Shown here: positions 1 to 64,000 of the stretch, one piece after another
Position numbering within the stretch: the first letter of the stretch is position 1
How the letters are laid out: each line of letters opens with the position of its first letter
DNA from: an uncultured Lentisphaeria bacterium
GTDB taxonomy: Bacteria > Verrucomicrobiota > Lentisphaeria > Victivallales > Victivallaceae
NCBI GenBank assembly: GCA_949298075.1
Contig: CASFVA010000006.1
Location: forward strand, 1 to 64,000
Direction of reading: 5' to 3'
DNA: 64,000 nucleotides
Program-made: the position numbers and the translations under genes
Notes under the pieces: model-generated
The model's input: the letters and a program-made list of their open reading frames with translations, nothing else
What the model was told of the DNA's origin: nothing
The model's database searches: none

Positions 1-341
1 CCCCTCCCGCTCCTCCGGCTGCGGCCGCTGCTTCAGCGCCCGCCGGCGGAGCAGACGAAACGCCGCAGGAAGCCGAAGACGAAATCGACGACGCGGCGAT
101 GCCGCCGGAACCGGAAAGCGATCTGGAAACCGAACCGAACGACGATGCTCCGCCGGAACTGCCGGTGGCCGAACTCGCGGATGAGCAGGTTGACCTGGAA
201 CCGGAAGTCGCACCGGGGCATCACGAGCGCAGCAGCATCGCCAACTCCGATCCGGGAGCACTGCAGCGGGCGGCCCGGGAACCGGTGGTCAGCGATGTCA
301 TCGACCTCTTCGGCGGTGCCGTGGTGGACATCCACCGCTGA
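1..341 (+). CDS. C-terminal part of a probable DNA polymerase III tau/gamma subunit (partial)
   Basis: The frame is open from the left window edge and stops with TGA at 341, so only about the last 113 codons are present. The visible part is a low-complexity linker rich in Ala, Pro, Glu and Asp, followed by a short tail ending in DLFGGAVVDIHR. DnaX proteins often end this way, with an acidic proline-rich linker and a short hydrophobic tail, so DnaX is my best guess. The ATPase domain that would prove it lies outside the window. It could be another protein with a disordered C-terminus. A terminator-like hairpin follows at about 497-534. Confidence 0.4.
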   Translation, partial: PPAPPAAAAASAPAGGADETPQEAEDEIDDAAMPPEPESDLETEPNDDAPPELPVAELADEQVDLEPEVAPGHHERSSIANSDPGALQRAAREPVVSDVIDLFGGAVVDIHR

Positions 342-496
342 CCGGGGACAACCATCCCCGACGCCGGGCAACGCTGAAATCCGGACGGGCCGGCAGGATA
401 ATGAATGCTTCCGGCCGCGGAACAAGGCAGGCTCCGGGCTCCGGTGCAATGGAATCAGCGCCGGAGCGGCGGCCGGAGCGGCGACAATCGAAAATG

Positions 497-534
497 CCGC
501 GCCGGAGAAGAGGCGGGGTTTTATTGTTTTTTTT
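497..534 (+). terminator. Probable intrinsic terminator after the partial dnaX-like gene
   Basis: An imperfect seven-pair GC stem (497-503 with 512-518, one G-G mismatch) and an eight-base loop are followed by a T-rich run (519-534) with 14 T in 16 bases. The gap between 342 and 627 shows no gene. The hairpin separates the first gene from the 628 operon. Confidence 0.45.
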
Positions 535-627
535 GCCGGACCGGCTTGAAAAGGCCGCGGTTCCGCCGTAAATTTTGTTTATGTACATTCGGATTGACAT
601 CTATTCGGAATCGGGCGGTCGCCAGTT

Positions 628-1434
628 ATGTTGAAAATCAGCGCTCTCGGCAGCGGCAGCGCCGGAAACGCCCTGATCATTGCCGCCGGAGAGCAGAGCA
701 TTATCATTGACATCGGGTTTTCCCGCCGGGAATTAGTGCGCCGCATGGCGGTGCTCGGTCTCAGGAGGGAAACGCTGTGCGCCGCCCTGATAACTCATGA
801 GCACGACGATCACATCCGCGGCTGCCGGGTATTCTGCGACGAATGCAGTCTGCCGCTCTGCGCCACCGCCCGGACCGCCGCCGAACTGCGCCGGCGCGGC
901 CAGCTTCCGGAGCGGGTCAAGCTGTTTGAGCCCGGCAGCGCTTTTGAAATCTCCGCTTTTCACATCGAACCCTTTTCAGTTCAGCATGACGCGGTCGATC
1001 CGGTCGGCTTCATCGTCCGCTGCGGCGACTACAAAATCGGCGTCGCCACCGACCTGGGCGTCATCACCAATCTGGTCCGGGCGCGGCTGCGCGGTTGCGA
1101 TGCCCTGGTCCTGGAAAGCAACTACGATGAAAACATGCTCCGGGACTCCCGGCGGCCGCTGCAGCTCAAACGACGCATCAGCAGCCAGATCGGACACCTC
1201 GCCAACCGCTGCGCCTGCGCCGCGCTGGCGGACCTGCTTACCGACCGGACCCGGTTGCTGCTGCTGGCCCACGTCAGCCGCGACTGCAACACTCCGGAAC
1301 TGGCGGCCGAGAGCTGCCGCAGCCGGCTCCGCGAACTCGGCCGTGAAGACGTCGAACTGGGCGTGATCCCCCAGTCGGAGCCGTTCGGCACTTACATCTT
1401 CGAAGCCGGACGGCCGGTTCTGCAGAAAGGATGA
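628..1434 (+). CDS. Metallo-beta-lactamase-fold hydrolase, YycJ/WalJ type
   Basis: This is a 268-residue metallo-beta-lactamase-fold protein. The zinc-binding motif THEHDDH lies at residues 56-62. It opens with the sequence LGSGSAGNALII, typical of the YycJ (WalJ) branch, and a later metal-ligand Asp sits in GVATDLG. YycJ proteins are predicted DNA or nucleic-acid processing hydrolases of the cytoplasm; the substrate cannot be read from sequence. Its stop overlaps the start region of the kinase at 1431-1437, so it is the first gene of a three-gene operon with the kinase and rpoN. The link between these three functions is not obvious. Family is fairly sure, exact role is not. Confidence 0.85.
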   Translation: MLKISALGSGSAGNALIIAAGEQSIIIDIGFSRRELVRRMAVLGLRRETLCAALITHEHDDHIRGCRVFCDECSLPLCATARTAAELRRRGQLPERVKLFEPGSAFEISAFHIEPFSVQHDAVDPVGFIVRCGDYKIGVATDLGVITNLVRARLRGCDALVLESNYDENMLRDSRRPLQLKRRISSQIGHLANRCACAALADLLTDRTRLLLLAHVSRDCNTPELAAESCRSRLRELGREDVELGVIPQSEPFGTYIFEAGRPVLQKG

Positions 1435-1436
1435 CC

Positions 1437-2423
1437 ATGCCGGAGCCGCTTAAAATAAATTGCCGCAACTGCCACTGCCGGCTCGACGTCAGTGATTTTG
1501 AACCGTTCACCCTGGTGGAATGCCCGGGATGCGGAACGCATCTGCGCGTTCCCAAGCCCTTCGGGCGCTACCAGCTGGAAAAGGTGTGCGGCACCGGCGG
1601 CACATCGGTCATCTACCGGGCCATCGATCCGGTGCTGGCCCGGCGGGTGGCGGTAAAAATCGTCTCGGAAGAGGATGCCGACGCCGATTTTGCCGAGCGG
1701 TTCCGCGCTGAAGCCCGGCTCGTCGGCAAGCTCAACCACCCCGGGATCGTCCCGATCTACGACTGCGGTGCGCTGGGAAAACAATTCTATCTGGTCATGC
1801 AGTTCATGGAAAAGGGCGATTTGGAACGCATGATGAAAGCCGGTTCTCTGCCGTCGCTGCCCCGGCTGCTGAATCAGCTGCTGACGGTGACCGGCGCACT
1901 GGATTACGCCATCCGGGAGGGCGTGGTGCACCACGACATCAAACCATCGAACATTCTGATCAGCGCCTCGGACGATGCCAAACTGGGCGACTTCGACCTG
2001 GCCGACCTCCGCAAAGCCGGCGATCTGGACACCCCCTGTGCCGAATGGGGCAGTCCGGGCTACATGAGTCCGGAGCGCATCTACTCCGGCGGCGAAGATG
2101 GTCGCGGCGACGTTTTCAGCCTGGGGGTGACGATCTACGAACTGCTTTCGGGCCGGACTCCGTTCGGCATATCGGGTGCTCAGGAGGAGCTTTACCGGCG
2201 GCGGCAGGCGGGCAGTTTTCCGCCGCTGAATGAACTCAACGCGGCAGTTTCCAGGGAGTTTGCCGGGCTGGTCGGCGCCATGCTTGCATTCAAGCCGGAG
2301 GACCGGCCGGACTGTCGCCGGATTGCCGACGGTCTGCAAGCTGAAATCAACCGGCTGGAAAATCCGGAAGCGGCCCGCTGGACCGGCCGGCTTTCCGACT
2401 GGTTCCGCAAGACGCCGCGCTGA
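1437..2423 (+). CDS. Serine/threonine protein kinase with N-terminal zinc ribbon
   Basis: A Hanks-type kinase of about 328 residues with no membrane segment. A short zinc ribbon (Cys9, Cys12, Cys29, Cys32) comes first, then the kinase domain from about residue 43: a Gly-rich loop GTGGTS, the ATP-binding Lys74 in VAVKIV, the catalytic loop HHDIKPSN (Asp167) and Mg-binding Asp185. Two positions are unusual. The catalytic loop is HHD instead of HRD, and the DFG motif is DFD. The rest of the core is intact, so it is probably active, but regulated unlike RD kinases. An in-frame ATG also exists at 1431; the AGAAAGG at 1424-1430 is correctly spaced only for 1437. It is followed after 14 bp by rpoN, so a role in controlling sigma-54 or its partners is possible but is inference. 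Confidence 0.85.
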   Translation: MPEPLKINCRNCHCRLDVSDFEPFTLVECPGCGTHLRVPKPFGRYQLEKVCGTGGTSVIYRAIDPVLARRVAVKIVSEEDADADFAERFRAEARLVGKLNHPGIVPIYDCGALGKQFYLVMQFMEKGDLERMMKAGSLPSLPRLLNQLLTVTGALDYAIREGVVHHDIKPSNILISASDDAKLGDFDLADLRKAGDLDTPCAEWGSPGYMSPERIYSGGEDGRGDVFSLGVTIYELLSGRTPFGISGAQEELYRRRQAGSFPPLNELNAAVSREFAGLVGAMLAFKPEDRPDCRRIADGLQAEINRLENPEAARWTGRLSDWFRKTPR

Positions 2424-2437
2424 CGGAGAACAGGTTC

Positions 2438-3871
2438 ATGCCGGATTTTTCCACGCAACTGACCAACGAGCAGCGGCAGATTCAGCAGCTTTCCCTGCGT
2501 AAACTGCAGGGCTTGGAATTGCTGCATCTGCCCCAGCTGGCTTTGGAGGAACGGCTGCGTCAGGAACTTGAACGCAATCCCATGCTGGAGGAGGAACTCC
2601 CCGAGGAACCGGTTGCCGACCTGCCGCCGGACAGCGCCGCCTCCGGATCCGATGCCGACGAGGACGACGAAGCCACCCTGGATGAGCGCATCGCCGATCT
2701 GGACGAATGGAACGACGAACTCCCGCTGCCCGAACCGGCGGCGGCTTCGGCCGGTACGGAAAAACTGCCCGACTACTGGCTCAATTCACCGGCGCCGATG
2801 CCGTCGCTGCGTGATCAGTTGAACGAGGAGGTCGGCGCGGCCGGCCTGCCGCGCCGACTCGCGGAGCTCGCGGAAAAAATCATTGATGAGCTGGACGACT
2901 CCGGCTATCTGACTACGCCGCTGGCTGACCTGGCCATGAGCTGCGATGCCGACCTGGAAGAGCTGGAAGCGGCCCTTCACTACGTGCAGAGCCTCGATCC
3001 GGCCGGAGTCGGCGCCCGCAGTCTCGGAGAATGCCTCCGGCTTCAGCTGGAGCGCTCGGGACGACTTACGCCGCTGCTGGCGGCAGTGCTGGACAACGGA
3101 CTGGACGATGTGGCCCGCAACCGGCTGCCCGCCCTCGCCCACCGCCTGAGAGTGCCGCTGGATGAACTCAAAGCGGCATTGGAGGAACTCCGCCGGCTTG
3201 ATCCGGCCCCGGGACGGCGGCTGACGACGACGACGGCGGAATGCATCCGGCCTGAAGTCGAAATCCGGCGCGGCGACCACGGGTTCGAGGCGGTGCCGCT
3301 GGACGATCGCGAACGGCGCCTGATTATCAATCCGGTCTACCGCGAGCTGCTGGACACAGCCGATCTCGCCGCCGCCGACCGCAGTTATCTCCGGGAGAAA
3401 CTGCAGCGGGCCCGGGAATTCATTCAGGCGCTGGAGCAGCGCCGCTCCACCATTCTCAGGCTGGCTGAAGTGATTGCCTCCGAGCAGGGACCGTTCATGG
3501 AGCACGGCGTGGAAGCGCTCCGTCCGATGACCATGAAGCAGGCCGCCGCCCGACTGGGCGTGCACGAAACCACCGTAAGCCGGGCGGCGGCGGAAAAATA
3601 CATTCTGACCCCTCAGGGAATTTTTCCTTTCAAATTCTTTTTCAGCGGCAAGGTGGCGGCCGCCGGAACCGACGCCGGGGAGCTTTCCAACCGGGCGGTC
3701 ATGGAACGGATCCGGGAGCTGATCGCAGCGGAAGATCCCACGCATCCGCTCTCCGACGAGAAAATCGCCGCCGCGTTGACTGCGGGAGGGGTTGCCATTG
3801 CCCGGCGCACAGTGGCCAAATACCGGGAAAGCATGAAAATTCCGCCGACCAATTTGCGCCGCCGCCACTGA
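2438..3871 (+). CDS. rpoN: RNA polymerase sigma-54 factor
   Basis: This 477-residue protein has the full sigma-54 layout. Region I (about 1-50) is Gln/Leu-rich and contacts enhancer-binding proteins. Region II (about 50-110) is acidic. The core-binding region follows. A helix-turn-helix (AARLGVHETTVSRA) sits near residue 375, and the diagnostic RpoN box ARRTVAKYRE reads the -24 element near the C-terminus. Sigma-54 directs transcription from -24/-12 promoters that need an AAA+ activator; no such activator is coded in this window. A GGAGAACAGG ribosome-binding site precedes the ATG. It is the last gene of the operon with the MBL-fold protein and kinase. I found no clear -24/-12 promoter in the window. 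Confidence 0.97.
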   Translation: MPDFSTQLTNEQRQIQQLSLRKLQGLELLHLPQLALEERLRQELERNPMLEEELPEEPVADLPPDSAASGSDADEDDEATLDERIADLDEWNDELPLPEPAAASAGTEKLPDYWLNSPAPMPSLRDQLNEEVGAAGLPRRLAELAEKIIDELDDSGYLTTPLADLAMSCDADLEELEAALHYVQSLDPAGVGARSLGECLRLQLERSGRLTPLLAAVLDNGLDDVARNRLPALAHRLRVPLDELKAALEELRRLDPAPGRRLTTTTAECIRPEVEIRRGDHGFEAVPLDDRERRLIINPVYRELLDTADLAAADRSYLREKLQRAREFIQALEQRRSTILRLAEVIASEQGPFMEHGVEALRPMTMKQAAARLGVHETTVSRAAAEKYILTPQGIFPFKFFFSGKVAAAGTDAGELSNRAVMERIRELIAAEDPTHPLSDEKIAAALTAGGVAIARRTVAKYRESMKIPPTNLRRRH

Positions 3872-4011
3872 GTGCGGGCCGGGATTCCCGCCGGACGTTT
3901 CCCCGAACGGTCCTCCCCCGCCGGGAACCCGTCAGGCATCCGGCCGCGGGAACTTGACGCCGGCGGCGGAACAAAGTCGCACCGCTCTTCCGGAAACGGC
4001 AGACGACGGAA

Positions 4012-4629
4012 TCAGCGGGAACGCTCCCGGATCAGCAGATCAAGCAGCTGCTCACGAACCTGAACCAGCCGGGCAATATGGGAATTAATTTCAGACCCCA
4101 GCGAACGTTGAAATCCGGCCAACCGGCGCAGTCCGCCGATCAGATCGTTGAGATCGGCCAGCGCCCGCTTGCCGAGACTGATTTTCAATCCCCGTTCAGA
4201 CGCCGGATCGGCATCAATAAAGTCAGCCACCCGGGCCAGCAGTTTGGCGTAAGCGCATCCTACGCCCAGACCAGGCAGAAACGCATCGCTGCGCAGCCGG
4301 GAAACCACGGCAAGATTCCACTCCACGGCCAGCGCGTCGAGGCAGTCCACCGCGTTGCCGCGGCGGACGGGAGCGGTATTTTCCGCCCCGTCGTCGTCCT
4401 CGTCGTCGCCATCCCGGAAAAACATGCGTTCGCGGCGCAGCACGTCCGGTCCGCCAGTCGGCACCAGGTCGGGACGTTCCCCGAGAATGCCGCCGATCAG
4501 CTCCTCTTCGCCGGGCAGATCCAGACAGGAGACCAGCTCCCCGAAATAACAACTGATCCGTCGTTCGTCCCGCCGGATTTCGCGTTCCCACTGGAATTCA
4601 TTCCAGTTATTGCGATAATGGTGATTCAC
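4012..4629 (-). CDS. Hypothetical protein, no recognised family
   Basis: A 205-residue soluble protein that starts with GTG at 4629, chosen because GGGAG stands seven bases upstream. The N-terminus is rich in Trp, Arg and Asn. A very acidic stretch (about residues 73-82, GDDEDDDG) lies in the first half, and the C-terminal half looks helical with many Leu and Arg. I recognise no domain. It lies 42 bp downstream of rsfS on the same strand, so it may be co-transcribed with nadD-rsfS, and it converges with rpoN. Coding is supported by the start signal and the lack of any other gene in the interval. Confidence 0.6.
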   Translation of the reverse strand: MNHHYRNNWNEFQWEREIRRDERRISCYFGELVSCLDLPGEEELIGGILGERPDLVPTGGPDVLRRERMFFRDGDDEDDDGAENTAPVRRGNAVDCLDALAVEWNLAVVSRLRSDAFLPGLGVGCAYAKLLARVADFIDADPASERGLKISLGKRALADLNDLIGGLRRLAGFQRSLGSEINSHIARLVQVREQLLDLLIRERSR

Positions 4630-4671
4630 TGCTCGCTCCCTGTTCCGGAATTACCGGATGCCGCCGCCCGG

Positions 4672-5022
4672 TCAGCGCCGGCCCCACAGGCCCTCCAGAT
4701 CGTAACGTTCCCGGGCCTCGGTGCTCATGACGTGCACAATGACATCACCAAAATCCAGCAGGATCCAGCCGCTCACGCTGTCGCCGGGCTGTGACAGCGG
4801 ACGCCGGGCAAAGCGTTCCCGCATCTGCCGCTCGATGAAATTGCCAATCGCCCGCAGCTGCGGCTCGGATTCGGCGGAAGTCACCACGAAAAAATCGGCA
4901 ATGCTGGAAATTTCCCCCATCGGAATCACCACGGTGTTTTCGCCCTGCTTTTCCTCAGCGCAGGCGACACAGAAATCGGCGATTTCGGCGGCGGTCGGAT
5001 TTTTGATCTCGGTGTTCTTCAC
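4672..5022 (-). CDS. rsfS: Ribosomal silencing factor RsfS
   Basis: This 116-residue protein belongs to the RsfS/Iojap family. Family members bind ribosomal protein L14 on the 50S subunit and block joining with 30S under nutrient limitation. Family sequence is clear in IADFFVVTSAES and in WILLDFGDVIVHVM. It starts with GTG at 5022 behind an AAAGGA site. The first four bases overlap the end of nadD, which is the usual nadD-rsfS pair in bacteria. Length is normal for the family. Confidence 0.95.
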   Translation of the reverse strand: MKNTEIKNPTAAEIADFCVACAEEKQGENTVVIPMGEISSIADFFVVTSAESEPQLRAIGNFIERQMRERFARRPLSQPGDSVSGWILLDFGDVIVHVMSTEARERYDLEGLWGRR

Positions 5023-5684
5023 AAAAAGTCCTTTCTCTGCTCCGGCTCCCGGTAGAGTCCGCGCAACGCAATGTACTCGGCCACACCGGGAGAAATTACT
5101 CCACTATTAATATCGCTCCAATTCGGAGATTTTGCCATTGATTTTCGGATTTCCGTGGAAGATATTTCAAAAAAATTCCCCGGGATCACGCCTGACAGCA
5201 GCCGATCGACCGTTCCGGCCGGCCAATGGGCCAGCAGAGCGGCGCGCTCCACCGGACGTCCCGCCCGCGGATAGGTGATAATCCGGCAACGCTCCACCAG
5301 TTCGGCGGCACGCCACCAGGTATGCAGTTCCAGCAGGCTGTCGGCACCGATCAGCAGGGCGTCCACCGGACCGTCGCGCCCTTCGGCGGCAATGAAATCC
5401 AGCACATCGACGGTATAACTCGGCACCTCACCCAGCCGTGCCTCGGCCTCCGAGAGCCGGAACCGGGGATCTCCGGCAATCAGCAGCTCAACCATGGCGC
5501 AGCGGTCGGCAAATGGAGCCCGTTCCCGACCGGTTTTGTGAGGCGGACTGAACGCCGGAACCCAAAGCACCCGTCCGCAGAATCCGGAGGAAACCGCCGC
5601 TTCCGCCACCTTCAGATGCCCCAAATGGGGCGGATCGAAACTCCCCCCGAAAAACGCGGTGACGGTGTGCGGACTGACCGGCAT
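5019..5684 (-). CDS. nadD: Nicotinate-nucleotide adenylyltransferase
   Basis: A 221-residue nucleotidyltransferase that joins ATP and nicotinate mononucleotide to make deamido-NAD in NAD biosynthesis. The nucleotide-binding motif GGSFDPPHLGH is at residues 13-23, and the second family motif ISSTEIR is near the C-terminus. The ATG at 5684 is chosen over the upstream TTG at 5708 because CAGGAG sits just before it and the protein then begins close to the conserved first strand, as usual. It overlaps rsfS by four bases. A sigma-70-type promoter lies at 5736-5763. Confidence 0.95.
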   Translation of the reverse strand: MPVSPHTVTAFFGGSFDPPHLGHLKVAEAAVSSGFCGRVLWVPAFSPPHKTGRERAPFADRCAMVELLIAGDPRFRLSEAEARLGEVPSYTVDVLDFIAAEGRDGPVDALLIGADSLLELHTWWRAAELVERCRIITYPRAGRPVERAALLAHWPAGTVDRLLSGVIPGNFFEISSTEIRKSMAKSPNWSDINSGVISPGVAEYIALRGLYREPEQRKDFL

Positions 5685-5735
5685 GAAACTCCTGCTTTTC
5701 TCCCCCAAGCATGGCGCGGGGATCCTCTCTTCTCT

Positions 5736-5763
5736 AATATAACCGGAATGCGGAAAAATTCAA
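5736..5763 (-). promoter_or_regulatory. Sigma-70-type promoter for nadD-rsfS
   Basis: On the minus strand TTGAAT (5758-5763) and TATATT (5736-5741) are 16 bp apart, about 50 bp upstream of the nadD ATG. It fits a housekeeping promoter for nadD, rsfS and perhaps the gene at 4012. Confidence 0.6.
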
Positions 5764-6123
5764 CCCCCGGTCTTGCCGCCGTTCCGCCGGAGCCACCCTG
5801 CCGAAATCCCGGTCGCAGAACGGAGTTCAACCGGGTATTTGCTTTTTTGATTTGAAACTGTATATTACTTCCGCAATCAGGTGCAGACAATTTATGCAAC
5901 TTGGCCTTTTCATCCGGATAATCTCCGCTCCGCGCCGGCTGGCCGCGGAACGCCGCCATTGCCGGCGACAGCCTCTTCATAACCGGGTTTTTTTCCATTC
6001 CGCGACCGGCGGCGCATCCCGCGGCCGGGCCTCCGTCGCCGCAATCCGGCGCCGGCCGCCTTTGTCCTTCATTCCCGATGACCGGTTGTTTGATCCAACT
6101 TTAAAACGAAAGGTCCTGACAAC
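5764..6123. other. Intergenic stretch between nadD and the RND operon
   Basis: About 360 bp without a convincing gene. A 91-codon open frame at 5852-6127 on the plus strand has Arg-rich composition and overlaps the start of the adaptor gene, so I do not call it. The AT-rich part at 5835-5870 carries a candidate promoter for the efflux operon; the rest would be a long 5' leader. Confidence 0.5.
5839..5866 (+). promoter_or_regulatory. Candidate promoter for the RND efflux operon
   Basis: TTGCTT (5839-5844) and TATATT (5861-5866) are separated by 16 bp, in the most AT-rich part of the gap. It would give a leader of about 250 bases before the adaptor gene at 6124, so another start point nearer the gene is possible. 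Confidence 0.35.
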
Positions 6124-7278
6124 ATGACGATCCGCCGCCTGATGCTCTGGTTCATCCCCGTCGCCGCCACGCTCGCCGGCGCCGCCTGCTGGTACGTTTT
6201 CCGCAGAGGGGAACCGCTGCCGGCGGCGCCCTCCACGCGCGTGGTCAAACTGGTCCGGGCGGTTTCCGCCGGCAGAGCCGGCGGGATCAGTTATCCTGGC
6301 AAGGTCAATCCGGTCCGCCATGCTGAACTCTTTTTCCGGGTCTCCGGCCCCGTGATCGAACGCAACCTCAAATACGGCCAGACCGTGGAAAAAGGCGAAG
6401 TGCTCATGAAAATCGATCCCCGCGACTACGAGCGCGAAGTGGAACGCCTGACCCAGGAACTGGAAATGCAGAAAGTCCAGAACTCTCTCGCCGCCATCGA
6501 ATACAGCCGCAACCGGAAACTGCTGGAATCCCAGGCGGTCAGCCAGGCGGTGTTCGATGCCGCCGCCACCAGAAAACAGGCTTCCGACGCCCAACTGAGA
6601 ATGCTGGAGGTGTCGCTCAGAATCGCCCGGGACAAGCTTCAGGACACCGTGCTGACAGCTCCGTTTCACGGTACGGTTTCCGAGCTTAAAATCGAACAGT
6701 ATGAAATTGCCCATGCCAACGTTCCGGTGGTGGTGCTCGACGATTTGCGCGAGGTCGAAATCAAAATCAGCATTCCGGCCGGCAATCTGCCCGACACCAG
6801 CATCCATGACGGTAAACGCTTCATCGGCATGACGTTTGACGTGACGTTTCCGGGACGGGGCAACAAGGTGTTTCAGGCCTCCATCTACGAGTTCAAGCCC
6901 GTCGCCTCGGCGGAGAGCGAAAGTTATGAAGTGACGCTGCACATGAAAGTTCCGGACGATTTCCTGATTCTGCCGGGCATGAGCGCCGAAGTACACGGCC
7001 TGCCCTATTTTGACAGAAAACGCACCGATCAGCTCAGACTGCCGTTTGCCGCAGTCTTTGAGCGCAACGGTCAGACGGCGGTCTGGGTCTATCATCCCGG
7101 ATCGGCCCGGCTGGAACTGCGTCCGGTGAAAACCGGGAGGACCGTCGATGCCAATGCCATTCTGATTGAAGGCAACCTCAAGCCCGGTGAATACGTGGTG
7201 GCCGCCGGCGGCGACTGGCTCACCGGAGAAACCAGCGTACGGCTGCTGAATCCGGAGATCCTCCATGAAAATAATTGA
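6124..7278 (+). CDS. RND efflux transporter, periplasmic adaptor subunit
   Basis: A 384-residue membrane fusion protein of the AcrA/MexA type, which bridges an inner-membrane RND pump and an outer-membrane channel. An N-terminal hydrophobic segment (LMLWFIPVAATLAGAACWYV) anchors or exports it. A split lipoyl domain with an alpha-hairpin rich in Glu and Lys (about residues 75-170) follows, then the family segment DTVLTAPFHGTVSEL and beta-barrel domains. An AAAGG site precedes the ATG. It overlaps the permease start by 14 bp, so the two form an operon. No TolC-type outer-membrane gene is present here. Substrate is unknown. Confidence 0.93.
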   Translation: MTIRRLMLWFIPVAATLAGAACWYVFRRGEPLPAAPSTRVVKLVRAVSAGRAGGISYPGKVNPVRHAELFFRVSGPVIERNLKYGQTVEKGEVLMKIDPRDYEREVERLTQELEMQKVQNSLAAIEYSRNRKLLESQAVSQAVFDAAATRKQASDAQLRMLEVSLRIARDKLQDTVLTAPFHGTVSELKIEQYEIAHANVPVVVLDDLREVEIKISIPAGNLPDTSIHDGKRFIGMTFDVTFPGRGNKVFQASIYEFKPVASAESESYEVTLHMKVPDDFLILPGMSAEVHGLPYFDRKRTDQLRLPFAAVFERNGQTAVWVYHPGSARLELRPVKTGRTVDANAILIEGNLKPGEYVVAAGGDWLTGETSVRLLNPEILHENN

Positions 7279-10200
7279 CTATGTGCTGGGCCACCGGAGC
7301 TTCTTTTACCTGCTGATGCTGGCCGTGCTCGGCGGTGGACTCTTTTCCTACTTCAGTCTGGGCCGGCTGGAATATCCATCCTTTAAAATCAAGAAGGCGA
7401 CCATTGCCACCCTCTATCCGGGTGCGACCGCCGCCGAGGTTGAAGCCGAGGTCACCGACCGGATTGAGGAAGAGCTTCAGAAAATGCCGCAGACCGACCA
7501 CATCACTTCCATCAGCCGCGCCGGCTTTTCCCTGATTTACGTGGAGATCCGCGGCGAATACTCCGCTGCGGAAATTCCGCAGATCTGGGATGAACTCCGG
7601 CGCAAGGTCAATGACATCCGCCCCCGGCTGCCCAGCGGAGTCACCGGCATCGAGATCGGGGATGATTTCGGAGACGTCTACGGCATTTTCCTGTCGCTCT
7701 CGGGGCGCGGCTACACTCTCGACGAACTCAAGGATTATGCCGACACCCTCAAAAAGGAACTGCTCCGGGTGCCCGACGTCGCCAAAATCGCATTCTGGGG
7801 CGTCCAGGACAAAACCATCTACGTGGAGTTCAACCGATCCCGGCTCGCCAACCTGAAAATCTCACAGAACCAGCTCTTCCAGACCCTCAGCAGCAGCAAT
7901 ATGGTCGCCGAAGCCGGCACCGTCAAAATCGACGACGAATATTGCCGGCTGCGAGTGACCGGCGGCATCGACGGCGTCGCCGCAATCCGGAACCTCTATG
8001 TTTCCGATTCCGAGGGCAAGCTGATCCGGATCGGCGACATCGCCGAAGTCCGGCGCGGTCACGTCGAACCGGCGACCCAGATCATGCACTTCAACGGCGA
8101 ACCGGCCATCGGCATCGGCATCTCCACCATAGACGGCGGCAACGTCGTACGCCTGGGGCGGGCGGTCCGGGAACGACTCCGGCAGCTGGAAGACAGCCGA
8201 CCGGTCGGCATGCAGATCAACCGCATCAACTTTCAGGCCGACAACGTCCGGGAATCCCTGAATTCCTTCATCGTCAACCTGCTCGAATCGCTCATCATCG
8301 TCATCGGAATCCTGCTGCTGGCCATGGGCTGGAGAGCCGGAGTGGTGATCGGAACCACGCTGCTGCTGATCATCCTGGGCACTTTCATCGGCATGAAACT
8401 GCTGGACATCGACATGCAGCTGGTGTCGCTGGGCGCCCTGATCATTGCCCTCGGCATGCTCGTGGACAATGCCATTGTCATCGTCGACGGTTATCTGGTC
8501 AAAACCGCCCGGGGCGCCGATCCGGACCAGGCGCTCCGGGAAATCACCGCCGAAACCCAGTGGCCGCTGCTGGGAGCCACGCTGGTCGCCATCCTCGCCT
8601 TCCTCGCGGTCGGCTTCAATCAGGGGAACATCGGTGAATTCTGCCGTTCGCTCTTCGATGTGATCGCCATTTCGCTTCTCTTAAGCTGGATCATGGCCCT
8701 GACGTTCACGCCACTGCTCTGCCGGAGGCTGATTCCGCCCTGCCGCGCCGCCGCGTCCGGCGACGTCTGCAGCGGTCGGGCCTATGCACTCTACCGGAAG
8801 TGGCTGGAAGCCGTGCTGCGCCATCGCGGTTCCGCTATTGCGCTGCTGCTGGCGGGACTGGCTGCGGCGGTCTGGGGCTATGGACGGCTGCCGAAGGTGT
8901 TTTTTCCGGATTCCACCCGCCGCCAGTTCTATGTTGACTACTGGCGCAATCCGGCCAGCCATATTGAAGAAACCGAACGCGATGCCGCTGCCATCGCCGC
9001 CCATATCCGCAGCCTGCCCGGAGTGGTGTCCACCACCGCTTTTGTCGGTGAGGGAGCACTGCGTTTCATTCTGAGTTACGACTACAACAGCCCATCGCCT
9101 GATTACGCCCAGATCGTGGTGGATGTCGAGGACTACCGCCAGATTGCCGGCCTGAGCGCCGCCATTGACCGGCATATCCGGGAAAACTATCCCAGCGCCG
9201 ACGCCATGCTCATGCGGTTTTCCGACGGCATTGCCATTCCATTCAAGGTGGAGGCCAGATTCCGCGGTCCCGACCGGAAGGAACTGCGCCGCCTGGCGGA
9301 GCAGGCCAAAAAGATCATGCGTGACTCCGGACGAGCCCGCTACATCCGCGACGACTGGCGCGCCCCGGTCAAGGCGACCCGGCTGAATTATTCGGAAATC
9401 AAAGCCAGGCAGACCGGAATTTCCCGCGAAGACCTGGCCCGCGCCCTGCAGTGGAATTTCAACGGCGTCACCTGCGGCGTGCTGCGCGAAAACAACACGC
9501 TGATCCCCATCATTTCCCGTCCGGTGGCCTCGGAGCGCCAAACCATCGCCCAGCTCGACAATGTCCGCATCTGGAGCAACGCCGCCAACCGGAGCTATTC
9601 GCTGGCCCAGGCCTGTGACGGCATCGAAACCGTGCTGGAGGACCCCCAGATCCGACATCGGGAACGGGTGCCAACCATCACCGTTCAATGCTCCCCAATC
9701 ACCGGTACTGCCGCCGCCCTGCTCAACCAGCTGCGGGACGAGATCGAAGGCATTCCGCTGCCGCCGCTCCACACCCTCGAATGGGGCGGCGAATTTGAAC
9801 AGAGCCAAATCGCTCAGGCCAGGCTGAAAACGCTGTTTCCAGTCAGCCTGGTGCTGATGTTTCTGGTGGTTTCCATGCTGTTCCGGACCATCCGGGAACC
9901 CCTGACCGCTTTTGCCACACTGCCGTTTGCCCTGATCGGCGTGACGGGCGGACTGCTGCTGCTCAACCTGCCGTTCGGCTTCATGGCAATCCTCGGATTC
10001 CTCGGACTTTCCGGCATGCTGCTCAAAAACGCCATCGTTCTGCTTGATCAGATCAATCTGGAACTGCGCGGCGGCGGCGCCCCCCTTCAGGCGGTCATCA
10101 ATGCCGCCATCAGCCGCCTGCGTCCGGTGACCATGGCGGCGGGAACCACCGTGCTCGGAGTGTTTCCGCTGCTTTTCGATGCGTTCTTCGCCTCCATGGC

Positions 10201-10321
10201 GGCAACGATCATGTTCGGACTGCTCGGCGCAACGCTGCTGACGCTTTTCATCGTGCCGCTGCTCTACTGTGTGCTGTTCCGGATTCCGTCTCCGCGGCGC
10301 AGCGCACCGCCGGCTCCATAA
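7265..10321 (+). CDS. RND efflux transporter permease (AcrB/MMPL superfamily)
   Basis: A 1018-residue proton-driven inner-membrane pump of the hydrophobe/amphiphile RND class. A first membrane helix at the N-terminus is followed by a large periplasmic loop, then a bundle of helices with the conserved GMLVDNAIVIVDG in the fourth segment, and the same layout is repeated in the second half (GLSGMLLKNAIVLLDQINLE). Length is typical. The conserved Asp in LVDNAIV is present and serves proton relay in the family. It forms an operon with the adaptor at 6124. Specificity (drug, bile salt, lipid) cannot be told. A bidirectional terminator follows directly. Confidence 0.95.
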   Translation: MKIIDYVLGHRSFFYLLMLAVLGGGLFSYFSLGRLEYPSFKIKKATIATLYPGATAAEVEAEVTDRIEEELQKMPQTDHITSISRAGFSLIYVEIRGEYSAAEIPQIWDELRRKVNDIRPRLPSGVTGIEIGDDFGDVYGIFLSLSGRGYTLDELKDYADTLKKELLRVPDVAKIAFWGVQDKTIYVEFNRSRLANLKISQNQLFQTLSSSNMVAEAGTVKIDDEYCRLRVTGGIDGVAAIRNLYVSDSEGKLIRIGDIAEVRRGHVEPATQIMHFNGEPAIGIGISTIDGGNVVRLGRAVRERLRQLEDSRPVGMQINRINFQADNVRESLNSFIVNLLESLIIVIGILLLAMGWRAGVVIGTTLLLIILGTFIGMKLLDIDMQLVSLGALIIALGMLVDNAIVIVDGYLVKTARGADPDQALREITAETQWPLLGATLVAILAFLAVGFNQGNIGEFCRSLFDVIAISLLLSWIMALTFTPLLCRRLIPPCRAAASGDVCSGRAYALYRKWLEAVLRHRGSAIALLLAGLAAAVWGYGRLPKVFFPDSTRRQFYVDYWRNPASHIEETERDAAAIAAHIRSLPGVVSTTAFVGEGALRFILSYDYNSPSPDYAQIVVDVEDYRQIAGLSAAIDRHIRENYPSADAMLMRFSDGIAIPFKVEARFRGPDRKELRRLAEQAKKIMRDSGRARYIRDDWRAPVKATRLNYSEIKARQTGISREDLARALQWNFNGVTCGVLRENNTLIPIISRPVASERQTIAQLDNVRIWSNAANRSYSLAQACDGIETVLEDPQIRHRERVPTITVQCSPITGTAAALLNQLRDEIEGIPLPPLHTLEWGGEFEQSQIAQARLKTLFPVSLVLMFLVVSMLFRTIREPLTAFATLPFALIGVTGGLLLLNLPFGFMAILGFLGLSGMLLKNAIVLLDQINLELRGGGAPLQAVINAAISRLRPVTMAAGTTVLGVFPLLFDAFFASMAATIMFGLLGATLLTLFIVPLLYCVLFRIPSPRRSAPPAP

Positions 10322-10360
10322 AAAAATCCGGACGGGACGGCCATGCCGGCCCCGTCCGGA
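10319..10360. terminator. Strong bidirectional intrinsic terminator between the RND and hydrogenase operons
   Basis: A perfect ten-pair stem (10327-10336 with 10351-10360) encloses a second GC-rich stem. Six A bases precede it, which read as a run of T on the minus strand, so it is a textbook terminator for hydA. It can also stop the RND transcript. Confidence 0.85.
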
Positions 10361-10392
10361 CTGCTTCCGCAGTTTTCCGTTCTGAACGGAAC

Positions 10393-12453
10393 TTACAACT
10401 CGGCCACGCCGGAGTTGATGCTCTTTTTCACCGCGTCGAACGCCGCCTGGTTTTCCAGTTGTTCCAGCGTGTTGGCGGCATTGGTGAACTTGGTACGCTC
10501 AACCACCTGATCGCCCACCGTGACGCAGATCGTCCCGTCGCTCTCGGGACGCGACGAAAACGCCGCATCCACATCGACCCGGTCGGCCAGCTGATTGTCC
10601 TTGACGTACTGGCAGATCATGCCCAGCAGCAGCTGTCCGGGACAGTTCTGCTGTTTGGCGCAGATGGTCACTGTGATCGGCAGCCTTTTCGCCGCCGTGC
10701 CGCGCATGACCGGAATCTTGGCGTCAAAAAGCTGGCTGCGGTTCTGATAAACCGTGTGCAGCAGCGTGTGCGCCTCATGCGAACCGGGATGTCCGCCGAT
10801 GTGCTCCTCGTAGCAGCGCTCCACCAGATAGTTTTCCTGCGATTTCTGAACCTGATGGGTCTTGTCCGCCGCATAGAGGCCCTGCTGGCGCTTGCGCCGG
10901 ATCTCGTCGGTAACGCCGTTGGGCTGACCACCGCCGGAAATACAGCCGCCGGGACAGGCCATGACTTCGACAAAGTCGTATTTGACTTCTCCGGAGCGCA
11001 TCGCGTTGATCAGTTTTTTGGTTGCGGCCAGACCGTGCACCACAGCAATCCGGATCTCCCTGCCGGCAATATTCAGGGTCGCATCCTTGAGCTTATCCAT
11101 GCCGCGCACCATCTTGAAATCGACGTTCTCCAGCGGTTTGCCCTGAAGTTTTTCAGCCGCAAACCGCAACGCCGCCTCCATCACGCCGCCAGACGTACCG
11201 AAAATCACTCCGGCGCCGGTCGCAAATCCCATCGGCATGTCGAAAGCCGAAGGCTCCAGATCGTTGAGATTGATGCCCAGCGACTGAATCATGCGCCCGA
11301 CCTCGGTCGTGGTGATGACAGCATCGACTTCCGGAACGCCGTCCACCGCGTACTTCGGCAGCTGCGCTTCGAATTTCTTGGCGGTGCAGGGCATAATCGA
11401 AACGACATACATGTCCTCGCGCCGGCAGCCGAGCTGTTCCGGCAGCACCGTCTTGGCGATCGAGCCGAACATCGCCTGCGGCGAACGGCAGCTCGACAGG
11501 TTGGGCAGCAATTCGGGGAAGTAGATTTCAGCGTATTTCACCCACGCCGGACAGCAGCTGGTGAACAACGGCAGCTTGCCGCCGTTCGAAAAGCGGTCGA
11601 TAAACTCCGTCGCCTCTTCGAAGATCGTCATATCAGCCGAAAAACTGGTGTCATACACATGCTTGAAGCCCATCAGCTTGAGCGCGGTCACCAGTTTGCC
11701 GGCCACGTTCTGGCCCGGCTCAGCACCGAAATATTCGCCGAGTCCGACCCGCACCGCCGGGGCGATCTGAACCACCACGGTCTTGCTCTTGTCATAGAGC
11801 ATTTCCCAGACCCGGTTGCGGTCCTGACGGGGAATGATTGCTCCGGTCGGACACACCGCCGCACACTGCCCGCAGTTCACGCACTCAACCGCGCCGAGCG
11901 CCGAATCAAATGCCGGGGCCACCTTGGCATTCGAGCCGCGGTTGGCAAAATCAATCGCACCGATGCCCTGGATTTCCGAACAGACCCGGACGCAATCGCC
12001 GCACAGCACACACTTGTTGGGATCGCGCTGCAGCGATGGCGAGGAGTTGTCGATCGGCGCGTTGACCTCACGCCGTTTGTAACGGATTTTTTCAACTCCG
12101 AGCTGACGGGCAATCCGCTGCAGGGTGCAGTCGTTGCTGCGCACACAGGTCGGACACTCCGTGTCGTGGTTGGCCAGTAGCAGTTCGACACTGATCTTGC
12201 GCATCGCCCGGATCTCCCTGGTCTCGGTCAGAATCACCATGCCGGGCGCCGGCGCCGTCGAACAGGCAGCCATGATGCCTTTGCCTTCAACCGCAACCAG
12301 GCAGAGCCGGCAGGCTCCGTAGATGCTCAATTCAGAGTGATAGCAGAAAGTCGGAATTTCAATTCCCGCCTTGCGGATCACTTCCAGCAGGTTGCGTTCA
12401 TTGGTGAACTCGACTTCCTGTCCGTTGACGGTCAATTTATTGACGGTAGCCAT
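10393..12453 (-). CDS. hydA: NADH-linked [FeFe]-hydrogenase, catalytic subunit HydA
   Basis: A 686-residue group A [FeFe]-hydrogenase that makes or oxidises H2 in the cytoplasm. Domains in order: [2Fe-2S] domain (Cys37, 48, 51, 64); His-ligated [4Fe-4S] (His96, Cys100, 103, 109); two-cluster ferredoxin domain (Cys148-158 and Cys191-201); and the H-cluster domain with FTSCCPAW near 298-304, MPCTAKKFEA at 354 and MACPGGCISGGGQP at 498. The proton-relay Cys (Cys300) is present, so it should be catalytic. A C-terminal extension of about 130 residues follows. With HydB and HydC it matches the trimeric enzymes that use NADH together with reduced ferredoxin (bifurcating or confurcating). No hydE, hydF or hydG maturase gene lies in the window. 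Confidence 0.95.
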   Translation of the reverse strand: MATVNKLTVNGQEVEFTNERNLLEVIRKAGIEIPTFCYHSELSIYGACRLCLVAVEGKGIMAACSTAPAPGMVILTETREIRAMRKISVELLLANHDTECPTCVRSNDCTLQRIARQLGVEKIRYKRREVNAPIDNSSPSLQRDPNKCVLCGDCVRVCSEIQGIGAIDFANRGSNAKVAPAFDSALGAVECVNCGQCAAVCPTGAIIPRQDRNRVWEMLYDKSKTVVVQIAPAVRVGLGEYFGAEPGQNVAGKLVTALKLMGFKHVYDTSFSADMTIFEEATEFIDRFSNGGKLPLFTSCCPAWVKYAEIYFPELLPNLSSCRSPQAMFGSIAKTVLPEQLGCRREDMYVVSIMPCTAKKFEAQLPKYAVDGVPEVDAVITTTEVGRMIQSLGINLNDLEPSAFDMPMGFATGAGVIFGTSGGVMEAALRFAAEKLQGKPLENVDFKMVRGMDKLKDATLNIAGREIRIAVVHGLAATKKLINAMRSGEVKYDFVEVMACPGGCISGGGQPNGVTDEIRRKRQQGLYAADKTHQVQKSQENYLVERCYEEHIGGHPGSHEAHTLLHTVYQNRSQLFDAKIPVMRGTAAKRLPITVTICAKQQNCPGQLLLGMICQYVKDNQLADRVDVDAAFSSRPESDGTICVTVGDQVVERTKFTNAANTLEQLENQAAFDAVKKSINSGVAEL

Positions 12454-12485
12454 AATGTCACTGTTTCCCTATCTGTAAACTCGGT

Positions 12486-14381
12486 TTAAATCCCCTTGAT
12501 CGCGTCGAAACGGCAGGCCGCCTTGCAGGCTCCGCACTTGATGCACTTGGTGCCGTCGATCACATGCGGCTCCCGGACCTTGCCGGAAATCGCCCCCACC
12601 GGACACTTGCGGGCGCAGGCGGTGCAGCCCTTGCATTTGGCCGGATCAATCTCGGGCCGGGCAAGCGCCAGACACTCGCCGGCCGGACAACGTTTGTTCA
12701 AGACGTGCTCCTCGTATTCCTTGCGGAAGTAGCGCAGCGTCGAAAGCACCGGATTCGGCGCCGTCTTGCCCAGGCCGCACAGCGAACCCAGCTGCACCGC
12801 CTTGGCGGTCTCCTCCAGCAGGTCAAGGGTTTCCGCCGTGGCCTTGCCGTGGGCGATGTCATCCAGCAGCGCCAGCATCTGCTTGGTGCCCTCGCGGCAG
12901 GGTACGCACTTGCCGCAGGACTCGTTCTGAGTGAACCGCATGAAGAAACGGGCGACACTCACCATGCAGGTCTGCTTGTTCATGACCACCAGTCCGCCGG
13001 AGCCGACCATGGCGCCGACACTCTTGAGCGAGTCGAAGTCCAGGGGCAGATCCAGCATTTCCGGGGTGAGACAGCCGCCGGAGGGTCCGCCGATCTGAAC
13101 CGCCTTGAAATCCTCGCCGGTAACTTTGCCGGTGTTGTCGGTGACGCCGCCGCCGATGTTGTAGACGATCTCCCGCAGCGTCGTTCCGAACGGCACCTCG
13201 ATCAACCCGGTGTTGGCCACATGGCCGGTCAGAGCGAAGGTCTTGGTTCCCGGTGATTTTTCAGTGCCGACGCTGCGGTATTTCGCCGCTCCCTCGCGCA
13301 TGATGAACGGCACCGAGGCCAGCGTCTCAACGTTGTTGATCACCGTCGGTTTGCCGTAGAGGCCGTGCTGGGCCGGGAACGGCGGCTTGGGCATCGGCAT
13401 GCCGCGCTTGCCCTCCACCGAAGCAATCAGGGCGGTCTCCTCGCCGCAGACGAAGGCGCCGGCGCCCTCCATCACCCGGATCCGGAAATTGAAATCGGTT
13501 CCGAAGAGCCCTTCTCCGAGCAGTCCGTGCTGTTCAGCGCTCTCGATCGCCCGGCGCATGCGCTTGACCGCCAGCGGATACTCCGCCCGGACGTACACCA
13601 CACCCTCGTCGGCACCGATCGCCCGGCCGGCCACCATCATGCCCTCCAGCACGGCATGGGGATTGCCTTCCATGACCGACCGATCCATGAAAGCTCCCGG
13701 GTCGCCCTCGTCACCATTGCAGATCACATACTTCTTGGGTCCGGGCGACGCCAGGGTGAACTTCCACTTCAATCCGGTCGGGAAACCGCCGCCGCCGCGG
13801 CCGCGCAGGCCGGCGTCGATCATGGTCTGACAGACCTGCTCGGGAGTGTATTCGGTCACCGCCCTGCGGACACCCACATAACCGCCGCAGGCAATGTATT
13901 CTTCAATGCAGTCGGGTTCGATTGTGCAGTTCTTGAGCACCACCCGCGACTGCCGGGCGTAGAACGGAATTTCGTTTTCGTGCCGGCAATGTTCGCCGCT
14001 GGCCGGATCGACGTAGACCAGGCGCTCGATGATTTCGCCGTTGATCAGCGTCACGTTGACGATTTCGGCGGCGTCAGCCGCCTTGACATGGCAGTAGAAA
14101 ATGCCTTCGGGTTCAATGCGCACCAGCGGTCCCATCTGACAGAATCCCTGACAGCCGCTCTTGGAAATGTAGGTGCCCTCAAACGGGTGCTCCAACTCGC
14201 CGTTGAGTTCGATTTCGACCGGCAGCCCGGCGCGCTCGATCTCCTTGACCAGCGCGTCGCGCAGCTCCATCGAACCGTTGGCGATGCAGCCGGTACCGCC
14301 GCAGATGATGATCCGGTGCGCCAGTTTCGACACCGATTTGTTGTATTTCCCGGTGATTTTTTCCAGATTGATATTGTTCAT
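12486..14381 (-). CDS. hydB: Hydrogenase NADH-binding flavoprotein subunit HydB
   Basis: A 631-residue NuoF-like subunit. An N-terminal thioredoxin-like [2Fe-2S] domain (Cys28, 32, 77, 81) is followed by the FMN/NADH module with GRGGGGFPTGLKW and CGEETALIASVEG, then the [4Fe-4S] ligands in SCGKCVPCREGTKQM. Two C-terminal [4Fe-4S] sets (CKGCTACARKCP and CIKCGACKAACR) are the fusion typical of HydB, and are absent from plain NuoF. It oxidises or reduces NAD(H) and passes electrons to HydA. AGGAGA precedes the ATG. It lies 17 bp after hydC and 32 bp before hydA. Confidence 0.95.
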   Translation of the reverse strand: MNNINLEKITGKYNKSVSKLAHRIIICGGTGCIANGSMELRDALVKEIERAGLPVEIELNGELEHPFEGTYISKSGCQGFCQMGPLVRIEPEGIFYCHVKAADAAEIVNVTLINGEIIERLVYVDPASGEHCRHENEIPFYARQSRVVLKNCTIEPDCIEEYIACGGYVGVRRAVTEYTPEQVCQTMIDAGLRGRGGGGFPTGLKWKFTLASPGPKKYVICNGDEGDPGAFMDRSVMEGNPHAVLEGMMVAGRAIGADEGVVYVRAEYPLAVKRMRRAIESAEQHGLLGEGLFGTDFNFRIRVMEGAGAFVCGEETALIASVEGKRGMPMPKPPFPAQHGLYGKPTVINNVETLASVPFIMREGAAKYRSVGTEKSPGTKTFALTGHVANTGLIEVPFGTTLREIVYNIGGGVTDNTGKVTGEDFKAVQIGGPSGGCLTPEMLDLPLDFDSLKSVGAMVGSGGLVVMNKQTCMVSVARFFMRFTQNESCGKCVPCREGTKQMLALLDDIAHGKATAETLDLLEETAKAVQLGSLCGLGKTAPNPVLSTLRYFRKEYEEHVLNKRCPAGECLALARPEIDPAKCKGCTACARKCPVGAISGKVREPHVIDGTKCIKCGACKAACRFDAIKGI

Positions 14382-14398
14382 GAGAGGTCTCCTAACGC

Positions 14399-14911
14399 TT
14401 AGTTGGCCGCTTTTTCCGCAGCGATGATTTCATCGACGATCTTCTCAATCTTGTCCGGAGTGGACTGACCGTGCACTTCGTCATCGATCACCACCACCGG
14501 CGCCAGTCCGCAGGCGCCGAGGCAGCTGACCAGCTCCACCGTGAACATCAGATCGTCGGTGGTGCGTTTGTCCTCGCCGAGGTTGAGCTTTTTGTACAGC
14601 ATATTGAGAATGCCGTGCGACTTCTTGACGTGGCAGGCGGTGCCGTCGCAGAGCCGGATGATATGCCGGCCTTTCGGATTAAGCGAAAAATGCGCGTAGA
14701 AAGTCGCCACCCCGTACACATGAGCCACCGGCACGTCCAGCGAGGTGGCCACATAGCTGATGATGTCGCGCGACAGGTACTTGTAGACCTCCTGCACTTC
14801 CTGAAGAATCGGAATCAGCCGCGACGGATCGTTGTGGTTTTTTTCCAGAATGGCGTTCACCGCGCCGAGGTGGCGCACCATGTCCCGGGTTTTTTCAATG
14901 GTTTCCTGCAT
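14399..14911 (-). CDS. hydC: Hydrogenase [2Fe-2S] subunit HydC (NuoE-like)
   Basis: A 170-residue NuoE-family protein, the third subunit of the NADH-dependent hydrogenase. The [2Fe-2S] ligands are Cys88 and Cys93 (CDGTACH) and Cys130 and Cys134 (SCLGACG), with the usual spacing. The N-terminal helical domain is complete. AAGGAGT stands before the ATG at 14911. It is 48 bp downstream of the phosphatase gene, so the structural hydrogenase genes appear to share a transcript with the regulatory genes upstream. Confidence 0.95.
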   Translation of the reverse strand: MQETIEKTRDMVRHLGAVNAILEKNHNDPSRLIPILQEVQEVYKYLSRDIISYVATSLDVPVAHVYGVATFYAHFSLNPKGRHIIRLCDGTACHVKKSHGILNMLYKKLNLGEDKRTTDDLMFTVELVSCLGACGLAPVVVIDDEVHGQSTPDKIEKIVDEIIAAEKAAN

Positions 14912-14959
14912 GTTCCACTCCTTGAAACTGATTATGGTTGATGTTCAACTCGCATGCTT

Positions 14960-16174
14960 TCAAACGTATTTTACATTGACTTTCTTCAGAAAATTCTTTT
15001 CGAGAATGGCCGCCAGCCGCTTGACGATGTTGCGGCGCAGCTCCAGATCCTGCGGCAGCCGCGGATCCTGATGCGCTTCGTTGATCCGGGTGCCGACCAG
15101 AATGTCGATGATGTCATTGCGCAGCATCATGGCCATCATCTGACCGGCGGCATTGTGGTGCCGGACCCCGTTGTCCTCTTCCAGGTAGCGGGCGGTCGCC
15201 GTCAGAGTGAAAATGCCCTCAGTCACCAGGTCTACGCCCTCCATGTAGGAAACCGGCGGCATTTCAGAACTTATGTTCTTGAGATCCATTTCAAGCTTGC
15301 GGTGCAGTTCCCGCGACACAATCTCCGCCGATGTTCCGCCCGCAATGGCGACCTCGCCGTCGAAACCGGCCACCAGCGCGGCGCATTCGGCGTCATCCCG
15401 CCGGTCGTAGGGCGGACCGGTGAACAGCAACATCCGCCGCGGCCGCCGGAAATGCATGGCGGCGCAGGTCATGTCGTCCTTGTTGATCCGTCCCGGCTCC
15501 TTGCGCCGGGCTTCGCAAATCACTTCATCACAGAGTTCCCGGGAGGAGATGTCAGGCTGCCGCGCAATCAGCCGGCGGATGAATTCCGAACAGTTCCGGA
15601 CCCGCCAGCCCAGCGGCCACTCCTTCGACCCCATCCCGGCCTGACTGATGCCGTCGGAGAAAAAAATCAGCCGGTCCGAGGGTTCGACCTGACAGTGGTA
15701 GATTTTCATCGCCCGGTCGTGCCAGCGGGGCGACGCGGCCTCCTCGTACGGCACTTCGAGTTCACGTCCGCCCCGGAACAGCAGAAACCGCGGATTGCCC
15801 ATTTCAATGATCCGGGTGGCGCGACTGATGTCGGCATTGACAATTGTGAAAGTGGCGTAGCTGATCTTGCGCACCTGGCAGATCGGCAGCGCCCCCATCA
15901 TGATCTCGGCGGCATGGACAATGCGGTCGGCGTTCTCGGTGGCGAATTTCAGTGCCATCGTCGCCGTCATCGACGCCAGAATGTTGGCCTTGACTCCGCT
16001 GCCCAGCCCGTCGGAAAGCACCGCGAAAACCCGGCCGTCGCCGCATTTCTGAAATTTGAAAGCGTCTCCGCAAATGCGTTCGCCGTGCTTGCAATACTGG
16101 GCAAACCCGAGATCAATGAAAAGCTCGGGCGCTTCGGCAGGCTCAATGGCAGATTGTACAGTCTCACGATTCAT
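14960..16174 (-). CDS. SpoIIE-family (PP2C-type) serine phosphatase
   Basis: A 404-residue protein. The first 240 residues form a PP2C-like SpoIIE phosphatase domain with metal-binding Asp55-Gly56 (VLSDGLGSG), IFFSDGISQ and KDDMTCAA. Such enzymes remove phosphate from Ser/Thr of partner proteins, often anti-sigma antagonists. About 160 C-terminal residues match nothing I recognise. It follows the sensory hydrogenase gene and precedes hydC. Similar neighbourhoods of phosphatase and PAS-bearing hydrogenase are known for putative sensory [FeFe]-hydrogenases. Its target is not visible here. The start has no clear ribosome-binding site. Confidence 0.85.
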   Translation of the reverse strand: MNRETVQSAIEPAEAPELFIDLGFAQYCKHGERICGDAFKFQKCGDGRVFAVLSDGLGSGVKANILASMTATMALKFATENADRIVHAAEIMMGALPICQVRKISYATFTIVNADISRATRIIEMGNPRFLLFRGGRELEVPYEEAASPRWHDRAMKIYHCQVEPSDRLIFFSDGISQAGMGSKEWPLGWRVRNCSEFIRRLIARQPDISSRELCDEVICEARRKEPGRINKDDMTCAAMHFRRPRRMLLFTGPPYDRRDDAECAALVAGFDGEVAIAGGTSAEIVSRELHRKLEMDLKNISSEMPPVSYMEGVDLVTEGIFTLTATARYLEEDNGVRHHNAAGQMMAMMLRNDIIDILVGTRINEAHQDPRLPQDLELRRNIVKRLAAILEKNFLKKVNVKYV

Positions 16175-16239
16175 GGTGGTTGTCTGATTCCGGACCGGCG
16201 GACCGCATGGTCTGAAACCGGAATCCTCCTTCAGCCGGT

Positions 16240-17958
16240 TCAGGTTCCGGAATCCTCCGTATCGGCGTAATCCTCGGCAATCGAACGCAGCAGAATTTCC
16301 GTTTCGGCCATGTGTTCGCCCAGCTTGCAGGCGATGTCCTGCACGGTGGCAAGGTTTTTGTCGATGACTTCCCGGGCGCGGGCGGCGATCTGTTCGCGCT
16401 GGAACTCCGTGCTGGTGACGTCGAACAGCATGGCGCCGACCACCTGGCCCGGTTCAATGTTGAAAATGTTTATGCTCAGCAGCCGCTTGCCCACCCGGAA
16501 CATGTCACGCCTCAATTCACTCCGGGTTTTGATGACCTCCTCGAAGAGTTCGGAGAACGGCACCAGGGTTTCCAGCGCCGCGCCGGCCATGCCGGGCGCC
16601 GCGTCAAAGACTTCGACGGCGTCGGGGCCGGAAAGCTCCGCAAACCGCCGGTTGCACTCGATCAACCGCAGTTTGGCGTCCACGATCACCACCGCCGCCG
16701 GAATGCAGCGCAGCATCGCATTGGATTTCTTCTGGGCCAGCTTGCGCAGATAGGAGACACACATGTTGGGTTCCGCCTTGCCGGCCAGCAGTGCCCGGGC
16801 GAAGTTGGAGCAGGTGTCATAACCGCAGCCGCCGCAGTTGAGCTCATCCTCGGGACTGGTCTTGCCGACCGAGCGCAGAGCCTGGCGGATGGCCTGCAGC
16901 GTCGGCTTTTCAGTTCCCACCGGATCCGCGGCGTACCGGATTTCAATGTCCTCGGGCTCGTGATCCGGAATGACGGAGTCAATCCGCCGGTTGCGGATGA
17001 TCCGCAGCCGCTCCAGCAGCCCGGGTGAATTGTGCTCGGTGCCGGGACCGTGAACGCAGCCGCCGACACAGGCCAGCGTCTCAATGAACACCGGCTCGCG
17101 GATGTCCTGCGGACGCAATCCCTCCAAAGCCTGACGCAGCGCCGGAAGTCCGGACACCACGGCAAAATTGACGTGATCGCAGCCGGCATGCGCCCGGATC
17201 GTGTCGTTCATGCCGCCTTCAACCGGATACACCGCCCCCTCTTCGGCTTCAGCCAGAATGAACTTGTCCCCGGGACCCGGTTCCAGGGCCCAGGGATCAA
17301 TCCGCATTTCCTTGAACCACTGTTTGAGTCGCGGATAAAGCATCGTCAGCGTGATGAGTTCCGGATGCCGGTCGGCCTCGTTTTTCTTGGCGATGCAGGG
17401 GCCGATGAACACCACCTTGATGTGGTCACCCAATTTTTCGCGGAGCAGTTTCGCATGAGTCAGCGCCGGAGACAGCACCGGAGAAATCGAATCGGCAAAA
17501 TCCGGCAGGTACTTGCGGATGAAATCCACCGCCACCGGACAGGCCGACGAGATTTCCACTCCGCTGCGCCGTTCGCGCAGCCGGCGCGCCACCTCGGAGG
17601 AAACCACCTGCGCTCCCAGCGCCGTCTCGCTCACTCCGGCAAAACCGAGTTTGCGCAGCGCCGCCACCATCCGGCCCGGCGGCACTCCCTTGAATTCACT
17701 GACCCACGACGGCGCCAGCGAAGCATAAACCGGGGCCTCTCCCTGGAGCAGCTGCCGCGCCCGGCCCATGTCGTCGCGGACCTTTTTGGCGTGAGCGGGG
17801 CAGACCTCGACACAGTGTCCGCAGGCCACGCACAATTCGGGAATCACCGAAGCATGCGCGCCTTCGACTTTAATCGCCTTGACCGGACAATGCCGGACGC
17901 ATTTGAAACAATCCTGGCATTCGGTGTCAACTGTGAATATGGGGTAACTGTGATTCAT
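16240..17958 (-). CDS. Putative sensory [FeFe]-hydrogenase with PAS domain (HydS-like)
   Basis: A 572-residue protein. Two [4Fe-4S] ferredoxin sets come first (Cys14-24 and Cys43-53). A diverged H-cluster domain follows: SSACPVAV (Cys140), GPCIAKKNE (Cys188) and LACVGGCVHGPG (Cys297, Cys301). Then a [4Fe-4S] domain (Cys375, 378, 383, 400) and a PAS domain (about 415-515) with a helical tail. All four H-cluster Cys ligands remain, but the proton-relay Cys of catalytic enzymes is Ala139. This layout is that of the group C sensory hydrogenases, thought to sense H2 and signal through the PAS domain. The ATG at 17958 overlaps the stop of the preceding gene by 3 bases and is preferred over an upstream start at 18054 that would add unrelated sequence. 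Confidence 0.88.
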   Translation of the reverse strand: MNHSYPIFTVDTECQDCFKCVRHCPVKAIKVEGAHASVIPELCVACGHCVEVCPAHAKKVRDDMGRARQLLQGEAPVYASLAPSWVSEFKGVPPGRMVAALRKLGFAGVSETALGAQVVSSEVARRLRERRSGVEISSACPVAVDFIRKYLPDFADSISPVLSPALTHAKLLREKLGDHIKVVFIGPCIAKKNEADRHPELITLTMLYPRLKQWFKEMRIDPWALEPGPGDKFILAEAEEGAVYPVEGGMNDTIRAHAGCDHVNFAVVSGLPALRQALEGLRPQDIREPVFIETLACVGGCVHGPGTEHNSPGLLERLRIIRNRRIDSVIPDHEPEDIEIRYAADPVGTEKPTLQAIRQALRSVGKTSPEDELNCGGCGYDTCSNFARALLAGKAEPNMCVSYLRKLAQKKSNAMLRCIPAAVVIVDAKLRLIECNRRFAELSGPDAVEVFDAAPGMAGAALETLVPFSELFEEVIKTRSELRRDMFRVGKRLLSINIFNIEPGQVVGAMLFDVTSTEFQREQIAARAREVIDKNLATVQDIACKLGEHMAETEILLRSIAEDYADTEDSGT

Positions 17959-18200
17959 TTTCGAAACTTCGCGTTGAGCAGATCGATCAGCGCCTCTTTT
18001 TCCATATGGTGATACGCGACCCCGTCCACAATCAGGTTGGGACCCTCGGCGCATTTTCCGGTGCAGCAGCTGCCGGAGAGCGCGACTTCGTTTTCGAGAT
18101 GGTTTTCCGCAATGAAACTTTCGATGATCCGGAGGTTTTCCTCATTGCCCCGCGCAAAGCAGGAGCTGCCCATGCAAATGACAATTTCGACCGCGGCCAT
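17955..18200 (-). CDS. Small thioredoxin-like [2Fe-2S] protein
   Basis: An 81-residue protein with a thioredoxin-like [2Fe-2S] fold, like a free NuoE C-terminal domain. Likely ligands are Cys9 and Cys14 (CMGSSC) and two of Cys45, Cys46 and Cys50 (SCCTGKC). It sits between rex and the sensory hydrogenase, four bases after rex and overlapping the next gene at ATGA. It is probably an electron carrier between the NADH pool or HydBC and the sensory hydrogenase, but that is inference from position. Confidence 0.8.
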   Translation of the reverse strand: MAAVEIVICMGSSCFARGNEENLRIIESFIAENHLENEVALSGSCCTGKCAEGPNLIVDGVAYHHMEKEALIDLLNAKFRK

Positions 18201-18204
18201 AATC

Positions 18205-18858
18205 TCACCTCTCTTCGGTATTCTGGGGAAGATGCCGGTTGATTTTCACGGAAAGCACGGCAAAACCGCCGGCGATCACCTCGCGCTGAAGCAGCACGTC
18301 GTCGGGAACCTTGAGGCAGACGTTGGCAAAATTCCAGAACGCCTTGACGCCGCAGGCCACCAGTTCGTCAGCCACCGACTGGGCCGCTGCCGACGGTACG
18401 CAGACAATGGCAATGTCAGGACGCGCCCCGGCAAGCCGCGCCGTCATTTCCGCCACCGGCAGCACTGTATGGCCGTGAATGCGGGTGCCGATTTTCCGTT
18501 CATCGACGTCAAAAACCGAAGTGATGCGCAAACCGTATTCCGAAAATTCCTCATAACCGAGAATGGCGCTGCCCAGCGACCCGGCCCCGACCAGACACGC
18601 TTCCCGCGAACGGTTCCAGCCCAGAAAGCTGCGGATGCCCTCAATCAGTTCGTCGGTTTTATAGCCCACGCCGGGATGGCCGTTGACGCCGGTAAGCTCA
18701 AAATCCTTGCGCACGATGATCGGATCCAGATTTGCGTACTCAGCCAGCTTGGTGGTCGAGGCAAACGTCTCTCCGGCGGCGTGCATCATGACCAGTTTAT
18801 GGAGATAGGTCGGCATCCGTCTGACTGACGGCGAATTCTGCAATTTGAATCTACCCAC
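18205..18858 (-). CDS. rex: Redox-sensing transcriptional repressor Rex
   Basis: A 217-residue Rex repressor. An N-terminal winged helix (about 1-80, with TKLAEYANLDPIIVRKDFE) is followed by a Rossmann domain with the NADH-binding GAGSLGSAIL near residue 90. Rex leaves its operator when NADH/NAD+ is high, which usually de-represses fermentation and hydrogenase genes. The GTG at 18858 is chosen because AAAGGGGG stands four bases before it; an upstream ATG at 18939 would add 27 residues unlike the family and lie in the promoter. It is the first gene of the hydrogenase operon, so autoregulation is likely. Confidence 0.93.
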   Translation of the reverse strand: MGRFKLQNSPSVRRMPTYLHKLVMMHAAGETFASTTKLAEYANLDPIIVRKDFELTGVNGHPGVGYKTDELIEGIRSFLGWNRSREACLVGAGSLGSAILGYEEFSEYGLRITSVFDVDERKIGTRIHGHTVLPVAEMTARLAGARPDIAIVCVPSAAAQSVADELVACGVKAFWNFANVCLKVPDDVLLQREVIAGGFAVLSVKINRHLPQNTEER

Positions 18859-18918
18859 GACGCCCCCTTTCCAAACCTGCCGGTTCCGGCTTTCGGTTCC
18901 GTAATATAGATATTTTTT

Positions 18919-18958
18919 TATCTTGGTATAAGATAGCACCCCGCCAACGTTTTTTCAA
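18919..18958 (-). promoter_or_regulatory. Promoter of the rex-hydrogenase operon with overlapping palindrome
   Basis: On the minus strand TTGAAA (18953-18958) and TATCTT (18930-18935) are exactly 17 bp apart. A perfect inverted repeat, TATCTT-GGTAT-AAGATA (18919-18935), covers the -10 box and the presumed start point. It is well placed to be a repressor operator, most simply for Rex, though it does not match the common Rex consensus with TTGTTAA half-sites. Confidence 0.65.
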
Positions 18959-19041
18959 GACCGAAAAAACGCTTTTTTCCGCCGTCCGCAAATAAAAATT
19001 CCGGGCCCCCGCCGCCGCGCCGGCCGACCGCGCAACTGCCG

Positions 19042-19809
19042 TCAGCGCAACAACCGGGACAGGGCCGCCGGCCGGTAGACCAGCACCAGTTTGCCCGGTT
19101 CGATTCTCAGTTCGCGCACCGCCTGATTGAAATCGGCGAACGAGCGGCGGCGCCGCCATTGTTCCAGCAACCGCCCGGCAATCCATTCGCCGAGCCAGGC
19201 GGGCGCCGGCAGCCGGCCGATCCGCAGGGAATTGACGTCAATGTCAATCAGGTCGTCCTCTTTCTCAAAGATGCCGGAGACCTCCACCCGGATCACGCCG
19301 CCGAACAGCCACCGCCATCCGGTATCCAGGGGCAGCACGCCCGCCACCCGGCCGGACTCCAGATCGCAGTCCAGCTCGTAGCAGCGCAAAGGCAGTCCCC
19401 GGTAACGCCCGGAGTTGACCGCCACCTGCGATGCGAAATCCCCCAGCCGCAACAGCGACTCCACCTCGGAACCGGAAAATTCAATGGCGGAATACTCCAC
19501 CGGACGTTCACTGAACAATTCGCGCGAAAGGCGGCGCACCAGCTTCATCTGCAGGGAAATGTCATCCCCGGTGAGCAATTCGGCCGGCGGCTGCGCCGGT
19601 GCTGAAAACAACAGCGCAACCAGCGTCAGCAGCACTGCCAGTCCGGCAAATGCCGCCACCAGCACCAGCAACCGGCCACGGGAGATCCGCCAGCCGCCGG
19701 GAGATTTTCGAACCGGCCGCGCCGGAGTACCGCTCCGATGCCGGACTGCCGGGCGAGCTTTCCCGGCTCCGGGGCGCGCTTTGCCCGCCGTCCCCCGCCC
19801 GCCGCTCAT
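19042..19809 (-). CDS. Hypothetical single-span membrane protein
   Basis: A 255-residue protein. The first 45 residues are very basic and rich in Gly, Ala, Pro and Arg. One membrane helix follows (about 46-68, RLLVLVAAFAGLAVLLTLVA), then a domain of about 185 residues that would face the periplasm. That domain has beta-rich segments such as YELDCDLESGRVAGVLPL, and ends in a basic helix. I recognise no family. Its ATG overlaps the tsaB stop, so it is the last gene of the lysA-tsaB operon. A T-rich tract follows at about 18990-19010, but the hairpin before it is not convincing. Confidence 0.65.
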   Translation of the reverse strand: MSGGRGTAGKARPGAGKARPAVRHRSGTPARPVRKSPGGWRISRGRLLVLVAAFAGLAVLLTLVALLFSAPAQPPAELLTGDDISLQMKLVRRLSRELFSERPVEYSAIEFSGSEVESLLRLGDFASQVAVNSGRYRGLPLRCYELDCDLESGRVAGVLPLDTGWRWLFGGVIRVEVSGIFEKEDDLIDIDVNSLRIGRLPAPAWLGEWIAGRLLEQWRRRRSFADFNQAVRELRIEPGKLVLVYRPAALSRLLR

Positions 19810-20465
19810 ACCGGGTACACTGCCGGCCGGATGTAAATCAGCCGGGTCAGATCGTTGTCGTATTCGGGAGCCGGATCCAGGGCCAGCACTTCAGTACGGG
19901 GCTGCGATACCACGCCTGGAGTCACTCCTTCCGGCAGCAGCGGCAGCACCGCCGCAGTTTCTCCGGCGTACACCGCAAGAGTTTCCAGGGGACGGCTTCG
20001 GAAGAATTCCGCCGCCGCCTCCCGGTTCAGCACAGCCGTCACGCCGGTGGACTCCCAGCCATCGGCGTTCCGCCGCACCTGATAGTAGAGCAGTTCCCGG
20101 TTGCGCCCGTCATAGAGGCAACCCACCGTGGCCCCGGGTTCAACCGGCCCGGGAAGTCCGGCCGCCAACGCAAAGGCACTCGGCACGCCGCGCGATTTCA
20201 CCCCCGGCCGGGCAAAACACCAGCCCGCCGCCAACGCCGCCGCCAGCCGCAGCCCGGTAAAACTGCCCGGCCCGGAACCGATGCTCCAGAGGGCGATGTC
20301 GTCGAGCGTCAGGCCGAGCCTGCCGAGTTCCTCCGCAACGAAAAGCGGCAGCCGGGCGCCCTCGCGTCCGGCCATCGGAACCTCGGCCCGGAGCAGCACC
20401 CCGGAATCATCGAGCACCGCCAGTGCGGCGCAATTCAGCGCAGGATCCAGTGCGGCCCGGTACAT
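19806..20465 (-). CDS. tsaB: tRNA threonylcarbamoyladenosine biosynthesis protein TsaB
   Basis: A 219-residue ASKHA-fold protein of the TsaB family, the scaffold partner of TsaD in making t6A37 on ANN-decoding tRNAs. It has the family motif SIGSGPGSFTGLR and begins MYRAALDPALNCAALAVLD. The ATG at 20465 lies one base after the lysA stop, behind AAGGA. An upstream start at 20492 is rejected because it would add residues inside lysA. Length is normal. Downstream it overlaps the membrane protein gene by four bases. Confidence 0.9.
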   Translation of the reverse strand: MYRAALDPALNCAALAVLDDSGVLLRAEVPMAGREGARLPLFVAEELGRLGLTLDDIALWSIGSGPGSFTGLRLAAALAAGWCFARPGVKSRGVPSAFALAAGLPGPVEPGATVGCLYDGRNRELLYYQVRRNADGWESTGVTAVLNREAAAEFFRSRPLETLAVYAGETAAVLPLLPEGVTPGVVSQPRTEVLALDPAPEYDNDLTRLIYIRPAVYPV

Positions 20466-20466
20466 T

Positions 20467-21687
20467 TTACAACATCCTTTCCCGGCTGACAATCCGGTCG
20501 ATCAATCCGGTGTCGCTCTCACGCCGGATGCAGGAAATCACCCGACCGTCAGCCACCACGACCTCGCCGGGCATGGTCCGGAGATTATAGACGCCGCCCA
20601 TTGAATGGCAGTAGGCTCCGGCATTGGCAATCGCCAGAATGTCGTATTCCCGGATTTCCGGCAGCTCCCGCTGCTCGGCGAAACGGTCGCCGGTTTCGCA
20701 GATATTGCCGCAGACGTCGTAACAGCGCAGCGGTCCATCCGGATTGGAGAGATTGAAAATCTGATGGTACGCGCCGTACAAAACCGGCCGGATCAGCTGG
20801 GGGAATCCCGAATCGCATCCCGCGATCACCCGGCTGCGGTTGTGCTTGATCGTATTGACTTCCGTCAGCAGCCAGCCGGCCTCGGCAACCAGGTATTTGC
20901 CGGGTTCAAACCGCATTTCCAGCTCACGCCCGCGCGACTGGCAGAATTCAGCGAAAAGCGTGCCTATCTCCCGCCCCATTTCCATATAATCGACCCGCTT
21001 CTCGTCCGGTCGGTACGGCACCTTGAAACCGCCGCCGAAATCCATGAATTCCAGATCGGGAAAACGTTCCGGGGTCGCGATCGCCATCAGATTGCGCATG
21101 CTTCGGAACACCGACTCGGTATGCTGGAGTCCGCTGCCGGTATGCTCGTGCAGGCCGATCACCCGCAGCCCGCCCCGGCGCGCCAGTTCCGCGGCCCGGT
21201 CGGCATCGTCAAGCAGAATACCGAACTTGGTGAGATCGCCGCCGGTCATGGTTTTCTCGTTGTCGCCATCGCAGACATCGGGATTGAACCGCAGACAGAT
21301 CGGCATGCCCGGATGCTGCTCCGCCGCCTTGGCCAGCCGGGAAAGCGAACCGATATTCATCACCACACCGGTGGCGAACACCCGTTCAAACTCGGCGTCG
21401 GTCATATTGTTGGCCGTGTAGATGATCCGCTCCCGGGGGAATCCGAGCCGGAGCGCCAGCTCCACTTCGCCGGGACTGACAGCGTCGATGCCGCATCCGG
21501 CATCGCGCAGCAGCCGCAGCAGCGCCGGATTGTAATTGGCTTTGAGCGCATAATGGATGCTCAGCCGGGGCCAGGTAATGAATTTGAAAAGATCGCGGTA
21601 ACGCTCCACCACCAGATCGCCGTCATACACAAAAAGCGGGGTGCCGTAAGAGCCGGCCAACTTGAGAAGCTGTTGATGGTCAATCAT
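20467..21687 (-). CDS. lysA: Diaminopimelate decarboxylase
   Basis: A 406-residue alanine-racemase-fold PLP enzyme that makes lysine from meso-diaminopimelate. PLP-binding Lys49 is in YALKANYNP. HEHTGSG, the phosphate-binding GGGFKVPY, EPGKYLVAEAG and CGNICETGD follow in family order. The Glu and Cys of the active site in CETGD are present. It lies 18 bp downstream of a small cupin gene and directly before tsaB, in an operon whose first gene is the activase/dehydratase fusion. Confidence 0.93.
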   Translation of the reverse strand: MIDHQQLLKLAGSYGTPLFVYDGDLVVERYRDLFKFITWPRLSIHYALKANYNPALLRLLRDAGCGIDAVSPGEVELALRLGFPRERIIYTANNMTDAEFERVFATGVVMNIGSLSRLAKAAEQHPGMPICLRFNPDVCDGDNEKTMTGGDLTKFGILLDDADRAAELARRGGLRVIGLHEHTGSGLQHTESVFRSMRNLMAIATPERFPDLEFMDFGGGFKVPYRPDEKRVDYMEMGREIGTLFAEFCQSRGRELEMRFEPGKYLVAEAGWLLTEVNTIKHNRSRVIAGCDSGFPQLIRPVLYGAYHQIFNLSNPDGPLRCYDVCGNICETGDRFAEQRELPEIREYDILAIANAGAYCHSMGGVYNLRTMPGEVVVADGRVISCIRRESDTGLIDRIVSRERML

Positions 21688-21705
21688 AAATTTGGCTCTT
21701 CCGGA

Positions 21706-22056
21706 TCAATATTTGCCAATCACCGCCAGCATTTCCAGCGGTTCATCGCCGATGCTTTCCACCGCGTGGCCGGCGCCGCCGCCAGTCAACAGCGTGTCTC
21801 CCGGGAGCAGTTCCGCCGTGACGCCGTTGTCGTCCACCCGGGCCCGCCCCCGCAGGATCACAAAAATTTCCTCCTCGCCCTCGTGGCGATGAAAACCGAT
21901 TGAATCCCCGGGCGCCAGGGTCAGTCGGGCGCACATCCGCGTACGGGAGTGCATTTCGTTCTCGGGCTCCCAGAAATGTTCGATTTTAACGACTCCGCGG
22001 CCGCCGCGCATTTCCCGGCGTTCCTCGGCGCGACAGGCGCTGCTGCGTTTGAACAT
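21706..22056 (-). CDS. Small cupin-domain protein
   Basis: A 116-residue single-domain cupin. The metal-binding first motif is HRHEGEEEIFVILRG, and the second motif region is PGDTLLTGGGAGHAVES. Cupins of this size bind a metal and a small ligand; the role here is unknown. The ATG at 22056 follows a near-perfect AAGGAGG. The gene starts four bases after the dehydratase fusion and ends 18 bp before lysA. Confidence 0.85.
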   Translation of the reverse strand: MFKRSSACRAEERREMRGGRGVVKIEHFWEPENEMHSRTRMCARLTLAPGDSIGFHRHEGEEEIFVILRGRARVDDNGVTAELLPGDTLLTGGGAGHAVESIGDEPLEMLAVIGKY

Positions 22057-22060
22057 GGTT

Positions 22061-24142
22061 TCACTCCTCCTTGAGACGGCCGAAAATATTGCCGTATTTC
22101 TGTTCATTGAGCGCCTCGACATAGGCGCTGATCTTGGTCTCGGTGCTGCAGGGATCAATGGTGGTGTCCACACAGTCGCCGTCGAGCACCAGCAGCGGAA
22201 CCGCCGCCTGGTTGAGCTCCTCGCGCAGGTGTTTGATGAAGCTGCTGTCAGCCATCGAACAGCGGCCGAAACCGTGATTGTAGAGAATGCATCCGTTGAT
22301 TTTGAACTTGCGTCCCTGCTCGGCAATCGAACGCACCCGCAGATCCGGATCCATGAAGCCGGTCGTCAGCAGTTTGCGGGCCAGCGAACGGTAGGGATCG
22401 GCCGGATCCAGCGGCTCCCAGCCGATGAAGTTGACTTCTTCAAACACGATCGAGGCCCGCTGCCGCAGTTCGAGAAAATCCAGCAGCGTCCGGTCGTAGA
22501 ATGGCGGCAGGTGCAGCCAGAGCAGCCGGTGGGTGTCGGAAAAAGTCAGTCCGTGCTTTTCTTCGCTCAGGGCCAAGAGTTCCTCGTACAGCTTCTTCTG
22601 GATGGCAGTGAGTTCAGGGCGCCCCCAGAGCTGACTGAAAATCGTTGCGAAATAGATCATCTGTCCGCCACGGACCAGCGGCGGGTTGGCACAGCGCAGT
22701 TCGTTGCACAGCAGCGAATAATGCCGGGCCTCGTTGCTGTGCCGGCAGGCTTCGGCCAGACGCCCGGCCGACATGGCCAGACCGGTGCGTTTTTCCAACA
22801 TCCGGACGGAACGCTCGAGATCCTCGGCCAGCACTTCGACGTTGAAATCGCCGGCGCCGCCGGCGGCCGGAGTGTGCAGGGAAAAGAAGTCCTCTTCCAC
22901 ATGGTAGTTGCGGGCGAGGTCGCGAAAAATGCGTTCGCCCTGCTGGCAGGGCTGCGAAGTGGAGACGATCGCCGCCGGCGGCGGCAGTTCCACGCCCTCT
23001 AGCACACGCAGAAACGAACAGGTTTCACCGGAAAAACCCTTGCAGGCCGCCTGATCGAAGGCATGCTTGACTTTGCGCTGGCTCCGGGCGAAAAGCGCGG
23101 CGTAGGTTTCGAGTGTCAGCGACCGCACGCCGAGCGCATTGAGCAGTTCGGCCGGGAAGAACAAATTCCGCCACACCAGCGGACCTCGACCGCGGCCGAG
23201 AAAATCCCGCCGGGTCGTCCGGGCCCGCAGACCGGCCGACTCCAGCGGCAGGTCAGGAACCACCAACCGGGAACCGTCCTCCAGACGTCCTTTGAGCTCC
23301 GAAAAACTCAACGCGAGACAGGCCGCGCCCAGCGCGCCCATCACGCCGTGAAATTCCGGAATGACGATGTTGTTTCCGTTAATCTCCCGCAGATAATAGG
23401 CCACCGCCCGGTTCGAGGCGACGCCGCCCTGAAAGACAATGTCGCCCCGATATCCGAGAAACAGCTCGCCCACTCCGGACATCACCGTGCGCGCCTGCGC
23501 CCGGCAGGCTCCACCGATAATGTCGCCGAGCGGGAAGCGGTTCTTGAACTTGTTGATTGAAGTGGCCGACAGCACCGCGCAGACCGAGGAAAACTCCAGG
23601 TTGCTGTCGTAATTGACCCGGGAGGCCATCTCCTCAATCGGCACATTGAGTTTGGCGGCGACACTGTCGAGAAAAGCCCCGGTGCCGGCGGCGCAGATGC
23701 CGCTCATCTTGTAATTCCACATTTTCATGCGGTCGTTGAAAACCATGGCCTTGCTGTCCTGACCGCCAACGTCCAGAATCGCCTTGCAGTCAGGGTAATA
23801 GTGGCGCGCACCGGCCACGTGGGCAGTGACTTCGCTGACCCGGAAGTCATAAGGCAGAAAGTCATGGGTGTCTTCGACGATCTGGCTGCCGGTGACCACG
23901 GTGCAGACAATGTCCTCCAACCCGCGCAGGCCGGCGTCGAGCAGGAATTTATCCACCGTCTGACGCAGCTGGCCGAAGTTGCAGGCGCCGCATTTGGAGC
24001 AGACTCCGGAACACCGGACGCGACCGGTATCCACCGGCCGGGTCCGCTGATAAAGAGTCTGGCGGACTTTGCCGCGTTCATTCATCAGAACCGCTTTAAA
24101 TGTAGTCGATCCGATGTCGATACCGAGATATAATTTTTCCAT
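22061..24142 (-). CDS. Acyl-CoA dehydratase activase fused to a 2-hydroxyacyl-CoA dehydratase-like domain
   Basis: A 693-residue fusion. Residues 1 to about 275 are a BadF/BcrA-type ASKHA ATPase (GIDIGSTTFKAV, LDVGGQDSKAM, CAAGTGAFLD, FQGGVASNRA) of the kind that injects an electron into 2-hydroxyacyl-CoA dehydratases at the cost of ATP. From about 330 a HgdB/D-like domain follows with Cys-containing segments (STSQPCQQGERI, NHGFGRCSMADS, DGDCVDTTIDPC) that may bind a second Fe-S cluster. An extra Cys set (Cys44, 48, 51, 54) sits near the N-terminus. Substrate is unknown. The ATG at 24142 is preferred as the reading start; 24151 is possible. Confidence 0.8.
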   Translation of the reverse strand: MEKLYLGIDIGSTTFKAVLMNERGKVRQTLYQRTRPVDTGRVRCSGVCSKCGACNFGQLRQTVDKFLLDAGLRGLEDIVCTVVTGSQIVEDTHDFLPYDFRVSEVTAHVAGARHYYPDCKAILDVGGQDSKAMVFNDRMKMWNYKMSGICAAGTGAFLDSVAAKLNVPIEEMASRVNYDSNLEFSSVCAVLSATSINKFKNRFPLGDIIGGACRAQARTVMSGVGELFLGYRGDIVFQGGVASNRAVAYYLREINGNNIVIPEFHGVMGALGAACLALSFSELKGRLEDGSRLVVPDLPLESAGLRARTTRRDFLGRGRGPLVWRNLFFPAELLNALGVRSLTLETYAALFARSQRKVKHAFDQAACKGFSGETCSFLRVLEGVELPPPAAIVSTSQPCQQGERIFRDLARNYHVEEDFFSLHTPAAGGAGDFNVEVLAEDLERSVRMLEKRTGLAMSAGRLAEACRHSNEARHYSLLCNELRCANPPLVRGGQMIYFATIFSQLWGRPELTAIQKKLYEELLALSEEKHGLTFSDTHRLLWLHLPPFYDRTLLDFLELRQRASIVFEEVNFIGWEPLDPADPYRSLARKLLTTGFMDPDLRVRSIAEQGRKFKINGCILYNHGFGRCSMADSSFIKHLREELNQAAVPLLVLDGDCVDTTIDPCSTETKISAYVEALNEQKYGNIFGRLKEE

Positions 24143-24215
24143 AAGAAGCATTCCGTGTCCGGTTTGGTCTGGAATTTGTCCGCCAAGCGGGCTAACCCGA
24201 CATGGCCATCGTAAT

Positions 24216-24244
24216 AATATACCATATCCCAAAGTTTTTTGCAA
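24216..24244 (-). promoter_or_regulatory. Sigma-70-type promoter for the dehydratase-lysA operon
   Basis: On the minus strand TTGCAA (24239-24244) and TATATT (24216-24221) are 17 bp apart, about 75 bp before the fusion gene. The -35 box overlaps the palindrome at 24241-24254, so a regulator bound there could block it. Confidence 0.65.
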
Positions 24245-24267
24245 TTTAAATTGCCATTCCGCGGAAT
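24241..24267. promoter_or_regulatory. Two adjacent perfect palindromes, candidate operators
   Basis: GCAATTTAAATTGC (24241-24254) and ATTCCGCGGAAT (24256-24267) are both perfect palindromes, one base apart. They lie between the divergent genes at 24142 and 24375, next to the minus-strand -35 box. They look like binding sites for one or two dimeric regulators, which I cannot name. Confidence 0.5.
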
Positions 24268-24271
24268 GAAA

Positions 24272-24301
24272 TTGGAAAAAACCGGTCCGGCATGCTATTT
24301 T
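24272..24301 (+). promoter_or_regulatory. Candidate promoter for the SNF2-family gene
   Basis: TTGGAA (24272-24277) and TATTTT (24296-24301) are 18 bp apart, about 70 bp before the ATG at 24375. Match to consensus is moderate. Confidence 0.4.
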
Positions 24302-24374
24302 AATAAGTTATATCTGCTGAAACAGCACCGGATCACAACTCAATGGCTCCGGATAACCCGCAAACCGGATTTTT

Positions 24375-27467
<3,093 letters not shown>

Positions 27468-27493
27468 CAGCCGGCGGCACCGACGCGGCCGTG

Positions 27494-27536
27494 GAGTCCC
27501 TCCGGAATTTTCTCCGGCGGGACTCTTGATTTTTTG
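27494..27536 (+). terminator. Intrinsic terminator of the SNF2-family gene
   Basis: A perfect seven-pair outer stem (GAGTCCC 27494-27500 with GGGACTC 27519-27525) holds a second CCGG/CCGG stem and is followed by TTGATTTTTT. The downstream part of this element overlaps the next promoter. Confidence 0.75.
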
Positions 27537-27555
27537 CCGGAACCGCTTCTATTTA
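27526..27555 (+). promoter_or_regulatory. Candidate promoter for the secretin pair
   Basis: TTGATT (27526-27531) and TATTTA (27550-27555) are 18 bp apart, about 65 bp upstream of the preferred ATG at 27618. Confidence 0.45.
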
Positions 27556-27617
27556 ATAACGGAGAGAGTAACGCGGCGGAGCATTCCACTCCGTCCGCAG
27601 GAAGAGGAAGCGGCGGC

Positions 27618-29186
27618 ATGGCCGTAAAAATTGCATCCCCGGCGGCGCACCCGGTTCCGGACGGCGCCGTCGTGCCATGTGTTTCCCACCTCTGCGGCGC
27701 ACCCGGCGCCCGGCGGCAGGCTCCGGGATTTTGTTCCCGGCCGGAAACGTCCGCCGCGGCCGCCGCCGTCTGGCTGCTGGCCGGGCCACCGGCCGGGGCC
27801 GCTCCCCGGGTCATCACCGATGAAAAGCCGGAGAATGTCCGGTCCCTGCGCTTCGTTCAGGACGACGCCCAGGACTACATGGTCTCAAAGATCTATCAGC
27901 TCAAATATGTTCAGGCCAACGACATCACCCCGTTTGTCATGGGCATTGTCATGCGCTACAACCAGAATTCATCGGTCGGCTGCATCGAAACCGGCAACAA
28001 CCTCCAGCTTCTGACCGTGACCTGCCCGGAAAAACTCATGCCCTACGTCGATGACTTCATCGCCAAGGTCGACCGCAACATCCGGATCGACGGCAAAACT
28101 CCGGAGGATCCCATCCGGGGCACCGGCATCACCCGGGCGGTATACCGGCCTAAATTCCGCTCCGGCCAGGCCTTGCTGGATGTGCTGGTCAATTCGGTCA
28201 TCGGCGAAGGACCTTACGGCTCGGTCTACGCCTGGGATCAGAATTCCAACCAGATCTACTGGAAGGACAACAGCTCCAACACCCAGTATGTCTATGAGTT
28301 TCTCGGATTCCTCGACCGGCCGGCGCCGCAGATCACCTTTACCTTCAATCTCTATGAAGTACGGGAGAGCACGCTGCGGGATCTCGGGGTTGAGTACCTC
28401 GCCTGGAAAAACTGTCCCGGCCTCAACCTGTTTCAGGCCGGATTCGACGCCTTCAGCGTGACCTCCGGCGGCACGGCGGCCCTGCAGGCGATGTCCGGCC
28501 CCGTGGGCGGTTTTCTGTTTGCGCCGCAGTTCGACGCCAGCTTCATCCGGCTGCTCGGTCAGTCCGGCCACGCCGAAATCACCAATACCGCCACGCTGAC
28601 GGTGAGCAACTCCGACCGGGAATTCTACGAAATCTATTTCAATCCCCAGCTCCAGAACATCGTCAAGAGCAACAACGATCAGACCAGCGTCGGCGTCAGC
28701 GATCTCGGTCTGCCCGAAGGCTTCTATCAAGTTTATCTGCGGCTCAATCAGCCGATTGTCAACATCCACTACGGCCAGTCCCAGCCGGGATACGCTCCGG
28801 CGGAGGCCTTTGAGGTCAGCAACTACCGTCCCGGCGACTACGCCCGCTTTCCCGGCACCGTATTTTTCGGCTACGACCTCCAGACCGCCAACGTGGTCGA
28901 ACGCAACAACCTCGGCAGCGAACTGGTGGAAACCAGCCAGATCACTTCGGAAGCACTGCTCGAACTCGATCACGAAACCGTCATCGCTCAATGGGAAAAA
29001 AAGCAGGAGGTCGAACAAACCATCGGCATTCCGTGGCTCAGTCGGATTCCCGGTCTGAAGTACCTCTTCAGCACCACCACCACCAGCGTTGAAAACACCA
29101 AGGCCTACCTCACCGTCACCGCCCGGCTGCTCAATACGGCAGCGCCTGACGGCAAGGCGGCCGGAGAACTGATCCAGATCAAATAA
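27618..29186 (+). CDS. Secretin-like outer-membrane protein 1
   Basis: About 522 residues. An N-domain of the secretin type is seen around residues 75-150 (YQLKYVQANDITPFV ... KVDRN). The C-terminal half has the secretin-core pattern, with a two-strand repeat starting PQITFTFNLYEV and the closing block GIPWLSRIPGLKYLFSTTTTSVENTKAYL. Secretins form outer-membrane rings for type II secretion, type IV pili or phage release. The start is uncertain. The ATG at 27618 has GAGGAAG upstream, but the hydrophobic export segment (AAAAAVWLLAGPPAGAA) starts about 50 residues later, so a start further in, near a GTG at about 27672, is possible. It is paralogous to the next gene, 19 bp downstream. Confidence 0.7.
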   Translation: MAVKIASPAAHPVPDGAVVPCVSHLCGAPGARRQAPGFCSRPETSAAAAAVWLLAGPPAGAAPRVITDEKPENVRSLRFVQDDAQDYMVSKIYQLKYVQANDITPFVMGIVMRYNQNSSVGCIETGNNLQLLTVTCPEKLMPYVDDFIAKVDRNIRIDGKTPEDPIRGTGITRAVYRPKFRSGQALLDVLVNSVIGEGPYGSVYAWDQNSNQIYWKDNSSNTQYVYEFLGFLDRPAPQITFTFNLYEVRESTLRDLGVEYLAWKNCPGLNLFQAGFDAFSVTSGGTAALQAMSGPVGGFLFAPQFDASFIRLLGQSGHAEITNTATLTVSNSDREFYEIYFNPQLQNIVKSNNDQTSVGVSDLGLPEGFYQVYLRLNQPIVNIHYGQSQPGYAPAEAFEVSNYRPGDYARFPGTVFFGYDLQTANVVERNNLGSELVETSQITSEALLELDHETVIAQWEKKQEVEQTIGIPWLSRIPGLKYLFSTTTTSVENTKAYLTVTARLLNTAAPDGKAAGELIQIK

Positions 29187-29205
29187 CCCCGGAGCGACTT
29201 TCATC

Positions 29206-30927
29206 ATGAAACATCCGATTACCGCTTTTCTGGCGCTGGGCGGAGTGCTCGGTGCTTTCGCCAGTCCGGTTCCCGGCATTCCGCGGGATTCCAACACCGG
29301 AAACACCGGAGGCTACGACAGCACCCGCATCGAAGCACGGCTGGTCGTACCGGTGCAGGACAATACCAGGGTGGTCCACTTCATCCGCGACAACAACGAT
29401 CCGCGAGTCATCACCAAAACCTACGAGCTGAAGAACGTCGATCCCTATGAATTCCGCGACTACCTGCGTCAGATGGTGCAGTCCAAACGGGTGGGCAACA
29501 CTTCGCTGCAGCAGCAGTATCCATCCAACGCGCAGACGTCCGTCACCGTGAACGGCCAGACCGTCACGTTGCCGGTGACGGCCACGGTCAGCTCACCGGA
29601 ACTGGGCGCGGCCAGCGCGCAGCCGGGCTACACTCCGACGGTCCAGCTGGGCAGCAACACCGCCGTCGAATGCCTCAAATATGCGGACGGCACCGGACTG
29701 CTGATCGTCAGCGCCGAAGAATACCGCTTCCGGGATCAGCCGAACGGCATGGGCATCGACTCACTGGTCGCCAGGCTGGACAATTCCGAACTCGGAGCAC
29801 TCAGCTACGGCAGCCAGATGTTCATCTACATGCCCAAATTCGTGCCGGCCCGCAACCTGATGCCACTGATTGAGAACATGGGCATGAACATCAGCGACGT
29901 CACTGAATTGTGGCAGGGACAGGATCTGGTGGCTTATGACCCCGACCTCAACTGGCTGGTGTTCGACGTCGAAAACTACTCCTGCGCCAACATTGCCGCG
30001 ATGCTGGCCAAATACGATGTGCCGATTCCGCAGGTCCGGCTCCAAATCACCGTCTACGAGATCGACACTGAAAACGACGACAAGCTCGGACTGGACTTTC
30101 AATCCTGGAAAAACAACGAGGGCGTAGACCTTTTCTCCGCCGGCGGCCGTTACCGCAACAACTGGAACGCGCTCTACGACGCAACCGGACTCAACCGCGC
30201 CGCAGGTTCGGAACGCACCAGTTTTTACAACTTCAATCCGCGCTGGAACACCCGTTACATTGACTTCCTGACGTCCATCGGGAAGGCCCGGATCGCCCAT
30301 ACCGGGGAGCTCTGCATCCGCAACGCGTCATCGGCGGCTCTGAACCGCACCACCCAGATTTTTTACATGGACGACTCTGAACCGGCTCCCGGAAGCGAAA
30401 CCGACGCCGTTTTTCCCAACACCGGAGTGGGCCCCTACCAGCTTTTGTCAAACCTCATCGGCGCCGTCACCGGAACCGCCGTCACCGCGGATGAACCGGT
30501 CCGGATCGGCAAGGGCAACCAGCAAATCACCACCAAATCCACCGGCTACGGCTTTTCCATGCAGGTGGACGAGGTATCGGTCAACCTGGAGGAAACCAGG
30601 TTTAAAGTCAGCCTGAGCAACTCCAGCCTGATCGGCTTTCAATCCAGCGGAGCGCCCCGCATCGCCGCCGGCAACCGGATCAGTCAGGTGGTCAGCCTGC
30701 CGCACGGCAGGGACAGCTTCATCATCGGCGGATTGAAAAAGCAGGAGAGCGTCACTTCGCGCACCGGAGTGCCGTGGCTGATGGATATTCCCTACCTCGG
30801 TCACCTCTTTTCGACGAAATCAACCTCGGTCAAAAACTCCGAACTGGTGGTGGTCGCCAGCTGCCGCTGGGAGGCTCCTCCGGACAAGCCGGGGCTTCCG
30901 GCCCGGAGCCTCAACAAAACCCGCTGA
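29206..30927 (+). CDS. Secretin-like outer-membrane protein 2
   Basis: A 573-residue protein with a clean signal peptide (KHPITAFLALGGVLGAFAS) and two N-terminal secretin-type domains (KTYELKNVDPYEFRDYLRQ; FIYMPKFVPARNLMPLIE). The C-terminal secretin core reads PQVRLQITVYEID and ends with the diagnostic VSLPHGRDSFIIGGLKKQ, GVPWLMDIPYLGHLFSTKST and ELVVVASC. It is co-transcribed with its paralogue. No secretion ATPase, platform protein or pseudopilin gene lies in the window, so these two may serve machinery coded elsewhere or form an independent system. Function beyond secretin family is unknown. Confidence 0.82.
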   Translation: MKHPITAFLALGGVLGAFASPVPGIPRDSNTGNTGGYDSTRIEARLVVPVQDNTRVVHFIRDNNDPRVITKTYELKNVDPYEFRDYLRQMVQSKRVGNTSLQQQYPSNAQTSVTVNGQTVTLPVTATVSSPELGAASAQPGYTPTVQLGSNTAVECLKYADGTGLLIVSAEEYRFRDQPNGMGIDSLVARLDNSELGALSYGSQMFIYMPKFVPARNLMPLIENMGMNISDVTELWQGQDLVAYDPDLNWLVFDVENYSCANIAAMLAKYDVPIPQVRLQITVYEIDTENDDKLGLDFQSWKNNEGVDLFSAGGRYRNNWNALYDATGLNRAAGSERTSFYNFNPRWNTRYIDFLTSIGKARIAHTGELCIRNASSAALNRTTQIFYMDDSEPAPGSETDAVFPNTGVGPYQLLSNLIGAVTGTAVTADEPVRIGKGNQQITTKSTGYGFSMQVDEVSVNLEETRFKVSLSNSSLIGFQSSGAPRIAAGNRISQVVSLPHGRDSFIIGGLKKQESVTSRTGVPWLMDIPYLGHLFSTKSTSVKNSELVVVASCRWEAPPDKPGLPARSLNKTR

Positions 30928-30996
30928 CTCCGGCCGGCCGGCCGGATCCGCAAACGGCGGAACCGGTCGGACCGGCGGCTGAACTTCTCCCGGCCG

Positions 30997-31626
30997 TCAG
31001 AGTGTTTCCGGGCATGAAAACCCCTCTTCCAGCTGACGGAAAAAGCGGCCGACATGCAGACCATCCACAAAGCAGTGGTTGAACTTCACGCTGACCGGAA
31101 TCCGGCCATCCTCCAGCCGGCCCCAGGTCAGCACCGGGATATCCTGACTGAATGCGTAGTCGGCCGGGTTCAGCGCCTCAAAATGCAGCCAGGGAACGCA
31201 GCTGGCGCAGAGGAAATCCGCGCCGTGCTCCTCCATCGGAGCCGGCGACCCGTTTCCGGCCTCCGCCACCAGCGGTGCGGCAGCGTCCCTGAACGCGGCA
31301 AAATCCGGTTCGTATTCGCACCAGATCTGGTGAAACATTTCCGATGCGGTCATGATCGGCGTCATGACCGCAATGCGCTCAAACTCGACAATCCGGCCGT
31401 CCGGCAGCACCCGCTGCCGAACCTGCGGCACCGCATTGGCCGCCCGCAGAATGGCGTAGAGCGCCAGCAGGAAAAATGACTCATGCCGCCGCTTCGCCCA
31501 AACGTACAGCGGCTCCGCGCCCACCTTGACGGTGACGGTGAAACAGGGGGCGTCAAAATTACGGTAAAATGAAAACATTTCCCGGCGCGGCCAGCACGCG
31601 GGGTCGATTTCACAATAAGGATTCAT
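30997..31626 (-). CDS. Chloramphenicol acetyltransferase-like (CatA fold) acyltransferase
   Basis: A 209-residue protein of the type A chloramphenicol acetyltransferase fold. The catalytic motif HCFVDGLHVGRFF (HxxxDG) is near the C-terminus, and the N-terminal part FTVTVKV ... FFLLALYAILRAAN follows family order. The catalytic His and structural Asp are present. Many chromosomal members do not act on chloramphenicol, so resistance is not claimed. It has its own very strong promoter just inside the end of the upstream isomerase gene. Confidence 0.85.
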   Translation of the reverse strand: MNPYCEIDPACWPRREMFSFYRNFDAPCFTVTVKVGAEPLYVWAKRRHESFFLLALYAILRAANAVPQVRQRVLPDGRIVEFERIAVMTPIMTASEMFHQIWCEYEPDFAAFRDAAAPLVAEAGNGSPAPMEEHGADFLCASCVPWLHFEALNPADYAFSQDIPVLTWGRLEDGRIPVSVKFNHCFVDGLHVGRFFRQLEEGFSCPETL

Positions 31627-31665
31627 ATCCAGCCGACTCCGGAGCTTCAGTTTGAAAAATGGCTG

Positions 31666-31694
31666 AATATACCACCGGAGCCGGAGTTTGTCAA
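31666..31694 (-). promoter_or_regulatory. Consensus sigma-70 promoter of the CAT-like gene
   Basis: On the minus strand TTGACA (31689-31694) and TATATT (31666-31671) are exactly 17 bp apart, about 40 bp before the ATG. The -35 box is a perfect consensus, the best in the window. Confidence 0.75.
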
Positions 31695-31701
31695 TCCGCC
31701 G

Positions 31702-33159
31702 TCAGTCGGTCACCACCACGCTTTCCACTCCGAACGCAGCGGCGATTTTCACCAGCTCGGCGGCGTGGTGTCCGATCCCGAGCGCGAAATGGTGGGTCGG
31801 CCCCTCCTGACACCATCTTTTCAGGAACGTCCGCACGTCGGGCCGGAACCGGCCGTGGGTGTTGGTGTTGCCGGTCGGCGGAATCGGCCATTTGACCGAC
31901 TCGCCCTCGGCGATGATGAACTTGAAACGGCCGTCATTCCGAACGCCGATGCTCAGCATGGTGATCGGACCGGTCCGGATCGAAAACTCCACCCCGGCGC
32001 CGCTGCCGGGCTTGCCGTGGTACTTTTTCAGGCTGCGCAGCACCGGTTTGGAGTCAGCGATGTTGAGGTGGTGGGGACCGTCATGTCCGACCAGCACCGA
32101 ATCGCGCTCGAAGTCGATGGGATGAAACTCGGCAAAACTGCCGCCGATTTCCAATCGGTCCATAATCAGCATCGCAATGCAGGTCTTGATGTCAAATTCG
32201 CCGCACATCGGAAAACCGGCTCCGGTCAGCAGCGAATTGCCGACAATGAAATTGGTCACCAGCCGCCGCATCTCGGATTCCGGCGCAGCTTCGTAATAAT
32301 AAGCAAAGCCGTCGAGCTGCCGGGATGTGATGAAGCGTTCCAGCGCGACCCCCGCCCGCGCCGCCATCGACAGATCGGCGGCGGTGAGCCGGGTCGTCAC
32401 CGGATCGGAAACCGGATCCGGAGTGTCGAAAAAGTCGAGAATCCGACGCTCCATCGCCAGGACGGCGGGATCATCCGGTTTCAGCGGAGCGAACTGCGCC
32501 ATGATCTCGTCGGGTTCACACTGCACGACGTGGGCGCCGAAAGTCGCCGTCACCGCCGCCGGATCAGTCTGCATATCGAGCATTGCCTCAAGCACATGGC
32601 CCATGTGTCCCAGCCGGGCCCGGCGCAGGTCGTGCAGGACATGGGCAATGCGGCACCAGGAGGCGATGGCGGCATCGGCGTCGGCGTCGTCCTCGAGTTT
32701 GCCGATGATCACATCGGCAACCGGCCGCCCCATCCGGATGGCGACGCCGGTAAACTCCGGAACTGAGCACAAATCGTCGTTGCAGAGCTGCATGAAGGTC
32801 GTTCCGTGCGCATAATCCATCGCCGCGAGCGGCTGCAGTGCTACCAGGACTACCGGGCAGTTCACAGCGCGCACAATCGCACCGAAAGTGGAACTTGTGG
32901 CGTAAGTGGTCATGTCGACAAACAGCACGTCAAGGTCGGCGGCCGCGATTTTCGGCAGCGCCTCAAACGCCCGGGCGGCATTGTCAATCATGCCGAAATC
33001 CCGGACCCGGACTGCGGATTTTTCCAGCTTGGCGATGAAAATCGCAGTCTTTCTCCTCATCTCGTCCAGCAGCCCGTCGAACTGTTTCCAGTAGGTGTCC
33101 AATCCGACGGAAAAGACTCCGACATTGGCGGTCAGCGGTTTGCGGCGTTCCACTTGCAT
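31702..33159 (-). CDS. L-fucose/L-arabinose isomerase family protein
   Basis: A 485-residue sugar isomerase-like protein. The metal ligands of the L-arabinose isomerase family appear as Glu in GEFDIKTCIAML, Glu in SFAEFHPIDFE, His in GHDGPHHLNI and a C-terminal His in THHFALGIGHH. It should interconvert an aldose and a ketose in the cytoplasm; which sugar is unknown. The ATG at 33159 follows AAAGGAG with eight bases spacing and is preferred over 33195, which would overlap the upstream gene. It is 32 bp downstream of the 808-residue gene, so both form an operon. Confidence 0.8.
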   Translation of the reverse strand: MQVERRKPLTANVGVFSVGLDTYWKQFDGLLDEMRRKTAIFIAKLEKSAVRVRDFGMIDNAARAFEALPKIAAADLDVLFVDMTTYATSSTFGAIVRAVNCPVVLVALQPLAAMDYAHGTTFMQLCNDDLCSVPEFTGVAIRMGRPVADVIIGKLEDDADADAAIASWCRIAHVLHDLRRARLGHMGHVLEAMLDMQTDPAAVTATFGAHVVQCEPDEIMAQFAPLKPDDPAVLAMERRILDFFDTPDPVSDPVTTRLTAADLSMAARAGVALERFITSRQLDGFAYYYEAAPESEMRRLVTNFIVGNSLLTGAGFPMCGEFDIKTCIAMLIMDRLEIGGSFAEFHPIDFERDSVLVGHDGPHHLNIADSKPVLRSLKKYHGKPGSGAGVEFSIRTGPITMLSIGVRNDGRFKFIIAEGESVKWPIPPTGNTNTHGRFRPDVRTFLKRWCQEGPTHHFALGIGHHAAELVKIAAAFGVESVVVTD

Positions 33160-33191
33160 AACGGTTCTCCTTTGATAATGTAAGGCAATTT

Positions 33192-35618
33192 TCACCAGGC
33201 GATCTGCACGAATCCCGAAACCCGCCGCAGTACCGCACAGCGGCCGGCGGCGTGTTCCTCGAACTCCGCCGGCAGCAGCTCCATCCGGAGGAACCGGCCG
33301 GGGGTGATCGGTTCGGGGGAAGCTGCCGCCTCAAACGATTTTTCCGCCCCGTCCGGCAGAAAAATCCGCAGATCGGCCTCCTTCAGACCCCGTAAATCAT
33401 AGCGTTCCCGGTACTCCGGATAAGCGGCCCAGGCGGTCTTCACTCCGATCACCGCATCGGCCGCCTGCTCTACAAAAAAGCGGCACTCCCGATGCCACGA
33501 CCGCGGCAGCCGCCAGCGGGCCCGTCCGCCGGTCAGCCGGGTTTCGTGTTCCATGACCAGCGGCGCTCCGAACGGTGTGCGCACCAGCAGATCAACGGCG
33601 GTATCCAGCGCCAGCACCGCGATCATAAAGGCGTTGTCATGCCGGGAAATCGTGCAGCGGGGCGGCATTTCGGAGGCTTCCGGAGCCTCACAGCGCAGCT
33701 CCCATCCGAAACGTCCGAGCAGATGCCGCATCAGCCGGGCGGCCGGAAACGCCTGCTCCGGCGGAAGACGGTCAAAATCACGGGATTCCGACGGCTCAGG
33801 ACTGCACGGCGGCAGCGCTGCCACAAACCCGGCGACCGCCCCCGACGGAAACCGGCGCAGCACCGCCGCCGCCCGGCGGTCCAGACCGCGTTCCGCCTCG
33901 GCTTCAACCACTGCGCCGGGAACGCCGGGAACTGCGGAACTATCCAGCCCTCCGGCGCAGAATTGTTCAAGGACGTGCAGTGTTTCCGCCGTCCAGCCCC
34001 GTTCCGCCACGTCACCGGGCAGCCGGGAAACCATCCGGACTTCTCCAGTCCAGGGAACAGCGCGCCGGAGACCGAGATGCTCCAGGAGTTCCTCCGGAGC
34101 CAGCGTCAGAGTTCCGTAGAAAAGCACCTGTTTCGCCCGCTTCCAGACCGATGCGGTGGCGGCGGCGGCTGAAACCGGAATCACCAGTACGGTATCGTCC
34201 CAGCGACCGGGATCGAGCGCAGCAAGATTTCCGGAACTGATCACCGTGTTGAGCGGCAGTCCCTCCTGAAGAGCTTCGCCGATGAACAACTCCTCGTTGA
34301 GTACCACATCCGGACGACGTGCGGCACCCTGCGTCAGCTCCGCGTATTCCGCAAACGGATATACCCATACCAGCGGCCCCGGCGCATCCGGAGCCACGCG
34401 CAGAGCGCGCAGCAGATGCGGTATAGTCTCGTCGGGAACCTGCCAGGGCAGTTCGCCGCGGGAGTCATCCACCGAAAGCAGGGCGAGCCGGTTCGGCGTG
34501 ACGGTCGCGCCGCCGGCGGCAATCCGGCTGACGCTGAGCGGCAGGTAAATATCCCAGGGTTCGCGGGCGTAGCGGTCCAGCCACGGCGAATTGAGAAACC
34601 AGGGGTCGTGGATGTAATAGCGGAAGGTGAACCGGTCGTCGGGAAGTTCCGCCACATGCGACATCCAGGCCGCCAACTCCAGACCGGTATTGAAGTTGAG
34701 CGCCGCCCAGGGCGAATTGACCGGAGCGGCCATCATTCCCGATTTATAGAGTTCACGCAGAGGAGCGGCATCGGTCGCCATTTCAACGCCGGCGGAAAAG
34801 TTGCTGCCGCGGGTTTCGATCACTATTCCGGGACAGGCCGCGGTCAGATCGCGCCAGAAGTCCAACATGGCGGCGGCGGCCCGTCCGGCCCGCTCCGGAT
34901 AAAACCGGCGCTTGTCAAAAAGCGCTCCCCGGATTCCCCAGGTCTCCCGCCCGAACCCCATCCCGTTGGACAGCCACAGATAGTCGTACCCGAGATCGTG
35001 CGAGAAAGCCCGGAACTGGCGCCCGAGCAGGGTGCCGACCGAGGTCCCGCCGGGGATGCCGTCAGGAAATCCGGCATAGTGTCCGGGATCCGCCGCCAAC
35101 CGGGCATCGCATACCACAAAACTGTGGGGATAGATGGTGTGCCCCTGCGCGATTTCCGGATGCCGGCGGTACTTGAAGTCGGAAACCGCAAATTCCGGTC
35201 CGTTGTCGAACGGGGCGCCGATGCGGACTGGAAGGCCGGTCACCGCAGCGCCGACCTCCCGAAGTACTGCAGTCAGCCGCCGCAGCCAATCGTAAGAGCG
35301 CGGCGCAATGTCTGCCTGGTAGGGACGCGGAAAGCAATGGGTGTCGCGCCGCTGCCGGCCGGTGACTTCACCGCTGACCGGCACCGGATTGGCGCATCCC
35401 CACCAGCCGGCCCACTCGAAGGTGTCGCCGGGGTTGCCGGTGTATTCCAGAATTTCACTGCCGTCGGCCACCCACAGCAGAACCGAAACCTGACCGGCAT
35501 GGTCGGTCAGCCGTTTCCACTGCCGGAACATGAGTTCCGCCGTCCGGCGCATGCAGCTTTCCGAAGAATCCGCAAAGGCCTTGGCGCTCAACTCCAAAGT
35601 GACATTGTCCAAACGCAT
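33192..35618 (-). CDS. Large protein of unknown family, candidate carbohydrate-active enzyme
   Basis: An 808-residue soluble protein without signal peptide. The first 450 residues are rich in Trp, Tyr, Asp and Gly with segments such as WAGWWGCANPVP, DYLWLSNGMGFGRETWG and FTFRYYIHDPWFLNSPWLDRY that resemble a TIM-barrel glycosidase active face. The C-terminal half has an amidotransferase-like or Rossmann-like look (LVWVYPFAEYAEL) and ends in beta-rich sequence. I cannot assign a family. It is the first gene of an operon with a sugar isomerase, so a role in sugar release or modification is a fair guess, not more. AAGGAG precedes the ATG. Confidence 0.7.
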   Translation of the reverse strand: MRLDNVTLELSAKAFADSSESCMRRTAELMFRQWKRLTDHAGQVSVLLWVADGSEILEYTGNPGDTFEWAGWWGCANPVPVSGEVTGRQRRDTHCFPRPYQADIAPRSYDWLRRLTAVLREVGAAVTGLPVRIGAPFDNGPEFAVSDFKYRRHPEIAQGHTIYPHSFVVCDARLAADPGHYAGFPDGIPGGTSVGTLLGRQFRAFSHDLGYDYLWLSNGMGFGRETWGIRGALFDKRRFYPERAGRAAAAMLDFWRDLTAACPGIVIETRGSNFSAGVEMATDAAPLRELYKSGMMAAPVNSPWAALNFNTGLELAAWMSHVAELPDDRFTFRYYIHDPWFLNSPWLDRYAREPWDIYLPLSVSRIAAGGATVTPNRLALLSVDDSRGELPWQVPDETIPHLLRALRVAPDAPGPLVWVYPFAEYAELTQGAARRPDVVLNEELFIGEALQEGLPLNTVISSGNLAALDPGRWDDTVLVIPVSAAAATASVWKRAKQVLFYGTLTLAPEELLEHLGLRRAVPWTGEVRMVSRLPGDVAERGWTAETLHVLEQFCAGGLDSSAVPGVPGAVVEAEAERGLDRRAAAVLRRFPSGAVAGFVAALPPCSPEPSESRDFDRLPPEQAFPAARLMRHLLGRFGWELRCEAPEASEMPPRCTISRHDNAFMIAVLALDTAVDLLVRTPFGAPLVMEHETRLTGGRARWRLPRSWHRECRFFVEQAADAVIGVKTAWAAYPEYRERYDLRGLKEADLRIFLPDGAEKSFEAAASPEPITPGRFLRMELLPAEFEEHAAGRCAVLRRVSGFVQIAW

Positions 35619-35711
35619 GATGACAGCTCCTTCGCAAACGGATGATCCCCTGAAATCAAATCGTCAAGTTGCTCCGGCAGTCCGGAAACCGCCGGCGTCT
35701 TTCTCCGGATT

Positions 35712-35717
35712 ATTATA
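35712..35717 (-). promoter_or_regulatory. Consensus -10 box (TATAAT) before the 808-residue gene
   Basis: A perfect minus-strand TATAAT lies about 95 bp upstream of the ATG at 35618, just after the murJ terminator. No good -35 box stands 16-18 bp before it, which would fit a promoter that needs an activator. Confidence 0.4.
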
Positions 35718-35723
35718 GTGCAG

Positions 35724-35761
35724 AAAAAAATTCCGGACTGGACAAATCCATCCAATCCGGA
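35724..35761 (-). terminator. Intrinsic terminator after pdxJ-murJ
   Basis: On the minus strand an eleven-pair stem (35751-35761 with 35732-35742, one G-T pair) and an eight-base loop are followed by a run of seven T. It ends the long housekeeping transcript. Confidence 0.8.
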
Positions 35762-35814
35762 AAAATAACCCTGACAATATCAATCCGGGACAGTTTTCCC
35801 GCCTTCGCCGACAA

Positions 35815-37428
35815 TCATCCGGCGGCTCCGCCGCGGCGGCGCAGAATCCCCGCCAGTTCCCGCAGTTCAGGAGCCCGCAGCGCCGCCGCCAGACCGAAAT
35901 ACGCCATGACAAAAGCCAGCGACAGCAAGCCGAAAGCCGCCGCTTCCTGGAACCATGACAGTCCGCCCGCCCCTCCAATCAATGCGAAATAAGCAAAATG
36001 AAGTCCGGCTGCGGCAATTCCGGCGGCCACCGCCGCCCGGAGCGCCGAACCCGCCAGTCCCGCCGGCTGCAAATCGAACCCCTGGCGGCGCAACATCACC
36101 AGCAAAATGGTGTTGTTCAGCATCGAGGCCAGCACCGTGGCCAGGGCAATGCCCCCCTGGGCCAGCGGCCACATCAGGATCAGGTTGAGTACAATGTTGG
36201 CGGCAATCGCGGCCAGCGAACTGTAGAGCGGCAGTTTCATCATCCGCCGTGCGTAAAACGCCGGCAGAATCACTTTCAGCGAACAGAACGCCGGAATTCC
36301 CGCACCGTAAAACACGGCCACCAACCGGGCCGCAGCCAGATCTTCCTCTGTGTAATTGCCACCGAGACAGAGCAGCCGCAGCATCGGTTCGTGGAAGAAA
36401 ATCACCATCGCCGCCATCGGAATGCAGATGAAATAAACGTGACGCAGCCAGAAAACCAGATCGCGGGCCAGCTTTTCCTGGTTCCCGGAAGCGGCGGTTC
36501 TGGCCATTCCGGCCATCAGCACCGTGCCGAGCGACAGCGCAAAAATTCCGATCGGCACATCAATGATGCGGTCCACAAAACTGAGCGCCGGCACCGCCCG
36601 GCTGCCCAGCCACACCGCCAGCAGCCGGTCAACCAGAAAGCTGACCTGCAGCGCCGCGCCGCCGATCATGCCGGGCAGCACCAGGTGCCACAGCCGTTTA
36701 AGCACCGAGCAATCCCGGAAACTCCCCCAGCGCAGATCCGGAAAGCGCCCGTAAACCCGCAGCAGAACGCCCAGCAACAGCAGCTGCAGCGCTCCGGCCG
36801 CCAGCACCAGCAGGGCCAGCTGATGAAGAAAGCGCGGCAGTCCGGCATTGCCCGCGGCCCCGAACCGGAACCACCAGGTCACCAGCCCGCCGATCAGAAA
36901 AAAATTGAGCAGCAGCGCCCCCAGGGCCGGCAGCACAAACACCTTGGAGTAGTTCAACACCGCCCCGACTGCTCCTGACAGGCAGATGAAAAACGCATAG
37001 GGCATCAGCACCGGCAGCAGCGCCAGCACCAGCCGCATGCGTTCAGTTTGAAAGAACTCCCAGTTGAGGCGGCCGGCGGCCTCGCTCAGCAACCATGTTC
37101 CGCCGCCAAACAGAACCACCACCGCGCCAAGCAGCACACAGAGCGTGGCAAAAATCACCGCCAGCTCCCGGCGGACCCGGGCCGGTCCCTCCTCCTGTTC
37201 GGCCTGAGCCACCAGCGGAATGAGCGCGGTGCCCAGTGCGCCCTCGCCCAGCAGCCGCCGGAACAAATTGGGGATGGCAAAAGCCAGCAGCCAGCCGCTG
37301 GCCAGGTCGCCACCGCCCAGCACCGTGGCCTCCAGCCGCACCCGGATCAATCCGAGAATCCGGCTCAGCAGCGTCGCCGCCGCCACTCCAGTGGTGCTCT
37401 TGAGGATTTTACGCTTGCTGATTTCCAA
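35815..37428 (-). CDS. murJ: Lipid II flippase MurJ
   Basis: A 537-residue polytopic membrane protein of the MOP superfamily, with about 14 membrane helices. It moves the peptidoglycan precursor lipid II across the inner membrane. The N-terminal family block is complete ([28 protein letters not shown]). The start is TTG at 37428, inside the last 20 bases of pdxJ, with only a weak upstream site; the first residues [14 protein letters not shown] make a plausible basic cytoplasmic N-terminus. It is the last gene of the run, before the terminator. Confidence 0.95.
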
Positions 37429-38143
37429 GGCGATAGGCCTTCATGAGCGTCAGCATTTCGCCGACGGCGCGCTCCATGCCGACCATGATGGCGCGACCGA
37501 TAATTGAGTGTCCGATGTTGAGTTCGTTAAGACCGGGGATTTCCAGAATGCCGTCGATGTTGCGGTAATCAATGCCGTGACCGGCGTTGACCCGCAATCC
37601 CAGCGACGCGGCAAACTTTGCGGCCGCCTTGAGCCGGTCGAGTTCGCGCACCCGTTCCGCACCGGAGGCGTTGGCATAAGCACCGGTGTGAAGTTCGACG
37701 TATTCGCTGCCCAGCTCCGCCGCCGCTGCCAGCTGCCGCTCCTCCGGATCGACAAAACAGCTCACCACAATTCCGGCTCCGTGCAGAGCCGCAATCGCCG
37801 CGCCGACCCGCTCCCGGGCGCCGGCGACATCAAGTCCGCCCTCGGTAGTGAGTTCCGCCCGTTTTTCCGGCACCAGGCAGCTGCTGTGCGGACGGACCCG
37901 GCAGGCAATCGCCACCATCTCGTCGGTCACGGCCATTTCCATGTTGAGCCGCCGAACCGTCCGGGCCAGGGCCTCAATGTCGGCATCCTGAATGTGCCGG
38001 CGATCTTCGCGCAAATGCGCTGTAATGCCCCAGGCTCCGGCCGCCTCGGCCAGCCTGGCCCCTTCCAGGGGGCTGGGCAGTTCCGCCCGACGCGCCTGGC
38101 GCACGGTGGCGATATGATCGACATTGACTCCGAGATTAAGCAT
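37409..38143 (-). CDS. pdxJ: Pyridoxine 5'-phosphate synthase
   Basis: A 244-residue TIM-barrel enzyme that condenses 1-deoxyxylulose 5-phosphate with 3-amino-2-oxopropyl phosphate to make pyridoxine phosphate. It begins [18 protein letters not shown], and [12 protein letters not shown] and the later GHGIDYRNI are family blocks with the active-site His and Glu residues. GAGGTGG precedes the ATG. It overlaps murJ by 20 bases and follows an unknown gene by 59 bp. Confidence 0.95.
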
Positions 38144-38202
38144 AGTTCCACCTCACAAAAAATTTCCGCGTCGCGGCGCCGTTCCGCCGGAACCGCCGCG
38201 GC

Positions 38203-38955
38203 TCAGTTATCACACCAGCTCTGGACGCCGGCGGCCAGCCGGTCCAGCGCCTCCGGTTCCAGATCCACGCCGGCCGCAAGCAGCCGCACTCCTTCCGGCG
38301 TCCGGCAACGCCGGAGCCACGGCAGTGCCCCCAACCGCCCGGGATCCGGCCAGTTGCCGGAACCATGCCAGCGCACAATCGCCAGATCAAACCGCAGCAC
38401 CTCCAGGCCGGCGCCATCCTCCGGCTCCCCGCCCGGGGTTTCCGGCACGCCGTCCAATCCGAACGCCAGCCGCGGATACATCAGCCTCCGCCGCAGGTCC
38501 GCCAGCCCGGAGGCTGCCGCCGCCACTTCGCCGGCTCCTCCGGACGGCCGCCAGTTCAGCACCAGCGTCAAATCGCACTGTTCCAGAAGACCGAACATGC
38601 CGCGCAACAGCCGCAGGCCATCGGACTCCGCCGCCCAGCCGGCGTGCCAATCCAGTCCGGCCAGTTTCACGCCGCACCGCTCGGCCGCTTCACAGCGCCG
38701 CCGCAGCCGGCGGTCGAACTCCATCCTCAGCGCCAGCGACTCCGCCGCCACCGCGTCCGTCAAACCGGGAGCGACCAGGCTGCGCACCACCGGTTCCACC
38801 CCGGCGGCGGCCCAGGCGGCGACCCGGCTGCACAGTTCCGGAGCATCCAGCACTTCGCCCGGAAATTCCAGGCACGCCAGCTTTTCCGGAGGAGTCAGCG
38901 GCAAAGCCGCGAACTCCTCAAGCGTGGCGACACTCATTCCGGGCTTGAATTTCAT
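38203..38955 (-). CDS. Hypothetical protein, possibly TIM-barrel-like
   Basis: A 250-residue soluble protein. Alternating Leu-rich helices and short beta segments (VKLAGLDW, CDLTLVLNW, LAFGLDGV, LAIVRWHG) suggest an alpha/beta barrel, and it vaguely resembles sugar-phosphate isomerase-like proteins, but no motif confirms this. Its ATG overlaps the ribE stop at ATGA, so it belongs to the riboflavin gene run. GAGGCGGG precedes the start. Confidence 0.6.
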   Translation of the reverse strand: MKFKPGMSVATLEEFAALPLTPPEKLACLEFPGEVLDAPELCSRVAAWAAAGVEPVVRSLVAPGLTDAVAAESLALRMEFDRRLRRRCEAAERCGVKLAGLDWHAGWAAESDGLRLLRGMFGLLEQCDLTLVLNWRPSGGAGEVAAAASGLADLRRRLMYPRLAFGLDGVPETPGGEPEDGAGLEVLRFDLAIVRWHGSGNWPDPGRLGALPWLRRCRTPEGVRLLAAGVDLEPEALDRLAAGVQSWCDN

Positions 38956-39620
38956 AGAAAACCCGCCTCGCGCAGCCGTTCATAAGTGATCCCGGAGCCG
39001 GCCCCGGAATCCGTTCCGTCCGCGGCATCGGCGTTGCCGGCTGCCAGTTCATACCAGCGGCGCAGATGCTTGCCGATGAGATCGGTCTCCAGATTGACCG
39101 CCCCCCCCACCGGACGCGCCGGCAGGGCCGTATCCTTGAGCGTCTGCGGGATCAGCCGCACCGTGAAAAAATCCGCGCCGAGCGCCACCACCGTCAGCGA
39201 CACGCCGTCAAGCGCCACACTGCCTTTGCGGATCACTTCCGGAGCCAGTTCACCTGGCAGTTCAAATTCCAGTTCCAGATCGCCGTCCGGCATGCGCTCA
39301 CGCCGGCGCAATGTCACTGCGTCGTCGACATGGCCCTGCACAAAGTGCCCGCCCAGCCGGTCTCCGATCCGCAGAGCCCGCTCCAGATTGACCGGAGCGC
39401 CCAGAGGCAGCCGGGCGAGATTGGTCCGGCCCAGACTCTCCTCAAGGGTGTGAAACTCCAGCAGTCCGCCGCTGTACCGCTCCAGCGTCAGGCAGCAGCC
39501 GTTGACCGCGATGCTCTCGCCGATCACCGGGTCAGGCAGCGCCACGGCCGGACGCACCGCCAGAGAACCTCCGCCGCGCCGGGCAATTGTGCCGACCTGT
39601 TCGACCAATCCGGTAAACAT
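38952..39620 (-). CDS. ribE: Riboflavin synthase, alpha subunit
   Basis: A 222-residue protein with the internally repeated lumazine-binding domain that turns two 6,7-dimethyl-8-ribityllumazines into riboflavin. It begins MFTGLVEQVGTI, and each half has its own core: SIAVNGCCLTL and GSVALDGVSLTV, GHFVQGHVDD, and FHTLEESLGRTNL. Length is a little above the usual 200 because of an acidic C-terminal tail. It lies 39 bp downstream of ribD. Confidence 0.95.
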   Translation of the reverse strand: MFTGLVEQVGTIARRGGGSLAVRPAVALPDPVIGESIAVNGCCLTLERYSGGLLEFHTLEESLGRTNLARLPLGAPVNLERALRIGDRLGGHFVQGHVDDAVTLRRRERMPDGDLELEFELPGELAPEVIRKGSVALDGVSLTVVALGADFFTVRLIPQTLKDTALPARPVGGAVNLETDLIGKHLRRWYELAAGNADAADGTDSGAGSGITYERLREAGFL

Positions 39621-39659
39621 GATTTTCGTTTCTCCTTCCGGGACCCGCCGCGCCGGCGA

Positions 39660-40700
39660 CTACTCGGCGGTGTAACCACTGACAATGAGATCCGACCCGC
39701 AGTGCTCCACTTCAACCCGGTACAGCTGCCGGGCCTGATCCATGAATTCCGGATCCGGACCGCCCACCGCCGGCCGGCTGCCGCGGCCGCCCAGCAGCCG
39801 GGGAGCAATGTGAAATTCAACGTAGTCCACGGCTCCGGCCCGCAACGCCGCCGCCGCCAGTTCGCCGCCGCCCTCAATCAGCAGGGCGATCATGCCACGA
39901 TCCCCCAGGGTGGCCAGAAAATAATTCCAGTCATCCGGCTCATCCAGGGCGACAATCTCAGCCCGTCCATCCGGAAAATACTCCGCGAGTTCCGCCGCGG
40001 TCATGGTGCGGCTCGCCACCAGGCGCAGCGGCTGACGGCTCCAGTTCTCCGGATCACGCACCGTCAGCGCCGGATGGTCGTGTCGGACGGTTTCCGCCCC
40101 GACCATCACCGCGTCGGCCAGCCGCCGCAGCCGCTGCACCCGCTGACGCGCTTCGACTCCGGTGATCCACTTGGAATCTCCGGACGCAGTCGCAATCCGT
40201 CCATCCAGCGTCGTGGCCAGTTTGAGCATCACGAACGGCCGCCCGGTCGTCACCCATTTGAAAAAGGCCTGGTTGAGCCGACGGCAGGCCGCGCCTTCCA
40301 CTCCGACTGTAACTTCAATCCCGGCCGCTTCCAGAATCTCAATGCCGCCGCCATTGTGCCGCGGATTGGGGTCGACCGCTCCAATCACCACCCGTCGGAT
40401 CCGATGCCGGAGAATCGCCGCCGTACAAGCCGGAGTCCGGCCCTCGGTACAGCAGGGTTCCAGCGTAACATAGAGCGTTGCACCGCTTATTTCGCGCCCG
40501 TGGGCGGCGGCGTCATTGAATGCATTGATCTCGGCATGCGGTTCGCCGGCGCGCAGATGAAATCCGCGGCCGATGATTTCGCCGTCGCGCACCAGCACCG
40601 CACCCACCATCGGATTGGGATTGGTCAGACCCCAGCCCAGCCGGGCCAGGCCAAGCGCCTCAAGCATATAGCGACGGTCCGCGTCAGAATACTGCTCCAT
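39660..40700 (-). CDS. ribD: Bifunctional riboflavin deaminase/reductase RibD
   Basis: A 346-residue enzyme for two early riboflavin steps. The N-terminal deaminase domain has the zinc site HAE (residues 55-57) and PCC...C (Cys83, Cys84 region and Cys92), with TNPNPMVGAVLV. The reductase domain follows from about 150 (VMLKLATTLDGRIATASG, ALLIEGGGELAAA). Its start lies five bases after ftsY. Together with ribE and ribH in the same run it gives most of the pathway; ribA/ribB are not in the window. Confidence 0.95.
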   Translation of the reverse strand: MEQYSDADRRYMLEALGLARLGWGLTNPNPMVGAVLVRDGEIIGRGFHLRAGEPHAEINAFNDAAAHGREISGATLYVTLEPCCTEGRTPACTAAILRHRIRRVVIGAVDPNPRHNGGGIEILEAAGIEVTVGVEGAACRRLNQAFFKWVTTGRPFVMLKLATTLDGRIATASGDSKWITGVEARQRVQRLRRLADAVMVGAETVRHDHPALTVRDPENWSRQPLRLVASRTMTAAELAEYFPDGRAEIVALDEPDDWNYFLATLGDRGMIALLIEGGGELAAAALRAGAVDYVEFHIAPRLLGGRGSRPAVGGPDPEFMDQARQLYRVEVEHCGSDLIVSGYTAE

Positions 40701-40705
40701 CAGAA

Positions 40706-41635
40706 CTATGACTCCAGCTTTTCAAACAGCGCCCCGGCATAGAGTGCCGGATCAAAGGGCTGCAGTTCATCAGGCTGTTCGCCGAGTCCGACAAAAAACG
40801 TCGGCAGATCAAATTCCTGATTGAGCGCCAGCGCCATGCCGCCGCGTCCGGTTCCGTCCAGTTTGGTCAGCACCAGACCGGTCACGCCGCAGGTCCGGGT
40901 GAACTCCCGGGCCTGATTGACCACGTTGGAACCTAAACTGGCATCCACAGTAAGCCACACCTCATGGGGGGCCTCCGGATAAACTTTCTGCACCGAACGC
41001 CGGATTTTGGCCAGCTCATCCATCAGCGCTTTCTGATTGTGCTGGCGTCCGGCGGTGTCGATCAGCAGATAATCCGCCCCGCGGGCCAGCGCGGCGCTGG
41101 TCGCATCATAAGCCACCGCCGCCGGATCCGCCCCGTGTCGGGACGCCACCACCTGACAGCCGGTGCGCTCCCCCCACAGCTGCAGCTGCTCCACCGCGGC
41201 CGCCCGGAACGTGTCGCAGGCGGCCAGCACCACCCGTTTCCCTTCCGAGCGCAGCCGCGCCGCCAGCTTGCCGATGGTGGTGGTCTTGCCGCTGCCGTTC
41301 ACGCCTACCATCAGAATCACGGTGGGCGAACCGGCCGGAGCAGTGTGCAGCGGCCGGAGATTCCGGCGCAGAATGGTTTCAACCTCGGAACGCACCACCG
41401 CTTCCAGATCAGCGTCGGTGGCGATGAGTCCGCGCTCGTAACGGTCGCGGATTTCACCCGTAATGCGCAGCGCCGCCGGCACTCCGAAATCGGCCGCGAT
41501 CAGCAGCGCCTCCAACTCGTCAAAGCTTTCCGCACCGTGGGCCCGGATGCCGGTGAAAAGACCGGTAAACGCCCGCGTCACCTTGGTCGCACTCTTTTCC
41601 AAACCGCGCTTGAAGATGGAAAATATCGACGCCAT
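40706..41635 (-). CDS. ftsY: Signal recognition particle receptor FtsY
   Basis: A 309-residue SRP GTPase that docks ribosome-SRP complexes at the membrane. The NG domains are complete: P-loop GVNGSGKTTT, DTFRAAAVEQL, DTAGRQHNQ and TKLDGTGRGG. The acidic A domain of enterobacterial FtsY is missing, which is common outside Proteobacteria; a short basic N-terminus (IFSIFKRGLEKS) can serve membrane contact. It overlaps the last base of nusB. Confidence 0.95.
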   Translation of the reverse strand: MASIFSIFKRGLEKSATKVTRAFTGLFTGIRAHGAESFDELEALLIAADFGVPAALRITGEIRDRYERGLIATDADLEAVVRSEVETILRRNLRPLHTAPAGSPTVILMVGVNGSGKTTTIGKLAARLRSEGKRVVLAACDTFRAAAVEQLQLWGERTGCQVVASRHGADPAAVAYDATSAALARGADYLLIDTAGRQHNQKALMDELAKIRRSVQKVYPEAPHEVWLTVDASLGSNVVNQAREFTRTCGVTGLVLTKLDGTGRGGMALALNQEFDLPTFFVGLGEQPDELQPFDPALYAGALFEKLES

Positions 41636-42129
41636 CAGGCCTGATTCCCTTTCCGTTCAGATCGCTGAAGCTCGTTTTTTACCGCGTTCAGCACCCCGTT
41701 GATGAAGTTGCCGCCGTCGGCGCCGGAATAGTCGCGGGCGATTTCCACCGCCTCGTCAATGCTGACCACCGGCGGCACTTCCGGAATGTACAGCATCTCG
41801 GCCACTGCAACGCGCATAATGTTGCGCTCGACCGGCGAAATCCGTTTCCAATCCCAGTTCTCGCAGCGTCTGCTCAGCAGACGGTCGATTTCGTCATGGT
41901 GCAAAGCCGTCAGCTCGTATAACTTTTCGGCGTATTCGCGCCCTTTGCGGGTCAGGTGTCCCTCTTTGAGATTGAATTCGCTCTTAACGGTGTCAAATAC
42001 CGCCTCGAACGTCGCGGCTCCCGGCAGTTCATTCCGCATTTCGCAGCAGAACAAATACTGCATTGCCAGCTCGCGTCCGAAACGTTTGGTGTGATGAACC
42101 ACCCGTTCCTCATCCGGAATCCCGTTCAA
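41635..42129 (-). CDS. nusB: Transcription antitermination factor NusB
   Basis: A 164-residue all-helical RNA-binding protein that joins NusE (S10) on boxA of rRNA leaders. Family blocks are present: RELAMQYLFCCEM, WDWKRISPVERNIMRVAVAEML, and the C-terminal VVSIDEAVEIARDYSGADGG. The ribH-nusB order is widely conserved. Its start overlaps the ribH stop by four bases. Confidence 0.95.
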   Translation of the reverse strand: MNGIPDEERVVHHTKRFGRELAMQYLFCCEMRNELPGAATFEAVFDTVKSEFNLKEGHLTRKGREYAEKLYELTALHHDEIDRLLSRRCENWDWKRISPVERNIMRVAVAEMLYIPEVPPVVSIDEAVEIARDYSGADGGNFINGVLNAVKNELQRSERKGNQA

Positions 42130-42617
42130 CGCCGTTCCCCCAGAAGTTTGTTGAGGTTGGCCATTTCAATCGCGGCCAGCGCCGCATCCACGCCCTTGTT
42201 ACCGGCCTTGGTGCCGCTGCGTTCGATCGCCTGATCCAGGTTGTCGGCCGTAATCATGCCGTAAGTCACCGGCACGCCGAACTCCAGCCCGAGCTGAGCC
42301 AGGCATTTGGACACCTCGCTGTTGATGTAGGAAGCGTGCGGAGTCGCTCCCTGAATCACCACTCCCAGCGCCAGCACCGCGTCATAGCATCCCTGCTGCA
42401 GCGCCTTCCTGACTGCAAACGGAATCTCATAGGAACCCGGCACGTAAATGACACTGATGTCCCCGGCCGCCCCGCCGTGGCGGGTGATGGCGTCCACTGC
42501 GCCGCTGAGCAGCTTGGAGACGAAGAACTCATTGAAACGTCCGCAGACGATCGCGAATTTGAGTCCGCGCGCCTCCAGCACTCCCTCGTACACGTTGGTC
42601 ACATTTTTGTCAATCAT
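42126..42617 (-). CDS. ribH: 6,7-dimethyl-8-ribityllumazine synthase
   Basis: A 163-residue lumazine synthase that makes the substrate of RibE and usually forms 60-subunit shells or pentamers. Family blocks: FAIVCGRFNEF, VPGSYEIPFAVRKAL, and the catalytic-His block GATPHASYINSEVSK. The residue after the His is Ala where most members have Phe or Tyr, a mild deviation in the substrate pocket. It begins the ribH-nusB-ftsY-ribD-ribE run after pheT. Confidence 0.95.
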   Translation of the reverse strand: MIDKNVTNVYEGVLEARGLKFAIVCGRFNEFFVSKLLSGAVDAITRHGGAAGDISVIYVPGSYEIPFAVRKALQQGCYDAVLALGVVIQGATPHASYINSEVSKCLAQLGLEFGVPVTYGMITADNLDQAIERSGTKAGNKGVDAALAAIEMANLNKLLGERR

Positions 42618-42637
42618 AGCGAATTTCTCCGGTTTGG

Positions 42638-45043
42638 TCAGCGCAGCTCAACTTTGAGACCGGCTGCAAGTTTGCTTCTGAGTTTTTCCATCGCGACGTT
42701 GACCTCCACGTCGGTCAGCGTGCGCTCCGGATGGCGGAACGTCAACGAATAGGCCATGCTCTTGCGTCCCTCGGCAGCCAGCCTGTCATCGGTGAAAATG
42801 TCGAACAGCCGCACCGACTCCAGGAACGGCAGCCGGCAACTCCGGATGAACTCCACCACCTTGCCATGTTCCAGCTCCGCCGCGGCCACAAAGGCGACGT
42901 CGCGCGACACCGCCGGATAGAGCGCCAGCGGTCGGTAACCGGCCCGGCCCCGGCCGGTTTCCAGCAGAGCCGCCGCGTCGATCTGGGCGATGAACACTGC
43001 CGCCGTCGTACGCCAGTGGCGGGCCACCGGCTCGGCCACTTCGCCGAAAGCACCGGCCTCACGGCCGTCAATAACCAGCCGCGCCGCCCGTCCCGGACGG
43101 AACCGACGATCGGATTCAAGGGATTCAAACCGATAGCGCCGGTCAGTGAGTCCGCACAATTCCAGCAGGGTTTCCACCGCGCCCTTGAGATCGTAGAAAT
43201 CGTATTCGGCGCGGCCCTCGGCGCCGAATTCCTCGGGATGACGGCGGCCGGTGAGCAGCAGGGCCAGCTCATAACGCTCCTCCGGGAACTTTTCCGGATT
43301 GGCACAGAACACCTTGCCCAGTTCAAAGAGGGTCAGGTCGCGGTTGCCACGGGAAACATTGCGCTCAACCGCTCCGGTCATCACACAGAAGAGGCTCGGC
43401 CGCATCGCCGCCGCATCACTGTTGATCGGATTGGAAAGCGTTATCAGATCACCACGTTCAAACCGGCCGTCGCTCAATGCCTGGCTGTCGCTGACAATGC
43501 TGTAATGCACACATTCATCAAAGCCCAGTCCGATCACCCGGTCGCGCAAGGCGATCAGCGGGGCGCAGGCGTCTTCGGATGCCGGATGACAGCGTTTGCC
43601 GGTCACCGGAATTTCCGGAATCTGATCCAGGCCGTGAATGCGCGCCACCTCTTCGGCCAGATCGGCCTCGCGGGAGAGATCCCGCCGGAAGCCCGGCGCC
43701 GTCACCACGCATCCGGCCGCCGTGATGTCGGAAACGCCGAGATGGAGTTTGCGGAAAATTTCAATCATCCGCTCATTGCTCACCTCGACCCCGATCAACG
43801 CCCGGATCCGGTCAAATTCGCAGGGAATAACCGCATCCGCCGGCCGCTCTCCCCGCACATCCACCGCTTCGGAGCCCAGTTCGCCGCCCGCCGTGGCCAG
43901 AATCAGCTGAACCGCCCGCCGGGAAGCCGTCTCCGCCATGTCAAAATCCACGCCCCGCTCAAACCGGTAGCTGGAATCGCTGGAAATACCCAGTTCACGG
44001 GAGGTCGCCCGGATGTTGGCAGGTTTGAATACCGCGCTCTCAATCAGCAGGTTGACCGTGTTATCCGTGATGCCGGAATATTCGCCGCCCATGATGCCGG
44101 CCAGGGCCATCGGCTTTTCAGCGTCGGCAATCACCAGATGACGCTCGGCAAGTTCCAATTCACTGCCGTCAAGGGTGACAATCTTCTCCCCCGGATGCGC
44201 CCGGCGGGCCACCACCCGCCGGCCGGCAAGCTTGTCCAGATCAAAATCGTGCAGCGGCTGCCCCACCTCCATCAGCACGAAGTTGGTGACATCCACCACG
44301 TTGTTGATCGGCCGCAGTCCCACGCTCTCAAGCCGTTCAGCCAGCCAGCGCGGCGAAGGCCCGATTTTAACGTTGCGGACAATCCGGCCGATGTAACGCG
44401 GACAAAGTTCCGAATCCTCGACAGTCACCAGGCCCGGAGCCGGAACCGCGCACTCCGGCACTTCGATTTCCGGAAACTTCGGTTCGACATCAAACAAGCA
44501 GGAAACGTCACGGGCTATTCCCCACATCGACAGCCAGTCCGGCCGGTTCGGAGTGACTTCAACCTCAATCTGCGTGTCGCCGGGATAAAGTCGCGCCAGC
44601 GGCACTCCGACCGGGGTATCGTCAGGCAGGATCAGCAGTCCGCTGTTGTCCGGCCCCAATCCGAGCTCCTTCTGACTGCACATCATGCCGAACGACTCGA
44701 CACCGCGCAGTTTGGACTTCTTGATTTTGAATTCACCCTCGGCAGTCGTGAACACCGTGCCGATCGGCGCCAGAGGAACCACCCGTCCCGCGTCGCAGTT
44801 GGGCGCCCCGCAGACAATCTGAAGTTCGCCGCTGCCGGAGTCAACCCGGCAGACCGACAGGTGGTCGGAGTCCGGATGTGGGCGCCGCTCCAGAATCCTG
44901 GCCGTCACAATTTCCTCAGGGAATGTGGAAATCCGGTCGACTTTTTCGACCTCAATGCCCGCCATCGTGAGCTTGTCGCACAAGGTCTGATCGTCGCAGT
45001 CAAGCGCGACGTAATCCGAAAGCCATTTACGGGAAATATTCAT
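42638..45043 (-). CDS. pheT: Phenylalanyl-tRNA synthetase, beta subunit
   Basis: An 801-residue subunit. Domain order is normal: an N-terminal part with the EMAP-like tRNA-binding domain (VCGAPNCDAGRVVPLAPIG), B3/B4 editing domain, B5 domain, the catalytic-like core, and a C-terminal ferredoxin-fold anticodon-binding domain (YPAVSRDVAFV). It pairs with PheS as an alpha2-beta2 enzyme. It begins 17 bp after pheS. Confidence 0.96.
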   Translation of the reverse strand: MNISRKWLSDYVALDCDDQTLCDKLTMAGIEVEKVDRISTFPEEIVTARILERRPHPDSDHLSVCRVDSGSGELQIVCGAPNCDAGRVVPLAPIGTVFTTAEGEFKIKKSKLRGVESFGMMCSQKELGLGPDNSGLLILPDDTPVGVPLARLYPGDTQIEVEVTPNRPDWLSMWGIARDVSCLFDVEPKFPEIEVPECAVPAPGLVTVEDSELCPRYIGRIVRNVKIGPSPRWLAERLESVGLRPINNVVDVTNFVLMEVGQPLHDFDLDKLAGRRVVARRAHPGEKIVTLDGSELELAERHLVIADAEKPMALAGIMGGEYSGITDNTVNLLIESAVFKPANIRATSRELGISSDSSYRFERGVDFDMAETASRRAVQLILATAGGELGSEAVDVRGERPADAVIPCEFDRIRALIGVEVSNERMIEIFRKLHLGVSDITAAGCVVTAPGFRRDLSREADLAEEVARIHGLDQIPEIPVTGKRCHPASEDACAPLIALRDRVIGLGFDECVHYSIVSDSQALSDGRFERGDLITLSNPINSDAAAMRPSLFCVMTGAVERNVSRGNRDLTLFELGKVFCANPEKFPEERYELALLLTGRRHPEEFGAEGRAEYDFYDLKGAVETLLELCGLTDRRYRFESLESDRRFRPGRAARLVIDGREAGAFGEVAEPVARHWRTTAAVFIAQIDAAALLETGRGRAGYRPLALYPAVSRDVAFVAAAELEHGKVVEFIRSCRLPFLESVRLFDIFTDDRLAAEGRKSMAYSLTFRHPERTLTDVEVNVAMEKLRSKLAAGLKVELR

Positions 45044-45060
45044 CTTGCGTTCTCCCCACC

Positions 45061-46077
45061 TCAGAACTGTTCGAGGAAACGAACGTCGTTTTCATACAAA
45101 AGCCGCAGATCAGGAATCCGGTACCGCAGCATGGCCAGCCGCTCGATGCCCAGTCCGAACGCGTAGCCGCTCCAGACCCGCGGATCGTAACCGACGTTGG
45201 CCAGCACCGCTGGATCGACCATGCCGGCGCCGGCAATTTCAATATATCCGGAGTGTTTGCAGACTCCGCACCCCTTGCCGCCGCAAACCACGCAACTGAA
45301 ATCGTATTCGACACTCGGCTCGGTGAACGGGAAGAAGTGCGGACGCAGCCGGATGCGCACCTTTTCACCGAACATCTCGCGGGCAAAGGTCTGCAGTACG
45401 CTCTTGAGATCGGCCATCGACACACCGCGGTCAATGCTCAGCCCCTCAATCTGATGAAAATTCATCCCGTGAGTGGCGTCCGGAGTGTCGCGCCGGAACA
45501 CCCGGCCCGGAGCCACTATGCGAATCGGCGGTTCGTGGCTTTCCATGACCCGGATCTGAACCGGAGATGTCTGGGAACGCAGAATCCGGCCGTCCGGAAA
45601 ATAAAAGGTGTCCTGGGGATCGCGCGAAGGATGGTCGGCCGGGGTGTTGAGCGCGTCAAAGTTGTGATAAATATCTTCAATTTCGGGACCTTCGACCGCG
45701 ACGAACCCCATCCGGCCGAAAATCGCCACACACTCGTCAGCCACCCGGCTGATCGGATGTTTGTGCCCGGCGGGCAACCGGCGGCCCGGCAGAGTCAGAT
45801 CAATGGCTCCGGCCGCATCGGCTCCGGCGGCGATCCGCCGACCGGCGGCGTCGAGCGCCTCCTGAATTTCAGCCCGCCCGGTGTTGAAACGCTGGCCGGC
45901 GGTCCGCCGTTGTTCCGGCGGAACCTCGCCCATGCCGCGCGACAGAGCCGGAAACAGGCCGTTGCGACCGAGGTAGGCGACCCGCACCGCTTCGAGATCG
46001 GCGGAGGAGGTGGCCGCCGCCGCCTGCCTGACCGCATCCGCCACCGCGGCGTCGATCCGTTCAATGATGTCATTCAT
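45061..46077 (-). CDS. pheS: Phenylalanyl-tRNA synthetase, alpha subunit
   Basis: A 338-residue class II catalytic subunit. The N-terminal coiled coil is followed by motif 2 and motif 3 segments (GMNFHQIEGLSID, IRLRPHFFPFTEPS, YAFGLGIERLAML). It charges tRNA-Phe with PheT. It follows rplT after 153 bp that hold a strong hairpin, so it may be under attenuation control as pheST is in other bacteria. Confidence 0.96.
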   Translation of the reverse strand: MNDIIERIDAAVADAVRQAAAATSSADLEAVRVAYLGRNGLFPALSRGMGEVPPEQRRTAGQRFNTGRAEIQEALDAAGRRIAAGADAAGAIDLTLPGRRLPAGHKHPISRVADECVAIFGRMGFVAVEGPEIEDIYHNFDALNTPADHPSRDPQDTFYFPDGRILRSQTSPVQIRVMESHEPPIRIVAPGRVFRRDTPDATHGMNFHQIEGLSIDRGVSMADLKSVLQTFAREMFGEKVRIRLRPHFFPFTEPSVEYDFSCVVCGGKGCGVCKHSGYIEIAGAGMVDPAVLANVGYDPRVWSGYAFGLGIERLAMLRYRIPDLRLLYENDVRFLEQF

Positions 46078-46151
46078 GATTGCAATTCCGTAACAGTTGC
46101 GGTTGTATTGTTCATAATATCGTCCGGAGCGGTCCGGAACCGCCCTCCCGG

Positions 46152-46210
46152 AAATACAAACACGGCAGCCTGAAACCGGGTGCGACCCGCACCAATTTCA
46201 AGCTGCCGTG
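46152..46210 (-). terminator. Strong hairpin between rplT and pheS, terminator or attenuator
   Basis: On the minus strand a nine-pair stem (CACGGCAGC 46202-46210 with 46161-46169) continues inward with TGAAA/TTTCA pairing and an inner GGTGCG/CGCACC stem, and is followed by TTTGTATTT. It ends the thrS-rplT part or tunes read-through into pheST. Confidence 0.65.
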
Positions 46211-46230
46211 ATTCCGGTTTGCGGGCCGGA

Positions 46231-46578
46231 TTACTTGGCGACCCGCTCGACCAGCGCCTTGAATTCGGCGGGTTCCCGGACCGCGAGATCGGCGAGAACC
46301 TTCCGGTTCAACTCGATATTGGCCTTTTTCAACCCGTCCATAAATCGGCTGTAGTTGACGTTCAGAGCGCGGCAGGCGGCGTTGATACGCACGATCCACA
46401 GCCCCCGATACTGCTGCTTTTTCTGCTTGCGGCCCTTGTAGGAATGGACCAACGCCTTGTCCACCGCATCATAAGCGGTGCGGATATTCCGGCTGCTGTT
46501 GCCGTAGAAACCTTTGGCCCGCTCCAGAGTGCGTTTACGGCGCTTGCGGGAGGGGACGGCATAAGTGACTCTCGACAT
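46231..46578 (-). CDS. rplT: 50S ribosomal protein L20
   Basis: A 115-residue L20. It begins [18 protein letters not shown] and shows the family blocks [14 protein letters not shown] and [22 protein letters not shown]20 binds 23S rRNA early in assembly and in many bacteria represses its own operon through an rRNA-like leader; the tandem hairpins before rpmI are candidate sites. It lies 19 bp after rpmI. Confidence 0.97.
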
Positions 46579-46597
46579 AATATGCTGTTCTCCTTAA

Positions 46598-46798
46598 TTA
46601 AAGCCCGTACGGCAGGGCGGCTTTGATACGACTGCGTTCGGCCGGCGACACCGCGCCATCCTGACGGAGGCGGCGCTTGCGCTTGGCGTTCTTGCTGCTT
46701 TTGAGGTGCCGGGCGCCCGCCTTGTGGTGGCGGAACTTGCCGGTACCGGTCTCCTTGAGCCGCTTGGCGGCACACTTTCTGGTTTTGAGCTTCGGCAT
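46598..46798 (-). CDS. rpmI: 50S ribosomal protein L35
   Basis: A 66-residue, very basic L35 beginning MPKLKTRKCAAKRLKETGTGKF and containing GARHLKSSKNAKRKRRLR. It sits in the usual infC-rpmI-rplT order, 169 bp after infC, behind AAAGGATG. The gap to infC carries two strong hairpins. Confidence 0.97.
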   Translation of the reverse strand: MPKLKTRKCAAKRLKETGTGKFRHHKAGARHLKSSKNAKRKRRLRQDGAVSPAERSRIKAALPYGL

Positions 46799-46832
46799 TG
46801 TTACATCCTTTCATGATGATAATTCCGCACCG

Positions 46833-46885
46833 AGCCGGTCAATGCACACCGGCTGCGATGCTGCCGGAGAGCGCCCGCTCTCCGG
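46833..46885 (-). promoter_or_regulatory. Tandem hairpins in the infC-rpmI spacer, candidate L20 leader
   Basis: Two perfect hairpins stand in a row. One has a nine-pair stem with a four-base loop (46864-46872 with 46877-46885). The other has a seven-pair stem with an eight-base loop (46833-46839 with 46848-46854), ending about 35 bp before rpmI. No T-run follows, so they look like a structured leader and not a terminator. Confidence 0.5.
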
Positions 46886-46967
46886 ACTTGACAACCCCGC
46901 CGTAAACCCGGCGGCGGCTCCGAAAACACATGTCTGCCGACCTCCTGCCCCACCCGGGGGAACGAGA

Positions 46968-47528
46968 TCAGACGCTCTCCGCCGAACTCCGCTCGCGAAC
47001 CGCCTTGTCGGACGTTCCGCTCTTCGGCGTGAGATTGACCGAAATATTCCGGCCCAGCAGCTTGGGCTCGCCATCAGCATCCGCGACAGCGGCAAAGTCA
47101 GCCAGCACCCGCCGGATCAGATCGTAGGCCAGGTTCTGCCGGGCCATCTCACGCCCCCGCAGCGCCAGGGTGACCTTGAGCTTGTATTTCTTATCCAGAA
47201 AATCCAGCCCATGCTTGATCTTGGTCTCGTAATCGTGCTGATCAATGTTGATGTGGAACTTAACTTCCTTGATCTTCTGCGCCGCGGAATTACGCCGCTG
47301 CGCCTTGAGGTTCTTTTTCTGCTCGTATTGCAGCTTGCCGAAGTTCATGATCCTGACCACCGGCGGAACGGTACGATCCGAAACCATCACCAGGTCGAGA
47401 CCGGCCTCGGCGGCCAGTTCCCGGGCTTTGGCGTAGGGAACCACACCCAACTGATCACCCTCCGGGCCAATGAGGCGCACTTCGTTCAGGGCGACCGTCC
47501 GGTCATTGGGTTTCAAGAGCTTAGCAAT
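46968..47528 (-). CDS. infC: Translation initiation factor IF-3, with ATT start codon
   Basis: A 186-residue IF-3 if translation starts at the ATT at 47528. That ATT stands eight bases after a perfect AAGGAGG (47537-47543). The only nearby conventional alternative, TTG at 47514-47516, is 20 bases from that site. IF-3 genes of other bacteria also start with AUU and use it for self-control, since IF-3 rejects non-standard start codons. Both domains are present: N-terminal NEVRLIGPEGDQLGVV and C-terminal KIKEVKFHINIDQHDYETK. The promoter lies in the end of thrS. Confidence 0.95.
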   Translation of the reverse strand: MAKLLKPNDRTVALNEVRLIGPEGDQLGVVPYAKARELAAEAGLDLVMVSDRTVPPVVRIMNFGKLQYEQKKNLKAQRRNSAAQKIKEVKFHINIDQHDYETKIKHGLDFLDKKYKLKVTLALRGREMARQNLAYDLIRRVLADFAAVADADGEPKLLGRNISVNLTPKSGTSDKAVRERSSAESV

Positions 47529-47576
47529 AAGAGCACCCTCCTTTCAAGGCCGAATTAACTTCCAACATCCCACTTC

Positions 47577-47599
47577 GCAGCCCCGTTCGGGACGGCTGC
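47577..47599 (-). promoter_or_regulatory. 5' hairpin of the predicted infC transcript
   Basis: GCAGC and GCTGC arms enclose CCC-GAAC-GGG, with a three-base bulge. With a start point near 47601 from the promoter at 47608-47636 this hairpin would form the very 5' end of the infC mRNA. It has no T-run. Confidence 0.4.
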
Positions 47600-47607
47600 T
47601 TTCATAA

Positions 47608-47636
47608 AATATAGCACTATACCGTCTTGTTTGCAA
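47608..47636 (-). promoter_or_regulatory. Promoter for infC-rpmI-rplT within the end of thrS
   Basis: On the minus strand TTGCAA (47631-47636) and TATATT (47608-47613) are exactly 17 bp apart. The -35 box lies inside thrS. An internal infC promoter is also known in E. coli. Confidence 0.65.
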
Positions 47637-49344
47637 CCTCAAGCCGCATTTTTTCGGCAAGTTCGGCCAGGTTCATCGCGCCGATTTCGCCTTCGCGGCG
47701 GTTGCGCACGGACACGGTACCGGCGGCGGCCTCGCGTTCACCGATCACCAGCAGATAGGGAACGCGCTCCTGGCGCGCCGAACGGATCTTCGCACCGAGT
47801 CCGGCCGCCTGGGTATCCAGTCCGACCCGGAATCCCCGGGCCCGCAGTTCGGCCTGAAATTTCCGGGCGGTTTCCAGCTGGGCATCCGATACCGGCAGCA
47901 GACGGGCCTGTTCCGGTGCCAGCCACAGCGGAAAAGCTCCGGCATAGTGTTCGACCAGAATTCCGAAAAACCGTTCCAGCGACCCCAGCAGCGCCCGATG
48001 CACCATGTAGGGACGGTGCTTCTTGCCATCCTCGCCGATATAAGTCATATCAAAGCGCTCGGGGAGATTGAAATCAAACTGAATCGTCGTGGTCTGCCAT
48101 TCCCGGCCGATAGCGTCCTTGATTTTAAGGTCGATCTTGGGACCGTAGAACGCGCCGCCGCCCTCGTCGACTTCGCAATCCAGACCGCAGGCCTCCACCG
48201 CCTTGCGCAGCGAGCGGATCGCAGTTTCCCAGCGTTCGGGTTCACCGACCGCCTTGGCCGGACGGGTCGCCAGGTAGGGCTTGATCTGAGTGAAGCCGAA
48301 CGACCGGTTGACCGCCAGGCTGAACCGCAGGACTTCCGCAATTTCGGATTCAATCGACTCCGGAGTGCAGATAATGTGCGCATCGTCCTGAGTGAAGCCG
48401 CGCACCCGCAGAAGTCCGTGCAGAGCGCCCGACTTCTCGTAGCGGTAAACCGTACCGAGTTCGGCCCAGCGCAGCGGCAGTTCCCGGTAGCTGCGCAGCC
48501 GTGACTGATAGACTTCGATGTGGAAAGGACAGTTCATCGGCTTGACAAAATAGTCCTTTTCGTCAATCTGCATCGGAGAATACATGCCGTCGCGGTAAAA
48601 ATTGATGTGACCGCTGGTTTCCCAGAGCGTGCTCTGCCCGATGTGCGGAGTGTAGAGCAGCTCATAACCATTGCGGTAATGCTCCTCTTTCCAGTAGCTC
48701 TCAATCAGGTGACGCACCAGGGCGCCCCTGGGATGCCAGAGCACCAGACCGGGCCCCACCTGGTCGGAAAAACCGAAAAGGTCCAGCTCGACGCCGAGTT
48801 TGCGGTGGTCGCGTTTGGCGGCCTCTTCCATCCGGTGCAGATATTCCTGAAGTTCGGCCTCGGTCGTGAATGCGGTGCCGTAAATCCGCTGCAGCATCGG
48901 GTTCTTTTCATCGCCGCGAAAATAGCTGCCCGCGATCGACGTGAGTTTCACCGCACCGATGTCGCCGGTGTCAGTCACATGCGGTCCGCGGCAGAGATCG
49001 ACGAACTCGCCGGTACGGTAGAAGCTGATCGCCTCGCCCTCGGGAATATCGGCGAGACGCTCCAGCTTGTAGGGCTGGCCGGCCAGCATCGTTTCAGCCT
49101 CTTCACGCGAAACTTCAAACCGTTCAAACGGCAGACGGCGGCCGATGATTTTCTTCATCAGCTTCTCAATCGCCTTGAGATCCTCGGTCACCAGACGGTG
49201 TTCGAGATCAAAATCGTAATAGAAGCCCTGGTCGGTGGCGGGACCGATGTCAAACTTCGCATCCGGATAAAGCGTTTTCACCGCCAGCGCCATAACGTGC
49301 GCCGCGCTGTGGCGAAGCGTTTCGAGAGGATAGTTACTGCTCAT
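47617..49344 (-). CDS. thrS: Threonyl-tRNA synthetase, form without TGS domain
   Basis: A 575-residue class II synthetase. It begins directly with the N2 editing domain (LRHSAAHVMA, and DLCRGPHVTDTG) and lacks the about 60-residue TGS domain of the usual 640-residue enzyme. The catalytic core (MNCPFHIEVYQ, FTQDDAHII) and anticodon-binding C-terminal domain are complete. The ATG at 49344 is chosen since upstream in-frame sequence to 49446 is unlike the family. It has no ribosome-binding site; a promoter close to the ATG suggests a leaderless mRNA. Confidence 0.94.
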   Translation of the reverse strand: MSSNYPLETLRHSAAHVMALAVKTLYPDAKFDIGPATDQGFYYDFDLEHRLVTEDLKAIEKLMKKIIGRRLPFERFEVSREEAETMLAGQPYKLERLADIPEGEAISFYRTGEFVDLCRGPHVTDTGDIGAVKLTSIAGSYFRGDEKNPMLQRIYGTAFTTEAELQEYLHRMEEAAKRDHRKLGVELDLFGFSDQVGPGLVLWHPRGALVRHLIESYWKEEHYRNGYELLYTPHIGQSTLWETSGHINFYRDGMYSPMQIDEKDYFVKPMNCPFHIEVYQSRLRSYRELPLRWAELGTVYRYEKSGALHGLLRVRGFTQDDAHIICTPESIESEIAEVLRFSLAVNRSFGFTQIKPYLATRPAKAVGEPERWETAIRSLRKAVEACGLDCEVDEGGGAFYGPKIDLKIKDAIGREWQTTTIQFDFNLPERFDMTYIGEDGKKHRPYMVHRALLGSLERFFGILVEHYAGAFPLWLAPEQARLLPVSDAQLETARKFQAELRARGFRVGLDTQAAGLGAKIRSARQERVPYLLVIGEREAAAGTVSVRNRREGEIGAMNLAELAEKMRLEVANKTV

Positions 49345-49354
49345 GATCGTAAAT

Positions 49355-49383
49355 TTTATCTGAAAAAGTGTTAAATTCAGGAA
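49355..49383 (-). promoter_or_regulatory. Candidate promoter for a leaderless thrS mRNA
   Basis: On the minus strand a TTCCTG and a GATAAA (49355-49360) are about 17 bp apart. The predicted start point is within about five bases of the ATG at 49344, which would explain the missing ribosome-binding site. Confidence 0.35.
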
Positions 49384-49390
49384 CAGAAGC

Positions 49391-49480
49391 GTTGCGGCAG
49401 TCGCCGCAACCCTGCGTTTCAACGGAACTTCACGCCGTCGTTTCACCCTGGCGGGTGCCGCCCGCGTCGGTAACGCGGGC
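49391..49480 (-). promoter_or_regulatory. Two strong hairpins in the rnhB-thrS spacer
   Basis: Two perfect eight-pair hairpins lie here: 49460-49467 with 49473-49480 (five-base loop), and 49391-49398 with 49403-49410 (four-base loop). Neither is followed by a T-run. They may end or stabilise the rpsP-rnhB transcript, or act as a thrS leader if transcription comes through from upstream. Confidence 0.4.
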
Positions 49481-49505
49481 CACTCCTCCCATCGGAAAAC
49501 TCATC

Positions 49506-50162
49506 TCACCACAACTCCAATTGTTCCGGCGGCGGCTCCAGCAACTCCCGGACCGGCCGGAAACTCCGCCGGTGAATCGGGGAAACCCCCAGCCGCTTCA
49601 GCGCGGCCAGATGCCCGGCGGTGCCATATCCCTTGTGAACGGCAAATCCGTACCCCGGATATTCCCGGTCCGACGCCGTCATCCATTCGTCGCGCGCCAC
49701 CTTGGCGAAAATGCTGGCCGCCGCAATGCTGGCCGACCTGGCGTCGCCTTTGATGACATTTCTGGACGGCACTCCGAAGCCTCCGACCGGACGTCCGTCC
49801 ACCAGCACCACCTCAACTGACTTCAGCGCCGCGACCGCGCGCCGCATCGCCAGCTTGGTGGCGTTGAGTATATTAATGCGGTCAATTTCCGCCGCATCCA
49901 CCATGGCCACCGCAAAATCAATCCCCGGCAGCTCCCGGAGCTCGTCGCGCAAGGCCAGCCGCTCCTCCGCCGAAAGCTGTTTGGAGTCAAACACTCCCGG
50001 CAGCTCCACGCCGTACGGCAGCACCACCGCCGCCGCCGCCACCGGGCCGGCCAGCGGGCCGCGGCCGGCCTCATCCACTCCGGCGATCCGGCAAAAACCC
50101 TCCGCCCGGAGTTCGCGCTCCAGGCGGAGGAGATCACTGTCAACGGCCAACCGGGGCCGCAT
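49506..50162 (-). CDS. rnhB: Ribonuclease HII
   Basis: A 218-residue RNase HII that removes ribonucleotides from DNA. The catalytic Asp-Glu pair is in DEAGRGPLAGP, with further acidic residues in VLVDG and later; AASIFAKVARDEWM and the GYGT region are family blocks. The ATG at 50162 is preferred over the TTG just before it. It is the last gene of the rpsP-khpA-trmD-rplS-rnhB operon, 27 bp after rplS. Confidence 0.95.
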   Translation of the reverse strand: MRPRLAVDSDLLRLERELRAEGFCRIAGVDEAGRGPLAGPVAAAAVVLPYGVELPGVFDSKQLSAEERLALRDELRELPGIDFAVAMVDAAEIDRINILNATKLAMRRAVAALKSVEVVLVDGRPVGGFGVPSRNVIKGDARSASIAAASIFAKVARDEWMTASDREYPGYGFAVHKGYGTAGHLAALKRLGVSPIHRRSFRPVRELLEPPPEQLELW

Positions 50163-50189
50163 CAACCCGCACCGACCGCCGCGCCCGCG

Positions 50190-50537
50190 TCAACGGGTGC
50201 GCAGTTCCTTGATCCGGGCGGCCTTGCCGATCTTGTCACGCAGGTAATACAGCTTGGCCCGGCGCACAGCACCCCGGCGCACCACTTCAATCTTGTCGAT
50301 CCGGGGGCTGTTGATCGGGAACACCCGCTCCACGCCCTGGCCGGCCTGCACCCGCCGCACCGTGAACGTCTCCTCAATGCCGCTGCCCTTCATCGCAATC
50401 ACAGTGCCCTGGAACTGCTGAATTCGCTCGTTGGTGCCTTCAACGATCTTCACATGAATCCGGATAGTGTCGCCGACACTGAATTCATGCCGTTCATCCC
50501 GCACCTGTTCCCTGCGGATTTTATCCATTATAGTCAT
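50190..50537 (-). CDS. rplS: 50S ribosomal protein L19
   Basis: A 115-residue L19 with the family blocks [29 protein letters not shown] and ETFTVRRV, and ending in [17 protein letters not shown]. The ATG at 50537 follows AAAGGAG. An upstream in-frame start at 50579 would add residues inside trmD and is rejected. Overlaps the end of trmD by four bases. Confidence 0.96.
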
Positions 50538-51238
50538 TTTGTCAAACTCCTTTTGGTTTGCATTAAAAATTTTTCCCAAAGCTCCGGCCGCCGTTCCCGG
50601 GTCAGCCGCTCCATTTCCCGCTGCCGGAACACAGCAATCCGGCCGTGGTCGCCGCTCAGCAGCACTTCCGGCACCCGCCGCCCCCGGTATTCCGGCGGCC
50701 GGGTGTACTGCGGATACTCCAGCAATCCCGCCGAGTGGGATTCCTCCTCGCTCGACGCATCGTCACCCAGCACTCCCGGCAGCAGACGCGCCACCGCGTC
50801 AATCACCGCCATGGCCGGCAGAACGCCGCACGACAACACAAAATCTCCCAGCGAAATTTCGCGGTCAACCGCCAGATCAATCGCCCGCTGATCCACACCC
50901 TCGTAATGACCGGTGATCAGCACCAAGTGTCCGCAGCCGGCCAGTTCGCGGGCGAGCCGCTGACTGAACACCTCGCCGCGCGGCGAGGTCAGCACCACCA
51001 TGCTCCCCGGACGCCGGACCGCCTCCACCGCCCGGACCACCGGGTCGGCCATCATCAGCATGCCCGGCCCGCCACCGTAGGGTTTGTCATCCACGGTGCC
51101 GCGGGCATCGACGGCGTAATCACGCAGATCAACCGCCTCCAGCTCAAGGAGGCCACGCTCCAACGCCCGCCCGATGACACTCTCGCCCAGCGGTCCCGGA
51201 AACAATCCGGGAAACAGCGTCAGCACATCGATCCGCAT
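50534..51238 (-). CDS. trmD: tRNA (guanine-N1)-methyltransferase
   Basis: A 234-residue SPOUT-class enzyme making m1G37. The knot region shows [31 protein letters not shown], and the substrate loop [13 protein letters not shown]. It keeps the usual place between khpA/rpsP and rplS. The C-terminus is normal. Confidence 0.96.
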
Positions 51239-51248
51239 GATTCCGGAA

Positions 51249-51560
51249 TCAATCCAGAACGTCGACCGAAACCCGCCGGCGCTGCCGGCCGGCCGCGCCG
51301 CTCACCAGCGAACGAATCGCCATGATGGTCTTGCCGCGCTTGCCGACGATTTTGCCGATGTCTTCCTTGCGGCACCGGATCTTAATCGCGGCGCCCTCGT
51401 CGGTCTCCTCGGTGGTGATGTCCACCTCGTCCGGGTAGTCCACCAGAGACTTCACCACATAATCGACAAAGCCCTCCAGCTCCCGGAGCTCACCGCCGGA
51501 CGCTGCCGGACCGGATGACGCTCCGCCGCCGAAGAGCAGACTGAAAAACTTTTTGAACAT
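51249..51560 (-). CDS. khpA: KH-domain RNA-binding protein KhpA-like
   Basis: A 103-residue protein. The GxxG loop of the KH domain is GKIVGKRGKT near residue 73. A Gly/Ser-rich stretch of about 20 residues links it to an N-terminal FKKFFSLLFGG segment, which makes it longer than the usual 75-80 residues. KhpA proteins bind RNA and sit in this rpsP-trmD operon in many bacteria. Confidence 0.85.
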   Translation of the reverse strand: MFKKFFSLLFGGGASSGPAASGGELRELEGFVDYVVKSLVDYPDEVDITTEETDEGAAIKIRCRKEDIGKIVGKRGKTIMAIRSLVSGAAGRQRRRVSVDVLD

Positions 51561-51577
51561 TTTAAGTTATTCCCGCA

Positions 51578-51979
51578 TCAGGCCTCAGGAGCGGCCTCCC
51601 CGGCCGGAGCTTCCGCCGCCGCCTTGGCCGCTTCAGCGGCAGCCCGGGCTTCTTCAGCAGCCTTGGCCTTGGCTTCGGCTTCAGCCTTGGCCTTCTCCCT
51701 GGCTTTCTTGGAAAGCACAGGCTTGCGGACCCGGTCCTTCAGGCTCTTGCCGGAACGAACCCGCTCGATGACATCCACCACAGTCGGAGAGATCACCGCG
51801 CCCACGCTTTTCCAGTAATCGGCGCGCTCGAGGTTGATCTTCTCCTCCTTTTTGCGCGGATCATAGTAGCCCAGTTCTTCAATCGCCTTGCCGTCGCGGC
51901 TGGACCGCTGGTCCATGACCACGATCCGGAAGCAGGCCATATTGCGGGTGCCGGTGCGTTTCAATCTGACTCTGACCAT
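51578..51979 (-). CDS. rpsP: 30S ribosomal protein S16 with long C-terminal tail
   Basis: A 133-residue S16. The core (1-85) begins MVRVRLKRTGTRNMACFRIVVMD with ELGYYDPR and shows the typical VGAVISPTV block. A tail of about 45 residues follows, made almost only of Ala, Lys and Glu, which is predicted helical and is absent from the 80-90-residue S16 of most bacteria. The ATG at 51979 follows GAGGAA. First gene of the rpsP-rnhB operon. Confidence 0.95.
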   Translation of the reverse strand: MVRVRLKRTGTRNMACFRIVVMDQRSSRDGKAIEELGYYDPRKKEEKINLERADYWKSVGAVISPTVVDVIERVRSGKSLKDRVRKPVLSKKAREKAKAEAEAKAKAAEEARAAAEAAKAAAEAPAGEAAPEA

Positions 51980-52218
51980 AAAAAATTTCCTCAAATTTTG
52001 CCGACGGCCGCTGTTTACAGCTTTCACCGCGGGAACCCCGGCCGTCGGACCCCGGTTTCCCGCCAATAGATGATTTAACGGACGACTCGCGGAGGAGCTC
52101 CGCCGGGAACAGCCACGAATACCCGGAGTAGTCCTGACCCGCGCACGTTCCGGAGCTCTCCCAGGTCTGGAGGATTCAAACCATAAGACCCCGCACCGTG
52201 CATCGTCACAATCTGAAT
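51980..52218 (-). other. Long structured 5' leader of rpsP (or an embedded small RNA)
   Basis: About 230 bases are transcribed between the promoter and the rpsP ATG. No open frame with a start signal is seen. A long-range stem can form between 52147-52158 and 52095-52110 (twelve pairs with two bulged C), enclosing smaller stems. It matches none of the riboswitches, SRP RNA, tmRNA or 6S RNA features I checked. It may be an S16 autoregulatory leader. Confidence 0.4.
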
Positions 52219-52247
52219 AATATAACCCCGGAAAAGCTATTATGCAA
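52219..52247 (-). promoter_or_regulatory. Promoter of the rpsP operon
   Basis: On the minus strand TTGCAT (52242-52247) and TATATT (52219-52224) are exactly 17 bp apart, directly after the larC stop. It gives a leader of about 230 bases. Confidence 0.7.
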
Positions 52248-52254
52248 GTTCAGA

Positions 52255-53553
52255 TTACAACTTTTTCCCGGCCCCGGGACATCCCGCCAGCGCCGCCGCC
52301 AGCACGGTCCGGACCGGAACTCCGGCCGCGGCCGCCGCCCGGGCGCAGGGCGCGAACTCCGGCTTGGCGCTCACCAGCCGCCCATTCAGGAAACCCAGCT
52401 TGACCGGCAGACGGCCATAAGCGGTATCGGTTTCGACCAGCTGACGGTCAAGCACCAGGCGCTCGGCCAAATGCATCCGGACTCCGAACGAGCCGCTGCC
52501 GGCAAGCATCAGCTCCGCCACCCGGTTCCGGTCGGCCGCCGCGGCCAGAACCGCCAGTTTGACGCCGGGACGGGAATTTTTCATGGTCAACGGCTCGCAC
52601 CAGGCATCGAGAGCTCCGGCCGCCAGCAGCCGGGACAGCAGATCGCCCAGCACCTCCCCGGAAACGTCGTCGAGATTGCAGGCCAGTTCAAACACCTCGC
52701 CCGGCGCACCGGACGCCCCGGAAGCGCCGTCGCTTTCGCACAGGGCCGCCCGCAGCAGATTGGGCGAATGCTCCAGTTTCCGCCGTCCGAACGCGCTGGC
52801 CGTCGCCGTCACCCGGACCGGCGGCAATTCCACCGGACGCCAGTAGGTCAGCAGTGCCGCGCCGGTCGGCGTCAGCAGCTCTCCGGATTCGGGGCCGGGA
52901 CTGACCCGGAACGCACCGGCCCGCAGCAGTTCCGCCGTTGCCGGGGCCGGCACCGGCAGTACGCCGTGCTGACAGCGCACCGTGCCCGAACCGGTCGGAA
53001 TCACACCGCAGCTCACCGCATCAATTCCAAGTGAATGATACAAATAACAGCAGCCGACAATGTCCACTATCGAATCGACCGCTCCGACCTCGTGGAATCT
53101 CACCGCCTCCGGCGGCACACCGTGAACTCTGCCCTCGGCCTCGGCCAGCAGAGAGAAAACTCCGAGACTGTCGCGCCGCACCGGCTCCGGCAATTCCGAA
53201 CCGGCAATCAACTCCCGGATCGCGGCATAGTCATGGTGGTCGTGATGCCCAGGCCCGTGACGGTGGTGGTGATGCTCGTGGTCGTGCGGCGCAATGCCAT
53301 GACTGTGGCGGGGACCGTGATCGTGGTCATGCGGTCCGTGATCGTGGTGATCGGCTTCCGGAGCCAGCACGGTAAGCCGGACCCCGGCGATACCCTCCTC
53401 AGTCACCGGATTGAAATCCACTGTGAAATGGCCGGGCAGCAGCCGGGCCAGATCCCGCTTCGCCCCTTCCAGGTCGCCGCCCAGTCCGGCCAGGGCCCCG
53501 AAAATCATGTCGCCGGAAGCCCCGCCGACCGAATCAAACCGCAGTATCCGCAT
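52255..53553 (-). CDS. larC: Nickel-pincer cofactor biosynthesis protein LarC
   Basis: A 432-residue single-frame LarC, the nickel insertase for the pincer cofactor of lactate racemase-type enzymes. It begins MRILRFDSVGGASGDMIFGAL, has a His/Asp-rich metal-binding segment at about residues 67-107, and continues with the C-terminal domain (ELACNLDDVSGE, CEPLTMKNSRPG). In Lactobacillus larC is split by a programmed frameshift; here it reads through. The ATG at 53553 follows AAAGGTGG. No larA, larB or larE is in the window. Confidence 0.92.
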   Translation of the reverse strand: MRILRFDSVGGASGDMIFGALAGLGGDLEGAKRDLARLLPGHFTVDFNPVTEEGIAGVRLTVLAPEADHHDHGPHDHDHGPRHSHGIAPHDHEHHHHRHGPGHHDHHDYAAIRELIAGSELPEPVRRDSLGVFSLLAEAEGRVHGVPPEAVRFHEVGAVDSIVDIVGCCYLYHSLGIDAVSCGVIPTGSGTVRCQHGVLPVPAPATAELLRAGAFRVSPGPESGELLTPTGAALLTYWRPVELPPVRVTATASAFGRRKLEHSPNLLRAALCESDGASGASGAPGEVFELACNLDDVSGEVLGDLLSRLLAAGALDAWCEPLTMKNSRPGVKLAVLAAAADRNRVAELMLAGSGSFGVRMHLAERLVLDRQLVETDTAYGRLPVKLGFLNGRLVSAKPEFAPCARAAAAAGVPVRTVLAAALAGCPGAGKKL

Positions 53554-53603
53554 AAAAAACCACCTTTGTCGCAGATTGTGAAACAAGAGTTCTGATCCGG
53601 TCT

Positions 53604-53632
53604 AAAATATCCGCTCAGGAGTCTGAAATCAA
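53604..53632 (-). promoter_or_regulatory. Promoter for larC
   Basis: On the minus strand TTGATT (53627-53632) and TATTTT (53604-53609) are 17 bp apart, about 50 bp before the larC ATG. Confidence 0.55.
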
Positions 53633-53643
53633 GGTTCCGGGGA

Positions 53644-53672
53644 TTGAAAAAATCACTCTTTCAGATTATCTT
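53644..53672 (+). promoter_or_regulatory. Promoter for the lactonase-GNAT genes
   Basis: TTGAAA (53644-53649) and TATCTT (53667-53672) are 17 bp apart, the same hexamers and spacing as the hydrogenase operon promoter, but without its palindrome. Confidence 0.65.
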
Positions 53673-53747
53673 AAGACAATTCGCAGCCGGTGCCCCGTCA
53701 ATGGCCGCCGGATCAAGCCAAGCAAATGCTGAAACAGAGGTTTCCGT

Positions 53748-54788
53748 ATGTCCAAGACCGACTTCTACCTGGCCGCCTGGAGCGACCGACCCGCCAGCGG
53801 AATCTACCGTTACCGGCTGACCCCGGAAGGACGTCCGGCTTTGGGCAGCTTCCAGCCGCTGCCCAAAGCCGGCTACCTCGCCTGGTCGCCCGACCGCCGC
53901 TTTCTGTATTCAACCTGTTCGCTGAGCGCCGAAAGCGACAGCGTGGCCGCATTCGCCGTCGATGCGGAAGGTGATCTGCGCTTTCTCAACAGCGTGCGCT
54001 CCGGGGGCCGTTCCTGCTGCCATCTGACGGTGTCTCCGGACGGGCAGTTCGTTTACGCCGCCAACTATTTCAGTGCGACCTTCGCCGAATTCAAACTCAA
54101 CGCCGACGGCAGCATCGCCGGCCGGACCCGGCTCATCCGGCATGAGGGCAGCGGACCCAACCTGAAACGTCAGGAGATGCCGCATCCCCATTTCACCGGC
54201 TTCACGCCCGACGGACGCTTCGTGGCGGTGATCGATCTCGGCATCGATGCCGTGAAATGCTACCCTTACACGCCGGGCAGCGGCATTGATCCCGAAGGAG
54301 CCGTCACCAGCGCGGTGAGACCGGCCGGTTCCGGGCCGCGCCATCTCGCATTCGCTCCGGACGGCCGGATCGCCTACCTGATCAATGAACTGGGCAACAC
54401 CCTGTTCAGCTGCGCCTATGCCGACGGCCGCTTCGAAACCATTGCCGGAATCGACCTGCTGCCGCGCGGAGTCGAATGCGCCACCAAGGCGTCGGCGGTG
54501 CGGATGAGTCCGGACGGTAACTGGCTGGTCGCCACCAACCGGGGCTTCGACTCCCTGGTGCTGGTCCGGCTCGACGGCCGCGGCGGCATGGAGATCAGTG
54601 ACCTGGTCTTTTCCGGCGGCTCAAGTCCGCGCGACGTCAATTTTCTGCCCGGTGGCCGGTGGTTCGCCGCCGCGCATGAATTCACGGACAACGTGCGCTT
54701 TTTCGACTTCGACCCTGAGCGAGGCCGGCTGACTCCCAACGGTTATGAATTGACCGGCCTGCCGCGGCCGATCTGCGTTCACATTTGA
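53748..54788 (+). CDS. Lactonase-family seven-bladed beta-propeller (6-phosphogluconolactonase-like)
   Basis: A 346-residue protein with repeated blade motifs (HLTVSPDGQFVYAANYF, HLAFAPDGRIAYLINE, RMSPDGNWLVATNRG, NFLPGGRWFAAAHE) typical of the YbhE/Pgl lactonase family. These hydrolyse 6-phosphogluconolactone or related sugar lactones. No signal peptide, so cytoplasmic. Its stop is six bases before the GNAT ATG. Confidence 0.88.
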   Translation: MSKTDFYLAAWSDRPASGIYRYRLTPEGRPALGSFQPLPKAGYLAWSPDRRFLYSTCSLSAESDSVAAFAVDAEGDLRFLNSVRSGGRSCCHLTVSPDGQFVYAANYFSATFAEFKLNADGSIAGRTRLIRHEGSGPNLKRQEMPHPHFTGFTPDGRFVAVIDLGIDAVKCYPYTPGSGIDPEGAVTSAVRPAGSGPRHLAFAPDGRIAYLINELGNTLFSCAYADGRFETIAGIDLLPRGVECATKASAVRMSPDGNWLVATNRGFDSLVLVRLDGRGGMEISDLVFSGGSSPRDVNFLPGGRWFAAAHEFTDNVRFFDFDPERGRLTPNGYELTGLPRPICVHI

Positions 54789-54793
54789 TCGCC

Positions 54794-55249
54794 ATGCCCG
54801 GCGAAACGGAGTTTTTCGAACTGGTCAGACCCGGCGGCTCCGCCACCGCGGAGCGGCTCCGGGCGGCCGGAGCGGAGAATCTGGCCGTACCCGGACCGGA
54901 TCCCGGCGGCGACCGGGACGACGCCGCACCGGTGTGCCGGATCATCCGGACCGGAAACGGACCCGCCGGGTTTGTCATCTGCCGCGAAACCGGCGACGCC
55001 GCCGTGCCGGATACGCTGCTGGTGGAACAGCTGGCCCTGCTTCCCGGAATCCGGCACCGTGAGTTCGGCACCGCCGTTCTGCGGCGGATCATCGAACTGG
55101 CCGGCGATGCCGGTTACCGCCGGATAATTCTTCATGCCGCTCCCGGTTCCTCCGCGGCAGGGGCCGTCTGCCGCAGCTGCGGATTCAAGTGCCGCCGGAC
55201 TGCGGGTCCCGGCGGAGCGGAAATCCGGTTTATGCAGCACACCCTCTGA
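54794..55249 (+). CDS. GNAT-family N-acetyltransferase
   Basis: A 151-residue protein. The acetyl-CoA-binding core is recognisable as VEQLALLPGIRHREFGTAVL followed by the helix RRIIELAGDAG and a CGFKCRR end, as in small GNAT enzymes. The substrate is unknown. The ATG at 54794 is preferred; a TTG at 54785 overlapping the lactonase stop is possible. Translation is probably coupled, since no ribosome-binding site is visible. Confidence 0.7.
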   Translation: MPGETEFFELVRPGGSATAERLRAAGAENLAVPGPDPGGDRDDAAPVCRIIRTGNGPAGFVICRETGDAAVPDTLLVEQLALLPGIRHREFGTAVLRRIIELAGDAGYRRIILHAAPGSSAAGAVCRSCGFKCRRTAGPGGAEIRFMQHTL

Positions 55250-55295
55250 GCCGGCCGGCGCGGACACCTTTCTCCCGAGGTTTTTCAATTTCGAA

Positions 55296-55325
55296 TTGGA
55301 CAGGCGCCGGGCGGGGGATTATATT
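55296..55325 (+). promoter_or_regulatory. Candidate promoter for the lipid A acyltransferase gene
   Basis: TTGGAC (55296-55301) and TATATT (55320-55325) are 18 bp apart, about 75 bp upstream of the ATG at 55399. Confidence 0.5.
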
Positions 55326-55398
55326 ATCTGCAAAAACGATTGCCGGGGTGCCGAACTGCCCTGGACGTACAGCATTTTTCAAGAACAAGGGGACACTC

Positions 55399-56508
55399 AT
55401 GGCGGAAAAAACCGACAAACACGGAAAATCCCGGCTCCGGATCTATTCAGAATATTTCGGTTTCCTGCTGCTGTATCAACTGTTCAAGTTACTGCCGCTC
55501 AAGGCCGGTTATGCCCTGTCGATCCGGCTGGTGCGGATGCTGTTTTATATTGACCACCGCCACCGGAGACGCACCATAGCCCATATTCTTTACGCCGGAG
55601 CCGCCGGCAGTGAGAGCGAAGCCCGCCGGATTGCCAAGTCCTCCTACGACCAGTTTGCCAAACTGCTGGTGGAAATTGTCAAGATGAACCAGCTCTATAG
55701 CCGGGAGCGGATTCTGCTGACCGCCCCCAGGGAAGTGATCGATCTCGTCACCCCCGAACGCAATTCCGGCAACCGCCAGAGCATCGTCGTGACTGCCCAT
55801 CTCGGCAACTGGGAGGTGGCCGGCACGGCCTTCGCCGAACGGTCGGGGACTCCGATGTTTTCGCTGATGCGCCCCTTTGACAACCCGCTGGTCGGACGAC
55901 TGATTCTGAACCACCGGCAGAGCGACGTTCACATCCTGATCGACAAGCGACTGGGAATCCGTCCGGTGCTCAAAGCGCTCAACGAGGGCCGGATCGCCAC
56001 GCTGCTGATTGACCAGCATGCCGCCGCCTCCGAGGGAGTGGAGTGCATCTTTTTCGGCCATCCGGCCCGGGTTCACATGACTCCGGCGCTGCTCCACCTC
56101 AAAACCGGAGTGCCGATCCTGCCCGAGATCACCGTCAGGAAACCGGGGGACGATTTCACCTTTGCGCTGCGTTTTTCCGAACCGATCCGCTATGAGAGCA
56201 CCGGAGACAAGAAAACCGACATTCAACGCCTGACCCAGCGCTGCATCACCGCCCTGGAAAAACTGATCCGGGAGGAGCCCGAGCAGTGGCTGTGGACCAC
56301 CCGTCACTGGCTGGATCTCGACCGCCGCAACGCCGCCGACTATGCCGACTGGAAACCGCCGCAGGTCTGTCTGGAAGCCTACGAGGAGGAAATGGCGCGA
56401 AATGCGCCGGTGTTCACCGTCGACTGGCAGGGACGGGAAGTCCCGGAACTGCAGCCGCAGTCACCTGCCAACGGGGCCGGACAGGCGGCGGAATCGGGCC
56501 GGGCATGA
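55399..56508 (+). CDS. Lipid A biosynthesis acyltransferase (LpxL/HtrB family)
   Basis: A 369-residue inner-membrane protein of the LpxL/LpxM family, which adds secondary acyl chains to lipid A. The catalytic HX4E is HLGNWE (His134, Glu139). A hydrophobic N-terminal segment (FGFLLLYQLFKLL) anchors it, and TLLIDQH and ITVRKPGDDFTFALRF are family blocks. The ATG at 55399 follows AAGGGGAC; a frame opening at 55189 is rejected because its extra residues lie across a promoter. It supports a Gram-negative envelope. Confidence 0.9.
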   Translation: MAEKTDKHGKSRLRIYSEYFGFLLLYQLFKLLPLKAGYALSIRLVRMLFYIDHRHRRRTIAHILYAGAAGSESEARRIAKSSYDQFAKLLVEIVKMNQLYSRERILLTAPREVIDLVTPERNSGNRQSIVVTAHLGNWEVAGTAFAERSGTPMFSLMRPFDNPLVGRLILNHRQSDVHILIDKRLGIRPVLKALNEGRIATLLIDQHAAASEGVECIFFGHPARVHMTPALLHLKTGVPILPEITVRKPGDDFTFALRFSEPIRYESTGDKKTDIQRLTQRCITALEKLIREEPEQWLWTTRHWLDLDRRNAADYADWKPPQVCLEAYEEEMARNAPVFTVDWQGREVPELQPQSPANGAGQAAESGRA

Positions 56509-56524
56509 TCCGGATCGCTCCGCT

Positions 56525-56614
56525 CAGCTCCCCGAACGGGGACGGACAAACCGACTCCAGATCACCGGCAGGCCGCGGTGGAGAACAGCTCCCCGAACGG
56601 GGACGGACAAACCG
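56525..56614. CRISPR. CRISPR-like unit: two identical 29-bp repeats with one 32-bp spacer
   Basis: The same 29 bp occur at 56525-56553 and 56586-56614 without mismatch, separated by 32 bp (56554-56585). Repeat and spacer lengths equal those of type I-E arrays. The repeat also has a CCCC/GGGG hairpin and ends in GGACAAACCG, close to the GGATAAACCG end of I-E repeats. Against CRISPR: only two copies, no cas genes in 64 kb, a shorter stem than I-E repeats, and a related partial copy in the end of the preceding gene. It may instead be a small dispersed hairpin repeat. Confidence 0.35.
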
Positions 56615-56689
56615 GAACTCCGGCGGCGGGTACGATTCCGGCGCTCCGGCCGGCGACGCAACCATGGAACACTTTGCCGGAGCGTGGAT

Positions 56690-56718
56690 TTGAATATTGC
56701 TGCCGGTGACTGTATATT
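56690..56718 (+). promoter_or_regulatory. Promoter for the 2-hydroxyacid dehydrogenase
   Basis: TTGAAT (56690-56695) and TATATT (56713-56718) are exactly 17 bp apart, about 100 bp before the ATG. The remainder of the gap from 56509 to 56817 holds only the repeat unit. Confidence 0.65.
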
Positions 56719-56817
56719 TTAAGGACCCGGCGGGGGAGCCGCCGTTCAGCCGGCCGTCCTGCGGCGATTTGACAATCAGCGGTTTTACCACCAAATCAGT
56801 ATAAGGAGCATTTTATC

Positions 56818-57801
56818 ATGTCCGCCAAAGCATCCGCCATTATCCTCTGCAACAATCCGAACCAGGTCGAATATGTTTTCGCCCCGCACCAGCTGGCTGA
56901 AATCGCCAGTCTGACCAGTCTGCGTCCCGGAGTGGTCACTGCGGACGATCTTAAAAAAGGTGGTTTTGAGGACGTTGAATATGTCTTCTCGACCTGGGGG
57001 ATTCCGGTCCTCACCGAAGCTGAAATCGCCCGGTATCTGCCCCGGCTGACCACGGTATTTTATGCCGCCGGAGCCACCGATCACTTCGCCCGGCCGATGT
57101 TCGCCCGCAATGTCACCGTGCTCAGCGCCTGGCTGGCCAACGCGATTCCGGTGGCGGAGTTCTGCGTGGCGCAGATCCTGCTCGGACTCAAAGGCTATTT
57201 CCACTGCAGCCGGATCAACCATTCCCCCGAAGGCTGGCGCGAAGGACGCCAGGCGGCCGGTCCCGGAATTTACGGCGAAACCGTGGCGCTGATCGGCGCC
57301 GGTGCCATTTCCCGGCACGTGCAGGAACTGCTTAAGGCCTTCAATGTCAAAGTGATCGTAGTCAACTCCCGTCCGGAAAAGCGTGTTATCAGCCTGGAGG
57401 AGGCGTTCCGCACCGCGTTCGTGGTCAGCAACCATCTGCCCAACCGCGACGACAACATCGGCGTACTCAACGGCAAACTTTTCGCATCAATGCGCCCCGG
57501 CGCCACTTTCATCAACACCGGACGCGGCGCGCAGGTCAACGAGGCGGAAATGATTGAAGTCCTCGAACAGCGCCCGGACCTCACCGCACTGCTGGACGTC
57601 ACTCACCCCGAGCCGCCCGCCGCCGGCTCAAAGCTCTACACGCTGCCCAACGTGCAGCTGTCCAGCCACATCGCCGGTTCCATCAACGACGAGGTTCACC
57701 GCATGGCCGATTACATGATCTCCGAACTCAGGCACGCGGTCGCCGGCGAACCGTTCCAGTATCAGGTAACGGAGTCCATGCTGCTGACCAGCAAACAGTA
57801 A
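56818..57801 (+). CDS. D-isomer-specific 2-hydroxyacid dehydrogenase family protein
   Basis: A 327-residue NAD-dependent oxidoreductase. The Rossmann motif is GAGAISRHVQELL near residue 160. The catalytic triad is visible as Arg in FINTGRGAQ, Glu in LDVTHPEPP and His in SSHIAGS. The nucleotide-binding loop is short and lacks the second Gly-rich turn of typical members. Substrate is unknown. AAGGAG precedes the ATG, and it is monocistronic with its own promoter and terminator. Confidence 0.87.
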   Translation: MSAKASAIILCNNPNQVEYVFAPHQLAEIASLTSLRPGVVTADDLKKGGFEDVEYVFSTWGIPVLTEAEIARYLPRLTTVFYAAGATDHFARPMFARNVTVLSAWLANAIPVAEFCVAQILLGLKGYFHCSRINHSPEGWREGRQAAGPGIYGETVALIGAGAISRHVQELLKAFNVKVIVVNSRPEKRVISLEEAFRTAFVVSNHLPNRDDNIGVLNGKLFASMRPGATFINTGRGAQVNEAEMIEVLEQRPDLTALLDVTHPEPPAAGSKLYTLPNVQLSSHIAGSINDEVHRMADYMISELRHAVAGEPFQYQVTESMLLTSKQ

Positions 57802-57836
57802 CCGGAGTTCCACCGGCCGGATGAATCCGGATTCTG

Positions 57837-57866
57837 AACGCGGCCGCGGGGCCGCGTTCCTTTTTC
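57837..57866 (+). terminator. Intrinsic terminator after the 2-hydroxyacid dehydrogenase
   Basis: A perfect nine-pair stem (AACGCGGCC with GGCCGCGTT, 57837-57858) with a GCGG loop is followed by CCTTTTT. Confidence 0.85.
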
Positions 57867-58112
57867 ATAAATCCGAAATCATCCGGTCCGCACCGGAGCG
57901 GCGGCAGCGCGGTTTCGTGCGCATGCCGGGGACGGTTTAATGTTCAAACGATCATGACATCTGCTTTCAACCGCAAAAAGTGCTCTTCTGTCCCCCCCAT
58001 CCGGTGGCATTTGCGGCGGAGGTGATCTATATTCACAATCAGGCGGCGAACTCCGGCGGGGACGGCGCCGCTTGATTTCTCAACCGCCGGCAGCACCCCG
58101 GGAGGATCCACA
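57867..58112. other. Intergenic stretch before the gpsA-like gene
   Basis: About 245 bp without a gene. A TATATT at 58028-58033 may be the -10 box of the downstream gene, but no good -35 box stands at the right distance. Otherwise I see nothing in it. Confidence 0.4.
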
Positions 58113-59204
58113 ATGAGCACTGTCACAATCATCGGCGCCGGCATGATGGGGTCGGCCATGGCCGTACCCGCCGCTGACAACGGTCATCAGGTCCGGCTAA
58201 TCGGAACGCCGCTCGACCGCGACATCGTCGCCTCGGTTCAGCGCAACGGGTTTCACCCCACGCTCCGCCGCACCCTGCCCGGCAGCGTGACCGCCGGACA
58301 ATTTGAAGAACTCGTCCCGGCACTGGCCGGCGCCGATCTGATCATCTGCGGCGTCAGCAGCTTCGGAGTTGACTGGTTCGCAGCCGAAGTTCTGCCGCAT
58401 CTGTCCCCCGGCGGCACGGTACTGTCGATCACCAAGGGTCTGGCCGAAGGCGCCGGTGGCAGCCTCACCGCATTTCCCGACCATTTTGCCGCGCAACTGC
58501 CCGCCGCCATCCGGGAAACCATCCGGTTCGCGGCCGTGGGAGGTCCCTGCATCAGTTTCGAACTGGCCGACCGCCGCCACACCCTGGTCAACTTCTGCGG
58601 ACGGAATGCCGACGCCCTGGAGCACGCCCGGGAACTGCTGGCCACCGGTTATTACCATGTGCGCTGTTCCACGGACGTCGTCGGGGTCGAAGTCTGTGCC
58701 GCGCTCAAAAACGCCTATGCCATGGGGGTCTCCCTGGCGGTAGGGCTGGCCGACCGCGAGGCCGGCGGACTCGACTCCGAAGCCGCCGCCGCCCTCTGCG
58801 TTCCCGGCGCGCCGGACCGCAATCCGATCTACAATCCCCAGGCGGCGCTCTTCGCCCAGAGCTGTCTGGAAATGAGCCGGATTGTCGCCCTGCTCGGCGG
58901 CAACGCCGCGCTTGCCGGATTGCTGCCGGGCGCCGGAGATCTCTATGTCACGATTTTCGGCGGCCGCACCCGGCGGCTCGGCACCCTGCTCGGACGCGGC
59001 ATCGCTTTTGAAGAGGCCCGGCGTCTGCTCCGGGGCGTAACCCTTGAGGCGGTTGCGATCATCACCCGGACTGCCCGGGCGATCCGGCTCCGGGCGGAAC
59101 GCGGTGAAGCCGATCCCGCCGCCTTTCCGCTCCTGATGCACATGGACGCGGTGCTGAACCGCCACGCCGCTCCGGACCCCCCCTGGGAAAAGTTCGGGCT
59201 TTGA
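58113..59204 (+). CDS. NAD(P)-dependent glycerol-3-phosphate dehydrogenase-like protein
   Basis: A 363-residue GpsA-family protein. It begins with the Rossmann motif GAGMMGSAMAV, has SITKGLAEG, the substrate-binding VGGPCISFELA and the catalytic Lys in VCAALKNAYAMGVSLAVG. GpsA makes sn-glycerol 3-phosphate for phospholipids. It is about 30 residues longer than typical, and the usual SGPSFA block is replaced by GGPCISFE, so it may act on a related substrate. GGAGGA precedes the ATG. Confidence 0.8.
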   Translation: MSTVTIIGAGMMGSAMAVPAADNGHQVRLIGTPLDRDIVASVQRNGFHPTLRRTLPGSVTAGQFEELVPALAGADLIICGVSSFGVDWFAAEVLPHLSPGGTVLSITKGLAEGAGGSLTAFPDHFAAQLPAAIRETIRFAAVGGPCISFELADRRHTLVNFCGRNADALEHARELLATGYYHVRCSTDVVGVEVCAALKNAYAMGVSLAVGLADREAGGLDSEAAAALCVPGAPDRNPIYNPQAALFAQSCLEMSRIVALLGGNAALAGLLPGAGDLYVTIFGGRTRRLGTLLGRGIAFEEARRLLRGVTLEAVAIITRTARAIRLRAERGEADPAAFPLLMHMDAVLNRHAAPDPPWEKFGL

Positions 59205-59263
59205 ACGCGGCTCCCGTTCCGGAAGGACTTCCGGAAAATTCAGCAAAATCAAGCCGCCGCCCC

Positions 59264-59291
59264 TTGACGCGGAACCAAAACCGGCTATGTT
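59264..59291 (+). promoter_or_regulatory. Promoter for the ZIP transporter gene
   Basis: TTGACG (59264-59269) and TATGTT (59286-59291) are 16 bp apart, about 70 bp before the ATG. Confidence 0.55.
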
Positions 59292-59363
59292 ATCCGGCGG
59301 AATCCTCTGCCGCGGTTCCGCCGGGACCGGGGCGCTGACATTTTTTCAGCCGGAGTGCGGATT

Positions 59364-60167
59364 ATGGAAATCGCCGGAGATAAAATTCTGTTCGGACTTG
59401 TTCTGACCCTGCTGGCGGGTCTCTCCACCGGAGTCGGCAGCTGCATCGCCTTTTTTCTTAAACGCACCGACACCCGGTTCCTGGCGTTCTCGCTGGGCTT
59501 TTCCGGCGGCATTATGATCTACATCTCGCTGGTGGAACTGCTCGGTTCCGCCCACTCCCAGCTGGCGGAACTCTACGGACGCCGGCCTGGAGCGCTCGCG
59601 GCCACCGCCGCTTTCTTCGGCGGCGTGGCTCTGGCCATGCTGATCGACCGCCTCGTGCCATCTTACGAAAATCCCCATGAAGTCCGCCCGGTGGAGGAGA
59701 TGGACCATCCCCGCCGCCGCGAAAAACTCTTCCGCAGCAGCATTCTCTTCGCAGTGGCCATCGCCGTGCACAATTTTCCGGAGGGCATGGCGGTGTTCAT
59801 GGCCGGACTCAGCAATCCGGCCACCGGAATTTCCATTGCTGTGGCCATTGCCATTCACAATATTCCCGAAGGCATCACGGTGTCAGTGCCGCTCTATCAC
59901 GCCACCGGCAGCCGGTCAAAGGCCTTTTTCTGGTCGTTTCTGTCGGGTCTGGCCGAACCGCTCGGCGCCCTTGCGGCCTGGCTGTTGCTGGCGCCGTTTC
60001 TGTCGGTTGCCCTGATGACGCTGACCTTTGCGGCGGTGGCCGGAATCATGGTGTTCATTTCCTTTGACGAGCTGCTGCCCCTGGCCGAGGAATTCGGCGA
60101 ACACCACCTTGCCATCTACGGCTTGATCGCCGGCATGCTGGTCATGGCTCTTTCCCTGGCGATGTGA
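59364..60167 (+). CDS. zupT: Zinc transporter ZupT (ZIP family)
   Basis: A 267-residue inner-membrane protein with eight predicted helices. The metal-binding motifs HNFPEG (helix IV) and HNIPEG (helix V) are intact. It imports zinc and other divalent metals. The ATG at 59364 is favoured by GGAG eight bases upstream, over the in-frame GTG at 59355. Its last 26 bases overlap the end of the convergent LysR gene. Confidence 0.93.
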   Translation: MEIAGDKILFGLVLTLLAGLSTGVGSCIAFFLKRTDTRFLAFSLGFSGGIMIYISLVELLGSAHSQLAELYGRRPGALAATAAFFGGVALAMLIDRLVPSYENPHEVRPVEEMDHPRRREKLFRSSILFAVAIAVHNFPEGMAVFMAGLSNPATGISIAVAIAIHNIPEGITVSVPLYHATGSRSKAFFWSFLSGLAEPLGALAAWLLLAPFLSVALMTLTFAAVAGIMVFISFDELLPLAEEFGEHHLAIYGLIAGMLVMALSLAM

Positions 60168-61104
60168 AGGAAGAAAACCGGCAGCCGGCGGCTGGCGGTT
60201 CCGTTCCGGAAACCGCCGGGAACGCCGACCGGCAGAATGCAATGAACCGCTCCGCAAAACGCAGATTGTCATTGGCCAGATAGATGAAATTCATTTTGCG
60301 GCGCAGCCGGCCCTCGGTGAACCAGGAGGCCCGCAGCACTCCCGACTTCAATTCGTCCCGCACCGCCAGCTCCGAAATCACGGTTATGCCCAAACCGCCG
60401 CGCACCAGCTGCTTGACCGCATCAAAACTGTTGACCACATAGGCTTCGTCCTCGCCCAGCGGGGTCTGACCGGTCCGGCTCAGAAAGCGTTCAAAGTGAT
60501 AACGGGTCCCGGAGCCCGGCTCCCGCATTATCAGCACTCCGCCGTTTGCGCGGTACTCCGCCAGCGAAAAACGCTCCGGCAGCCGGCCGGGCGCCGCCAC
60601 CGCAATCAACTCGTCCTCGACAAACGGCTCCGACCAGAAGAAGTCGCGGTCAAACGGGCCTTCCACCAGGGCCACATCCAGCGCCCGCGCCTTGAGCAGC
60701 GCCGCGATCTCGGCCGTATTGTGAATGTGAATGCTCAGACGGTGCCGGGGATTGGTCCGCATGTATTGCGCCGCACAGTCCGGCAGCACGTACCCGCCGG
60801 CCGTCATGGTGCCGCCGATGCGGTAATGCCGGATGCTTCCGGCAGCGTTGCGCATCCGCCGTTCAATTTCTGCGGTCTCGGCCGCCAGCGCTCCGCATTC
60901 GGCCGCCAGCGCCTCTCCCGCCGGAGTGAGTTCCAGTTTGCGTCCGGTCCGGTCGAACAGCGCCATGCCGATGGCTTGCTCCAGCCGCGCAATCTGCTGG
61001 GTGACATTAGGCTGACTCATGCCGAGCGCCGCTGCCGTTTCCGAAAAATTCTTCAGTTCAGCCGCCAGTTGAAAAATCCTCAGCTTGCCATCAAGAATGT
61101 CCAC
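60142..61104 (-). CDS. LysR-family transcriptional regulator
   Basis: A 320-residue regulator. The N-terminal winged helix has SQPNVTQQIARLE, and the substrate-binding domain follows from about residue 90. It is divergent from a YeiH-family exporter, and such pairs are common (YeiE/CysB-like regulators), so it probably controls that gene and itself from the shared 126-bp region. The inducer is unknown; sulfur-compound sensing is possible. Confidence 0.92.
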   Translation of the reverse strand: MDILDGKLRIFQLAAELKNFSETAAALGMSQPNVTQQIARLEQAIGMALFDRTGRKLELTPAGEALAAECGALAAETAEIERRMRNAAGSIRHYRIGGTMTAGGYVLPDCAAQYMRTNPRHRLSIHIHNTAEIAALLKARALDVALVEGPFDRDFFWSEPFVEDELIAVAAPGRLPERFSLAEYRANGGVLIMREPGSGTRYHFERFLSRTGQTPLGEDEAYVVNSFDAVKQLVRGGLGITVISELAVRDELKSGVLRASWFTEGRLRRKMNFIYLANDNLRFAERFIAFCRSAFPAVSGTEPPAAGCRFSSFTSPGKEP

Positions 61105-61115
61105 GGTATCCCGCC

Positions 61116-61136
61116 ATTATCATAATTTATGGTTAT
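61116..61136. promoter_or_regulatory. Imperfect 21-bp dyad, candidate LysR operator
   Basis: The sequence ATTATCATAA-T-TTATGGTTAT (two ten-base arms about a central T) reads nearly the same on both strands, with 16 of 20 positions matching. It lies just before the LysR start, in the very AT-rich divergent region, as LysR recognition sites do. Confidence 0.5.
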
Positions 61137-61230
61137 CGATATATAATATATAATAATTTTATTTTTTTACAAACCCGGCTATATTATTGCAATATCAACC
61201 CGATAATCAACTCATGGAGAATTTGCCGCC

Positions 61231-62220
61231 ATGCCGAAAATCACCTTGAAAACCTGCATATTCTGGGCCCTGGCCGCTGCTTTCGTCATCGTACCGTGGA
61301 CTCTGCCCGCCACCCGGGACTACGCCCCCGGCGTCGCCGTGCTGGCCGGAATCGTCTTTGCCGTGGCCTTCGGCAATCCGGCCGGAGCGGTCACGGCCAG
61401 AATCACTTCTCCGCTGCTCGGCGCCACCATCGTCGGAATGGGGTTCGGCATGAATCTCATTGATGTGCTGCGGGCCGGAGCCAACGGACTGGTTTACACC
61501 GCCATCGGCATCACAGCCGGTATCGGACTGGGTGTGCTGATCGGACGCAAACTCGGCGTCTCCAAAAACGTCATGTACCTGATCGGCGTAGGGACCTCAA
61601 TCTGCGGCGGCAGCGCCATCGCCGCCGCCGCTCCGGTCCTCAAAGCCAAGGCTCACGACGTCGCCATCGCCTCGGCCACCATTTTCGCTCTCAACGCCGT
61701 GGCGCTCTGGATCTTTCCGGCGGTCGGACACTACCTTGATTTTTCGGAACCGCAATTCGGTTACTGGGCGGCACTGGCCATCCATGACACCAGCTCGGTG
61801 GTTGGAGCCGGCTTCCAATACGGACCGGATGCGCTGGAAATCGGCACCACGGTCAAACTGGCCCGCGCCCTGTGGATCGTTCCGGTGACGCTTTTCCTCT
61901 CCTGCTGCATCGCCGGAGCCGATCCCGCCGACGGCAGGCGCCGGATCAAAGTGCGGATTCCGTGGTTCATCCCCGGCTTCATCGCCGCCGCCGCGCTGGT
62001 CACCTTGCTGCCGGTCACCGCTCCGGCCGGCGGAGCCGTCAAGGAACTGTCGAAATATCTGATGATCTGCACCCTGTTTCTGATCGGCTCCAACCTCAGC
62101 CGGGAAAAACTGCGCGAACTCGGACTGCGCCCGGTATTGCTCGGCGTAATCCTCTGGGTGATCCTCGCCACCGCCTGGTGCGCGGCCATCCACGCCGGTC
62201 TCGTCAACTGCGCAAGGTAA
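61231..62220 (+). CDS. YeiH/UPF0324-family putative sulfate exporter
   Basis: A 329-residue polytopic membrane protein with about ten helices. Family blocks are VGTSICGGSAIAAAAPVL and AIHDTSSVVGAG. Members are predicted exporters, some linked with sulfonate or taurine use; the substrate is not proved. It is controlled most likely by the divergent LysR protein. It converges with the methyltransferase gene, six bases apart. Confidence 0.88.
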   Translation: MPKITLKTCIFWALAAAFVIVPWTLPATRDYAPGVAVLAGIVFAVAFGNPAGAVTARITSPLLGATIVGMGFGMNLIDVLRAGANGLVYTAIGITAGIGLGVLIGRKLGVSKNVMYLIGVGTSICGGSAIAAAAPVLKAKAHDVAIASATIFALNAVALWIFPAVGHYLDFSEPQFGYWAALAIHDTSSVVGAGFQYGPDALEIGTTVKLARALWIVPVTLFLSCCIAGADPADGRRRIKVRIPWFIPGFIAAAALVTLLPVTAPAGGAVKELSKYLMICTLFLIGSNLSREKLRELGLRPVLLGVILWVILATAWCAAIHAGLVNCAR

Positions 62221-62226
62221 GCCGGA

Positions 62227-63435
62227 TCAGTACGCCGCCATGCTGACGATGCCTTTGAGATAGGACGTCTCCGGCACCGTCAGCAGCACCGGGTGGTCAG
62301 CGCTCTGCGTCACCCGGCCGATAATCGCCGCCCCGCAGCCGGCCTCCAGCGCCGCCGCGGCGGTGATCTTCTGAAAGAGATCCGGATCCATCAGACCAGA
62401 ACACGAAAGATTGATCAGGATTCCGCCCGGAGCCAGCAGACTGAAGCCCAGACGGGCCAGATCCTGATAGGCCCGGCAGCCCCGCGGCAAAGCTCCTTTG
62501 GAGTCGATGAGCTTGGGCGGATCCAGCACGATCAGATCAAACCGCCGATTCGCCGCCGCCAGCTGCCGCAACTCGGTGAAGACGTCGCAGCGCCGCAGCT
62601 CAGCGCGCCCGTCCGCCAGGCCGTTGAGTTCAAGGTTGCGGAGCGCCTGATCAAGCGCCGGCCGGGAGGAATCCAGATTGAGCACCTGCCCGGCTCCGGC
62701 CCGTAGGGCCGCCACCGCAAACGCGCCGGTGTAGCAGAAGGCGTTGAGCATCCTCCGGCCGGCGGCGTAACGGGCCACCACTTTCCGCGCCTCGCGCAAA
62801 TCAAAATAGAAACCGGTTTTCTGACCGTGGCGAAGGTCCACCGCATACCGGGCGCCGTCCTCCTCAATCACCACCGTCTCCGGAGGTTCAGCCCCCCGCA
62901 GCCGGCCCTGACGCGGCGCCAGTCCCTCCTTGCTCCGGACTGCAACGTCGGAACGCTCGTACACGCCTCGGAAACCGAATTCCGCCTCCAGGGCATCGCA
63001 GATCTCCCCGCGGTGGAGCTCGGCCCCGGCGCTCAGCAGCTGGAGCACCGCGAATTCGCCATAACGGTCAACTATGACTCCGGGCAATCCGTCGGACTCT
63101 GAATAGATCAGCCGGCATCCGCCGGCGGGATCAGCCAAACCCAGTGCCGTCCGGCGTGCTCCGGCGGCGGCGACCCGGCGGCGGAAAAACGCGGCGTCAA
63201 TCCGCTCGTTTTCATCAAAACTCCACACCCGGGCGGTCAGCTGCGACTGTTCCGACCAGGCCGCCCAGGCTAAAAAACGCCCTCTGCTGTCGGTCACCCG
63301 CACCGTGGCTCCGGACGTCGGAGGGCCGCCCTCGACCGCCGCCACCGCTCCGGAAAACACCCAGACATGCCGCCGCAACAGCGAACGCTCCCGGCCTTCG
63401 GCCAGCCGTACGACCGGAAAAGTTCCGTCCGTCAT
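62227..63435 (-). CDS. Class I rRNA methyltransferase, RlmI-like
   Basis: A 402-residue SAM-dependent methyltransferase of the RlmI (YccW) family, which methylates a cytosine of 23S rRNA. An N-terminal PUA-like RNA-binding domain (about 8-85) precedes the RlmI core: GQKTGFYFD, LNAFCYTGAFAVAALRAGA, LDPPKL with the family DPPK, and LSCSGLM with a catalytic-type Cys. It overlaps nrdR by four bases. Confidence 0.9.
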   Translation of the reverse strand: MTDGTFPVVRLAEGRERSLLRRHVWVFSGAVAAVEGGPPTSGATVRVTDSRGRFLAWAAWSEQSQLTARVWSFDENERIDAAFFRRRVAAAGARRTALGLADPAGGCRLIYSESDGLPGVIVDRYGEFAVLQLLSAGAELHRGEICDALEAEFGFRGVYERSDVAVRSKEGLAPRQGRLRGAEPPETVVIEEDGARYAVDLRHGQKTGFYFDLREARKVVARYAAGRRMLNAFCYTGAFAVAALRAGAGQVLNLDSSRPALDQALRNLELNGLADGRAELRRCDVFTELRQLAAANRRFDLIVLDPPKLIDSKGALPRGCRAYQDLARLGFSLLAPGGILINLSCSGLMDPDLFQKITAAAALEAGCGAAIIGRVTQSADHPVLLTVPETSYLKGIVSMAAY

Positions 63436-63881
63436 TTCTTCAAACCCTTGATCTCATGAATAAAATCTTTGACCGCCTGGAACTTACGGTACACCGAAGC
63501 AAAACGGACATAGGCCACCTGGTCGGCATCGCGCAACGCCGCCATGACCCGTTCGCCGATTTCAGCGCTGTCCACCTCTCGGTCGAAGTCGCGCAGCAGC
63601 GACCGGGTGATGTCATCGACCATCGCGTCAATATCCTCCGACGCGATACTGCGTTTATAACAGGCGTTGGCAATGCCGCGCCGCAGCTTGTCGCGGTCGT
63701 AATCCTCGCGTTCGCCGCTGCGCTTAATCACCTTGAGCTCCTCCGGGATGATGCTCTCAATGGTGGTGAAACGATTGCCGCATTCCAGACACTCCCGGCG
63801 GCGGCGCACCCCGGAGTCGTCTTTGACGCACCGGGAATCAATCACTTTGTCGTTATTGGCTCCGCACTTGGGACAACGCAT
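63432..63881 (-). CDS. nrdR: Transcriptional repressor NrdR
   Basis: A 149-residue repressor of ribonucleotide reductase genes. The N-terminal zinc ribbon is CPKCGANNDKV ... RRRECLECGNRFTT, followed by an ATP-cone domain (VIKRSGEREDYDRDKLRRGI). The ATG at 63881 gives the usual MRCPKCGA start and follows AGAGGTGG; an in-frame GTG at 63890 is less likely. No ribonucleotide reductase gene is in the window. Confidence 0.95.
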   Translation of the reverse strand: MRCPKCGANNDKVIDSRCVKDDSGVRRRRECLECGNRFTTIESIIPEELKVIKRSGEREDYDRDKLRRGIANACYKRSIASEDIDAMVDDITRSLLRDFDREVDSAEIGERVMAALRDADQVAYVRFASVYRKFQAVKDFIHEIKGLKK

Positions 63882-63963
63882 AACCGCCACCTCTTTAAAA
63901 ACGTGTTTTCCCCGCCGTCACCGGCCGCGGTTCAGCTCCGTTCCGCGCCGCCGGCCGGCTTGG

Positions 63964-64000
63964 TCAATCCAATTCCAGACGCATGAATTCCACCGCTGCC
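63964..64000 (-). CDS. Possible end of a gene cut by the right window edge
   Basis: On the minus strand a frame enters at the right edge and reads AVEFMRLELD before TGA at 63966-63964. The sequence looks like a genuine C-terminus and would lie upstream of nrdR on the same strand, but only 11 codons are visible. Confidence 0.3.
   Translation of the reverse strand, partial: AAVEFMRLELD

Follow-up and report, generated by a model that had tools for sequence, protein, structure and literature searches.

A putative group C3 sensory [FeFe]-hydrogenase with alanine at the proton-relay position in the hydABC operon of an uncultured Lentisphaeria bacterium

Gene content of the locus

The stretch of DNA analysed here, 64,000 nucleotides long and referred to as the window, carries on its minus strand an operon with the gene order rex, [2Fe-2S] ferredoxin, hydS, SpoIIE-type PP2C phosphatase, hydC, hydB and hydA (Table 1). 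HydA scores 762.1 bits against NF040763, just below the cut-off of 765. The likely start of rex is a GTG at position 18858. In another part of the window, positions 22061-24244 encode one 727-aa protein with a BadF/BcrA-type ATPase (activator) and a 2-hydroxyglutaryl-CoA dehydratase D-component domain.

The hydS reading frame can be extended in frame to 604 aa. We favour the 572-aa form, because this start gives a 4-bp overlap with the stop of the ferredoxin gene before it and because most HydS relatives align from its residue 1.

Table 1. Features of the hydS operon, with positions in the window
Feature	Position	Strand	Basis
hydA, group A catalytic subunit, TSCCP (C300/C301)	10393..12453	-	TIGR02512, 506.8 bits (cut-off 405.95)
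hydB (NuoF-like)	12486..14381	-	PF01512, PF10589
hydC (NuoE-like)	14399..14911	-	PF01257
SpoIIE/RsbU-type PP2C phosphatase, 404 aa	14960..16174	-	PF07228, 57.4 bits
Conserved phosphatase C-terminal domain, residues 244-404 (161 aa)	14960..15445	-	Invariant residues (44 homologues)
hydS, 572 aa, putative group C3 sensory [FeFe]-hydrogenase	16240..17958	-	Start 17958, stop 16240; ORF, Pfam, AlphaFold2 model
HydS long C-terminal helix, residues 515-565, after PAS	16264..16416	-	AlphaFold2 model; conserved sequence
HydS PAS domain, about residues 414-513	16420..16719	-	PAS_8, 24.4 bits (cut-off 21.8)
HydS C-terminal [4Fe-4S] motif Cx2Cx4Cx16C (C375, C378, C383, C400)	16759..16836	-	PF04060
HydS hydrogenase (H-cluster) domain, residues 76-305	17044..17733	-	PF02906, 155.4 bits
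Codon of Leu295 (CpI Met497/TmHydS Ser267 position)	17074..17076	-	Alignment with HydA M498
Codon of Ala139 (proton-relay position, CpI C299)	17542..17544	-	Alignment with HydA C300 and PDB chains
HydS N-terminal 2x[4Fe-4S] segment, residues 11-57 (C14/17/20/24, C43/46/49/53)	17788..17928	-	Pfam Fer4 families
Thioredoxin-like [2Fe-2S] ferredoxin, 81 aa	17955..18200	-	PF01257; 4-bp overlap with hydS start
rex, NADH-responsive repressor	18205..18939	-	NF003994, 233 bits (cut-off 130)
Palindrome GATA-W6-TATC before rex, candidate Rex operator	18909..18922		
Sigma-70-like promoter, extended -10	18930..18958	-	Consensus match only

Domain structure and classification of HydS

HydS has Pfam matches to Fe_hyd_lg_C, FeS, Fer4 and PAS_8. 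The eight cysteines of the N-terminal cluster segment are invariant in 47 aligned HydS sequences. The FeS match covers residues 373-401, and the four cysteines of the C-terminal cluster motif are present in all 153 HydS of a larger alignment. The PAS_8 match itself spans residues 414-454; the end of the domain at about residue 513 is an estimate, and the region has strands and helices in the model. The AlphaFold2 model, made from the 47-sequence alignment, has a mean pLDDT of 86.6, and a Foldseek search of the PDB matched it best to [FeFe]-hydrogenases, including CbA5H, CpI and the HydABC of T. kivui and of T. maritima. The helix at residues 515-565, modelled at a low pLDDT of only about 50-68, is likely to be an output linker.

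Group C3 of HydDB comprises phosphatase-linked, putative sensory enzymes (PMC5037454). Based on its domains and the adjacent phosphatase gene we assign HydS to this group of putative H2 sensors. In brief, it has an H-cluster domain with C140, C188, C297 and C301, followed by a PAS domain, a C-terminal Cx2Cx4Cx16C motif of the kind described in PMC8163306, and a Ser/Thr phosphatase gene next to it. Membership of the catalytic group A was rejected on the residues at the relay (A139), proton-path (V123, R126, P160), M353 (G186) and M497 (L295) positions. The PAS domain rules out group D, the TamHydS type. HydS lacks the HisKA or HATPase_c match that would be expected of the histidine kinase-linked group C1, to which it therefore does not belong; such domains are present in four relatives from the phylum (L051-L054).

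HydS resembles TmHydS of Thermotoga maritima in its relay Ala, the Gly at the M353 position, the combination of an H-domain with PAS, and the presence of another hydrogenase in the same operon (PMC10055695). It differs from TmHydS at the CpI M497 position, where TmHydS has Ser267 and the window protein Leu295, like most HydS aligned here. The gene order of the TmHydS operon is presumably TM1420-1426. With HydS of Ruminococcus albus and HfsABCD of Thermoanaerobacterium the window system shares a partner hydrogenase and a PAS-containing hydrogenase that has a Ser/Thr phosphatase next to it; unlike these, the window operon begins with rex, and the hydrogenase it serves is hydABC in place of a group B enzyme. 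The slow group D enzyme TamHydS likewise has a relay Ala and a C-terminal Cx2Cx4Cx16C cluster (PMC8163306, PMC10407848), but no PAS domain. Its proton-path residue E252, at a group A Val position, appears to correspond to Met250 here, whereas its E289 position seems to be kept as E293.

The relay position and the H-cluster ligands

The H-cluster motifs of HydS are SSACP (A139, C140), GPCIAKK (C188) and LACVGGCVHGPG (C297, C301). A preliminary description of the sequence had proposed that the proton-relay cysteine is replaced by Ala139, in SSACP against TSCCP of HydA from the same operon, and that the ligands Cys140, 188, 297 and 301 are kept. Our alignments bear this out, and the TSCCP of HydA, the catalytic paralogue encoded alongside, is confirmed too. 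A139 shares a column with HydA C300 in MAFFT alignments of 119 and 251 rows, and phmmer aligned SSACP to TSCCP of T. maritima HydA (7p5h) and of a D. desulfuricans hydrogenase (9gnk). It also aligned SSACP to a chain with TSACP (8rxj); the entries 8bj7 and 8bj8 are titled as D. desulfuricans C178A mutants. The equivalence of A139 with CpI C299 follows the numbering of PMC10055695 and PMC8163306, together with the motif. A different cysteine at the relay position would have spoken against the proposal, and none of HydS falls in that column; its other cysteines are Cys260, 418, 435 and 544 or belong to cluster motifs.

The larger alignment consists of 153 HydS, 30 group A and 68 group B sequences. 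In the relay column HydS have Ala in 137 rows, Cys in ten, Thr in three, Ser and His in one each, and a gap in one, and groups A and B have Cys throughout (30/30 and 68/68). Wherever a HydS row has a residue in an H-cluster ligand column, that residue is Cys (152/152 or 153/153). The Ala139 observation is therefore right, and it is a property of the whole HydS family. As a side observation, three of the 30 group A HydA rows read TSCSP (L052:443-2320, L054:10676-12409 and L179:4068-5810); they have the relay Cys, and the next Cys, an H-cluster ligand position, is Ser.

Alanine at this position is already published for sensory hydrogenases and is the normal state of a known sensor family. TmHydS has Ala131 there, and the sensory enzymes in HydDB have about 43% Ala and 17% Cys (PMC10055695); relay Ala in group C and D enzymes is also stated in PMC8163306 and PMC10407848. 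The second and third motifs had been described as sensory-type too. This did not hold: in the group B rows inspected, the second motif is GPC[VI]AKR and the third is similar, so these motifs are not diagnostic of sensors.

Relay loss and slow turnover

It had further been predicted that HydS has a bound but slow active site on account of the missing cysteine. Low activity of HydS is plausible, because the characterized relatives TmHydS (PMC10055695) and TamHydS (PMC10407848) are slow. That the missing cysteine is the cause is not supported: in the TmHydS variant A131C, H2 oxidation fell by 40% and H2 production fell by 20%, from which the authors deduce another proton route (PMC10055695).

One alternative to the sensor reading developed below is that loss of the relay Cys makes HydS slow, and that slowness is the selected property. 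The column contrast between HydS (Ala in 137 of 152) and groups A and B fits this idea, and a 2022 review ascribes slow turnover to the lack of the conserved cysteine (PMC8924675). Besides the A131C result, however, the rest of the group A proton path speaks against it. The equivalent of E279 is Glu in none of 152 HydS, that of E282 is acidic in 35 of 152, and that of S319 is Ser or Thr in nine of 152; the window HydS has V123, R126 and P160 at these positions. The ten HydS with a relay Cys (L116, L133, L145, L160, L161, L170, L173, L176, L177 and L179) have neither Glu at the E279 position nor an acid at the E282 position, and only L133 has Ser at the S319 position. A candidate alternative relay is E247. 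Of the 153 HydS, 91 have Glu and 35 have Asp at this position; in group A, 29 of 30 sequences have Ser or Thr.

The occurrence of these ten also speaks against this alternative. In a quick tree with SH-aLRT support only, built from 144 HydS retrieved as relatives of the window HydS and six group B rows as outgroup, with column 139 left out, the relay-Cys label requires six changes, five of them forced by well-supported branches. Some relay-Cys rows are nested in Ala clades (Gastranaerophilales, Cloacimonadota, a Margulisbacteria/Desulfovibrio pair and Bacteroidales). Three Bacillota rows lie near the base of the tree, and their Cys may be ancestral. It should be noted that the contig of L133 is titled Desulfovibrio, whereas in the tree this HydS pairs with one from Margulisbacteria, beside Gastranaerophilales sequences; transfer or mis-binning may explain this. 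Another residue, S267, matters far more in TmHydS (PMC10055695). We regard the argument from relay loss to slowness as weak, and the alternative built on it as unlikely.

Other positions of the active-site pocket

The column of Leu295 is Leu in 142 of 153 HydS. Apart from one gap in each group, groups A and B have Met there (29 of 30 and 67 of 68 sequences). In TmHydS, the change S267M at this position lowered H2 oxidation by about 95%, the largest effect among the changes tested, and the M497 position is described as not well conserved in sensory enzymes (PMC10055695). Our collection of HydS favors sequences close to the window protein, and for this reason the predominance of Leu and that statement need not conflict. 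At the CpI M353 position HydS has Gly186, and Gly is found in 150 of 153 HydS. This residue is not sensor-specific, because group B has Gly or Ser there in 68 of 68 rows.

The changed pocket could also be read as a sign of decay, with HydS a degenerate hydrogenase that is inactive and has lost the ability to bind the H-cluster. Ala at the relay together with Leu at the Met497 position would suit such a protein, since a CpI M497L variant without a properly integrated [2Fe] cluster is cited in PMC10055695. Against this, the ligand cysteines are kept in all lettered HydS rows, and TmHydS binds the cofactor with Ala131, Gly177 and Ser267 in place (PMC10055695). We consider a degenerate HydS extremely improbable.

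The phosphatase and hydrogenase-free cassettes

The phosphatase has the PF07228 domain and the fold of a SpoIIE/RsbU-type PP2C enzyme, with matches to 3pu9 (Z 25.9, 221 residues aligned) and SpoIIE 5ucg (Z 25.0). Residues D37, D55, D174, D233 and D234 are invariant among 44 homologues, and we take them to be the metal-binding residues expected of the PP2C family. Unlike SpoIIE and RsbU, which it resembles in catalytic domain and fold, the window phosphatase has an extra conserved C-terminal domain. Residues 244-404 match no Pfam family up to an E value of 1, and the matches of a whole-chain fold search were filled by the PP2C domain.

This C-terminal domain is found in 57 of 194 genomes of the phylum, 55 of which also have a HydS match. 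The remaining two, G004 and G181, encode a ferredoxin, a PAS-helix protein and the phosphatase without a hydrogenase domain. In G004 (L183:6723-9461) the cassette has rex in front, and in G181 (L182:6626-8595) it is preceded by a metF-like gene by our own reading; both phosphatases have the same C-terminal domain. These cassettes indicate that the system does not always report H2. Short PAS-helix frames (198 and 257 aa) occur only in G004 and G181 among 374 genomes; elsewhere the frames have at least 569 aa. We found no hydrogenase-free cassette in 28 named genomes, where all 12 matches have frames of at least 559 aa, and a literature search returned nothing on acetogen relatives of the cassette.

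A further possible difference from SpoIIE and RsbU concerns the partners of the phosphatase. The genome to which the window belongs, 87% complete, has a single STAS match (24.8 bits), beside an alanyl-tRNA-synthetase-like frame by our own reading, and no anti-sigma-type HATPase_c_2 or RsbW-type kinase over the cut-off, only matches below it. Thus, the usual partner-switch target was not found in this genome.

Distribution of HydS and its neighbors

HydS relatives (E <= 1e-30) are found in 112 of 387 genomes of the phylum and are patchy within the genus of the window organism. By a strict distance rule, a phosphatase lies directly 3' of HydS in 123 of 138 rows (49/59 from the same phylum and 74/79 named). 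For six of the other 15, the phosphatase frame overlaps beyond the rule (L036, L039, L091, L142, L147 and L172); four end at the contig end (L043, L073, L126 and L173), four are the kinase-fused L051-L054, and one (L068) shows no phosphatase. A ferredoxin is encoded upstream of hydS in 44 of 59 rows from the same phylum and 65 of 79 named rows. By distance rules, 31 of the 138 HydS neighbor hydABC and 67 neighbor a group B hydrogenase; the other 40 have neither beside them.

The genome of the window organism encodes five [FeFe] domains. Two are those of the window, two belong to a second HydS and a group B enzyme on contig C57, and one to another HydABC on contig C33. The C57 module (L056:13286-18161 on G000:C57) has the order ferredoxin, HydS, phosphatase, ferredoxin-like protein and group B hydrogenase, and is like hfsABCD. 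Its HydS is 52% identical to that of the window and belongs to a different clade. In another genome (G266:C211:33945-35623) the HydS match falls into two neighboring frames, one covering residues 1-278 and the other 294-566, which may reflect a frameshift or a broken gene.

A candidate Rex operator

The palindrome GATA-W6-TATC before rex occurs at four sites in the 2.33-Mb genome of the window organism, and the reversed control at none. Besides the window site, these are G000:C70:67044-67057, G000:C54:16161-16174 and G000:C32:8789-8802. One site lies 88 bp before the start of adhE (NF010378, 1405.8 bits), one 81 bp before serC (NF003764, 508.5 bits), and the fourth is near a gene with a glycogen-binding module (CBM). 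Across 78 genomes of the family we counted 325 sites against 90 of the reversed control, with more sites than control in 66 genomes and fewer in four. At 53 loci examined, some of them the same place twice, the palindrome was near one of ten query proteins (including Rex, ferredoxin/HydS, HydC, AdhE and SerC) in 17 and had no such neighbor in 36. Several genomes of the same genus without a HydS match also carry it, so it is not specific to HydS.

Rex sites have been predicted before adhE and hfsABCD in T. saccharolyticum (PMC5886521), and the Rex regulon of C. bescii includes a class V aminotransferase (PMC6391272). These reports make Rex the likeliest owner of GATA-W6-TATC, and we propose the palindrome as a candidate lineage-specific Rex operator. 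The canonical Rex operator (TTGTNANNNNNTNACAA, at most one mismatch) has no match in the 64,000-nt window. A perfect inverted repeat with 9-bp arms at 18948-18971 overlaps the -35 of the promoter-like site before rex. It was rejected as an operator, as the same sequence was not seen before rex in 12 relatives scanned.

Proposed signaling

The components, their order, the intact H-cluster ligands and the phosphatase residues can be read directly from the DNA. We suggest that HydS, as a group C3 enzyme, senses H2 for the hydABC operon and signals through the adjacent PP2C phosphatase, and we consider this explanation as a whole probable. It is favored by the domains of HydS, the relay and ligand columns, the adjacent phosphatase, the definition of group C3 and the model and fold matches, and by two related systems: the C3 sensor of R. 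albus, proposed to sense H2 and to act through a Ser/Thr phosphatase (PMC6776011), and T. saccharolyticum, in which strains deleted for the homologue hfsB express more adhE and give a higher yield of ethanol (PMC5707799).

We infer the sensing of H2, the direct coupling of HydS to the phosphatase, the target of the latter and the role of the ferredoxin as follows. H2 would react at the H-cluster in the altered pocket, with Ala at the relay, Gly at CpI M353 and Leu at CpI M497. A change in redox state or conformation would then travel through the C-terminal [4Fe-4S]/PAS region and along the long helix until it reaches the phosphatase, which would dephosphorylate a Ser/Thr-phosphorylated regulator. 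The [2Fe-2S] ferredoxin is a probable third component, and Rex probably controls the entire operon in addition. Some observations weigh against this scheme: H2 does not reduce the C-terminal cluster of the group D enzyme TamHydS (PMC13104023), which speaks against a simple electron relay, no usual partner-switch target was found in the 87% complete genome, and two genomes have the cassette without a hydrogenase domain.

HydS might instead be a slow enzyme, or the point at which electrons enter a larger redox complex that includes the ferredoxin. The intact cluster chain and the ferredoxin gene usually found upstream of hydS would fit such a role, and both TmHydS (PMC10055695) and TamHydS (PMC10407848) do turn over. 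What makes it very unlikely in our view is that nearly all relatives have the PAS domain and an adjacent PP2C phosphatase, and that the second-sphere residues have changed together.

Taking the sensor reading together with the hydrogenase-free cassettes and the palindrome, we tentatively speculate that ferredoxin, PAS-helix and PP2C form a unit that exists with and without a hydrogenase domain. The C3 enzymes would have added an [FeFe] domain as H2 input, retuned at C299, M353 and M497 (to Ala, Gly and Leu) for minimal turnover. The operons would be under a lineage-specific Rex operator, GATA-W6-TATC, common to adhE and serC, and would thereby join H2 and NADH sensing. This joint reading is possible, though doubtful.

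The window HydS leaves the view of sensory hydrogenases unchanged and sharpens the choice of residues to test. Position 295 (CpI M497, TmHydS S267) stands out, being Leu in 142 of 153 HydS here and the site of the largest effect in TmHydS (PMC10055695). The natural HydS with a relay Cys, some of them within Ala clades, are ready comparisons for the A131C result, and the hydrogenase-free cassettes could reveal the role of the PAS-phosphatase pair without H2.

What the first reader, a model, noticed from the sequence alone, without database searches (positions are those of the whole stretch)
27618..30927. Two adjacent paralogous secretins without any secretion machinery
Both genes end with the secretin-type closing block and have secretin-like N-domains. 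They differ strongly in the N-terminal half, and no ATPase, platform protein, pilotin or pseudopilin gene is near. A tandem secretin pair is unusual: they could form a mixed ring, two separate pores, or be two products of a lineage-specific export system.
Basis: partly seen in the sequence, partly recalled or inferred. Interest (0 to 1): 0.6.

Follow-up and report, generated by a model that had tools for sequence, protein, structure and literature searches.

The report
Paired secretins beside nutrient importers
Two neighbouring genes encode a conserved pair of secretin-type outer-membrane pore proteins that occurs only in Victivallales bacteria; copies of the pair elsewhere in the order sit next to importers for phosphate, sulfonate, ammonium, potassium or iron, so they are probably entry pores for small nutrients and not part of a protein-export machine.

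Summary
Gene A (27618-29186) and gene B (29206-30927) both exceed Pfam's Secretin cut-off. Both AlphaFold models match only secretins at the top of the PDB ranking. A is not decayed. The pair is not a local oddity: every complete A homologue examined has a B directly downstream. B was found in 47 Victivallales genomes and nowhere else among 195 genomes of the phylum. Genomes carry roughly 1-6 pairs.

The export reading is not supported. A and B lack an N0 domain. No ATPase, platform or pilin gene lies in the window. The genome's own T2SS- and T4P-type clusters have their own, differently built secretins.

New evidence points to import. Paralogous pairs, including this genome's second one, sit directly before pstSCAB-phoU-phoBR. 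The pair precedes pstS in 12 of 31 pstS loci, where chance predicts about 0.05. Others adjoin SsuA-type sulfonate ABC genes, AmtB-PII, KdpC-KdpD, FeoAB, PiT, and phosphonate or amino-acid binding proteins. A small lipoprotein gene, a pilotin candidate, adjoins many pairs.

Seventeen genomes tested have no TonB receptors and no Porin_4 or Porin_O_P porins. I propose a machine-free A-B secretin channel for small nutrients (about 0.5). This is inference from gene context; the window's own pair has no transporter neighbour.

The parts
27618..29186 (+). Gene A: secretin-like protein (about 450 aa mature; first member of the pair). ORF opens at 27534 (TTG); ATG at 27618; true start uncertain
   Evidence: Pfam Secretin 37 bits; orthologues in group-1 loci with the same order
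27879..28070 (+). Gene A, first alpha/beta N-domain of the model (no N0 before it)
   Evidence: secondary structure of the AF2 model, residues 15-78; no N0 or Secretin_N hit in Pfam
28128..28313 (+). Gene A, second alpha/beta N-domain
   Evidence: AF2 model residues 98-159
28887..29132 (+). Gene A, C-terminal secretin block (reads VIAQWEK where B reads FIIGGLKK)
   Evidence: Pfam PF00263 residues 424-505; alignments
29206..30927 (+). Gene B: secretin-like protein, 573 aa, with an N-terminal hydrophobic leader
   Evidence: Pfam Secretin 60.3 bits; found in 47 Victivallales genomes
29407..29778 (+). Gene B, first N-domain with an inserted beta-rich, Ser/Thr/Gln-rich segment
   Evidence: AF2 model residues 49-172
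29812..30015 (+). Gene B, second alpha/beta N-domain
   Evidence: AF2 model residues 184-251
30520..30858 (+). Gene B, secretin barrel C-terminal part with conserved GG motif
   Evidence: Pfam PF00263 residues 439-551; G489-G490 nearly invariant in the alignment numbering

Best explanation
A and B are two sister secretins that act together as an outer-membrane channel without an inner-membrane motor: a gated pore through which small nutrients enter the periplasm, where ordinary importers take them up. Duplicated pairs have been placed beside particular importers (Pst, sulfonate-type ABC, AmtB, Kdp, Feo, PiT and others), presumably so that pore and importer are made together. The window's pair is the group-1 orthologue, probably a general-purpose copy not tied to one importer. 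In most orthologous loci a small lipoprotein gene, a likely pilotin or plug, lies next to it. Shown: secretin fold, invariant A-B order, restriction to Victivallales, no detectable N0 domain, association with importers. Inferred: location in the outer membrane, joint assembly, direction of transport, gating, role of the lipoprotein.
For: Fold: Pfam and leading PDB matches are all secretins. Pair: 137 of 143 B-containing places have an A found automatically directly upstream, and the rest are contig ends, fused or split ORFs. Both genes are under purifying selection. No machine: Pfam finds N0 and Secretin_N in the genome's own GspD (C48) but in neither A nor B. No ATPase or platform gene on the contig. 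Importers: this genome's second pair (C26) lies 64 bp before pstS, followed by pstC, pstA, pstB, phoU, phoB, phoR (PstS by TIGR00975). Forward test: 12 of 31 pstS loci in 60 genomes, in four families, have a pair directly upstream; expected by chance about 0.05. Further neighbours: SsuA-type ABC, AmtB-PII in three distant clades, KdpC-KdpD, FeoA-FeoB, PiT, 2-aminoethylphosphonate and amino-acid binding proteins. Of 67 non-redundant group-2 pairs, 24 carry such a neighbour. K+ and NH4+ uptake have no secreted enzyme, which favours import over export. Lipoprotein: c5 directly adjacent on the same strand in 50 of 51 detected cases, 29 hits for 42 group-1 and 21 for 100 group-2 loci. Room for the role: no TonB receptors, Porin_O_P or Porin_4 in 17 genomes, whereas Omp85 is present in all 17.
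Against: The window's own pair has no importer next to it (SNF2 helicase before it, an acetyltransferase gene on the other strand after it) and no local c5 gene. 29 of 67 group-2 pairs have neither an importer nor c5 as a labelled neighbour. Labels were partly assigned by eye, and the near-versus-far Pfam tally is too diluted to prove enrichment by itself; its distal control also held ABC genes. The AmtB association is modest (3 of 52 loci). No Pho box was found before pst-linked pairs. A few Victivallales lack the pair yet also lack the tested porins (G043, G031, and family f8), so other pores must exist. The AF2 models are of moderate confidence and monomeric.
Confidence: 0.5

Rival explanations
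1. Specialised export: the pairs are alternative secretins for the genome's T2SS/T4P-type motors and release nutrient-scavenging enzymes (phosphatases, sulfatases) made under starvation.
For: Secretin fold. The genome encodes T2SS/T4P ATPases and platform proteins elsewhere. Secretion of a protein under phosphate starvation is known in Caulobacter (PMC2996285, found).
Against: No N0 domain; the T2SS and T4P clusters have their own secretins; potassium, ammonium and ferrous-iron importers are also neighbours, and these nutrients need no secreted enzyme; up to about six pairs per genome.
Confidence: 0.2
2. A-B is a starvation- and stress-linked envelope complex (for example an anchoring or surface structure) whose pore is closed; the importer neighbourhood reflects shared regulation, not transport.
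For: MarR-type regulator directly after B in one clade. A lost the GG motif in the C-terminal block. Many pairs have no importer neighbour.
Against: Different pairs sit beside importers for different nutrients, each with that importer, rather than beside one stress regulon.
Confidence: 0.15
3. A and B form two separate homomeric pores with different roles, one lipoprotein-assisted, rather than a mixed or stacked ring (a rival only to the joint-assembly part of the best explanation).
For: A and B are only 23% identical, and A lacks the GG motif.
Against: The A-B order is invariant across the order and across all paralogous copies, which suggests joint assembly in fixed ratio.
Confidence: 0.3

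Closest known systems
Type II secretion secretin GspD / XcpQ / PulD
   Same: Secretin barrel, preceding alpha/beta N-domains, C-terminal PWL..IP.L..LFST-type block; best PDB matches of both models
   Different: No N0 domain, no Secretin_N Pfam match, no adjacent gsp genes, scores far below the NCBIfam GspD cut-off
Type IV pilus secretin PilQ / Amuc_1098 family
   Same: Fold; the same genome has two Amuc_1098-like secretins in tandem in another cluster
   Different: No PilM/N/O-like neighbours, different domain plan, below cut-off
Filamentous phage pIV (PDB 7ofh)
   Same: A short secretin; fold match with TM-score 0.52/0.60 on the target
   Different: Chromosomal, paired, beside nutrient importers
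Phosphate-selective and other nutrient porins (Porin_O_P, OprP/OprO)
   Same: Proposed job: outer-membrane entry for a nutrient, co-located with its inner-membrane importer
   Different: Unrelated fold; no Porin_O_P or Porin_4 member in 17 Victivallales genomes
HofQ / DNA-uptake secretins
   Same: Secretin proposed as an entry route (established knowledge)
   Different: Carries DNA with a pilus-like machine; A and B score far below the HofQ cut-off

Membership tests
Secretin superfamily (Pfam PF00263) | Secretin domain above the curated cut-off | tested here: met
   A 37 bits, B 60.3 bits against 27.5
Secretin superfamily (Pfam PF00263) | Secretin barrel fold | tested here: met
   40 PDB chains at E<=0.001 for B and 49 for A, those listed all secretins; monomer models of moderate confidence
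Secretin superfamily (Pfam PF00263) | Multimeric outer-membrane ring | not testable with these tools
   Needs biochemistry or cryo-EM
T2SS GspD | N0 domain for docking to the inner-membrane platform | tested here: not met
   No N0 hit for A or B, found in the genome's own GspD; model of A starts with two N-domains only
T2SS GspD | Score above the NCBIfam equivalog cut-off | tested here: not met
   A 23.5 and B 71 bits against 351
T2SS GspD | Linked GspE ATPase, GspF platform and pseudopilins | tested here: not met
   No ATPase or platform gene on the contig; no pilin motif in the window
T4P PilQ / Amuc_1098 | Family score and PilMNO neighbourhood | tested here: not met
   Below cut-offs; neighbours unrelated
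T3SS SctC | Family score | tested here: not met
   38.4 and 58.5 bits against 238
Nutrient porin (functional class) | Passage of small solutes across the outer membrane | not testable with these tools
   Only gene-context support

The most novel reading that the evidence does not exclude
An order of Gram-negative bacteria has converted secretins, known as exits for proteins, pili and phages, into a multi-copy set of two-component nutrient entry pores, each pair matched to a particular importer, in genomes where TonB receptors and the tested standard porin families were not found.
Probability: 0.4. Interest if true: 0.88.

Novelty: new variant of a known kind. Interest (0 to 1): 0.72.

Why it matters
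Secretins are textbook components of export machines. A widespread paired form without a machine, repeatedly placed beside importers for phosphate, sulfonate, ammonium, potassium and iron, would give secretins a second job. It would also suggest how Victivallales, which include gut and rumen members, let small nutrients through their outer membrane when the tested genomes have no detectable TonB receptors and none of the tested porins. It is directly testable in cultured Victivallis vadensis, which carries the orthologous pair (L031).

Tried and rejected
Decayed first frame: rejected (intact ORF, purifying selection).

Part of a T2SS/T4P cluster: rejected for this locus.

Wider spread: B profile searched in 195 phylum genomes, no hit outside Victivallales at E 1e-20.

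Pho-box search before pst-linked pairs: no signal over shuffles, though the consensus used is that of E. coli.

Near-versus-far Pfam tally of neighbours as an enrichment test: inconclusive, because de-replication leaves most families with one member and only 25 families are shown; replaced by forward tests with PstS and AmtB.

Literature: no paper found on such pairs in Lentisphaerota, on secretins as nutrient pores, or on a pair-pst link. Planctomycete crateriform outer-membrane complexes have been speculated to take up macromolecules, but that paper does not mention secretins (PMC5394234).

Full report
WHAT IS THERE. The window lies in a Victivallales (Lentisphaerota) genome assembly of 2.33 Mb in 75 contigs, 87% complete, contig C6. 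Gene A (ORF 27534-29186, ATG at 27618) and gene B (29206-30927) are separated by 19 bases. Both exceed the Pfam Secretin cut-off. AlphaFold models built from 65 and 66 homologues match secretins in the PDB and nothing else at the top: GspD, XcpQ, PulD, PilQ, InvG, RcpA and pIV. A has two alpha/beta N-domains followed by the barrel region. B has the same plan with an insert in its first N-domain. A and B align over nearly their whole length by profiles (E 1.6e-44), so they are paralogues. B keeps a glycine pair in the C-terminal block; the window's A lacks it.

THE PAIR IS A CONSERVED UNIT. A scan of 84,980 species genomes with B returned 157 confirmed relatives; of the 80 loci kept, all whose titles name a lineage are Lentisphaerota. 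Almost all show A directly before B, in the same order. Some sixty further regions from unnamed relatives show the same. Over all regions, 137 of 143 B places have an A in place; the others are contig ends or fused or split ORFs. An A profile hits 57 of 60 Victivallales genomes (weak hits include B and other secretins). A B profile hits 47 of 195 phylum genomes, all in Victivallales. Counting strong A hits by eye gives roughly 1-6 pairs per genome. Strain zth2 even has A-B-A-B in a row (L095). Both genes are under purifying selection: median dN/dS is about 0.07 in group 1, to which the window belongs, and about 0.18 in group 2. The window's own genome has a second pair at C26 and a third A cut by the end of C49.

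NOT PART OF AN EXPORT MACHINE. The genome has a T2SS-like cluster at C48 whose secretin has N0, two Secretin_N stretches and the Secretin domain. It also has a T4P-type cluster at C11 with two Amuc_1098-like secretins, and ATPases and platform proteins at C48 and C54. A and B have no N0 or Secretin_N match, score far below every NCBIfam secretin cut-off, and have no ATPase or platform gene on their contig and no pilin motif in the window.

NEIGHBOURS POINT TO IMPORT. The second pair of this genome lies 64 bp before pstS, followed by pstC, pstA, pstB, phoU and phoB-phoR. PstS is confirmed by TIGR00975 at 372 bits. The forward test asked where pstS lies in 60 Victivallales genomes: 31 loci in 28 genomes. 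Comparing these positions, a pair lies directly upstream in 12 (G000, G059, G009, G027, G051, G018, G022, G025, G016, G023, G002, G020), in four families. With about four pairs among some 2,700 genes, chance predicts about 0.05 (my estimate; related genomes are not independent, but the 12 fall in several distant clades of the tree). Other pairs adjoin an SsuA-type sulfonate ABC operon, AmtB with PII (L126 as PII-AmtB-c5-A-B, L070, and divergent in L120), KdpC-KdpD (L125), FeoA-FeoB (L149), PiT (L163), a 2-aminoethylphosphonate-type binding protein (L151), amino-acid binding proteins (L116, L166) and an aspartate-alanine antiporter (L162). In a tree of 90 non-redundant B proteins, Pst- and Amt-linked pairs fall in several distant clades, and 24 of 67 group-2 pairs carry such a neighbour. 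Importers for potassium, ammonium and ferrous iron have no extracellular enzyme to secrete, which argues for entry rather than exit.

A THIRD COMPONENT. A small lipoprotein (c5; lipobox cysteine, about 130-230 aa, weak resemblance to DUF3887) lies directly next to the pair on the same strand in 50 of 51 detected cases: 29 hits for 42 group-1 loci (after B or before A) and 21 for 100 group-2 loci (some loci are the same genome seen twice). It is missing beside the window's pair, but this genome has one directly before the truncated third A (C49:754-1101) and a weak one at C69. I regard it as a pilotin or accessory candidate; this is inference.

ROOM FOR THE ROLE. In 17 Victivallales genomes no TonB receptor, Porin_O_P or Porin_4 was found, while Omp85 was found in all. 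This does not make A-B the only pore: G043, G031 and family f8 have neither the pair nor these porins.

MECHANISM AND LIMITS. The most likely picture is a two-component secretin channel in the outer membrane, open or gated for small solutes, made together with the importer that uses them; the window's group-1 pair would be the general copy. Shown: fold, pairing, restriction to the order, absence of a detectable N0, importer neighbourhood. Not shown: outer-membrane location, mixed ring, permeability, direction, substrate. The main weaknesses are that the window's own pair has no importer neighbour (SNF2 helicase upstream, a CAT-family acetyltransferase on the other strand downstream), that 29 of 67 group-2 pairs have no labelled neighbour, that many labels were assigned by eye, and that no Pho box was found.

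NOVELTY. The fold is known; the machine-free, multi-copy, importer-linked pair was not found in the library of papers searched. I file it as a new variant of the secretin kind with a probably new function.

Noticed in passing
L023:2862-7850 (G000:C11): Two adjacent large Amuc_1098-like secretins (843 and 810 aa) behind PilM/PilN-like genes: the type IV pilus cluster also carries a tandem secretin.
   Followed up: partly
L022:5650-5994 (G000:C26): A conserved 115-aa gene with a small-protein, Sm/Hfq-like look between pstS and pstC in several Victivallales pst operons.
   Followed up: no
L107, L109, L110, L111, L113, L144, L154, L156 (and L104): One clade of pairs has the fixed order c5 lipoprotein - A - B - MarR-type regulator, suggesting dedicated regulation.
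   Followed up: partly
L095:2277-9791 (Lentisphaerota strain zth2): Two pairs in a row, A-B-A-B, a recent tandem duplication of the unit.
   Followed up: no
L034, L040, L043, L074: Pairs followed or preceded by an amino-acid antiporter and a 760-790-aa gene; in L074 the antiporter matches the basic amino acid/polyamine type and an Orn/Lys/Arg decarboxylase hit occurs in the neighbour set, which looks like an acid-resistance module.
   Followed up: partly
window 27618-27836: The leader of gene A is unlike that of its orthologues (no clear signal peptide at the first ATG); true start or an assembly error could not be resolved.
   Followed up: partly
L081, L082, L086, L087, L091, L098, L100: A conserved convergent arrangement of a pair with iorAB (indolepyruvate oxidoreductase).
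   Followed up: no
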